A stretch of DNA of 33,589 nt from Candidatus Methylomirabilota bacterium. Lineage in GTDB: Bacteria; Methylomirabilota; Methylomirabilia; Rokubacteriales; CSP1-6. The stretch spans positions 1-33,589 of the forward strand of contig DASYTI010000044.1 of assembly GCA_036002485.1 (NCBI GenBank), in the 5' to 3' direction. Positions 1 to 33,589 of the stretch are shown here, in pieces (positions within the stretch are counted from its first letter, which is position 1; each line of letters begins with the position of its first letter). The notes beneath the pieces were generated by a model. It had not been told where the DNA came from, made no database searches, and was given only the letters and a program-made list of their open reading frames with translations. The position numbers were made by a program, and so were the translations under genes.

Positions 1-103
1 GCTGAGGGGCGGAGCCACGAGGCGAGGGCTGAGTGAGAATTACGCCTCACCTGCGGCCTTCGGGCGTCGCCTCGCATCTGCACCTTTTTGAGCCGCCTGA
101 GAG

Positions 104-123
104 CTTGCTGGAACTTGCTGGAA
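104..123. repeat. Tandem 10-bp direct repeat
   Basis: Two perfect copies of CTTGCTGGAA lie back to back, followed by a partial third copy (CTGG). They sit in the gene-free first 149 bases, just downstream of the minus-strand methyltransferase stop. An 8-bp inverted repeat CGAGGCGA/TCGCCTCG also spans 18-25 and 67-74. No gene was recognised in 1-149. Confidence 0.5.
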
Positions 124-149
124 CTGGGGAGAAGACCGGGCGGAGCTGG

Positions 150-779
150 CTACTTACGGTTGACGCACTTGATCAGGCGCCAGCCGTTGAACAGATTGAC
201 CTTGGTCGAGATGTCGGGGATGAGCCCGACCTGCTCGAGCAGGGGCTCGAAGGGCAGGTTGGACTTCCAACCCAGCCGGGTGCACACGGGCGAGACGAAA
301 TCTTCCAGTCGACCGACCACCCGCCGCTCGCTTCGGAAATGGTTGAGGAGCACGATATTGCCGCCCGGTTTCACCACCCGACGCATCTCGCGCAGCACCC
401 CCACGGGGTCGGGCACCGCGCTGATGGTATAGGTCGCCACCGCCGAGTCGAACTCGCTCTCGCCGAAGTCCATCACGGTCGCGTCCATGACCTTGAGGGT
501 GACACTGATGAGCCCCAGCTCGATGATCTTGTCCTGGGCCTTTTCCAGCATTTCTTCCGAGAGATCGATGCCCGTGATGTGGCAGTGGGTCGGGTACAGG
601 GGCAGGTTGAGCCCGGTCCCGATGCCGACCTCCAAGACGTGGTCGTTTCTCTTGATGTCCAACAAGCGCATGGCCTGCTCGCGGCCGGGGTGGAAGATCC
701 AGTCGAAGACGAAATCGTAGGCGGGGGCATAGAACTTATAGGCTCGCTTGACCTGCCGCTTTTCGAGCGCCCTATCCAC
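150..779 (-). CDS. Class I SAM-dependent methyltransferase, PmtA/UbiE-like
   Basis: A 209-aa protein with the Rossmann methyltransferase core. SAM-binding motif I is VLEVGIGTG at residues 48-56, and the post-motif VVKPGGNIVLL lies near 135-145. The N-terminal part, with YKFYAPAYDFVFDWIF, resembles phosphatidylethanolamine N-methyltransferases of the PmtA type and UbiE relatives, which methylate lipids or quinone precursors at the membrane. The substrate cannot be fixed from sequence. The frame stays open upstream to 1061, but GTG at 779 is chosen because AAGGAGG lies just before it and similarity to methyltransferases begins there. A 220-bp spacer with a plausible promoter separates it from the LapA-like gene, so it is probably transcribed alone. 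Confidence 0.85.
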   Translation of the reverse strand: MDRALEKRQVKRAYKFYAPAYDFVFDWIFHPGREQAMRLLDIKRNDHVLEVGIGTGLNLPLYPTHCHITGIDLSEEMLEKAQDKIIELGLISVTLKVMDATVMDFGESEFDSAVATYTISAVPDPVGVLREMRRVVKPGGNIVLLNHFRSERRVVGRLEDFVSPVCTRLGWKSNLPFEPLLEQVGLIPDISTKVNLFNGWRLIKCVNRK

Positions 780-795
780 CCTGAGCCTCCTTGGG

Positions 796-819
796 ACGGG
801 GCTAAAAAAGTGCCCCCGT
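796..819 (-). promoter_or_regulatory. Hairpin in the 5' leader of the methyltransferase gene
   Basis: Complementary arms ACGGGG (796-801) and CCCCGT (814-819), extendable with one bulged G, flank an A/T-rich loop. The hairpin lies a few bases upstream of the AAGGAGG ribosome-binding site of the gene starting at 779. It could modulate translation or transcript stability. No known riboswitch class was recognised. Confidence 0.3.
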
Positions 820-835
820 GTGCGCAACTTCTGCA

Positions 836-864
836 CTTCTAACACAAGGCCCCAGCCTTGCCAA
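836..864 (-). promoter_or_regulatory. Putative sigma70-type promoter for the methyltransferase gene
   Basis: On the minus strand TTGGCA (859-864, 5/6 to the -35 consensus) is followed by a 17-bp spacer and TAGAAG (836-841, 4/6 to the -10 consensus). It lies about 57 bp upstream of the chosen GTG start. This is a consensus match only. Confidence 0.35.
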
Positions 865-999
865 GCGCTTTCTGACCCATTGATCCTAAAGGAGAAAATT
901 CCGAAACGCGAAGGGGAGTCTCGATGGCCCGCCACCTCGGTGACTGTCGCCACGGTGACGCTCTGTAGCGACGGCGGCAAGGGATGAGGGATGCGCCGC

Positions 1000-1299
1000 C
1001 TATCGAGGGATGGTGTCGGGACCGGGGGCCGCGGTCGGGCGCGGGGCAGGAGCGTCCGCAAGCTGAGCGATCCTATGCTCGAGCTGGCGGATCTTGAGCC
1101 TCAGCCGGATCTGCTGGGCAAAGCCGCTGATGGCGGCGAAGATGACGCCCACGAACGCCGAGAAGAGGATCACGAGGGAGAGCGGCAGGCTCACGGTCTG
1201 CCATTGCAGAAAGCGCACCTCGACGGAGTCTGGGTTCTGGATGGCAAAGATCATCGCGAGGACCCCGACCACGGCCATCAAGAGATAGATGAAGAGCAT
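1000..1299 (-). CDS. LapA-domain (DUF1049) inner-membrane protein
   Basis: A 99-aa protein with two hydrophobic segments (about residues 2-20 and 37-60) flanking the family motif FAIQNPDSVEVRFLQW. A basic, helical cytoplasmic stretch (QIRLRLKIRQLEHRI) and a Pro/Ala-rich tail follow. This is the usual architecture of LapA/YciS proteins, which in enterobacteria act with LapB in regulating lipopolysaccharide synthesis. No lapB-like gene is visible here, so that role is only family-level inference. ATG at 1299 is preceded by GAGGAGG. The gene lies 26 bp downstream of the DHH phosphoesterase gene and is probably co-transcribed with it. Confidence 0.85.
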   Translation of the reverse strand: MLFIYLLMAVVGVLAMIFAIQNPDSVEVRFLQWQTVSLPLSLVILFSAFVGVIFAAISGFAQQIRLRLKIRQLEHRIAQLADAPAPRPTAAPGPDTIPR

Positions 1300-1325
1300 G
1301 GGCGCCTCCTCGCTCGAAAGGCGTG

Positions 1326-2705
1326 TTAGTGGGCTTTGCCGTTCTGGCCGAGGGCGCGGAGAAAGCGCTCGATGATGCGCTCCTGGCACCCGGTGCTGGA
1401 GCGGGTCTCACCACCCGCCTCCAGGAGATCGCGCAGCGGCATGACCGCCTTGGCCATCGTGCGATGGCCGCCCGCCGAGCCCAAGTCGCCGAAGGCCGCG
1501 CGCGTCACCTCGCCGGCGCTCTTGACATAGCCGACATTGCGTACGGAGACGTGAAGGTCGCCGGCCACCTCGCCCGAGACGACGGACCACTCCACGCCCT
1601 CGGCCTGCAGCCCGAAGTCGGCGAACTGGGGAATGAGGTCGACGGTGGCCACCCGTCCCAGGTGGGAGAAGAAGACGCCCTTGACGATGCGTCGCTTGAC
1701 GAGCCCCGCGGCCAGCGCGTCGAGGGCGGCCTCGGAAAGCTCGGGGCGCTCGATCCGGCGCAAGGCATTGTGATTGGCGAGAAGGTAGAGGTAGGTGAAG
1801 GCCTCGAGGTCGGCCTTGGTGCCGCCGCGCTCGAGCCCCAGGGTGTCGGCCTTGATGCCATAGAGCAGCGCGGTGGCCAGGCGCTGGCTGATCTTCACGT
1901 CGGCGGCCCGTAGATACTCGACGAGGATGGTCGAGGTGGCGCCATAGGATGGCCGCACGTCGCGGATATGGGCACGGATGGGCTCCTCGATCGGGTGGTG
2001 GTCGATGACGAGGTCGACGTCGACGAAGCGCTCCTCGAGGAAAGAGGGCTGCACATCGACCATGGCCACGCGGTCGAAGCCGTGCATCTCCCGCGTGGTG
2101 ATCGGCTCGACGTCGATCTCGAGGATCTTGCACATGGCCAGGTTCTCCGGCCGTGTGATGGTGCCGAAGGTGCAGATGGGCGCTCCCGTGCGATTGCGTC
2201 CGAGCAGGGTGCGCAGGGCCAGGGCGGAGGCGATGGCATCGGGGTCGGGGTCGTCCTGCATCAGGATGAGGACCCGCTCGGCGTCGTAGAAGTGCGTGCG
2301 CAGCCGCTCGGCGCGCGCCCGGGCGCAGGCGCGCTCGAGCTCGGGCTCGAGCACGCGCTCGGCGAAGGCGGCGGGCGATACCGTGACGATGCCCGAGCCG
2401 CGGAGCCGCTCGTCGGCCACCACGAGCACGGCGGCGTCCGGGACGCCGGCCCGGATGGCCGCGACCACGAGCGGGAGCCGGGCGGCGGGCGCGGCCACCA
2501 CGAGCGCCCCGCGACCTTTGGCGAGGAGCCGCCGGTAGGACGGCGCGTCCTCGGGATCACCGACGGTGGCGCGGATCTTCCGTCGCGCGAGCCGTGTTCG
2601 CAGGGAGACCGAGGCGACCAGGTAGCTCGGCGGCTCGCCGCCGAAGGCGACGTGGCTGCCCAGGTGGGGCAGGAGATCTTCGGGCACGACCAGCACGGGG
2701 CGCAT
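1326..2705 (-). CDS. DHH/DHHA1 phosphoesterase with N-terminal TrkA-N-like domain
   Basis: A 459-aa protein. Residues 1-125 look like a degenerate Rossmann/TrkA-N domain (RKIRATVGDPED, then GALVVAA). The DHH domain follows, with motif I DDPDPDAIAS (151-160), MVDVQP (216-220), VIDHHP (233-238) and IKADTLG (284-290). The DHHA1 hallmark GSAGGH lies near the C-terminus. Family members such as NrnA hydrolyse short RNA oligonucleotides, pAp or cyclic dinucleotides with Mn2+. The motif I metal-binding His (usually HxNPDxDA) appears as Gln150, which could alter metal binding. The RCK-like domain suggests ligand control, as in archaeal TrkA-N/DHH fusions, but this is inference. No strong ribosome-binding site is seen. 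It heads a probable operon with the LapA-like gene. Confidence 0.88.
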   Translation of the reverse strand: MRPVLVVPEDLLPHLGSHVAFGGEPPSYLVASVSLRTRLARRKIRATVGDPEDAPSYRRLLAKGRGALVVAAPAARLPLVVAAIRAGVPDAAVLVVADERLRGSGIVTVSPAAFAERVLEPELERACARARAERLRTHFYDAERVLILMQDDPDPDAIASALALRTLLGRNRTGAPICTFGTITRPENLAMCKILEIDVEPITTREMHGFDRVAMVDVQPSFLEERFVDVDLVIDHHPIEEPIRAHIRDVRPSYGATSTILVEYLRAADVKISQRLATALLYGIKADTLGLERGGTKADLEAFTYLYLLANHNALRRIERPELSEAALDALAAGLVKRRIVKGVFFSHLGRVATVDLIPQFADFGLQAEGVEWSVVSGEVAGDLHVSVRNVGYVKSAGEVTRAAFGDLGSAGGHRTMAKAVMPLRDLLEAGGETRSSTGCQERIIERFLRALGQNGKAH

Positions 2706-2745
2706 CGGTGAGCGCCTTCGGAGGCGAGGGCTCTCCTAGAAAGCT

Positions 2746-2829
2746 CGGAGGGGGGCTCCGCCCCCCTTCCGAAGCCTCCCCCCGAAAACTAGATGGCGCC
2801 GGCGAAGCCGGCGCTCGAAGCGGAGCGTT
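2746..2829. repeat. Two-hairpin intergenic repeat element, copy A
   Basis: A GC-rich hairpin at 2746-2771 (arms CGGAGGGGGG and CCCCCCTTCCG, with one G-T pair) is followed by a second perfect hairpin at 2796-2814 (GCGCCGGC-GAA-GCCGGCGC) and a TCGAAGCGGA tail. A closely similar arrangement occurs in reverse orientation at 31374-31511. It lies in the 162-bp gap between two minus-strand genes and may terminate or attenuate transcription, although no T-tract follows. The rest of this gap shows no gene. Confidence 0.7.
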
Positions 2830-2867
2830 CTTGCTCGGGAGGGCAGGGGAATCACTTCGACGGTCTC

Positions 2868-3209
2868 CTAGCTGCGCGAGCGGCGGTAGGCCAGGCTTCC
2901 CGCGCGAACGCCCGCGCGGACCGCCCGGGTGAGCCGGCTCGCCTGATCGCCCACGCTCTCGCGCGAGGTCGCCAGGGTTTGGCTGATCGAATCGAGGGAC
3001 TGCTTGAGCGCGCGCTGGGCCCGGCCTATCTGTTCCGCGGCCCGGCGCTCGAGCCGTCTGAGCTTCACGCGGGCGGCTCCGACGCTGCCCGCCGTCTCCG
3101 TGCGGAGCGCCTTGAGCTGTTTCTCGAGCTGGGCCAGCCGCGCCTCCAGTTCCTTGAGCCGGGTTTGCGCGGCGCTCGGCGCTGTGCGGCGTCGGGGACG
3201 CTCGGCCAT
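2868..3209 (-). CDS. Small basic coiled-coil protein, function unknown
   Basis: A 113-aa protein dominated by a long amphipathic helix with heptad-like spacing (residues about 15-60, LKELEARLAQLEKQLKALR). A second charged helical part contains RRAAEQIGRAQRALKQSL, and the tail is basic (YRRSRS). There is no signal peptide or membrane segment. It resembles the helical, phasin-like or ElaB-like small proteins only in general character, and no family was recognised. ATG at 3209 is chosen because GGAGGAG precedes it, even though the frame stays open far upstream as an antisense shadow of the antiporter gene. It is divergent from the antiporter. Confidence 0.7.
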   Translation of the reverse strand: MAERPRRRTAPSAAQTRLKELEARLAQLEKQLKALRTETAGSVGAARVKLRRLERRAAEQIGRAQRALKQSLDSISQTLATSRESVGDQASRLTRAVRAGVRAGSLAYRRSRS

Positions 3210-3332
3210 GTCTCCTCCCATGTCACGCGAGTCTAGTGGAGCCCCCCCCAGGAGTACCTCAAGGCCTGCCCGGGAAGCAAGCATCTTAGGCCACTGGCAA
3301 TGGGCCAGGACCGGGGTATTCTGCGTCCGGCC

Positions 3333-5273
3333 ATGAGCGCTGACCCCATTCTTTTCCGCGACCTCGCGTACGTCTTCATCGCGGCGGTGGTCGGCGGTGC
3401 CCTGGCCTGGGTGGCGCGCCAGCCCCTCGTTCTCGGCTATGTCCTGGGCGGGCTCCTGATCAGCCCGCTCACCCCGGGGCCCTCGGTCAGCGATGCCCAC
3501 AGCTTCGAGCTCTTCGCGGAGATCGGCGTCGTCCTGCTCATGTTCTCGGTCGGGATCGAGTTCTCCCTCCGGGATCTCCAGCGCGTCCGCTGGGTGGCCC
3601 TCGTGGGCGCGCCGCTCGGGGTCCTGCTCACGATTGGCCTCGGCGCGGGCACCGGAGCGGTGCTGGGCTGGCCGCCCCTGCAGGGCCTCATGGTCGGCAT
3701 CGTGATCTCCGTGTCGAGCACCATGGTGCTGGCCCGGCTGCTCATGGAGCGAGGTGAGCTTCACTCGCGCCACGGGCGGGTGCTGATCGGCATCAGCCTC
3801 GTCGAGGACCTGGCCGCCGTCGTGCTCATGGTGGTGACGCCCGAGCTGGGCTTGATCGAGCCCAAGCGGTTCCTCGGCATCGGGTTGGCGCTCGGCAAGT
3901 CGGCCCTCATCCTGATCCCATTCTGGTATCTCTCGAGCAAGGTGTTTCCGCCGCTCATGACTCGAGCGGCCCAGACGCGCAGCTCGGAGCTCTTCCTCCT
4001 CTTCGCGCTGGCCGTGGGCCTGGGCACCGCCGCCGCCACGCAGGCCATGGGGCTGTCGGTGGCCCTGGGAGCCTTTCTGGCCGGACTCGTCATCAACGAG
4101 TCGGACTATGCCCACGAGATCCTGGCGCGCCTGCTTTCTCTCCGGGACGCCTTCGTGGCGCTCTTTTTCGTCACGGTGGGTGTCCTGATCGATGTGCGGA
4201 GCGTTCTGAGCAATCTTCCGCTGCTCGGGACCATGGTCGCCCTCATCGTCGTGGGCAAGCTCGTGCTGCGCGCGGCCGTCGTGTGGGCGCTCGGCCAGCC
4301 GCTCTCCACCTCCCTCCTGGTGGGCACGGGGCTGGCGCAGATCGGCGAGTTCTCCTTCGTGCTCGTGCAGGTCGCGCGCAGCGCCGGGCACATCAGCTCC
4401 GACGTGTACCAGACGGCGCTGGCCGCCTCGCTCATCACCATTCTCCTCAACGCCGCCCTCTTCCGCGTCATGGAGGGATGGGTGGGCAAGCTCGGCCTGG
4501 GCGGCCGGCGGCACCGGAAGGAATTGGCCGTCGAGCGGTCCGGGCTGCACGACCACGTCGTCCTCTGTGGATTCGGCCGCGTGGGGAGCGCCATCGGCGA
4601 GGCACTCGAGAGCTTTGGCATCCGGTATCTCGTCATTGAACTAGATCCGGACGTCATTCGAGGGCTGGCCGCGCGCGGGGTGCCGTGCCTCTTCGGCGAC
4701 GCTGCCCATGGGCGGCTCCTCGAGCACGCGGGCGTCGATCGCGCGACGCTTGCCGTGGTCACCGTGCCCGTGGCTGATCGAGCGCGCCTCGCTGTCCAGG
4801 GGCTCCGTCGCATGCGCCCCGACCTCCCCATCCTGGCGCGCTTTCACGACGCGGCGGCTCGCGAGGGACTCCTGCGCGCGGGCGCCGACGAGCTCATACA
4901 GCCCGAGACCGAGGCCGCGGCCACGCTGATCCGCCACGCCCTCCGCCGCCTCGAGCTTCCTCAGGAGCGCATCCTGGCCTATCTGGGCCGTTTCCGCGGC
5001 GCCATGGAGATGGCGCAGGGCAACGCGGGCCCGGCCGAGGCGCTGCCCGCGGTGGAGGAGGTGGTGATGGGGGCTGGGCCGCTCGCCGATCAGACGCTGG
5101 GCGAAGCGCGCGTCCGCGAGCGCCTCGGGGTGACGGTGGTCGCCATCACGAAAGCCCACGGCCCCGTGCTGCACAACCCGACGGCCGGCACCGTCCTGCG
5201 CACGGGCGACCGCCTCCGGGTCTTCGGTCTGCCCGATCAGCTGGCGGCCTTCCGGCGCGAAGCCGGCAGCTGA
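3333..5273 (+). CDS. CPA2-family cation:proton antiporter with TrkA domains (Kef/YbaL type)
   Basis: A 646-aa membrane protein. Residues 1 to about 390 form a Na+/H+ exchanger domain of about a dozen hydrophobic helices, including EIGVVLLMFSVGIEFSL and LVEDLAAVVLMV. A cytoplasmic TrkA-N Rossmann domain starts near 405 (VVLCGFGRVGSAIGEAL), and a TrkA-C domain occupies roughly 560-646. Relatives exchange K+ or Na+ for protons and are gated by nucleotide or thiol ligands bound to the RCK module. Ion specificity cannot be told from sequence. ATG at 3333 is used because SADPILFRDLAY begins the first helix. An in-frame start at 3300 would add 11 residues of non-membrane character. No good ribosome-binding site is visible. 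It ends 6 bp before the convergent rhomboid gene. Confidence 0.93.
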   Translation: MSADPILFRDLAYVFIAAVVGGALAWVARQPLVLGYVLGGLLISPLTPGPSVSDAHSFELFAEIGVVLLMFSVGIEFSLRDLQRVRWVALVGAPLGVLLTIGLGAGTGAVLGWPPLQGLMVGIVISVSSTMVLARLLMERGELHSRHGRVLIGISLVEDLAAVVLMVVTPELGLIEPKRFLGIGLALGKSALILIPFWYLSSKVFPPLMTRAAQTRSSELFLLFALAVGLGTAAATQAMGLSVALGAFLAGLVINESDYAHEILARLLSLRDAFVALFFVTVGVLIDVRSVLSNLPLLGTMVALIVVGKLVLRAAVVWALGQPLSTSLLVGTGLAQIGEFSFVLVQVARSAGHISSDVYQTALAASLITILLNAALFRVMEGWVGKLGLGGRRHRKELAVERSGLHDHVVLCGFGRVGSAIGEALESFGIRYLVIELDPDVIRGLAARGVPCLFGDAAHGRLLEHAGVDRATLAVVTVPVADRARLAVQGLRRMRPDLPILARFHDAAAREGLLRAGADELIQPETEAAATLIRHALRRLELPQERILAYLGRFRGAMEMAQGNAGPAEALPAVEEVVMGAGPLADQTLGEARVRERLGVTVVAITKAHGPVLHNPTAGTVLRTGDRLRVFGLPDQLAAFRREAGS

Positions 5274-5279
5274 CGCGGC

Positions 5280-6110
5280 TCAGGCGGCGAAGGCCGTCCA
5301 CAGCGCGAGCGCGAAAGCGACGACGGTCAGGCCGAGGCATAGGGCCGCGAGCACCCGATGCATGCCGCTCTCCGGCCGGCCCGGGCCGGCGCCCAGCGCC
5401 ATGGCCGCGAGAAAGCCTCCGGCGAATCCGCCGCCATGACCCCAGTTGTTGACGTGGAAGCCTGGCAAAAAGCCCAGGACGAAGATGACGAGGGCCCACG
5501 TGCCGTACTGTCGGAGCACCGCCTGACCGAAGAACCCGCCGCGCTGCCGCCCGTAGTAGACCATGGCCCCGAAGAGACCGAAGACGGCGCCCGAGGCGCC
5601 GAGGGTGAAGGTAATGCCGACGAGGTTCGAGAGGACGAAGCCGAGAGCGCCGCTCACCGTGAAGATCACGATGAAGCGTGCGTGGCCGAAGACCTCCTCG
5701 ACATCGGAGGCCATCTGACGGATCCAGAGCAGGTTGAAGACCAGGTGAAGCAAGCTGCCGTGCAGGTAGATCGCGGTGAGCACGGTCCACCAGCGGCCGA
5801 GATGCCAGGCGACCGCGCCCGTCATACCGAGGGCGTTCAGGGCCGGGCCGCTCGGCGCGAGGAAGTCGAAGGGGCCGCGCGCGCGGAGCAGTCCACTCGG
5901 ATCGAGGAGGAGTGAGGCGACATAGGCCGCCACCGCGACGATGGTGACGAGCCCCGCGAAGTCCAGGCGGCCGATCACGCGCCCGAGTGAGGGCCCGAAT
6001 CCCCAGAGGCCGGGATTTCTCCGCCCGCAATAGAAGCAGGCCGACGCATCCGCGCGGTTGAGCTTGCCGCAGGCGTAGCAGAGGATGGAGCCGGACCGCT
6101 GGCGGAACAC
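5280..6110 (-). CDS. Rhomboid intramembrane serine protease with N-terminal zinc ribbon
   Basis: A 276-aa protein. Residues 11-28 hold two CxxC pairs (CYAC, CFYC), a probable zinc ribbon in the cytoplasm. The rhomboid core follows: HGSLLHLVFNLLWI (HxxxN type, 117-130), the catalytic serine in GASGAVFGLFG (Ser173), and the catalytic histidine in NNWGHGGGFAGG (His225). Six or seven hydrophobic helices are visible. Rhomboids cleave transmembrane substrates, which are unknown here. The GTG start at 6110 lies 10 bp after the stop of the phosphoglycerate mutase gene, so it is the last gene of that cluster. The zinc-ribbon fusion is common in rhomboids of Gram-positive and environmental bacteria. 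Confidence 0.92.
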   Translation of the reverse strand: MFRQRSGSILCYACGKLNRADASACFYCGRRNPGLWGFGPSLGRVIGRLDFAGLVTIVAVAAYVASLLLDPSGLLRARGPFDFLAPSGPALNALGMTGAVAWHLGRWWTVLTAIYLHGSLLHLVFNLLWIRQMASDVEEVFGHARFIVIFTVSGALGFVLSNLVGITFTLGASGAVFGLFGAMVYYGRQRGGFFGQAVLRQYGTWALVIFVLGFLPGFHVNNWGHGGGFAGGFLAAMALGAGPGRPESGMHRVLAALCLGLTVVAFALALWTAFAA

Positions 6111-6120
6111 CGAGCCGGCG

Positions 6121-7323
6121 CTAGGCCCCGTACTTGATGAAGCGGAGGGCGTTGGCCATCAGGATGGGCATGAGCTCCTGCGCGGGCATGACGCCAAGGG
6201 CCCCGCCCGCGCAGTCCCGCTCCGTGAAGCGGCTGACGTGGTCGGCCCCGCTGTAGCGGCTCGCCACGAGAGCGGGAACCGGCTGCCAGCCATGGGCCGC
6301 GAGGATGGACGGCGTCGAGTGGTCGCCCGAGACGGCGAGGACGTCAGGCTCGAGGGCGAGGAGGCCGGGCAGCTCCGCGTCGAAGCGCTCGAGAGCCGCC
6401 ACTTTCGCGTCGAAGTCGCCGTCCTCCCCCGCCTTGTCGGTGTCCTTGTAGTGCACGAAGAAGAAATCGTGGGCCGTCCACTGCTTGCGGAGCGTCTCGA
6501 TCTCGTCGGCGAAGGTCGACCCCGTCTTCAATACCTCCATGCCGACCAGCCGCGCGAGCCCGCGGTACATCGGATAGGCCGCGATGGCGGCCGCGCGGAA
6601 GGCGTAGATCTCGGGGAAGAGGGGCAAGGCGGGCTGGGTGTCGAAGCCACGCAGCAGGATCATGTTGGCAGGGGCGGCGTCCTGGAGAAGCCCGCGGGCG
6701 CGCTCGATGAACTGATTGACGATGACGGCCGTGCGCTCGGCAGCCGAATCGAGGGCGCGCACGGGCACGGGCGGCTTGCCGAGGGCCTGCGGGTCCGTCT
6801 CCGACAGATGTCCCGACAGGCCCTGGCCGCGGAGCACGAGCACGAAGCGGTGCTCCTTGACGGGCTCGATCAGGAGCGTGGCGCCCTCTATGCTGATCTG
6901 TCTCAGCTTCTCGCAGAGCTTGACGCAGAGCTCGGTGGTGATGCGCCCCGCGCGCCGGTCGGTGATCCGGCCCTCTGCGTCGACGGTGCAGAAATTCCCT
7001 CGCGCGGCCACGTCCCCTGGCTGGAGCGGGAAGTCGATGCCGAGGGCTTCGAGCACGCCGCGGCCGACGGGGTGGCGGAGCGGGTCATAGCCGAAGAGCC
7101 CCAGATGTCCCGGCCCGCTGCCCGGCGTGATGCCGGGTCCGACGTGGCGCAGGAGCCCGCAGGCCGAGCGGGCGGCCAGCGCGTGCAGGTGGGGGATTCT
7201 GGCCGTCTCGAGCTCGCTCTTGCCCGTCTCCGGCCTCGGGAGGCCGCCGAGCCCGTCGAGGGAGCAGAGCACGATCTTGGTGGTGTTGGGCTGGGCGAGC
7301 CCGCGCAACAGATCGAGATCCAC
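6121..7323 (-). CDS. apgM: 2,3-bisphosphoglycerate-independent phosphoglycerate mutase, archaeal type
   Basis: A 400-aa enzyme of the alkaline-phosphatase superfamily that interconverts 3- and 2-phosphoglycerate in glycolysis and gluconeogenesis. The N-terminal metal site is CSLDGLGG (Asp23). The phosphorylated serine lies in ITPGSGPGHLGLFGYDP (Ser69). The C-terminal metal site is SGDHSTP. The length fits ApgM (about 400 aa) rather than the 510-aa GpmI. The GTG start lies 6 bp after the stop of the dioxygenase gene. AGGAGG is present but sits about 11 bp upstream, a long spacing. Placing a core glycolytic gene inside an aromatic-catabolism cluster is unusual and may reflect only shared transcription. 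Confidence 0.92.
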   Translation of the reverse strand: MDLDLLRGLAQPNTTKIVLCSLDGLGGLPRPETGKSELETARIPHLHALAARSACGLLRHVGPGITPGSGPGHLGLFGYDPLRHPVGRGVLEALGIDFPLQPGDVAARGNFCTVDAEGRITDRRAGRITTELCVKLCEKLRQISIEGATLLIEPVKEHRFVLVLRGQGLSGHLSETDPQALGKPPVPVRALDSAAERTAVIVNQFIERARGLLQDAAPANMILLRGFDTQPALPLFPEIYAFRAAAIAAYPMYRGLARLVGMEVLKTGSTFADEIETLRKQWTAHDFFFVHYKDTDKAGEDGDFDAKVAALERFDAELPGLLALEPDVLAVSGDHSTPSILAAHGWQPVPALVASRYSGADHVSRFTERDCAGGALGVMPAQELMPILMANALRFIKYGA

Positions 7324-7329
7324 CGAGGC

Positions 7330-8238
7330 TCAGGCCTCCTTGTTCTCGGCGAAGTCGGCGGGTACGGGCGGACCCCACACGTAGAGCGAATCCTCGGGGG
7401 GAAAATTGCGCGGCTCCCAGGCGCAGCTCTCCGGGATATGGTCCAGGTCGTAGAAGTACTCCGCGAAGCTGCCCCACGGGTCGCGGATGTAATAGAAGAA
7501 GTTCGAGCCGATGACGTGACGCCCGAGTCCCCAGCCGGGTTGCCAGCCGCGATCGGCCATCGCGGCGGCGCTCAGCGCGATCTCGTCCACCCCGCCGACC
7601 TCGAAGGAGGCGTGATGGAAGCCGGGCGCCCTCGAGGCCAGGAGGGCGAGGTTGTGATGGTCGGTCGTGCAGCGCATGAAGGCGATGATCTCCTGCGAGC
7701 GGTCCGACAGCTTGAGCCCCAGCACCCGCGTGTAGAAGTCGACCTGACGGGTGATATCCGGCGTGAAGAGGAGCACGTGGCCCAGGCGCCGCGGCGCGGG
7801 CTTGAGGCCACGCTCGGGGGCGCCGCGCACGGCCTGGCGGGGCGCGTAGCCGGGCCCGTTGAGGGGCGGCGGCGGGTCGGCGGGGGCACCGGGCGCCGCC
7901 TCCTCGCGCACGTTGACGAAATTGCCGTCGGGATCGCGGAGCCAGAAGCCCTCGCCGGCCCCCCCGCGCGGCGGATCGACCTCGGGTGTGCCATTGAGCC
8001 GGACCGCCTCGCGCGTGCGGGCGAACTCCTCGCCGGTGGCGCCGAAGCAGAGATGGTGCAGCCGCTTGCGAGGACCCTCGTAGAGCTGCACGCTCTCACG
8101 CGACTGGCGCGCGGTGCGCAGACGCACGGCGGCGCCGCGGCCCGACTCGTCCACGAGGCCGAAGTCCTGATAGTAGCGCTGGCCGAGCGTCTGGTCCGGC
8201 ACCTCGAGCGCGTAGTGAAGCAGCGAGCGTACGGGCAT
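7330..8238 (-). CDS. Two-domain VOC protein, type I extradiol dioxygenase-like
   Basis: A 302-aa protein with two vicinal-oxygen-chelate domains (about 1-115 and 150-270) joined by a Pro-rich linker. In the C-terminal domain the expected Fe(II) ligands are visible: His154 (RLGHVLLFTPD), His209 (GFHHASFEV) and Glu260 (SFAEYFYDLD). This 2-His-1-carboxylate set is that of catechol 2,3-dioxygenase and biphenyl-diol dioxygenase relatives, which open catechol rings by meta cleavage. The exact substrate is unknown. The next gene upstream encodes an FAH-family protein, which fits a meta-cleavage pathway. ATG at 8238 has GGGAGG 5-6 bp ahead. In-frame sequence continues to 8319 but has no similarity. 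Confidence 0.88.
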   Translation of the reverse strand: MPVRSLLHYALEVPDQTLGQRYYQDFGLVDESGRGAAVRLRTARQSRESVQLYEGPRKRLHHLCFGATGEEFARTREAVRLNGTPEVDPPRGGAGEGFWLRDPDGNFVNVREEAAPGAPADPPPPLNGPGYAPRQAVRGAPERGLKPAPRRLGHVLLFTPDITRQVDFYTRVLGLKLSDRSQEIIAFMRCTTDHHNLALLASRAPGFHHASFEVGGVDEIALSAAAMADRGWQPGWGLGRHVIGSNFFYYIRDPWGSFAEYFYDLDHIPESCAWEPRNFPPEDSLYVWGPPVPADFAENKEA

Positions 8239-8257
8239 GTCGACCTCCCGGGCGCGG

Positions 8258-9187
8258 TCAGGCGTCCTTGACGGGATTCTCGAGCGTGCCGAGCCCCGTG
8301 ATCTCGAGCTTGCAGACATCGCCGGGGCCGAGCGTGATCTGGGGCTTGCGCGTGAAGCCGACGCCGGCCGGCGTGCCCGTGGCGATGAGATCGCCCGGCG
8401 ACAGCGTCATGATATTGGTCAGGTACTGGATGATGTAGCCGAGGTCGAAGATGAAATTCTTGGTATTGCCGTGCTGCATGAGCGTCCCGTTGATCCAGGT
8501 CTTGAGCTCGAGCACATGGGGGTTCGGGATCTCTGCCCTGTCCGCGATGTACGGGCCGACAGGGGCCAGGGTGTCGCCCATCTTGCCGGGGCCCCACTGG
8601 CTCGTGTGGAACTGGAAATCACGGGCGCTCGCGTCGTTGATGATGGTGTAGCCGAAAATATAGTCCAGCGCCTTGTCCTTGGGGACGAAGCGCGCCGTCT
8701 TGCCGATGACCACGCCCAGCTCGACCTCCCAGTCGAGGGTCTTCTCCCCGCGGGGCCGGAGGATGGGCTCGCCCGGATCCAGGATGGCGTTGTTCCACTT
8801 CGGGAAGACCGGGGGCTCCTTGGGCACGGGGTTCCCCGACTCCTCGGCGTGGTCTCTGTAGTTGAGACCTATGCAAATGAACTTACCCGGGTCGTTGATC
8901 GGGGCATGGAGCCTGACCGAGCCCGCGGGATGGGCCACGGCTTGGAAGCGCCCCCCTTTGATGGCCTCCAGCATGGCCGCGAGCGCGTCCTGGCTCGCTG
9001 GGCCCCCCTCCAGGAAGCCGCGAGTGCTCTGAGGGAAGAGCGCGGCGGCAATGGCTGAGGCTCGGACCACCCCCCGGGAAGCCAGAAGGGCGGCATAGGT
9101 CGCCTCGAGGTCGACCACGCGGTCCTTGCCTTCGAGGATGCCCAGGCGGGGCGACTGGCCATTGTGGGAGAACCGGACGATCTTCAT
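8258..9187 (-). CDS. Fumarylacetoacetate hydrolase (FAH) family protein
   Basis: A 309-aa protein with the FAH fold. Motifs are ICIGLNYRDHAEESG (104-118), PPVFPKWNNAILDPG (125-139), the metal carboxylates in DWEVELGVVIG (Glu154, Glu156) and INDASARD (Asp185), and KMGDTLAPVGPYI. Members include 2-hydroxyhepta-2,4-diene-1,7-dioate isomerase/decarboxylase, fumarylpyruvate hydrolase and acylpyruvases. The residues do not decide between them. Its pairing with the extradiol dioxygenase 19 bp downstream supports a step in meta-cleavage of an aromatic ring. ATG at 9187 is preceded by GAGGAGGAG. It is the first gene of a four-gene cluster, and a good extended -10 element lies upstream. Confidence 0.92.
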   Translation of the reverse strand: MKIVRFSHNGQSPRLGILEGKDRVVDLEATYAALLASRGVVRASAIAAALFPQSTRGFLEGGPASQDALAAMLEAIKGGRFQAVAHPAGSVRLHAPINDPGKFICIGLNYRDHAEESGNPVPKEPPVFPKWNNAILDPGEPILRPRGEKTLDWEVELGVVIGKTARFVPKDKALDYIFGYTIINDASARDFQFHTSQWGPGKMGDTLAPVGPYIADRAEIPNPHVLELKTWINGTLMQHGNTKNFIFDLGYIIQYLTNIMTLSPGDLIATGTPAGVGFTRKPQITLGPGDVCKLEITGLGTLENPVKDA

Positions 9188-9240
9188 GGGTGAGGCTCCT
9201 CCTCGTGGTTTCGGGGAAGCGGTCTGAGGCTGCGGGCGGA

Positions 9241-9249
9241 ATCATAACA
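9241..9249 (-). promoter_or_regulatory. Extended -10 promoter element for the FAH/dioxygenase cluster
   Basis: On the minus strand TGTTATGAT combines a TGn extension with TATGAT (5/6 to the consensus). It lies about 54 bp upstream of the FAH start. No clear -35 box is present, which is usual for extended -10 promoters. Confidence 0.4.
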
Positions 9250-9307
9250 CCCCCGGCGCGGGCAGGATATCCGGCCGCCCGGGGGATTTCTACCGGCTGG
9301 TTTTTCC

Positions 9308-9337
9308 TTGATATATTCGGGCCGAGGCGCCTATCTT
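9308..9337 (+). promoter_or_regulatory. Putative sigma70-type promoter for the exported protein gene
   Basis: TTGATA (9308-9313, 5/6 to the -35 consensus) is followed after 18 bp by TATCTT (9332-9337, 4/6 to the -10 consensus). The stretch is locally AT-rich in a GC-rich genome and lies about 70 bp upstream of the ATG at 9406. Confidence 0.4.
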
Positions 9338-9405
9338 AGACAAAGGGCAGTGGTCGTATCAATCAACGTAGGAGATGCTTCGCAACGAGTGACGGAGGTA
9401 GCGCC

Positions 9406-9939
9406 ATGAAGGCTTCTTCGTGGATTTCCGCGGTCGTCGCGGCCGCCGTTCTGTTCTCGGGGTCGCTCATGCCGCTGGCGGCCTGGGCCCAGACCCAGCC
9501 GGCGGAGCCGTCACAGCTGGCGCAGGCGACTCCCGCTACCCCGGCGCCTGCCGCGCCGGCTCCGCCGCCACCTCCTGCGCCCCCGAAGCAGGTGCTCGAG
9601 CCGTCGCTGGGGGACCGGCAGCCCGTACCCATCATGACCCATTCCAACCTGCCGCCCGCGCTTGATCCCGTCACGTCTACGGATCCGACCTCCGGCGATG
9701 CCGTGGCTGCGGGCTTTCTCAATGTCATCTACGTGCCGGGCAAGGCCATCATCTGCGCGACGGGGACCCTGACCAGCGTCCTCGTCATGCTCCTGACCTT
9801 CGGCAGCGCCTATCGCGCCGCCACGGGCGTCTTCAATGAAGGGTGTGGCGGCGACTGGGTTCTCACCCCCGAGCATGTCAGCGGTCAGATCCCCGGCCCC
9901 GGTGATGCGGGCTACTATCCGGGTACTCGCCGCTACTAG
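9406..9939 (+). CDS. Exported Pro/Ala-rich protein with one hydrophobic helix, function unknown
   Basis: A 177-aa protein. A clear signal peptide (about residues 1-28, ending AWAQ) is followed by a low-complexity Pro/Ala linker (40-63) and a hydrophobic segment (about 108-135, with CATGTLTSVLVMLLTFGSAY). The conserved-looking C-terminal part contains GVFNEGCGGDWVLTPEHV and a Tyr/Gly tail. Two cysteines (in IICATG and EGCGGDW) could form a disulfide. It resembles uncharacterised exported proteins and no function can be assigned. ATG at 9406 has GGAGGT about 7 bp ahead. The next gene starts 41 bp downstream. Confidence 0.8.
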   Translation: MKASSWISAVVAAAVLFSGSLMPLAAWAQTQPAEPSQLAQATPATPAPAAPAPPPPPAPPKQVLEPSLGDRQPVPIMTHSNLPPALDPVTSTDPTSGDAVAAGFLNVIYVPGKAIICATGTLTSVLVMLLTFGSAYRAATGVFNEGCGGDWVLTPEHVSGQIPGPGDAGYYPGTRRY

Positions 9940-9980
9940 TTGGACCTGATCCCGCCTGAGCACCTCCCGCCACCGGTCGC

Positions 9981-10403
9981 GTGGCCGGAGGGCGTCCCGC
10001 GCCTGCCCGAGTTCCACGCCGCTCCCGCTCGGCGGTGCTCCGACCGCAGCGCCTGACCGCGGTCGTGGCTCCTCCGCCCCGCCGGGTCGTCCCCCTCCTC
10101 TTCTTCGTCTTGCTCGTGGTAGGCTTCGCTGCCGGCATCTGGGGAACGTGGCGCGCCATCTACCCGGGGCCGGGCCTCCACCGGGTCACGGGAGTGTTCG
10201 AGGCACGCGCCGGCGATACGCTGATGGTCGTGCATCACGACGCCGCCCCCGGCCTCATGGACGAGATGGCCAGCATGGTCTTCTTTGCCGAGACGAAGGA
10301 GATGCTGGACGCGGCGGGTCTCCAGCGCGGCGATCGAGTGCGATTGACGGTGCGCCAGCTTCCCGATCGCTATCTCGTGGTCGAGATCCGCAAGATTCAG
10401 TGA
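9981..10403 (+). CDS. Membrane-anchored CusF-like (copper-binding fold) protein
   Basis: A 140-aa protein. The N-terminus is basic, followed by one membrane helix (about 36-58, VVPLLFFVLLVVGFAAGIWG). The outer domain begins TGVFEARAGDTLMVVHHDA and contains APGLMDEMASMVF. This resembles the CusF/CopZ-like periplasmic motif HExIPGxMPAMTMPF, and a strand pair (RVRLTVRQLPDRYLVVEIR) closes a small beta barrel. Several of the Met residues of the classic motif are missing, so metal binding is uncertain. The same fold occurs in SCO-associated and efflux partner proteins. The GTG start at 9981 lacks a clear ribosome-binding site, and in-frame GTGs at 10035 and 10065 are alternatives. Confidence 0.62.
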   Translation: MAGGRPAPARVPRRSRSAVLRPQRLTAVVAPPPRRVVPLLFFVLLVVGFAAGIWGTWRAIYPGPGLHRVTGVFEARAGDTLMVVHHDAAPGLMDEMASMVFFAETKEMLDAAGLQRGDRVRLTVRQLPDRYLVVEIRKIQ

Positions 10404-10449
10404 AGGAGAGCTGTTCCCTGCTGCGCAAGCGGCCCCAATGGAGGCAATC

Positions 10450-10863
10450 ATGGCCTTTCGGATCAACCACATTCACTTGAAGGCCCCCGACCCGCGGCGG
10501 ACGGCCGAATGGTACGCCAAGGCCTTCGATTTCAAGATCGTCAACGACGAGACGCGCGTCTTCGGCGACCGTTTCGTGCGCTGCCAGAGCGCCGACGGGG
10601 GCATGGCCGTCAATATCTCAGGCCCGCGCACCGGGGAGAAGCTCGGACCGGGTGACGCCTCCGCCCACTTCGGTCTCGAGCATTTCGGCTTCGACACCAC
10701 CGAGATCGAGGGCGATATCCGCCGGCTCGAGGGTCTGGGAGCTCAGCTCCTCGAGGGGCCTATCCAGCTGCCGAACGGCGGGCGCATCGCCTTCCTGCGC
10801 GCGCCCGACGACACGCGCGTCGAGCTGGTCCAGCCGGGGAAGGTGGCGGGCGGCTGCTGCTGA
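10450..10863 (+). CDS. Single-domain VOC (glyoxalase/bleomycin resistance) family protein
   Basis: A 137-aa VOC-fold protein. It starts FRINHIHLKAPDPRRTAEWY, with candidate metal ligands His7 or His9, a second His in the HFGLEHFGFDT strand, and Glu in RVELVQPG near the C-terminus, the usual H/H/E pattern. Members act as glyoxalases, epimerases, dioxygenases or antibiotic-binding proteins, and the residues do not specify which. ATG at 10450 is preferred over ATG at 10438 because GGAGG lies 5 bp before it, overlapping the upstream candidate. It ends CC-stop and is followed 12 bp later by the DinB-like gene. Confidence 0.88.
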   Translation: MAFRINHIHLKAPDPRRTAEWYAKAFDFKIVNDETRVFGDRFVRCQSADGGMAVNISGPRTGEKLGPGDASAHFGLEHFGFDTTEIEGDIRRLEGLGAQLLEGPIQLPNGGRIAFLRAPDDTRVELVQPGKVAGGCC

Positions 10864-10875
10864 GGCTGGTGTCCC

Positions 10876-11382
10876 TTGCCGTCGCCGGTGCGGACGGTGG
10901 AAGAATGGCGGCAGGCGCCGCGGGCCGAGCGTCTGGCGCGCCTGACCCTCACGGGCGACGAGCTGGCGCGGGCCATGGCGGGGCAGGGACCGGAGCGGCT
11001 CGCGCGCCGGCCCGACGGCGTCAACTGGGCGCCCGTCGAGATCCTCTGCCACCTTCGGGATACCGAGGAGTCTTTTCTCGACCGATTCCGGCTCGTCCTG
11101 ACCATGGACGAGCCGCGGTTCCCGACCACGAACCCGAACCGCTGGGCGGCCGAGCGCCAGTACCTGCGCCACGACGCCGCGCCGGCGCTCGAGGCTTTCA
11201 GGAGACGGCGTGCCGAGACGCTCGCCTTCCTGCGCGAGCTGTCCGACGGGCAATGGGATCGCGCGGGCGTCCAGATGGACTCGCGCGGCCGGCGCACCCT
11301 CGACGACTTCCTCGCCGTGATGGCCTGGCACGACCCCAATCACCTAGACCAGTTCCGTCGCGCCGTCGAGGGCCACGCCTAG
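10876..11382 (+). CDS. DinB-like four-helix metalloprotein
   Basis: A 168-aa all-helical protein of the DinB/DinB_2 superfamily. The probable metal triad is His59 (VEILCHLRDTEE) with His152 and His156 (MAWHDPNHLDQF), the spacing typical of this family. Relatives include thiol-dependent transferases (mycothiol or bacillithiol S-transferases), maleylpyruvate isomerases and damage-inducible proteins of unknown role. The start is TTG at 10876, with GAGG about 9 bp upstream. It follows the VOC gene closely and is probably co-transcribed. It ends 9 bp before the convergent substrate-binding protein gene. Confidence 0.82.
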   Translation: MPSPVRTVEEWRQAPRAERLARLTLTGDELARAMAGQGPERLARRPDGVNWAPVEILCHLRDTEESFLDRFRLVLTMDEPRFPTTNPNRWAAERQYLRHDAAPALEAFRRRRAETLAFLRELSDGQWDRAGVQMDSRGRRTLDDFLAVMAWHDPNHLDQFRRAVEGHA

Positions 11383-11391
11383 CCGGCGAAC

Positions 11392-12396
11392 TTACTTGCG
11401 GCCGGCCTCGCGCACGGCGCGATCCCGGTAGGCGAAGTTGAAGATCCGGCTCACGGGGAGCAGGTCCTTGTATTTCAGATAGCCCATGTCAGCGGCCAGT
11501 TTCTGCATGGACTCGAGCACCGCGGGGTCCGTCTCGAGATTGGGGTCGAGCACGTGGGCGCGTGCCTTCTGGATGACCTCGGCCTTGGCGCCCGTGTACT
11601 TGACCATCACCTCGATGTTGCGGGGCTGCTTCCAGCCGTTGTCGAGCGCGAGATCGCGGGCGGCTTTGAGGTAGGCCGTCATCACCGTGTGCGCGAGGTC
11701 GGGGTTCTTGGCCGCCCAGTCCTTGTTCCAGAATATCGCCGTGATCGGCGTGGCCCTGGCGTCGGCCGGACGGGTCAGGGGGCGCACAGCGACCCCGCGC
11801 TCCTCGGCCAGGGTGGGGAAGGGCTCCGACACGATCCCGGCCTCGACGGCTCCCGACTCGAGGGCGGGGACCATGTCGGGGAACGGCATCAGCTTGATCT
11901 GAACGTCCTTGAGGGTGAGGCCGTCGAGCTTCAGGGCCTCTTCGAGCATCCATTCCACCGCGGCCCCCCGAACGTTGAGGGCGATCGGCTTGCCTCGGAG
12001 GTCGGCGATGCGCTTGATCTCCTTCCCCCAGGACGCCTTGCGCACGGTGAAGTAGTCGGCGAGAAAGCCGGAGTGCTGCGGGGCCACGAACTCCACCGGG
12101 AGCCCCGACGCCACCGCGTTGAAGCCGGCCGCGCCCATCCCGGCCGCGCCGACCTGGAGCTGGCCGGTGGCGACCTGGGACAGGATCTCGGGGCCGCCGG
12201 CGAGGCGCACCATCTCCACGCCCACGCCCGCCGCCGGCAGGTGCCGGTCGCCGAGGATGTACAGGGCCGCGAAGGAATCGGTGGGGAGGTAGCCGATGCG
12301 GACGGAGGGCTTGGCCTGCGGCGTGGCGGCCGGCGCGACGGCCAGCACGGCCGTGGCCAGCAGCATCAACGCGACGACCGCGCGACGGATCGCCAT
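11392..12396 (-). CDS. ABC transporter substrate-binding protein, NMT1/SsuA/TauA type
   Basis: A 334-aa periplasmic binding protein. The signal peptide covers about residues 1-25 (RRAVVALMLLATAVLAVAPA). The mature part begins VRIGYLPTDSFAALYILGD, the usual first strand of the nitrate/taurine/sulfonate family, and continues with the hinge-type motif LRGKPIALNVRGAAVEWML and SGAVEAGIVSEPFPTLA. The ligand is unknown. Family members bind sulfonates, nitrate, pyrimidine precursors or aromatic acids. ATG at 12396 sits 8 bp after GGAGG. GTG at 12399 is an alternative, and GTG at 12405 is too close to the site. It is the last gene of the importer operon, 34 bp after the second permease. Confidence 0.92.
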   Translation of the reverse strand: MAIRRAVVALMLLATAVLAVAPAATPQAKPSVRIGYLPTDSFAALYILGDRHLPAAGVGVEMVRLAGGPEILSQVATGQLQVGAAGMGAAGFNAVASGLPVEFVAPQHSGFLADYFTVRKASWGKEIKRIADLRGKPIALNVRGAAVEWMLEEALKLDGLTLKDVQIKLMPFPDMVPALESGAVEAGIVSEPFPTLAEERGVAVRPLTRPADARATPITAIFWNKDWAAKNPDLAHTVMTAYLKAARDLALDNGWKQPRNIEVMVKYTGAKAEVIQKARAHVLDPNLETDPAVLESMQKLAADMGYLKYKDLLPVSRIFNFAYRDRAVREAGRK

Positions 12397-12430
12397 CACG
12401 GACACCTCCTCATCGAGAGCTCGGGGGTGA

Positions 12431-13177
12431 TCATCGCCAGCCGACCTCGTCCTGCCAGCCGAGCGCGCGCCGCTGCACCGCCTTGAGCCCGCGTGTGGCC
12501 CCGAGCCCCATGAGCCCGATCAGCACGAACGCGGCATACATCTCGCCGGTGAGCAGCATCTGCCAGTAGCGGAAGACCAGGTGGCCGAGGCCGGACTTGG
12601 CTGTCACGAACTCTACCGCGATGACCGTGATGAGCGCCAGCCCCAGCCCCAGCCGGAGCCCGGTGAGCACGGCGGGCAGCGCCGCGGGCAGGATGACCTT
12701 TCGGAAGAGGGCGAGACCCCGAGCCCCGTAGTTGCGGTCGGCCTCCACGAGACGCGGATCGATGGTCGCCGTCCCGCCGACCGTGCTGGTGACGATCTGA
12801 AAGAACGCGGTCACCGCGGCGGTGAAGATGAACGCACCCTCGCCCACGCCGAGAATGATCAGGAACAGCGGCAGCAGCGCGACCTTTGGCAGGGGATAGA
12901 GAAGGGCGACGGAGGGCTCGATCAGCCGACGCAGCGGCCGCCACAGGCCCATGCCGAGTCCGAGGGGCACGCCGGCCACCGCCGCCACCACGAAGGCGGC
13001 GGCGAGCCGCGTGAGCGTCATCAGCGCGTCGCCCCAGAACTCGCCGGCGCTCAGGAGGTGCCCGAGCATGGTCACGATCACGCTGGGCGGAGGGAAGTAG
13101 CGGGGCGACACGAGAGCCGTCCGCGACGCGGCCTCCCAGAGGGCGACGAGCAGCACGGGAACGACGGCACCGGTCAC
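12431..13177 (-). CDS. ABC transporter permease, SsuC/TauC type (second permease)
   Basis: A 248-aa BPD_transp_1 permease with about six hydrophobic helices. The N-terminal pattern YFPPPSVIVTMLGHLLSAGE is typical of the SsuC/TauC/NrtB family. The EAA loop is seen as VEADRNYGARGLALFRKVIL, followed by PAALPAVLTGLRLGL. The GTG start at 13177 overlaps the stop of the preceding permease by 4 nt (GTGA), indicating translational coupling. In-frame sequence upstream of it is the shadow of that gene. Together the two permeases form the membrane channel of the importer. Confidence 0.93.
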   Translation of the reverse strand: MTGAVVPVLLVALWEAASRTALVSPRYFPPPSVIVTMLGHLLSAGEFWGDALMTLTRLAAAFVVAAVAGVPLGLGMGLWRPLRRLIEPSVALLYPLPKVALLPLFLIILGVGEGAFIFTAAVTAFFQIVTSTVGGTATIDPRLVEADRNYGARGLALFRKVILPAALPAVLTGLRLGLGLALITVIAVEFVTAKSGLGHLVFRYWQMLLTGEMYAAFVLIGLMGLGATRGLKAVQRRALGWQDEVGWR

Positions 13178-13956
13178 GCGCCGACCTCGGCGATGTCCTG
13201 GGCCCAGGGAATCAGGCGACGCCGCAGCCACTCCACGGCCCACGTGAGGACGGCGCCGAGGGCGGCGACGGTCACCAGCGCCACGTACATGTCCTCGACG
13301 CGCAGGATCTGCCACGAGAGCCAGAGGAGCGAGCCCAGACCGCGCGGGGCGCCGACCATCTCCACGACCACCACCACGATCAGCGCGTAGCCCAGCCCGA
13401 GGCGGAGCCCGATGAAGATGGACGGCAACGTCGCGGGCAAGAGCACCGAGAGGAAGAGACGGCTCCCGCGCGCCCCGAAGTGCCGGGCGGCCTCCAGCAC
13501 CGTGCGGTCCAGCTGCTGCACACCGGTCATCGTCGTGTACGTCACCAGGAAGAACGACGTGAAGGCCGCCGTCACGGCCACCGCCACCTCTTCGGCCCGC
13601 AGGGCGAACGAGAGCAGGGGCAGGAACAGCACGCTCGGGATCGGATAGATGAGCGCGAAGAGCGGATCGAGACCTTCGCGCGTCCGGCGCGACATACCCA
13701 TGGCCAGCCCGACGACCACGCCGGGCCCGGCGGCCAGCGCGAACGCCGCGGCCACGCGAGTGAGGGTGACGCCGAGGTGGCTGGGCAGGGTGCCGTCGGC
13801 CACGAGGGCGATGAGGTGACGGGCGATCACCGACGGCGGAGGGAAGAAGACGGGCCGCAGCGCCCCCATCGTGCTGGCGATCTCCCAGGCCACCAAGAAC
13901 AGCACGGGCAAAGCGAGGGCGACGAGATCGTGCCGCGGGCGAAGGCCTGGCCTCAC
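13174..13956 (-). CDS. ABC transporter permease, SsuC/TauC type (first permease)
   Basis: A 260-aa BPD_transp_1 permease. It shares FFPPPSVIARHLIALVADG with the following permease, has an EAA loop (LEAARHFGARGSRLFLSVLL) and PATLPSIFIGLRLGLGYAL. The two permeases are homologous, so a heterodimeric channel is likely, where many systems of this family use a homodimer. The GTG start at 13956 overlaps the ATPase stop by 4 nt (GTGA). Both ends therefore show overlapping coupling, typical of stoichiometric expression. Confidence 0.93.
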   Translation of the reverse strand: MRPGLRPRHDLVALALPVLFLVAWEIASTMGALRPVFFPPPSVIARHLIALVADGTLPSHLGVTLTRVAAAFALAAGPGVVVGLAMGMSRRTREGLDPLFALIYPIPSVLFLPLLSFALRAEEVAVAVTAAFTSFFLVTYTTMTGVQQLDRTVLEAARHFGARGSRLFLSVLLPATLPSIFIGLRLGLGYALIVVVVVEMVGAPRGLGSLLWLSWQILRVEDMYVALVTVAALGAVLTWAVEWLRRRLIPWAQDIAEVGA

Positions 13957-14756
13957 GGCGCCGGCGCCCGCCGCTCGGCCTCGGCGCTCCTCAGCACTTC
14001 TTCCCGTAGCTCGGCCCAGATCTTGTCCACCAGGGCGCCGAACTCCGGCGAGGCGCGCGCCTCCAGGCCGCGCGGCCGGCCCAGGGGCACCGGGAACACG
14101 CGCTTGACACGGCCGGGCCGAGCCGTGAGGAGCACGACCCGATCGCCGAGGAGCAGCGCTTCCTCGAGGGAGTGCGTGACATAGATCACCGTGGTGCCGA
14201 GGCTGGTCCAGATCCGGAGCAGCTCCTCCTGGAGGATCGCGCGCGTCTGAGCATCGAGGGCGGCGAGGGGCTCGTCCATCAGGAGCACCTCGGGATCGTT
14301 GGCGAGGGCGCGCGCGATGCCCACGCGCTGCTTCATGCCGCCGGAGAGCTGGTGCGGGTAGGCACGGGCGAACGGCGCGAGCCCGACCAGGTCGAGCATG
14401 CGGCCCGCCTGCCCCTCGCGCTCGGCGCGCGGGACGCCGCGGTTCTCCGGACCGAACACCACGTTGTCGAAGACGGTGCGCCACGGCAGCAGGGCGTGCT
14501 CCTGGAAGACCATGGCGGTGAGCGGCCGGCCTGGACGATCGGGACGGATCTCGACCACGCCGGACTCGCGCGGCGCGAGCCCCGCCACCACTCGCAGGAG
14601 GGTGGACTTGCCGCAGCCGCTCGGCCCGACCAGGCACAGGAACTCACCGGGCTCGACCTCGAGGCTGACTCGCTCGAGCGCGGTCAAGCGCCCGTCGCGA
14701 CCTGCGTAGGCGACGGTCAGGTCGCGGATGGAGACCTTCGCAGCACCGGGTGCCAT
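13953..14756 (-). CDS. ABC transporter ATP-binding protein, SsuB/TauB type
   Basis: A 267-aa nucleotide-binding subunit. Walker A is GPSGCGKST (44-52), the Q-loop lies in MVFQEHALLPW (Gln85), the signature is LSGGMKQRVGIARAL (137-151), Walker B is VLLMDEPLAALDA (157-169), and the switch His lies in VIYVTHSLEEAL. The LLPWRTVFDNV segment is typical of the NitT/TauT group. It energises import through the two permeases encoded after it. ATG at 14756 lacks a strong ribosome-binding site. It is the first gene of the operon, and the upstream 206-bp gap carries an inverted-repeat element. Confidence 0.95.
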   Translation of the reverse strand: MAPGAAKVSIRDLTVAYAGRDGRLTALERVSLEVEPGEFLCLVGPSGCGKSTLLRVVAGLAPRESGVVEIRPDRPGRPLTAMVFQEHALLPWRTVFDNVVFGPENRGVPRAEREGQAGRMLDLVGLAPFARAYPHQLSGGMKQRVGIARALANDPEVLLMDEPLAALDAQTRAILQEELLRIWTSLGTTVIYVTHSLEEALLLGDRVVLLTARPGRVKRVFPVPLGRPRGLEARASPEFGALVDKIWAELREEVLRSAEAERRAPAP

Positions 14757-14804
14757 CGGCGGCCGAACGGTACCATCGCGTTGCGTCAGCGGTCAATGGC
14801 GGCG

Positions 14805-14898
14805 GGGTCAGGTGCGGCGGGGTCAGGTCTGCCCAACGACATTCTGTTGGGCAGTCCTCCCTGGTTAGACCGCGATGTCGTGATGCAACACCTGACCC
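14805..14898. repeat. Nested inverted-repeat element (REP/MITE-like)
   Basis: Outer arms GGGTCAGGTG (14805-14814) and CACCTGACCC (14889-14898) are perfect 10-bp inverted repeats. A second GGGGTCAGGTCT copy lies at 14819-14830. Inside is a perfect 9-bp hairpin, CTGCCCAAC (14829-14837) and GTTGGGCAG (14846-14854), with an 8-nt loop. No T-tract follows, so it is not a simple terminator. The GGGGTCAGGTCT sequence resembles the ends of REP/IS200-like elements, but no transposase is present. Confidence 0.65.
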
Positions 14899-14962
14899 AG
14901 ATCGATCCCGATCGCGCGGCAGGGGGACCTCACGGCCGGGCCCTGCGTGCTAGATTGGAGCC

Positions 14963-15163
14963 ATGAGTGAGCCCACCGACCGGTCTTGGGTTGAGCCCGC
15001 TACCAGCGAGGCCGATCCTGTCATCGACGCCTATAAGAAGGACGTGGACAGGACGCTCTTGCGCGCCAACTTGGCGCGGACGGTCGAGGAACGAGTCCGC
15101 AATCTCGGTCGCTTGCAGCGTTTCGCCGACGAGTTGAGGCGGGCGGGTCGCGCCCTGCGATGA
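14963..15163 (+). CDS. Small helical protein paired with a nucleotidyltransferase
   Basis: A 66-aa charged, largely helical protein (DPVIDAYKKDVDRTLLRANL, then EERVRNLGRLQRFADELRR). The pattern D-RTLLR-NL--TVEERV matches my recollection of a widespread family of small proteins encoded directly upstream of AbiEii-like or MNT-like nucleotidyltransferases. A partner or antitoxin role is inference from context. Its stop overlaps the start of the next gene by 4 nt (ATGA), indicating coupling. GGAG lies very close to the ATG, so initiation may be weak or nearly leaderless. A TAGATT hexamer 6 bp upstream could be a -10 box. Confidence 0.78.
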   Translation: MSEPTDRSWVEPATSEADPVIDAYKKDVDRTLLRANLARTVEERVRNLGRLQRFADELRRAGRALR

Positions 15164-15645
15164 TCGACCTGGAGCGAGCGCTCCAGGAGCTACACCGGGC
15201 CGGGGTGGAGTTCATCATCGTGGGGGGGGTCGCCGCCACCATTCACGGGTCAGCGCGCCTGACACAGGACTTGGATCTCGTGTATGCGCGCACCCCCGAG
15301 AACATCGCGAGGCTGGCCGCCGCTCTCGCTCCCCACAGCCCGTACCTGCGCGGGGCACCGCCGGGGTTGCCCTTTCGGTGGGACGCCGAGACGATCCGGC
15401 GAGGCCTCAACTTCACGTTGACCACGGCCCTGGGTGATCTGGACCTGTTCGGAGAAATCGTGGGCGGGGGCGGCTACGCTGACCTTCTGTCTCATAGCCA
15501 GGTCGTCAAGGTGTCGGGGAGCGAATACCGATGTCTCGGTCTCGCGCGTCTCATCCACGTGAAGCGAGCCGCCGGGCGCCCCAAGGACTTGGAGGCCGTC
15601 GCCGAACTGGAGGCCCTTCAAGAAGAGCGGCGCGATCAGAAATAG
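15160..15645 (+). CDS. Nucleotidyltransferase-fold protein (AbiEii/MNT-like)
   Basis: A 161-aa protein with a minimal pol-beta nucleotidyltransferase core. The motif VGGVAATIHGSARLTQDLDL (21-40) has the GG helix start and the metal-binding DxD (Asp37, Asp39), and FTLTTALGDLDLFGEI supplies a candidate third acidic strand. The helical tail (LIHVKRAAGRPKDLEAVAEL) is typical of the DUF6036/AbiEii-like group, where K and R near the end contact the nucleotide. Relatives act as toxins that modify tRNA, as antitoxin enzymes, or in antibiotic modification. The activity here is unknown. It is coupled to the 66-aa gene by ATGA overlap and ends 14 bp before the convergent E1 beta gene. Confidence 0.85.
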   Translation: MIDLERALQELHRAGVEFIIVGGVAATIHGSARLTQDLDLVYARTPENIARLAAALAPHSPYLRGAPPGLPFRWDAETIRRGLNFTLTTALGDLDLFGEIVGGGGYADLLSHSQVVKVSGSEYRCLGLARLIHVKRAAGRPKDLEAVAELEALQEERRDQK

Positions 15646-15659
15646 GCGCAAGTCGCGCG

Positions 15660-16631
15660 CTACAGCGGACGCAGGGACTCCTTGAGCACTTCGTAGACGG
15701 CGGCCTTGATGTCCTCCCGGTTCGGCAGGGCGGCGCGCTCGAGGGTCGGGCTGTAGGGCACGGGGACGGGGAGGGCGCAGACCCGCCGCACGGAGGCTTT
15801 CAAGCAGCGGAACGTCTCGGGATCCTCGGCGATCAGCGCGGCGATCTCCGAGGCTGCCGAGCACGTGGCGGGCGCTTCGTCCACGATGACCACGCGGCCG
15901 GTCTTTCGCACGGAGGCGCGCAGCGTCTCGACATCCAGGGGAACGAGCGTCCGCGGATCGACCACCTCGATGGAGATGCCCTCCTGCGCCAGCTCCTCGG
16001 CGACGGCCAGCGCCTCGGGCACGTAGTAGGCGAGACCCACGATCGTCACGTCCGTGCCCGCGCGCTTTACCTCCGCGACCCCGAGGGGCACCAGGTGGTC
16101 TCCGTCAGGCACGGGGCCGGTCGCCGTGGCGAGCCGGCTGCACTCGAAGGAGACCACCGGATTGTTGTCTCGGATGGCGCTCTTGAGCAGGCCCTTGGCG
16201 TCCGCGGGCGTCGAGGGCAGGATGATCTTCAGTCCCGCGAGATGCATCCACATCGAGTACGGGCTCTGCGAGTGCTGGGCGGCGAGGCCGATGCCGCCCC
16301 CGGTGGAGCAGCGGTAGGTGACCGGGAAGTCGGCCTGCCCGCCGAACATGTAGCGGATCTTGCTCGCCTGATTGACGATCTGATCCATGGCCACGAAGGA
16401 GAAGGTCACCATCCGCCAGTTCACGATGGGGCGGAAGCCCGAGCCCGCCGCGCCCAGGCCCATGCCCGTCAGCACCGCTTCGGAGATGGGCGTGAAGCGC
16501 ACGCGCGCCGGACCGAACTCCTTGATGGGGTCGCCCGTGAAATCGGTGGCGAGGAGGATGACCCGGGGATCGCGCCGCATCTCTTCGGCCACGGCCTCTT
16601 CGAGGGCCTTCTGAAAGCTGATCTCGCGCAT
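15660..16631 (-). CDS. TPP-dependent 2-oxoacid/acetoin dehydrogenase E1, beta subunit
   Basis: A 323-aa transketolase-like protein. The pyrimidine-binding part (about 1-180) includes FTPISEAVLTGMGLGAA, whose Glu activates the TPP cofactor, and a phosphate/ion site region with YRCSTGGGIGLAAQHSQS. The C-terminal transketolase domain (about 195-315) contains GTDVTIVGLAYYVPEAL and VEVVDPRTLVPLD-type sequence. With the alpha subunit it decarboxylates a 2-oxoacid or acetoin and reductively acylates a lipoyl E2. It starts 18 bp after the alpha gene stop. No E2 or E3 gene is nearby, so the acyl acceptor must be encoded elsewhere or the pair acts differently. Confidence 0.93.
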   Translation of the reverse strand: MREISFQKALEEAVAEEMRRDPRVILLATDFTGDPIKEFGPARVRFTPISEAVLTGMGLGAAGSGFRPIVNWRMVTFSFVAMDQIVNQASKIRYMFGGQADFPVTYRCSTGGGIGLAAQHSQSPYSMWMHLAGLKIILPSTPADAKGLLKSAIRDNNPVVSFECSRLATATGPVPDGDHLVPLGVAEVKRAGTDVTIVGLAYYVPEALAVAEELAQEGISIEVVDPRTLVPLDVETLRASVRKTGRVVIVDEAPATCSAASEIAALIAEDPETFRCLKASVRRVCALPVPVPYSPTLERAALPNREDIKAAVYEVLKESLRPL

Positions 16632-16649
16632 GTCGCGCTCCTCTTGGCC

Positions 16650-17618
16650 TCAGTCGGCAAACATGTCGACGAGCAGATCCTTCGGATCGGGGAATGGGCT
16701 CTGCTCGGCAAAGGCCACCGCCGCCTCGAGATCGCTCTTCACGCGCTCGCGGATGGTGCCGATCTCGGCGGCCGAGAGCACGCCCCGTTCCAGGCCGTGC
16801 TGCTCGAGGCGCGCGATGGGATCGCGGGCCTTCCAGGAGAGGATCTCGTCGGAGGCGCGCGTCTCCGCGGGCGGGGTGTTCCGCATGGCGTGAAAGTGCC
16901 AGCGATAGGTCTTGCACTCGAGCAGGCTCGGCCCGTCCCCGCGCCGGGCGCGGACCACCGCCTCGCCGGTGGCCGTGTGGACCTCGAGCACGTCGTTGCC
17001 GTCCACGATGACGCCGGGCATGTGGTAGGCGCCGGCGTGGGCGGCGATGTCGACCCCGGGATGCTGCACGGCCACCGCGTTGTTGGCCGCGTACTGGTTG
17101 TTCTCGCAGACGAAGACGATGGGCAGCTTCCACACCGAGGCGATGTTGAGCGCCTCGTGGAACTCGCCCTCCGCGGCCGCGCCGTCACCGAAGAAGCACA
17201 CGGTCACGTCGCCCTTGCCCTCGAGCTGGGCGGCCAGGGCCGCCCCGCAGGCGATGGGCAGGCCGCCGCCCACGATGCCGTTGGCGCCCAGCATCCCCAC
17301 CGCGAAGTCGGCGATGTGCATGGAGCCACCCTTGCCCTTGCAATAGCCGTCCACCCGGCCGAACAGCTCGGCCATCATGCGCCGGATGTCCGCGCCTTTG
17401 GCGATGCAGTGCCCGTGGCCGCGGTGGGTGCTGGTGACGCGATCGCTGACGGTAAGGTTCGAGCAGACCCCGACTGCGATCGCCTCCTGGCCCACATAGG
17501 GATGCACCGCGCCGTAGATCTTGCCGGCCACCCGCAGCTGGATGGCGCGCTCGTCGAACTCCCGGATCAGGATCATCGTGCGTAGCATCTGGACCACCTG
17601 CGGCTTGTCGAGGGCCAT
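16650..17618 (-). CDS. TPP-dependent 2-oxoacid/acetoin dehydrogenase E1, alpha subunit
   Basis: A 322-aa protein with the E1 dehydrogenase domain. The TPP motif runs from GDGAAAEGEFHEALN (144-158) to CENNQYA (171-177), and the active-site loop contains STHRGHGHCIAKGADIRRMM (63-82). HIADFAVGMLGANGIVGGGL is typical of acetoin and branched-chain alpha subunits. The substrate cannot be separated between pyruvate, acetoin and branched 2-oxoacids. ATG at 17618 is chosen because GAGGAGGT lies about 7 bp upstream. The frame is open to 17651. A TACAAT hexamer at 17651-17656 (minus strand) is a possible -10 box. The gene lies 126 bp after the GH28-like gene. Confidence 0.93.
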   Translation of the reverse strand: MALDKPQVVQMLRTMILIREFDERAIQLRVAGKIYGAVHPYVGQEAIAVGVCSNLTVSDRVTSTHRGHGHCIAKGADIRRMMAELFGRVDGYCKGKGGSMHIADFAVGMLGANGIVGGGLPIACGAALAAQLEGKGDVTVCFFGDGAAAEGEFHEALNIASVWKLPIVFVCENNQYAANNAVAVQHPGVDIAAHAGAYHMPGVIVDGNDVLEVHTATGEAVVRARRGDGPSLLECKTYRWHFHAMRNTPPAETRASDEILSWKARDPIARLEQHGLERGVLSAAEIGTIRERVKSDLEAAVAFAEQSPFPDPKDLLVDMFAD

Positions 17619-17648
17619 GACGTCACCTCCTCGGGATGAGCCCGCGAG

Positions 17649-17735
17649 CATTGTAGCTCAGGACGCGACGCCGAGCTGGCGGGCGACGCAATCGCCCATC
17701 CGCCTCTGGGTCAGCCCGCGCCATTGTAGATCAGG
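17649..17735 (-). repeat. Two 14-bp near-identical direct repeats upstream of the E1 genes
   Basis: CATTGTAGCTCAGG (17649-17662) and CATTGTAGATCAGG (17722-17735) differ at one base and are 73 bp apart. Read on the minus strand each contains CTACAATG, so each holds a TACAAT that could serve as a -10 box. The -35 positions are poor. They may be tandem promoters or a regulator-binding pair. Confidence 0.4.
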
Positions 17736-17744
17736 TACCGCTTC

Positions 17745-19361
17745 CTACTTCCGCATCAGATTCCTCTCCAATCGCAGCGCCGTGGCATTCACCTCGGGAT
17801 CGACCATGGCCACCTGCTCGACCTGGCTGAAGTCATTGCCCTCCAGCCGGACCCCCGCCGTCTCCGCGCCGCTGAGCCGCACGAATGTCTTGGCGCCGGC
17901 GCGCGGACGGGAGCGGTGGAGCAGGCAATCTCGCACCGAGCGTAGCCACAGGACCGGTCCGCCGCCTGTCGGTGGTGTCGCCACCATCGTTTTGAGCTCA
18001 GCCTTGCCCACATCGTCCAGAATCACCGCGGGCCGCGCGTCCGGCTGATCGACCTTGAGGTCGATCCCGTCCAGCTTCAGACCCGTCACGTGTCGGCAAT
18101 AGAGGCCGTAGGCGGGAAGATCATCGTTGAACATGGCGGCGTCCGGATACTTACTCTCGAACTCCGGCACTTCGCGCGCGCGGCCCCCGACCTTCGTGCC
18201 GCCCTTGCTGGTGATCCGGATGTCGTTCAGGGAGATGTCCGAGATGGGATGGCCGGGAATGCCCGTGATGGAGGACGTCCACAGGGCGCCGGTGGCCACG
18301 ATGTGGGCGATCGAGACGGTCTTCAGCTCTCCCGCGGTCGGCCCTGTCGGTCCCCGACCGCGCCGGCCCCGCCGGACGAAAATGGGCGCGCGAACACCCA
18401 CCATGGTGATACCTGACACCCGGACCTGCTCGAGGCTTCCCCCATCCACCGTCTCGAGCGAGATGCCGGCACTCGCAAGGGGCTTCCAGCCCGCCGGATA
18501 GGGCTTCCACGCTTCCGGCCGCGCGGAAATCGTGCAATCGCGGAACACGATGTTCTTGAAGTCTCCGATCGACTCCGTGCCCAGCTTGAGCGCGTTGCGG
18601 ACATTGACGAGCGCGCACTCGGCCACCAGCACGTTTTCCGTCGACCGCCGCACTCCGAGAGCAAAGCTGGCCTTGGCCACGATCGCGTCATCGCGCGACT
18701 CGACGCGGCACTTGACAATCCGCACGTTCCGACAGCAGTCGGGATCGATCCCGTCGGAGTACCCGTTCCGAATGGTGACGCCCACGATATCCACGTCGTG
18801 GCAGCCGAGAAGACTGATGTTGTAATTTGGCGCGTTGTCGATGGTCAGGTCATGAATCTGGATCTTGCCGCATTGCTTGAGGGCGATCGGTTTCGGACCG
18901 CCGCGTCTCGTCCGGTTCCCGTCGATCCGGCCCGGCCCGACGATGCGGACATCCTGCAACGCGCGCCCCTGGAGCAGGGCGAAGTTGAAATCCGTCGTCT
19001 CACGGTCCGCGAACGAATCGTAGCCAAGCTCTTCATACGGATCAAAGTCCGCGTCATCCGGGCTGGCGATCAAGCTGGCGCCGGCCGCGAGTCGAAGGGC
19101 CATACGACCTCGAAGGTGAAGGGTGCCCGACACATACTCGCCCGGAGGGAACTCGATGACGCCTCCCGACTTTCCCGCGGCGTCAATGGCGGCCTGAATG
19201 GCGCGCGTATCTTTCGTCCTGCCGTCGCCCTTTGCGCCATAGCGGCGCACGTTGAGCGGGGCGGATTCGCCCGCGGCCCACCGGGGGCGCGAAAGAAGCC
19301 AGGGGGCGAGGAGGATGCCGGTACGCCCCAAGAGCGCTCGCCGCGAGAGACTCATGGCCAT
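17745..19361 (-). CDS. Tat-exported right-handed beta-helix protein, GH28 (polygalacturonase)-like
   Basis: A 538-aa protein. A twin-arginine signal (SRRALLGRTGILLAPWLLS, about 6-24) precedes a pectate-lyase-superfamily start, LNVRRYGAKGDGRTKDTRAI (36-55). Parallel beta-helix repeats follow. GH28-type motifs are partial: NGYSDGIDPDCC (199-210) matches the NTD motif and SRDDAIVAK (222-230) the catalytic DD motif, while ALKLG stands where RIK is expected. The GHG histidine motif is not recognisable after the DD motif (SFALGVRR). It may therefore have a different mechanism or be a non-pectin glycosidase. ATG at 19361 or 19355 is possible and neither has a clear ribosome-binding site. It lies 79 bp after the CMD gene. 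Confidence 0.82.
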   Translation of the reverse strand: MAMSLSRRALLGRTGILLAPWLLSRPRWAAGESAPLNVRRYGAKGDGRTKDTRAIQAAIDAAGKSGGVIEFPPGEYVSGTLHLRGRMALRLAAGASLIASPDDADFDPYEELGYDSFADRETTDFNFALLQGRALQDVRIVGPGRIDGNRTRRGGPKPIALKQCGKIQIHDLTIDNAPNYNISLLGCHDVDIVGVTIRNGYSDGIDPDCCRNVRIVKCRVESRDDAIVAKASFALGVRRSTENVLVAECALVNVRNALKLGTESIGDFKNIVFRDCTISARPEAWKPYPAGWKPLASAGISLETVDGGSLEQVRVSGITMVGVRAPIFVRRGRRGRGPTGPTAGELKTVSIAHIVATGALWTSSITGIPGHPISDISLNDIRITSKGGTKVGGRAREVPEFESKYPDAAMFNDDLPAYGLYCRHVTGLKLDGIDLKVDQPDARPAVILDDVGKAELKTMVATPPTGGGPVLWLRSVRDCLLHRSRPRAGAKTFVRLSGAETAGVRLEGNDFSQVEQVAMVDPEVNATALRLERNLMRK

Positions 19362-19440
19362 GAGGGACTGGCGCCATCGGCGCGCGCGCCGGGGCCATCA
19401 GTCGGGCTCGGCCGCCGTGTCAAGGGTGGACCGGGATCTC

Positions 19441-19980
19441 TCAGAAAGGCGGCGGGGTGTCCTTGGGCAGAGGCACGTCGAAGGCGAAGAGCACGGCCGC
19501 GATGGCCTGGTAGTAGCCCGCCAGCACCACCAGCTCGATCATCCCCGATTCGCCGACCTCGCTCACCACTTCGTCCTGGAGGGCCTGCGGCACCGACTCG
19601 CGCGCGAGCACGTGCTGCACGAGGCGGGCCGCGCGCACGTAGCGCGCGGGCAGCGTCGAGAAATCGCGACGGGCCCGGACCTGCTCGACGATCTCCTCGG
19701 GCAGGCCTTCCCTGATGGCGATCGCCGCATGGGCGACCCATTCGTAGGGCTGGCCGACATGGCGGGCCGCGATGATGATAGCGAGCTCGCGGATATCGCC
19801 GGGGAGCGTCGCGTCGTAGCGGAGGTACTCGCCCACGGCGGCCACGCGCTCGGCCAGCGGCGGATGATGCATGAGGGGGGCAAAGGGGCCGCCGATCCGG
19901 CCCCGCTTGGACGCAATGCGGTCGTAGACCTTCTTCGCCTCGGCGTCGAGCGAGCCCAGGACATCCGGGAGGCGGGCCAT
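19441..19980 (-). CDS. Carboxymuconolactone decarboxylase (CMD) family protein
   Basis: A 179-aa helical protein of the AhpD/CMD superfamily. The core is RELAIIIAARHVGQPYEWVA, followed by HAAIAIREGLPEEIVEQVRA, the usual E-x-H and A-x-x-G-x pattern. There is no CxxC, so AhpD-like peroxidase activity is unlikely. Relatives act on gamma-carboxymuconolactone in protocatechuate breakdown, but many family members are unassigned. ATG at 19980 lies only 2 bp after the enoyl-CoA hydratase stop, with AGGGG before it, so the two are coupled. In-frame sequence further upstream is the shadow of that gene. Confidence 0.87.
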   Translation of the reverse strand: MARLPDVLGSLDAEAKKVYDRIASKRGRIGGPFAPLMHHPPLAERVAAVGEYLRYDATLPGDIRELAIIIAARHVGQPYEWVAHAAIAIREGLPEEIVEQVRARRDFSTLPARYVRAARLVQHVLARESVPQALQDEVVSEVGESGMIELVVLAGYYQAIAAVLFAFDVPLPKDTPPPF

Positions 19981-19982
19981 GG

Positions 19983-20777
19983 CTAGCGCCCCTTGAACAC
20001 GGGCTCGCGCTTGTCGACGAAGGCGCGGGCCGCTTCGCGATGGTCCTCGGTCATCCCGCAGCGCGTGTGGTGCCAGGCCTCGAGATCCAGCAGCTCCTTG
20101 AGGGTGCCCGCCTCCGCGGCGTTCATGTTGCGCTTCATGTAGCGGAGGGCGACGCGCGGCCCCGCGGCGATGCGCGCGGCCAGGGCCATCGTCTCCTTCT
20201 CGAGGTCCGCGTCGGGCACCACCCGATTCACGAGGCCGAGGGCGAGGGCTTCCTTGGCATCCAGCAGCGCCGCGGTGTAGTAGAGCTCGCGCGCCTTGGC
20301 GGTGCCCACGAGCTGGGTCAGGTAGTAGCTGCCGCCGAAATCGCCGGAGTACCCAACGCGCGCGAAGGCGGTGGCGAAACGGGCATTGTCGCTCGCCATG
20401 CGCAGATCGCAGGCCATGGCCAGCGACAGCCCCGCGCCCGCGGCGGCCCCGCGCACCATGGCGATGGTGGGCTTGGGCATTTCGTGCAGCCACCGCGAGG
20501 TCTCCATCTTCGCGCGCAGACCCTGCGCCTTGTCTTCCATCGTGTCGCCGCCGAACTCGCGGCCCTCGGCCATGGCCTTGACGTCGCCCCCCGCGCAGAA
20601 GCCGCGCCCCGCGCCGGTCAGCACCACGACCCCGACGTCGGGGTCGGAGGCCAGGCGCTCGAGCGAGACGAGCATGGCGTCCAGCATCTCGCCCGACATG
20701 GCGTTGAGCCGGTCGGGGCGATTCATGGTCAGGACGGCCACGCCGTCCGTGATGGCTTCGATCAAGTCCGTGCTCAT
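19983..20777 (-). CDS. Enoyl-CoA hydratase/isomerase (crotonase) family protein
   Basis: A 264-aa crotonase-fold protein. Oxyanion-hole segments are LNAMSGEMLDAM and GAGRGFCAGGDVKAMAEG, followed by PTIAMVRGAAAGAGLSLAMA. The acidic residue in GYSGDFGGSYYLTQLVG takes the place usual for PaaG-like isomerases, where an Asp replaces the hydratase Glu. It therefore may be an isomerase or ring-opening type rather than a classic hydratase. It acts on a CoA thioester, probably from aromatic or fatty-acid breakdown. ATG at 20777 has TGGAGGA about 8 bp ahead. It lies 31 bp after the cytochrome c gene and 2 bp before the CMD gene. Confidence 0.92.
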   Translation of the reverse strand: MSTDLIEAITDGVAVLTMNRPDRLNAMSGEMLDAMLVSLERLASDPDVGVVVLTGAGRGFCAGGDVKAMAEGREFGGDTMEDKAQGLRAKMETSRWLHEMPKPTIAMVRGAAAGAGLSLAMACDLRMASDNARFATAFARVGYSGDFGGSYYLTQLVGTAKARELYYTAALLDAKEALALGLVNRVVPDADLEKETMALAARIAAGPRVALRYMKRNMNAAEAGTLKELLDLEAWHHTRCGMTEDHREAARAFVDKREPVFKGR

Positions 20778-20808
20778 CGGTGAGTCCTCCAGGTTAAAGG
20801 GCTGCCTG

Positions 20809-21198
20809 CTATTTCGACGCAGGCATCGCGCGCAGGTACGCGATCAGGGCGCGGATCTCTTCATCGGTCAGATGGTAGCCGAAGGCGGGCATGCCAGGCT
20901 TGCCTATCGTGGCCCCGCCGTTCTTGATGAGGCTGAAGAGGTACTCGTCCGAGAGCCCGGCCATGCGAGGATCGCGGAGGTTGCCGGGGCGGATCAAGAA
21001 GATCGCCGCGCGCCACGAGCCCTCGCCGGTGGATCCGTGACAGGTCGCGCAGCGGCTGAGATAGAGACGCTGGACGGGCGTGGCCGTCCTGGGCACGGGA
21101 AAAGGCAGGAAGATGACCGCGAGGACACTCCCCGCGAGCAGGAGCAGCGTGGGCCCCGCGATCACGAGGAGCCATTTCGCCTTCACGCGGCGAAGCAT
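20809..21198 (-). CDS. Membrane-anchored class I c-type cytochrome
   Basis: A 129-aa protein. An N-terminal membrane helix (about 9-33, LLVIAGPTLLLLAGSVLAVIF) anchors it in the inner membrane facing the periplasm. The heme-binding motif is CATCH (50-54) and the axial Met is in GKPGMPAFGYHLTDEE (Met103). The closing helix is EIRALIAYLRAM. It is a small electron carrier of the cytochrome c6/cbb3-like type with no recognisable enzyme partner. The start is taken at ATG 21198, with no good ribosome-binding site. GTG at 21186 is an alternative. It is divergent from the S9 peptidase with a 55-bp gap. Confidence 0.87.
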   Translation of the reverse strand: MLRRVKAKWLLVIAGPTLLLLAGSVLAVIFLPFPVPRTATPVQRLYLSRCATCHGSTGEGSWRAAIFLIRPGNLRDPRMAGLSDEYLFSLIKNGGATIGKPGMPAFGYHLTDEEIRALIAYLRAMPASK

Positions 21199-21253
21199 AT
21201 CACGCGCTCGCGAGCGTTTGACCCGGACCGGGCGATCTGGCAGCATCGGCGTC

Positions 21254-23233
21254 ATGGCGCCCGGCGATCCGATCAACACGCTGACGGCGCGCCGCCCCTT
21301 CGAGCCGCGGGACATCACCCGGATCCGCTGGATCGCCGATCCTCAGATCTCGCCCGATGGACGGCGGGTCGCCTTCGTCGTCACCACGCTCTCCGAGGAC
21401 AGGGACGAGTACCTCTCGAGCGTGTGGATGGCGGACACCGGAGGCGGGGAGCCACGGCAGTTCACCAACGGCCCCAAGCGGGACACCGCGCCCCGGTGGT
21501 CGCCCGACGGCGCGCGCCTCGCCTTCCTCTCCGAGCGCGACGGGAAGAAGAAGGCGCAGCTCTACGTCATGCCGGCGAACGGCGGGGAGCCCACCCGGCT
21601 CACGGATCTGAAGAACGGGGTGACCGAGCCGGTATGGTCGCCCGACGGCACGCGACTGGCATTCTTGTCGCGCGTGGGCGGCTGGCAGGAGCCGGAGACG
21701 GAGGAGGAGAAGCAGAAGTCCAAACCCGCCCGCGTCATCACCACGCTCAAGTACCGGTTCAACGCCGAGGGCTGGATCTATGACCGCCCCCCGCACCTTT
21801 TTGTCGTCAGCGCCGACGGCGGGGAGCCGCGGCAGCTCACGGACGGGGACTTTCAGGACGGTGAGCCGGCCTGGTCGCCCGACGGCAAACGGCTGGTGTT
21901 CGCCTCCGCCCGTCATGACGGGCGCGACGAGGACGACGCCCGGGACGTCTGGGTGGTCGACGCGACCGGCGGTGATCTTCAGAAGCTGACCGACACCGGG
22001 GGCCCAGTCGCGCTACCGGCATGTTCGCCGGATGGCCGTCGTGTCGCCTACCTCGGTCGCCGCCCCCTCAACGAGATCGGCCGCAACCTTCGCCTCTACA
22101 CCGTGCCGGTCGCTGGCGGCGCCCCGACGTGTCTCACGCCCGATCTCGACCGCTCGTGCCCGGCGAACCTCGATCTCATCTGGTCGCCCGATGGGGACTG
22201 GGTCACGTTCTCGATCGAGGACAGGGGCGACCTTGCCCTCTACCGTGTTCGCGCGGACGCCGCGGGCCCGGCCACTCGCATCACGCGGGGCGAGCGCGCC
22301 ATCACCGGGGTCAGCGCCAGCGCGGACGGCCGCACGCTCGCCTTCGCGGCCACGGCGTCACTCTCGCCGTCGGAAGTCTTCGTCTGTGAGCCGGACGGAG
22401 GCAACGAGCGCCAGATCACCGACCTGAATCGCGACTGGAAGGGCGAAGTGGCCCTCGCCGCGCCCGAGCGCTTCACCTTCGAGCGCGCCGGGTTCACCAT
22501 CGACGGCTGGGTGATGAAGCCCTTCGGCTTCACGGAAGGCGTCAAGTATCCTGCCCTCCTGAACGTCCACGGGGGACCGCACACGCAATACAGCAACGTC
22601 ATGTTCGATGAGTTTCAGACTCAGGCGGGAGCCGGCTATGTCGTGATCTACACGAACCCGCGGGGCAGCCAGGGCTATGGCGAGGCATTCACGCGCGCCG
22701 TGGTGGGCGACTGGGGCGGGGGCGACTATGCCGACGTGATGGCGGGGCTCGACGAGGCGCTGCGGCGCTTCGAGTTCATCGACCCCGCGCGTCTCGGCGT
22801 TCTGGGCGGGAGCTACGGCGGGTTCATGGCGAGCTGGGTGGTCGGCCACACGCAGCGCTTCAAGGCCGCCTGCTCCGAGCGCGCGGTGAACAACCAGTAC
22901 ACGATGTTCGGGACGAGCGACATCGGGCACTGGTTCCAGCTCGCCCAGAACGGCCCCGCGCCGTGGGAGAACATGGCGTGGTACGTGGAGCGCTCGCCCC
23001 TCACCTACGCCAAGGACATCGTCACCCCGCTCCTCATCATTCACTCCGAGGACGACCTGCGCTGCCCGATCGAGCAGGCCGAGCAGCTCTTCGTGGCTCT
23101 CAAGAAGCTCCATCGCGACGTGGTGTTCGTCCGCTTTCCCGACGAGAACCACGAGCTGTCACGCTCGGGCAAGCCCCGGCACCGCCTGGAACGCTTCCGG
23201 CTCATCCTGGAGTGGTTCGGAAAGTATCTCTAG
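21254..23233 (+). CDS. S9 family peptidase (prolyl oligopeptidase/acylaminoacyl-peptidase type)
   Basis: A 659-aa protein. The N-terminal part (to about 400) is a TolB/PD40-type beta propeller with at least five WSPDG-like repeats. The C-terminal alpha/beta hydrolase domain carries the catalytic serine in GGSYGGFMASW (Ser520), the Asp in HSEDDLRCPIEQAE (Asp600 or 601) and the His in DENHELSRSGKP (His633). Members remove dipeptides or acylated residues from short peptides. There is no signal peptide, so it is probably cytoplasmic. ATG at 21254 is chosen because family similarity (TRIRWIADPQISPDGRRVAF) begins soon after. The frame extends to 21080 over the cytochrome gene. Its last 4 nt overlap the convergent DUF6496-like gene. 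Confidence 0.94.
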   Translation: MAPGDPINTLTARRPFEPRDITRIRWIADPQISPDGRRVAFVVTTLSEDRDEYLSSVWMADTGGGEPRQFTNGPKRDTAPRWSPDGARLAFLSERDGKKKAQLYVMPANGGEPTRLTDLKNGVTEPVWSPDGTRLAFLSRVGGWQEPETEEEKQKSKPARVITTLKYRFNAEGWIYDRPPHLFVVSADGGEPRQLTDGDFQDGEPAWSPDGKRLVFASARHDGRDEDDARDVWVVDATGGDLQKLTDTGGPVALPACSPDGRRVAYLGRRPLNEIGRNLRLYTVPVAGGAPTCLTPDLDRSCPANLDLIWSPDGDWVTFSIEDRGDLALYRVRADAAGPATRITRGERAITGVSASADGRTLAFAATASLSPSEVFVCEPDGGNERQITDLNRDWKGEVALAAPERFTFERAGFTIDGWVMKPFGFTEGVKYPALLNVHGGPHTQYSNVMFDEFQTQAGAGYVVIYTNPRGSQGYGEAFTRAVVGDWGGGDYADVMAGLDEALRRFEFIDPARLGVLGGSYGGFMASWVVGHTQRFKAACSERAVNNQYTMFGTSDIGHWFQLAQNGPAPWENMAWYVERSPLTYAKDIVTPLLIIHSEDDLRCPIEQAEQLFVALKKLHRDVVFVRFPDENHELSRSGKPRHRLERFRLILEWFGKYL

Positions 23234-23649
23234 GGTCGAGACCGGCGTCGCGTGCCGCGCCGACGGCGTGCGCTTTGGTGCGCCTGACGCGAAAGCGCCG
23301 TGCGGGAGGCGGCCTGCTGGCCTTCTCGTTTCAGTGCCCTCGTGACGGCCCTGGAGCGCCGGGCAGAGGGCTTCCGCTGCGTTCCGCGCCTTCCCGCGAG
23401 GTAGTCCTGCCGAGCACGCCGCCGTGTCCTCGCGGACGTCCGTCCCTTCTTGGGCGGTCTGAGCCGGACGCCGGCCCTGCGCGCCTTCGAAAGGCCGATC
23501 GCGATCGCCTGCTTAGCCGACCGAGCACCGTGCTTCCCTTCACGGATGTGCTCGATCTCTTCACGGACGAACTCGCCGGCCTGTGTGCTCGGCGCCTTGC
23601 CTTGGCGTCGATCCTTGCGGGCCCGCGCTATCGTTCGTTTTTCTGGCAT
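23230..23649 (-). CDS. Very basic DUF6496-like protein, possible nucleic-acid binder
   Basis: A 139-aa protein rich in Arg and Lys. Residues about 28-65 contain REEIEHIREGKHGARSAKQA followed by IAIGLSKARRAGVRLRPPKK. I recognise this as the DUF6496-type segment found in small proteins of soil bacteria. The C-terminal half is almost entirely Arg/Ala/Ser/Gln (RRRRGTRRRSRP at the end), resembling histone H1-like or protamine-like tails. DNA or RNA binding is inferred from composition only. ATG at 23649 has GGGAGG about 8 bp ahead. It lies 84 bp after another small minus-strand gene, and its stop overlaps the peptidase stop by 4 nt. Confidence 0.8.
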   Translation of the reverse strand: MPEKRTIARARKDRRQGKAPSTQAGEFVREEIEHIREGKHGARSAKQAIAIGLSKARRAGVRLRPPKKGRTSARTRRRARQDYLAGRRGTQRKPSARRSRAVTRALKREGQQAASRTALSRQAHQSARRRRGTRRRSRP

Positions 23650-23733
23650 ATCCTGTCCTCCCTTTCGGATCGGGGCGCTCCGAGGCGTGCGACGCCACCC
23701 GACCGCGACCGCGGCGGGGACCGCGTAGTGCGC

Positions 23734-24006
23734 TTAGGCTACCTTCGAAGGTCCGGGGGACGAAGGGCCTTCGGAGCGCGGCGTGTTCTGGTCTATCCAC
23801 TCCATCGCCGTTTTGAAGGCGACGTTTTCAGCTTCCGCCTCCGTCTCGAAGCGCTCGTCCGGTACTGGCAGGTCGATGGCTCGCTGGGCGGTTCCGGTAG
23901 ACTGTGTGATGGTCGCGACCGCCGCCCACTTGCCGTCGCGCATCTGCTCGCTCGCGACGGCAATGCTGTAGCCTCCGTAGGCCGGAAAAGTCTTCCGCTC
24001 AACCAT
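23734..24006 (-). CDS. Small soluble protein of unknown function
   Basis: A 90-aa protein: a beta-rich first half (YGGYSIAVASEQMRDGKWAA, then VATITQ) followed by a helix-like FETEAEAENVAFKTAMEWID and a disordered Pro/Ser tail. The pattern is like small uncharacterised proteins that modify or sense stress, but no family was recognised with confidence. ATG at 24006 has GAGGTGA before it. It is followed 84 bp later by the DUF6496-like gene on the same strand, so the two may be co-transcribed. The upstream 138 bp are shared with the divergent alpha/beta hydrolase gene. Confidence 0.72.
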   Translation of the reverse strand: MVERKTFPAYGGYSIAVASEQMRDGKWAAVATITQSTGTAQRAIDLPVPDERFETEAEAENVAFKTAMEWIDQNTPRSEGPSSPGPSKVA

Positions 24007-24144
24007 GGCGTCACCTCGCTGTACAGCTAGGGTCGGACCCGATCTCCTCCTCCACGTGACCACCTCGTCGCCGCAGAGTCAAGGGGGAAGCTCGCAGTCG
24101 GTCGCCCCTCGGTTCCGAGCTTGCCTGTGATAGCGTGTAGCGCG

Positions 24145-24888
24145 ATGCCGCTCAAGCGTGTGTGGGTCGATACGGCGGCCGGCGTGATGCACGCTCGGGT
24201 CGGTGGCGGCGATCAGGCGGGGAAGCCGGTCGTGCTGGTGCACGGCCTGGTGATCTCGGGCCGCTACATGGTGCCGACGGCGCTCGAGCTCGCCCCCCTG
24301 TGCCCCGTGTATGCCATCGACCTTCCTGGCTATGGCGACAGCGCCAAGCCTCGGGCCATGCTCGGATTGGGAGAGCTCGCGGACGCGTTGGCGGCCTGGA
24401 TGGACGCCATGCGGTTCCCTTCCGCGCATCTGGTCGCCAACTCGTTCGGGTGTCAGATCCTGGCCGAGTTCGCCTTGCGGCACGTCCATCGCGTGGATCG
24501 ATTGGTCTTTCAAGGACCGACGGTCGACCCGGAGGCGCGGACCGTCCGGCAGCAGCTGGCCCGACTGATCCGGAACTCGTCCTCGGAGGGACCGGGGCTG
24601 GGCTGGATCTCCTTCGTCGACTACGTGAAAGCGGGGATGCGGCGCATCCGCTTCACCATACGAATGGCCATGGAGGACCGTATCGAAGACAAGCTTCCGG
24701 GCATCGCCGCGCCCACCCTCGTGGTGCGGGGCGGGAACGATCCGCTCGTTCCCCAGCGCTGGGCGGAAGAAGTGGTCCGCCGACTACCGAGGGGCGAGCT
24801 CCGGGTCCTCCCCGGCCTCGGGCACACCATCAACTACACCGCCCCCAAGGAATTCATGACCGCGTTGCGCCCCTTCTTGCATCTGTGA
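24145..24888 (+). CDS. Alpha/beta hydrolase
   Basis: A 247-aa alpha/beta-hydrolase-fold protein. The oxyanion segment is LVHGLVISGRYM (31-42), YAIDLPGYGDSAKP is the post-strand-4 motif, the nucleophile elbow is ANSFGCQ (Ser100), the acid is in GGNDPLVP (Asp199), and the histidine is in PGLGHTINYT (His227). The triad is complete, so it is probably an active esterase, lactonase or C-C hydrolase. The substrate is unknown. ATG at 24145 is used, since in-frame TTG at 24121 has no similarity. No strong ribosome-binding site is seen. It is followed 7 bp later by the 467-aa protein gene, forming a likely two-gene operon. Confidence 0.9.
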   Translation: MPLKRVWVDTAAGVMHARVGGGDQAGKPVVLVHGLVISGRYMVPTALELAPLCPVYAIDLPGYGDSAKPRAMLGLGELADALAAWMDAMRFPSAHLVANSFGCQILAEFALRHVHRVDRLVFQGPTVDPEARTVRQQLARLIRNSSSEGPGLGWISFVDYVKAGMRRIRFTIRMAMEDRIEDKLPGIAAPTLVVRGGNDPLVPQRWAEEVVRRLPRGELRVLPGLGHTINYTAPKEFMTALRPFLHL

Positions 24889-24895
24889 GCGCGTG

Positions 24896-26299
24896 ATGGC
24901 CGATCACGTCGACTACCTCGCCGATTTCGATTCCGCCACCGGTATGCTCCGCGCCCTCGCCGGGTACCTGCGGGGCGAGGATCTCCCGCTCCTCGGCGCC
25001 ATGCCCCCCTCGCGGGTGCCGATCATGAAGCTGGTCGCGTCGGTGGTCAATCGCTTGCCCAAGCCGCTCCAGGAGCAGGTCTATATCTGGAGTGGATGGC
25101 TGGAGGCGATCTCGACGCGGAAGCTCGCCTCCGTGAGCGGCGAGGAGATCGCGGCCTGGATGGCCGGGCTGTATCCGCGACGAGAGTATCCGGCCGTCGT
25201 GGTCGGCTCGTCCAATGGCGCTGCCGTCCACCTGTGGGCGGCCCTCGGAATTCCCTGGCTGCCGCAGACTTTTCTCGTCCCCGTCGCACGCTCCGGTGTT
25301 CGGCCCGACGAGCCGCAGGAGGAGATGCGCTGGGCCGAGCCCCACGCCGACCTCGTCCTGGGGAGAAATCCGGATCTCGAGCTTCATCACATGCACGACC
25401 CCGTCCAGGATCGGCTGATGGTCCGGCGCATGAGCTACTTCCGATTCAAGCGCCGAACCCTCGGGCCCGCCTACGAGCGCTTCCTCCGCGAGTGCCTGAA
25501 GCCGGGCGGGACCATCATCGTGATGGAGTGCGGTCTCCCGTGGCCCACCACGCGCCGTGGCGATCGGTATGTCTTTCAGTTCGGGGCCCTCGGTGGCTCC
25601 AACCCCGAGGAGATGATGCACGGGGGGGAGCGCGTCGAAGCCTATCTCCGGCGCCATAAGTCCAACAGGATCCGATGGGAGCCGCCCCCCCCGGATGGGA
25701 CCAGTCCTGAGGCCGAGTGGGGGTTCGCACCTGCGCTCGGTGAGGATGTGGAGCGCTTCGCACAGCGCCACGGCTATCGTGTCGAGCGCGTCCGGTTCGA
25801 GCAGCCGGAGGCCATGAGTCCGCTGGTGGCCGACCTGCATCGCTGGTGGTACGAACGGCTCGGCGTCGCCGACAATCGACTGGTCGTCGACTCCTTCATC
25901 CTGATGGAGCCGTACTGGACGACCCGCACCCGCTCGGTCCCCTTCTGGATGGTGTTCAACACCGAGGGCTCGTTTGGTGCCCTCGACGACTATCTTCGCC
26001 AGGCGCGGCCGTTCGACGAGCTCCTCATCACGCTCTTCTCGCACGGGGTCGATTCGATCGGGCTCGTGCCCATCGAAAAATGGCGTAGCCTATTTTCGCG
26101 AGCCCTGCAGCACGCGGACTTCATCGGCGTCGACGAGGCGGCATATCCCCGGGACTTCGGGGTCTTCGTCCGATATCACTTCGATTTTTTGCGCAAGATA
26201 CCCACGCGTCATTCGACCCCGCCAAGCTTGACCATGCTGGAGCTGAGAGAGTTCCTGAATCAAGCCCGCGACCGGTATCGCGTGGCGTGGCTGGACTGA
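24896..26299 (+). CDS. 467-aa protein of unknown function with GxSxG elbow
   Basis: Not recognised. Visible features are an N-terminal helical part and then YPAVVVGSSNGAAVHLWAAL (99-118), where GSSNG fits a GxSxG nucleophile elbow (Ser106) of the alpha/beta hydrolase type. Next come PHADLVLGRNPDLELHHMHD with clustered histidines, LKPGGTIIVMECGLPWP (201-217), which resembles the post-motif of methyltransferases or a strand-turn, and a conserved-looking tail with LLITLFSHGVDSIGLVP. There is no signal peptide or membrane helix. ATG at 24896 follows the hydrolase stop by 7 bp (GTG at 24893 is an alternative), so the two are probably translated from one transcript. Catalytic activity is inference only. 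Confidence 0.8.
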   Translation: MADHVDYLADFDSATGMLRALAGYLRGEDLPLLGAMPPSRVPIMKLVASVVNRLPKPLQEQVYIWSGWLEAISTRKLASVSGEEIAAWMAGLYPRREYPAVVVGSSNGAAVHLWAALGIPWLPQTFLVPVARSGVRPDEPQEEMRWAEPHADLVLGRNPDLELHHMHDPVQDRLMVRRMSYFRFKRRTLGPAYERFLRECLKPGGTIIVMECGLPWPTTRRGDRYVFQFGALGGSNPEEMMHGGERVEAYLRRHKSNRIRWEPPPPDGTSPEAEWGFAPALGEDVERFAQRHGYRVERVRFEQPEAMSPLVADLHRWWYERLGVADNRLVVDSFILMEPYWTTRTRSVPFWMVFNTEGSFGALDDYLRQARPFDELLITLFSHGVDSIGLVPIEKWRSLFSRALQHADFIGVDEAAYPRDFGVFVRYHFDFLRKIPTRHSTPPSLTMLELREFLNQARDRYRVAWLD

Positions 26300-26342
26300 G
26301 AAGGTACTGTGACCGTCGCAGCGTCGCTCAGTTCGAGGCCGC

Positions 26343-26416
26343 TCACCGTCCATTCAGCAGCTTGGCTACCGCTCTCAGATCGTGCGCGCTTCGTCGGCGA
26401 GCTGGAGACGACGAGC
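26343..26416 (-). pseudogene. Relic of a UdgX-like 3' end (short duplicated fragment)
   Basis: On the minus strand this translates ...HDLRAVAKLLNGR-stop, which matches the UdgX C-terminal ...ADLKVVARLLNG encoded at 27598-27630. At the DNA level 26350-26382 and 27598-27630 match at 26 of 33 aligned positions without gaps. No start codon or further UdgX sequence is seen, so it is a remnant rather than a gene. It lies directly beyond the topoisomerase stop, in the 117-bp gap before the 467-aa gene. Confidence 0.45.
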
Positions 26417-27520
26417 TCAGCGGGCCGTGGCGAGTCGCCGGCGCGCCTCGAGAAGCCTGAGCACGGCAAGCTCCTCGGGGAGAAGCCCATTGCCCCCGGC
26501 GGCCTCCCGGGTCAGCGCCATCGTGAGCGCCCGTTCCGCGTGGGCGGCGATCACATCCGGATGGATGTAGCACTTTCGACAAATGGCCACCGTATTCCCG
26601 AGCCGGCGTGCAACCTCGCTGATGGCGCCCGCGAGCTGGCGCTTGAGATTGCCGCTTTCCTCCGAGGCCGCTCGCGCGGCCAGCGCGAAGGCTGCGAGGA
26701 CCGTGCCTCCCCATGTCCGGAAGTCCTTGGCTGTAAAGTCGTCGCCTCCGATCTCTCTCAGGTACGCATTGACGTCCGCCGAGTCTATCGACTGCCGCTG
26801 CTCCTCATCGTCCAGGTACTGGAAGAGCTCGTGGCCGGGCAGCTCCTGACACCGCCGGACCACGCGCGCCAGCCGACCGTCCGTGATGCCGACGGTGTGA
26901 TGCTTGCCGCCCTTGCCCCGGAACTCGAAGCGAAGCCGCGCGCCCTCGACGGTGACGTGTTGGCTCCGAAGCGTCGTGAGCCCATAGGAGCGGTTCTGCC
27001 GCGCATACTCCTCGTTGCCGACGCGGATCAGCGTCGATTCGAGGAGCCGGACCACCGCGGCCAGCACTTTCTCCCGGGGCAGGCCGGGACGGGACAGGTC
27101 CTGCTCGACGCGCTCGCGGATTTTCGGCAGCGTCTTCCCGAACTCTATGAGCCGGGCGTACTTCGTCTGGTCCCGCACGTCACGCCAGCGCCGATGGTAG
27201 CGATACTGCTTGCGGCCGCGCGCGTCTCGTCCGACCGCCTGGATATGCCCATGGGGCAGGGGACAGATCCACACGTCAGTCCAGGCCGGGGGGATGGCGA
27301 GCTTCCGGATGCGGCGAAGCGTGATCAGGTCGCGGGTCGGCGCTCCGTCGGTCCCGAGATAGCGGAAGCCGGCCCCGTGACGCACCCGCTTGAGCCCGGG
27401 CTTCCCGTCGGAGACGTACCGAAGCTGAGCGGCGCCCGCCGCCTCCGAAGGATCGACGGCGGCCGCGCGGAGTCGTCGGCGGGAGCGCAGCCGGGAGGAA
27501 CGCGCCACGGCGAGTCTCAC
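26417..27520 (-). CDS. DNA topoisomerase IB (poxvirus-like bacterial type)
   Basis: A 367-aa enzyme. The N-terminal beta-rich clamp carries RHGAGFRYLGTDGAP and WTDVWICPLPHGHIQAVGRD. The catalytic domain carries TLIRVGNEEYARQNRSYGLT (163-182), FRGKGGKHHTVGI (200-212), AKDFRTWGGTVLAA (264-277) and the nucleophile in ICRKCYIHPDV (Tyr318). It nicks one DNA strand through a 3'-phosphotyrosine and relaxes positive and negative supercoils without ATP. Bacterial TopIB genes are accessory and sporadic. The GTG start at 27520 has no evident ribosome-binding site, and GTG at 27508 is an alternative. It lies 58 bp downstream of the UdgX gene on the same strand. Confidence 0.94.
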   Translation of the reverse strand: MRLAVARSSRLRSRRRLRAAAVDPSEAAGAAQLRYVSDGKPGLKRVRHGAGFRYLGTDGAPTRDLITLRRIRKLAIPPAWTDVWICPLPHGHIQAVGRDARGRKQYRYHRRWRDVRDQTKYARLIEFGKTLPKIRERVEQDLSRPGLPREKVLAAVVRLLESTLIRVGNEEYARQNRSYGLTTLRSQHVTVEGARLRFEFRGKGGKHHTVGITDGRLARVVRRCQELPGHELFQYLDDEEQRQSIDSADVNAYLREIGGDDFTAKDFRTWGGTVLAAFALAARAASEESGNLKRQLAGAISEVARRLGNTVAICRKCYIHPDVIAAHAERALTMALTREAAGGNGLLPEELAVLRLLEARRRLATAR

Positions 27521-27578
27521 AATAGAGAGGAACTAGCAATCGGCGTGCCATAGCCTGCTCTGCCGCTCAAGGAGAAGC

Positions 27579-28244
27579 TCAGCTCGAGCGCGTATGGCCG
27601 TTCAGTAGCCGGGCGACCACTTTCAGATCGGCGATGAAGCGATGCATCTCCCGCTCCCGCTCCTCGCTTGTCTGCTGGCGTAGGATGGAAGAAGGGTGGA
27701 CGGTGGCCACTGCGTGCGGGGCGAACCGCGACGGAAGCACCTCGCCGCGGCGGGCGGTGACCTTGAAATCGCGCCCCAGGAGGGCCTGCGCGGCGGTCGC
27801 CCCCAGACACACCATGACCTCGGGCTCTATGATCTCGATCTCCTTCTCCAGCCAGGGCAGGCAGGCGCCGATCTCCCAAGCGCCCGGCTTCTTGTGGAGC
27901 CGCCGCTTCCCCTGGGCGACCCATTTGAAATGCTTGACCACATTGGTGACGTAAGTGTCGCGCCGGTCGAGGCCCACGGCCTCGAGCGCCTCGTCGAGGA
28001 CTCTGCCGGCGGGCCCTACGAAGGGCCGGCCCTGAAGATCCTCGTCGTGGCCCGGTTGCTCTCCGACGAGGACGACGCGAGCCGAGCGGGGACCTTCGCC
28101 GAAAACAGTCTGGGTCGCGTGCGAGTAGAGCGGACACCCCCGACACTCGCGCGCGGCCTCCCGAAGGGAGCTCAGCGAGATCTTTGCCGGCATGAACTGC
28201 AGCGCGCTGGTGCCCGTCTCAGTCCGATCCGCCACAGGATTCAT
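27579..28244 (-). CDS. udgX: UdgX-type uracil-DNA glycosylase (Fe-S, covalent uracil-DNA binder)
   Basis: A 221-aa family-4-related UDG. The 4Fe-4S ligands are Cys34 and Cys37 (ECRGCPLY), Cys127 (IGACLPWLE) and Cys146 (VMVCLGAT). Motif A is GEQPGHDEDLQGRPFVGPAG (61-80), with the GEQPG form typical of UdgX. The insertion loop QGKRRLHKKP (111-120) contains the KRRxH signature, with His117 placed as the His that in mycobacterial UdgX bonds covalently to the abasic site. HPSSILR (183-189) is motif B. The family tightly and irreversibly binds uracil-containing DNA. ATG at 28244 is preferred because SALQFMP matches family N-termini. ATG at 28193 is a shorter alternative. It is divergent from the DnaE2-like gene with only about 19 bp between starts. 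Confidence 0.92.
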   Translation of the reverse strand: MNPVADRTETGTSALQFMPAKISLSSLREAARECRGCPLYSHATQTVFGEGPRSARVVLVGEQPGHDEDLQGRPFVGPAGRVLDEALEAVGLDRRDTYVTNVVKHFKWVAQGKRRLHKKPGAWEIGACLPWLEKEIEIIEPEVMVCLGATAAQALLGRDFKVTARRGEVLPSRFAPHAVATVHPSSILRQQTSEEREREMHRFIADLKVVARLLNGHTRSS

Positions 28245-28263
28245 TGTAGCTGAGCAGCCAAGG

Positions 28264-31200
28264 ATGCTCGCCCCTCTCCACGTCAAGAGCGACTTTTCCG
28301 CCGGATACGGCACCGCGTCGGTAGAAGAGCTGGTGCGGCGCGCCGCCGAGCTCGGCTATCCGGCGCTTGGCTTGACCGACGTGGAGAATCTCTACGGCCA
28401 GGTGCGGCTGCATCATGCCGCGCGGGCACACGGCATCAAGGCGATTACCGGCGTTGAGCTTCGCGCCGCGTATGGACCAGGCGTGCTGGGAGCCAAGGCC
28501 GGCCGGCTCGTTCTCCTCGCCCGGGATCGCGCGGGCTACGAGAGTCTCTGCCGCGTCATTACCCGTCGGCGGTGCGATATCTTCCCCGAAGGACACGATC
28601 CGCTCCAGTGCCTGGACGCTGAGCCTTGCGGCGTCTTCTTCCTGAGCGACGATGCCTCAGTGGTTGAGCGGTTGCTTCGCGCCGGTGTGCCCTCCGAAGA
28701 TGTCCGCTTTCTGCTCGTCCGTCCGGAGAGCGCCGCGCCGCCTCGCGGAGTGCGGACGGTGGCGGATCCGGACGTGGTCATGGCCGATTGCTCCGACCGG
28801 GACCTGCATGTTCTCCGGATGGCCATCCGGCACCGGCAGCGGGCGCTCGAAGTGACGGAGGCGGAGCCGCCGGAGCGGAGCCTGCGCTCGATCGCCGAGC
28901 TCCGCGCCATCTATCACGACGCTCCGGAAGCCCTGGCGGAATCGCTTCGCGTGGCCGAGGCGTGCACGCTCGATCTCACCGAGAACCGGCCCGTGCTTCC
29001 CTCGATCGCCCTCGCCCCGGGCGAGACGGCCGACGTTCGCCTGGCTCAGATTTGCCGCGAGCGACTCCACGGCCGGCGTCAGGAAGGAGGCGGCCAGGGC
29101 GACGAGTACGAGGAGCGGCTCGGCCACGAGCTTGCCGTGATCGGCCGCCGCGGCCTTGCCGGATTTTTCCTGATCGCAGGCGAGATCGCCGGGCATGCCA
29201 GGAGCCAGGGAATCGCCGTGATGGGCCGAGGCTCGGCCGTGGGGTCGCTCGTAGTCCATCTCCTTGACATCAGCGCCGTGGATCCGATCCGGCACGGACT
29301 CTACTTCGAGCGCTTCCTCCATGCGGAGCGGAAGAACTTCCCCGACATCGATGTCGATGTGCCGTCGCACCGGCGGGAGGAGCTTCTGGAGTGGGTCTTC
29401 CGCCGCTTCGGCGAGGAACGGGTGGCCATGGTGGCCGCGCACCAGACCTTCGGCCGGCGCGCTGCCTTTCGGGAAGGTCTGAAGGCGCTCGGCATGGCGC
29501 CCGTCGACGTGGACCAGTTCTCCCGCCGGCTGCCCGCCGACGAGCTCGGGGGTGAGCTACCGCTCCCCCTCCACCTGTTGCCCGAGCACTATCGTGCCGC
29601 CGTACCCCTGATCGAGCGGCTGATCGGCATGTTCCAGCACCTCTCGGTTCATCCGGGCGGCGTGGTGATCGCCGAGCCTCGTGTCGAATGCCACGTGCCG
29701 CTCGAGCGGGCGCCCAAAGGTGTGCTGGTCACCCAGTTCGACATGGCAGCAGTGGCCAGGATCGGACTGGTCAAGATCGATCTCCTTGGCAACCGGGCCT
29801 TGAGCGCCATCCAGGAGACGTGTGACTCGCTGGGGCGCGTGCCCGCCATGCCGGATGCCGATCCCGCGACACTGACCGCCCTCCGCGAGGCCCGTACTGT
29901 CGGCTGCTTTCAGATCGAGACGCCCGCCATGCGGGCCGTGCTGCGCAAGCTTCCCCTGCGCGGTATCGCCGACCTCGCCGCCGCGCTCGCCATCGTGCGA
30001 CCCGGTCCGGCGTCGGGTGAAGCCAAGGCGGCCTATGTGCGTCGAGCGAGAGGCGAGGAGCCGCCGGATCTGCCACATCCACGACTCGCTGAACGCCTGC
30101 GCGGGACGCACGGAATGATGCTCTACGAAGAGGACATCATGGGCGTCATCTCGGCGATGACGGGATGGTCGCTGGAGGCGGCCGACGACATGCGGGCCGC
30201 GATCGTTCGGGGCCAGGATGAGCCGGGTGCCCTGGCCCGGCTCGAGCGCGCGTTCACCACGGCCGCCGAGGCGACGGGAGCCACGGAGAGCGAGGCCGCC
30301 ACGGTCTGGCGCGCCCTCGCGCGCTTCGCCGCCTACTCGTTCAACAAGGCGCATGCTACGAGCTACGCGCAGCTCGCCTGGCAATCGGCCTATCTCAAGA
30401 CGCACCATCCGGTCGACCTCGCCAGCGCGGTGCTCAACCACTATGGCGGACACTATCCGCTGCGCACGGTGGCCGCCGCGTTCACCAGAGACGGCGTCAG
30501 GCTTCTCCCTCCACACGTCAATCTGGCCGGGCTTCATTGCACCGTGGCGGGTGGTGCCGTGCGAGTCGGTCTGGCCTCGCTGAAGCGGGTGGCGGCCAGG
30601 AGCCGGACGCTCATCTTGACGAAGCGTCCCTTCCGTGACCTGCAAGATCTCCTGGAGCGCGCACCGTTACCGTACCGGGAGATGGAAGCGCTGGTTCTCT
30701 CCGGCGCCTGCGACGGGCTCGCGCCCCTCGCCTCGGAGGGATACCCGTTCTCGCACCGGGCCCTGCTGGGCCGCCTGCGCATTGGGCCGACGGCGCGGAG
30801 CCTCGAGGGCTTCGTGGCTCCGGAGGCGCGCGGGCCGCGCGTGGAGACGTACCGCGCGCTCGTTCGGGTCCGCGACGAGCTGACCTACCTCGGCATGCAT
30901 CTCTCCGACCATCCGATGCGGGTGCTGCGAGAGGAGGCTGCGCGCGCCGGGTGCGTCACCACGGCTGAGCTCGCCTCTCGGGTTGGCCGCTTCGTCAAGG
31001 TGGCCGGCGTGGTGGCGGCCACCCGCCGGCTCGCCACGCTCGGAGCCCAGATCATGCAGTTTGTGACGCTGGAGGATGAGTGCGGAATGATCGAGGCTGT
31101 GCTCTTCCCGGCCGCCTACACGTCACTCGAGGATCCCGTGACGAATCCGGGGCCGTTCCTGGTGGGTGGACGCGTGGAGGCGGACCACGGGGATCTGCAA

Positions 31201-31284
31201 CTGCTGGTCTCCGAGGTGAGACCGTTCCACGGGAGGCCGCGGCCCTACGGCAAGGCGGCGCCCGCTCCTACCCGCTCAAGATAG
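28264..31284 (+). CDS. dnaE2: DnaE2-like (ImuC) C-family DNA polymerase
   Basis: A 1006-aa polymerase, shorter than replicative DnaE (about 1160) and near DnaE2 size. An N-terminal PHP domain (LHVKSDFSAGYGTASVEELV) is followed by the catalytic palm: VMGRGSAVGSLV (319-330), the DxD pair in FPDIDVDVP (359-367) and the third Asp in VKIDLLGNRAL (Asp506). A helix-hairpin-helix region (FRDLQDLLERAPLPYREMEA) and an OB fold (GRFVKVAGVVAATRRLATLG) follow. The PHP metal ligands look degenerate (LHVKSD, TDVENLYG in place of His-containing motifs), so no PHP nuclease is expected. DnaE2 proteins do error-prone lesion bypass with ImuA/ImuB, neither of which is in this window. ATG at 28264 has only AAGG next to it. 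Confidence 0.9.
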   Translation: MLAPLHVKSDFSAGYGTASVEELVRRAAELGYPALGLTDVENLYGQVRLHHAARAHGIKAITGVELRAAYGPGVLGAKAGRLVLLARDRAGYESLCRVITRRRCDIFPEGHDPLQCLDAEPCGVFFLSDDASVVERLLRAGVPSEDVRFLLVRPESAAPPRGVRTVADPDVVMADCSDRDLHVLRMAIRHRQRALEVTEAEPPERSLRSIAELRAIYHDAPEALAESLRVAEACTLDLTENRPVLPSIALAPGETADVRLAQICRERLHGRRQEGGGQGDEYEERLGHELAVIGRRGLAGFFLIAGEIAGHARSQGIAVMGRGSAVGSLVVHLLDISAVDPIRHGLYFERFLHAERKNFPDIDVDVPSHRREELLEWVFRRFGEERVAMVAAHQTFGRRAAFREGLKALGMAPVDVDQFSRRLPADELGGELPLPLHLLPEHYRAAVPLIERLIGMFQHLSVHPGGVVIAEPRVECHVPLERAPKGVLVTQFDMAAVARIGLVKIDLLGNRALSAIQETCDSLGRVPAMPDADPATLTALREARTVGCFQIETPAMRAVLRKLPLRGIADLAAALAIVRPGPASGEAKAAYVRRARGEEPPDLPHPRLAERLRGTHGMMLYEEDIMGVISAMTGWSLEAADDMRAAIVRGQDEPGALARLERAFTTAAEATGATESEAATVWRALARFAAYSFNKAHATSYAQLAWQSAYLKTHHPVDLASAVLNHYGGHYPLRTVAAAFTRDGVRLLPPHVNLAGLHCTVAGGAVRVGLASLKRVAARSRTLILTKRPFRDLQDLLERAPLPYREMEALVLSGACDGLAPLASEGYPFSHRALLGRLRIGPTARSLEGFVAPEARGPRVETYRALVRVRDELTYLGMHLSDHPMRVLREEAARAGCVTTAELASRVGRFVKVAGVVAATRRLATLGAQIMQFVTLEDECGMIEAVLFPAAYTSLEDPVTNPGPFLVGGRVEADHGDLQLLVSEVRPFHGRPRPYGKAAPAPTRSR

Positions 31285-31373
31285 CGCGCTCGAGTCCGAG
31301 CGCCCGCGACCTGCCAGAGCCTACCGGGAGTAGTCGGCGGCAGACGTATGAAGCAGCGATGCGCAACTGGCGG

Positions 31374-31511
31374 TCCGCTCGAGCGCCGACTTGCCGGCGC
31401 GATCTTAGAATCGCTCGCCTCGCACGGCGGGGCCCCAGCCCCGCGACGTCATGCAGCTCGCACTGCCTTCTGGGCGGGGAGGATTCGGAAGGGGGACAAA
31501 ACCCCCTCCGA
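31374..31511. repeat. Two-hairpin intergenic repeat element, copy B (reverse orientation)
   Basis: Lies in the 296-bp gene-free stretch 31285-31580 between convergent genes. Hairpins are GCGCCG (31383-31388) with CGGCGC (31395-31400), GCGGGGC (31427-31433) with GCCCCGC (31438-31444), and TCGGA-A-GGGGG (31485-31495) with CCCCCTCCGA (31502-31511). Its reverse complement matches copy A at 2746-2829: the G-tract hairpin with its CTTCCGAA[GT]CCTCC flank, then GCGCCGGC and a CGGCGCTCGA tail. About 60 extra bases with the middle hairpin separate the two parts here. It may also end both convergent transcripts. Nothing else was recognised in 31285-31580. Confidence 0.7.
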
Positions 31512-31580
31512 GTCTCTATTCGGCACTTGCCTCACACCGACCTGGGCCTTTGGCCCCGGCCGGTGTTCAGCTCGAAAGAC

Positions 31581-32435
31581 TTAGCCCTTGACGGCGCCCG
31601 CGGTGAGGCCGGAGACGTAGTAGTCGAGAAAGAGGACGTACACGATCACGATGGGGATGCTCGCGAGGAGCGCCCCCGCCATGAGCGACCCCCAGTAGTA
31701 GATGTCGCCGCGGATCAGGTCCGCCGTCACCCCCACCACCGCCGTCTTGTTGCCCGACTGCGAGATGAAGGTCAGGGCGTAGGTGAACTCGTTCCAGCAC
31801 AGGGTGAAGCTGAAGAGGACGGCGCAGATGATGCCGGGCAGCGCCATGGGGAGCACGATCTTCCACAGCGTCTGCATGCGCGTGGCCCCGTCCACGAGCG
31901 CGCATTCCTCGACTTCCCGCGGGATGGTCCGGAAGTAGCCCATGAGAAGCCAGGTGCAGAAGGGCACCAGGAAAGTCGGGTAGGTGACCATGAGGGCGGC
32001 CACGGAGTCCGCGAGCCCGAGCCAGACCACGACCTGAGAAAGCGGCAAGAAGAGAAGCGTGGGGGGGACGAGGTAGGTGACGAAGACGGCGGTGCCGAAG
32101 CCGCCGGCGCCCCGGAAGCGCAGGCGCGCGAGGCTGTAGCCGGCGAGGATGGCGATGCTCACGGAGGCCAGCGTGGCCACCACGGCCACGAGGAGGCTGT
32201 TCTTCATCCACGTCAGGAACTCCGTCCGGGCGAAGAGGAAGGTGTAGTGATCGATGATGGGGGCCTGGACCACGAAGGGGACGGACTTGAGGTTGTAGAG
32301 CTCCGCGTTCGACTTGAAGGAGGTCACGGCCATGAAATAGAAGGGAAACATCACGAAGAAGATGTAGGGAACGAGGTTCGCGTAGGCGAAGGCGTTCGAG
32401 CGAAGTCTGGCGCCGCGGCTGCTCGCGATGGCCAC
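31581..32435 (-). CDS. Sugar-type ABC transporter permease, MalG-like
   Basis: A 284-aa CUT1-type permease with about six hydrophobic helices. It starts with a basic N-terminus and FAYANLVPYIFFVMFPFYFM, followed by AVTSFKSNAELY, a motif usual in the second permease of carbohydrate importers. The EAA loop is EVEECALVDGATRMQTLWKI, followed by VLPMALPGIICAVLFSFTL and the WNEFTYAL helix. The substrate may be a sugar, polyol or glycerol-phosphate-like compound. The GTG start at 32435 has AAGGA about 6 bp before it and lies 2 bp after the stop of the MalF-like gene. No ATPase gene is in the window. It faces the DnaE2-like gene across a repeat-bearing gap. Confidence 0.93.
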   Translation of the reverse strand: MAIASSRGARLRSNAFAYANLVPYIFFVMFPFYFMAVTSFKSNAELYNLKSVPFVVQAPIIDHYTFLFARTEFLTWMKNSLLVAVVATLASVSIAILAGYSLARLRFRGAGGFGTAVFVTYLVPPTLLFLPLSQVVVWLGLADSVAALMVTYPTFLVPFCTWLLMGYFRTIPREVEECALVDGATRMQTLWKIVLPMALPGIICAVLFSFTLCWNEFTYALTFISQSGNKTAVVGVTADLIRGDIYYWGSLMAGALLASIPIVIVYVLFLDYYVSGLTAGAVKG

Positions 32436-32437
32436 GG

Positions 32438-33376
32438 CTATTCCTTCCGGATGTAGCGGAGCTGGAAGAACACCACCATGGCGAGCAGGGGGAAGATGAA
32501 GAGCGAGATGGCCGCGCCCTGACCGAGATTGCCACCCTGGAGGCCGACCTGGTAGGCGAGGGTGGCGAACAGATGCGTCGTGTTCATGGGGCCGCCGCGC
32601 GTCAGCACCTGTACGATGTTGAAGTCCGCGAACGTGAAGATCGTCGAGAAGAGGATGACCACGGCGAGCACCGGCTTGATGAGAGGCAGGGTGACGTGCC
32701 AGAAGCGGCCCCACGAGCTCGCCCCGTCCACCTCGGCCGCCTCGAGGTACTCGCGGGGCACGGCGACCAGTCCGGCGAGCACGGTGATGGCGAAGAAGGG
32801 CAATCCTCGCCAGACATTGACGGTGATGACCGCGGCCATGGCATAGGTCGACTGCCCGAGCCAGTTCGGCCCGGGCGGGCTCATCAGGTGAAGCCGGATG
32901 GCCGTCCAGTTGACCACGCTGTAGAGCGAGTCGAACATCCACCACCAGCCCAGGGTGGACAGCGCCGTCGGAATCACGAAGGGCAGGAGCACGACGCCGC
33001 GGATCACCCGCTTGAACCGGAGGTTGCGCGAGAGGAGCATGGCGAGCCAGACGCCCAGGACCGTCTTGAGGGTCAGGGCGATGGAGGTGAAGACGAAAGA
33101 GTTCTGGACGGCCTGGCGGAATGTCTCTTGGCCGAGGATCTCCCGGAAGTTCTTGAGGCCGACGAACGGGCCTGGTGATCCGACCCAGTAGTCCGAGAGG
33201 CTGAAGTAGATGGCCATTCCGAACGGGAAGGCGACGAGCGTCACGAGGAGCACGAGGGCGGGGACGATCAGGCCATAGCCGAAGACGTGCTCCTGCTCCC
33301 ACCACTCGCGAAGACGCGAGAGGCGGCCGACCCGGGGAAGCCCGGCCGCCTCGAGAACGCGGGGTCCGACGGCCAC
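32438..33376 (-). CDS. Sugar-type ABC transporter permease, MalF-like
   Basis: A 312-aa CUT1-type permease. The N-terminus is cytoplasmic (about 1-30), followed by FGYGLIVPALVLLVTLVAFP and MAIYFSLSDY, and GLKNFREIL, the usual loop of the first permease. The EAA loop is EYLEAAEVDGASSWGRFWHV, followed by TLPLIKPVLAVVILF. It ends in two closing helices and RYIRKE. It pairs with the MalG-like permease to form the membrane channel. The GTG start at 33376 has GAGG about 7 bp before it. It overlaps no gene and lies 8 bp after the stop of the solute-binding protein gene, so all three form one operon. Confidence 0.93.
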   Translation of the reverse strand: MAVGPRVLEAAGLPRVGRLSRLREWWEQEHVFGYGLIVPALVLLVTLVAFPFGMAIYFSLSDYWVGSPGPFVGLKNFREILGQETFRQAVQNSFVFTSIALTLKTVLGVWLAMLLSRNLRFKRVIRGVVLLPFVIPTALSTLGWWWMFDSLYSVVNWTAIRLHLMSPPGPNWLGQSTYAMAAVITVNVWRGLPFFAITVLAGLVAVPREYLEAAEVDGASSWGRFWHVTLPLIKPVLAVVILFSTIFTFADFNIVQVLTRGGPMNTTHLFATLAYQVGLQGGNLGQGAAISLFIFPLLAMVVFFQLRYIRKE

Positions 33377-33384
33377 GGGATGCC

Positions 33385-33589
33385 TCAGCCGACCTTGAGC
33401 TGCCCCTTAACGGCGAGGGCGACCTGCTCCTGCCCCCAGTCCATGGCACGCTTGGTCGGCATGCCGTTGACGGCCTTGGCGACCATGTCGGCCATGATGT
33501 AGTTGTCGTCGATGCGCTGCACGGCTTCGCTCGGCTTGGCCGGCCAGCCGCGCGGGTGCGCGTACTCGGCCTCCTTGGGCAGCATGGCG
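33385..33589 (-). CDS. Probable ABC sugar-binding protein, C-terminal end (partial at window edge)
   Basis: An open frame runs from the window end to a TGA at 33385. The visible part, at least 66 residues, contains GWPAKPSEAVQRIDDNYIMA, DMVAKAVNGMPTKRAMDWGQ and EQVALAVKGQLKVG. Tail helices of this type, with W-x-x-x-Q and a two-helix end, are usual at the C-terminus of extracellular solute-binding family 1 proteins. The identity is inferred mainly from its position directly before two CUT1 permeases. The N-terminus and any signal peptide lie outside the window. Confidence 0.7.
   Translation of the reverse strand, partial: AMLPKEAEYAHPRGWPAKPSEAVQRIDDNYIMADMVAKAVNGMPTKRAMDWGQEQVALAVKGQLKVG

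Follow-up and report, generated by a model that had tools for sequence, protein, structure and literature searches.

The window analysed here is a stretch of 33,589 nucleotides from a Candidatus Methylomirabilota bacterium, in which two neighbouring genes on the plus strand are the subject of this study. The first (24145..24888) encodes an alpha/beta hydrolase of 247 amino acids and the second (24896..26299) a protein of 467 amino acids belonging to an undescribed family; translation of the window places 7 bp (24889-24895) between the two frames. Both frames are evolutionarily real: the 467-aa protein has 27 homologues, and homologues of the hydrolase adjoin most of them. The pairing proposed in a preliminary description of this DNA thus holds, both in its coordinates and in the co-inheritance of the hydrolase with the 467-aa family. 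The pair is followed on the minus strand by a gene for DNA topoisomerase IB (26417..27520; PF01028, 130.5 bits; PF21338, 82.7 bits) and by one for a protein of the uracil-DNA glycosylase (UDG) superfamily (27579..28313; PF03167, 119.3 bits), which groups in blastp with an annotated UdgX from locus L014 and a protein from locus L056. An Rfam scan of the window gave no match at the gathering score, and a scan for consensus promoters and terminators near the pair found a lone minus-strand site resembling a promoter and no terminator.

The hydrolase

The 247-aa protein scores well above the cut-offs of two Pfam alpha/beta hydrolase profiles (PF00561, 74.7 against 25.8 bits; PF12697, 71.7 against 26.3 bits). 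It also touches 33 NCBIfam models, and among the best 25 of these none reaches its cut-off. A sequence comparison with solved structures yielded 101 matches, the best of the 60 listed being esterases and poly(3-hydroxybutyrate) depolymerases, while PADLOC profiles gave one weak TAP-like match (E 0.0026). An alignment was made of 25 hydrolases that neighbour the family gene at 24 loci, with two from L008, a weak 47-bit match from L014 and a partial sequence from L011. The nucleophile Ser100 (24442..24444, in the motif ANSFG) is a serine in all 25. Asp199 (24739..24741) is retained in 24, the remaining row, from L011, being gapped, and His227 (24823..24825) in 21, with an Arg in L054 and gaps in three rows. 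The full catalytic triad claimed in the preliminary description is therefore present and conserved in the aligned neighbours. The His of the His-Gly oxyanion motif is kept in 17 of the 25 rows, and the nucleophile signature ANSxGCQ occurs in 9. The 247-aa protein is thus an ordinary, probably active serine alpha/beta hydrolase. It resembles the superfamily in its profile matches and its Ser-Asp-His triad, and differs from the named families in reaching no NCBIfam cut-off among those listed and in having a partner gene of an unnamed family.

A patchily distributed protein family

The preliminary description could name no family for the 467-aa protein, and profile searches gave the same answer: there was no Pfam or NCBIfam family at E<=1, no PADLOC match at E<=0.1, and no match among PDB sequences, either for the protein singly at E<=5 or for the profile of its family alignment at E<=10. 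Literature searches by three protein accessions and by three locus tags from the family found no paper that contains them, and among the eight titles listed of 16 papers matched by a further search none concerns this family. The alignment comprises 28 rows, namely the window protein and 27 homologues of 26-83% identity to it; the two most distant members, L057 and L058, were retained, and L057 lacks the N-terminal part. The relative at 83% identity is from Candidatus Rokuibacteriota, and homologues outside the order mostly show 37-59% identity, with two at 26-28%. The aligned homologues come from Rokubacteria, Nitrospira, Actinomycetota, Bacteroidota and proteobacterial plasmids. Eight loci were recovered from a collection of genome contigs (Rokubacteria, Nitrospiraceae/Nitrospira, Nonomuraea, Catalimonadaceae, Actinoplanes, Streptosporangiaceae and Allosalinactinospora) and six records from a plasmid collection, four of which cover at least 80% of the query.

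Occurrence is thin wherever it was counted. The family is present in 4 of 60 genomes of the window's order and in 4 of 95 genomes of the phylum, the window's own genome being counted in both. In the class that includes Nonomuraea it occurs in 12 of 296 genomes, the known positive G062 among them. Within the 4.45-Mb draft genome of the window (253 contigs) the protein matches itself alone. Because this thin occurrence stands beside 37-59% identity to most homologues outside the order, the sequences point to spread of the family by horizontal transfer. On these comparisons the 467-aa protein is a member of a real, patchy and undescribed family. A role in defence was considered and rejected on the PADLOC result. 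Phage or viral origin was likewise rejected: tblastn of 50,697 phage records gave no matches, a BFVD structure search with the predicted model gave 390 matches but none at E<=0.001, and the one pattern match among viral contigs was not confirmed.

Conserved residues and the GSSNG motif

An AlphaFold2 model of the 467-aa protein, computed from nine input sequences (mean pLDDT 88.9, pTM 0.91), has a helical N-terminus followed by alternating strands and helices. The preliminary description had seen in GSSNG (residues 104-108; 25205..25219) a possible serine elbow in a strand-turn-helix context, and hence in the gene pair two serine-elbow proteins. The context is reproduced by the model, in which residues 98-104 form a strand and residues 108-117 a helix. 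The nucleophile is not conserved: G104 is invariant and position 105 is Ser in 24 of 28 sequences and Ala in four, but at position 106, that of the proposed nucleophile, 21 sequences have Ser, five have Ala and two have Pro, and L050 carries Ala at both 105 and 106. The preliminary description had itself named variation at Ser106 as evidence against its proposal, and we rejected Ser106 as a serine nucleophile on these grounds; we read GSSNG, from its conservation, as a structural turn and not as a catalytic elbow.

The 467-aa protein might still be a serine hydrolase of degenerate alpha/beta or SGNH type, which would make the pair two successive esterases. Besides the strand and helix that flank GSSNG, this reading can draw on weak profile similarity, since two of the 28 members touch the Esterase family PF00756 (best E 0.0095) and one touches PF02129 (E 0.11), and on an alignment of the C-terminal lobe alone with an SGNH-type PAF acetylhydrolase (Z 5.4). 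The Pfam touches are at noise level, because seven other families are likewise touched, each by a single member, at E 0.055-3.6, which makes nine families in all at E<=5. The family further differs from PF00756 in its variable nucleophile position, and the window protein itself has no match to it. GSSNG lies outside the SGNH-like lobe, and Foldseek found no match for the model at E<=0.001. Together with the Ala and Pro residues at position 106, these results make a serine hydrolase very unlikely.

Other residues of the family are far better kept. His112 (25229..25231), Y93, W216, Q228, W351 and W396 are identical in 28 of 28 sequences. D12, S13, D168, Q171, D172, R183, K185, E272 and W275 are kept in 26 and E274 in 27, the exceptions being in L057 and L058. 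Three of these residues, D168, Q171 and D172, are the best-kept positions of HHMHDPVQD (residues 164-172; 25385..25411), and another stretch, EAEWG (residues 272-276; 25709..25723), combines E272, E274 and W275 with the invariant A273 and G276. The clustered histidines of the preliminary description do exist, as HHMHD at residues 164-168, but the cluster is not strictly conserved (H164 in 24, H165 in 21 and H167 in 24 of 28). From this pattern of conservation, the near-invariant polar residues are likely to be the functional ones of the 467-aa protein. The LKPGGTIIVME segment (residues 201-211; 25496..25528), which had been described as a methyltransferase-like turn, falls in a predicted strand (201-212). 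No methyltransferase profile appears among the Pfam and NCBIfam matches of the window protein or of the 28 members, and a SAM-dependent methyltransferase was accordingly rejected.

Predicted fold

Structure prediction, which had been suggested as a check, supported the strand-turn-helix at GSSNG and gave no significant Foldseek match: a search of the PDB with the model returned 520 matches at E<=10 and none at E<=0.001. With a second structural aligner the top three entries all belong to the C. difficile SlpA H/L complex (PDB 7acy, 7acx and 8bby). Their three Z values are 8.9, 8.3 and 8.0, with 207-210 residues superposed at an rmsd of 3.7-3.9, whereas the entry ranked fourth has Z 3.9. By the aligner's own warning, a best Z of 7-8 is typical of models with no clear match, and we treat the SlpA resemblance as a lead. 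The SlpA H subunit is described as three CWB2 motifs in a pseudo-threefold arrangement (PMC8881574), and CWB2 domains as toprim folds, three of which make a trefoil-like shape (PMC5842191). The C-terminal lobe of the 467-aa protein (residues 301-467; 25796..26296) folds alone (pLDDT 87.3, pTM 0.86), and its weak matches include, next to the acetylhydrolase, small Toprim proteins at Z 5.0 and 4.9; CWB2 entries are absent from the 50 best matches listed for it. Within the searches made here, the trefoil of toprim-like lobes that the 467-aa protein may have is otherwise seen only in the CWB2 wall-anchoring module.

Homology to CWB2 at the level of sequence was rejected. Against the 28-row family, hhalign gave a probability of 0.2% for a profile of 51 copies of the domain and 0.1% for a triple-repeat profile from four proteins, single lobes reached at most 2.0%, and the CWB2 HMM scored at best E 0.3 on family sequences. 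Lobes A and B did exceed 20 column shuffles when compared with CWB2 (13.3 against at most 11.9, and 16.5 against at most 14.9), over 20-21 columns only. Neither lobe C against CWB2 nor any of the lobe pairs A-B, A-C and B-C rose above its own shuffles, and no repeat of the lobes is seen in the sequence. The CWB2 family, PF04122, has no match in the window's genome and is not among the nine families touched by the 28 members at E<=5. A CWB2-like arrangement is possible on the strength of the model, in which about 210 residues align and one lobe gives weak Toprim matches; membership of the CWB2 family does not follow from it. Unlike CWB2 proteins, which are secreted and bind anionic wall polymer, the 467-aa protein has no profile similarity to that family and no visible signal peptide, and it has a dense set of near-invariant polar residues, a helical N-terminus and a hydrolase gene as partner.

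If the resemblance to SlpA is taken at face value, the 467-aa protein could be a non-catalytic partner with the build of the CWB2 trefoil, which binds a ligand or polymer or serves the hydrolase as a scaffold. The gap between the SlpA alignments and the next entry, the toprim folds described for CWB2 and the Toprim matches of the C-terminal lobe all agree with such a role, and the hydrolase neighbouring the family gene at L013 has an N-terminal hydrophobic stretch, so that not every partner need be cytosolic. The hhalign probabilities and the lack of PF04122 in the genome speak against it, however, as does the 467-aa sequence itself, in which no hydrophobic N-terminus is visible. So many near-invariant polar residues would also, in our judgement, suit an active site better than a surface that binds a polymer. 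We regard a binder or scaffold as fairly unlikely.

Gene neighbourhood

In 20 of 28 loci a hydrolase of the 247-aa type is the immediate same-strand neighbour of the 467-aa gene; it precedes that gene in 18 and follows it in L051 and L053. A hydrolase of this type lies within about 1.2 kb, on either strand, in 23 of 28, counted with a profile built on these very loci. Conservation of the neighbourhood, another check that had been suggested, was found. The pairing is not obligatory, since no such hydrolase occurs in the examined stretches of L009, L050, L057 and L058, and the one at L014 is weak and divergent. With a profile built on family loci, a hydrolase of at least 130 bits was detected in 22 of 27 family loci (stretches of 6-19 kb, the window not counted and L043 in place of L005) and in none of 20 controls, one of which reached 57 bits; the controls were 18-kb stretches from hand-chosen places in eight genomes of one class only. 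Pairwise identities of the hydrolases and their partners are correlated (r 0.76; 23 loci, 253 pairs), a value reached by none of 5000 label permutations (maximum 0.49), in a test that leaves shared phylogeny within r and in which four of the 23 loci come from one order. Mere chance adjacency in a gene-dense genome, without any functional tie between the two products, might be argued from the four loci without such a hydrolase. However, the genes adjoin at 20 of 28 loci from different phyla, no control reaches the same score and the two proteins diverge together, which makes chance extremely improbable.

Other enzymes recur around the family. Nine of the 27 family loci contain a long short-chain dehydrogenase (SDR) of at least 250 bits, as against none of the 20 controls (maximum 165), with a profile built from seven of these nine loci, L048 and L008 having been left out of it. 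The SDR gene is directly upstream in L050 and L052 and several kb away at some other loci. When five long SDRs were scanned, four passed the cut-off of PRK06139 or PRK07109, and that of L047 fell just under both. A second hydrolase follows in L006, L007, L045 and L013, and a cytochrome P450 gene is directly upstream in L014 and L080. Beside the window's own pair we found none of these three kinds of gene. The preliminary description had envisaged a small two-step pathway; a small multi-step pathway remains plausible, given that some loci, though not that of the window's pair, bring an SDR, a P450 or a second hydrolase close to the family gene.

These neighbours also bear on the idea that the pair is a turnover unit for a polyester of PHA type or for an acyl-lactone, with the hydrolase as depolymerase or lactonase and the SDR as hydroxyacyl dehydrogenase. 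The poly(3-hydroxybutyrate) depolymerases among the best-listed solved relatives of the hydrolase would fit, as would its scores with the NCBIfam profiles for intracellular scl-PHA depolymerase and enol-lactonase, and at L015 an AHL-lactonase-like MBL protein adjoins (71 bits, cut-off 390). Yet the hydrolase scores come nowhere near their curated thresholds (70 bits where 300 are required, for instance), the best models of the five SDRs are the functionally unnamed PRK06139 and PRK07109 and not a 3-hydroxybutyrate dehydrogenase, and the MBL gene was seen at L015 alone. We consider this assignment quite unlikely.

Stress-associated genes and promoter-like sites

Several loci carry genes that suggest a link with stress. 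The topoisomerase IB and UDG-superfamily genes that follow the window's pair are both present at L056 too, and a UDG-superfamily gene is near the 467-aa family at 3 of 28 loci (the window, L056 and L014, where it is the annotated UdgX). At L014 there is also a DUF2934 gene and one annotated as coding for a general stress protein, and at L015 there are genes of Hsp20 and YsnF type. A literature search found no paper that combines four of six terms for such a stress island. The EcfG1 motif of R. etli is given as GGAAC-N16-CGTT (PMC3892343); we searched with GGAAC-N15-18-GTT, a looser pattern of our own choosing. The Rhizobium locus L014 has eight such EcfG-like sites where 2.09 are expected, a number reached in 2 of 200 shuffles, and two of the eight form one overlapping back-to-back pair. 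Six of the eight lie at most 120 bp upstream of an annotated gene on the same strand, compared with 7% of random positions. The back-to-back pair (L014 7596-7622) sits between the divergent hydrolase and the operon of the P450 and the 467-aa family gene, and the longer open frame of this operon starts just after it. An identical back-to-back pair is present in L080, another Rhizobium locus and a close relative of L014. Counts of the pattern in L015, L079 and L080 were not above chance. The stress evidence is thus uneven, both Rhizobium loci with these EcfG-like sites being close relatives.

Interpretation

The explanation that we favour, and hold to be somewhat better than an even bet, is that the pair is an accessory, horizontally mobile module of soil bacteria for a small molecule or lipid, under stress regulation at least in rhizobia, in which the 467-aa protein provides a new active or binding site that does not depend on Ser106. 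The 247-aa hydrolase would cleave or form an ester, lactone or thioester, by hydrolysis or acyl transfer, within a small-molecule or lipid pathway that may be induced by stress, at least in rhizobia. The 467-aa protein would act on the same compound, through a further step or by binding it. Its site would be built from D12, S13, H112, D168, Q171, D172, R183, K185, Q228, E272 and E274, and not from Ser106, and would be carried by a multi-lobed alpha/beta body arranged like the CWB2 trefoil. Where an SDR or P450 is encoded at the locus, it could supply redox steps.

A bolder version, which we offer tentatively and think doubtful, would make the 467-aa family enzymes of a new class, located in the cytoplasm and shaped as a pseudo-threefold trefoil of toprim-like lobes. 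Several lobes would contribute near-invariant residues to the catalytic site, and the enzyme would act in series with the serine hydrolase and the SDR, in a stress-induced pathway spread horizontally among soil bacteria of several phyla. Were the trefoil resemblance true, a wall-anchoring architecture would also be used for a different and probably enzymatic purpose. The pair is in any case a tractable piece of metabolic dark matter, in that an unnamed conserved family comes with a confident model and with a hydrolase as chemical handle. Homologues are found on plasmids of culturable rhizobia and Paraburkholderia, in which regulation and deletion phenotypes can be tested.

Diverged copies and remnants of the family

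The most diverged members of the family of the 467-aa protein are those of loci L057 and L058, with 28% and 26% identity, respectively. Both are missing D168, Q171, D172, R183 and E272 (numbering of the 467-aa protein). In L057 the neighbouring genes, in place of a hydrolase gene, are one of the baeRF family, one for a TPP enzyme and one for an oxidase of the COX1 type. The family proteins of L057 and L058 are possibly paralogues with a different role. The surroundings of L058 look similar to those of L057 when compared without profiles.

A second, diverged family copy is present in the Nonomuraea genome G062 (C2:1177874-1179250; stretches L027 and L050). Residues 105 and 106 are both Ala in this copy, an SDR gene lies immediately upstream, and the hydrolase neighbour was not found in the L050 stretch. 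At the Nonomuraea locus L008, genes at 1300-3785, 5′ of the pair, were recognized by eye in the ORF list and presumably encode a cytochrome bd-like oxidase.

Remnants of the family gene were found on two plasmids. On a Rhizobium rhizogenes plasmid (L080, 6001-6246) the 5′ part of the gene adjoins an IS21 element, and the P450 and hydrolase genes remain in place. On a Geminicoccaceae plasmid (L079, 6001-6288) the fragment lies close to IS3 transposase genes and has SDR and ferritin-like genes as neighbours.

Promoter-like sites and flanking genes

In the related Rhizobium locus L014, a back-to-back pair of EcfG-like sites (7596-7622) lies between the hydrolase gene and the P450-family operon. 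A longer open frame starts just past this pair of sites and contains the annotated P450 start (8060) about 430-450 bp downstream of its own beginning.

Upstream of the gene pair in the window are two small minus-strand genes (23734-24063 and 23230-23649), for which profile searches gave a DUF6566 match above the cut-off (28.0 versus 26.7 bits) and a DUF6496 match slightly below it (23.2 versus 24). A 1030-aa plus-strand ORF (28192-31284), judged by eye, is one that we take to encode a DNA polymerase III alpha/DnaE2-like protein. In the present gene calls, this ORF and the divergently oriented uracil-DNA glycosylase superfamily (UDG) gene overlap at their 5′ ends.
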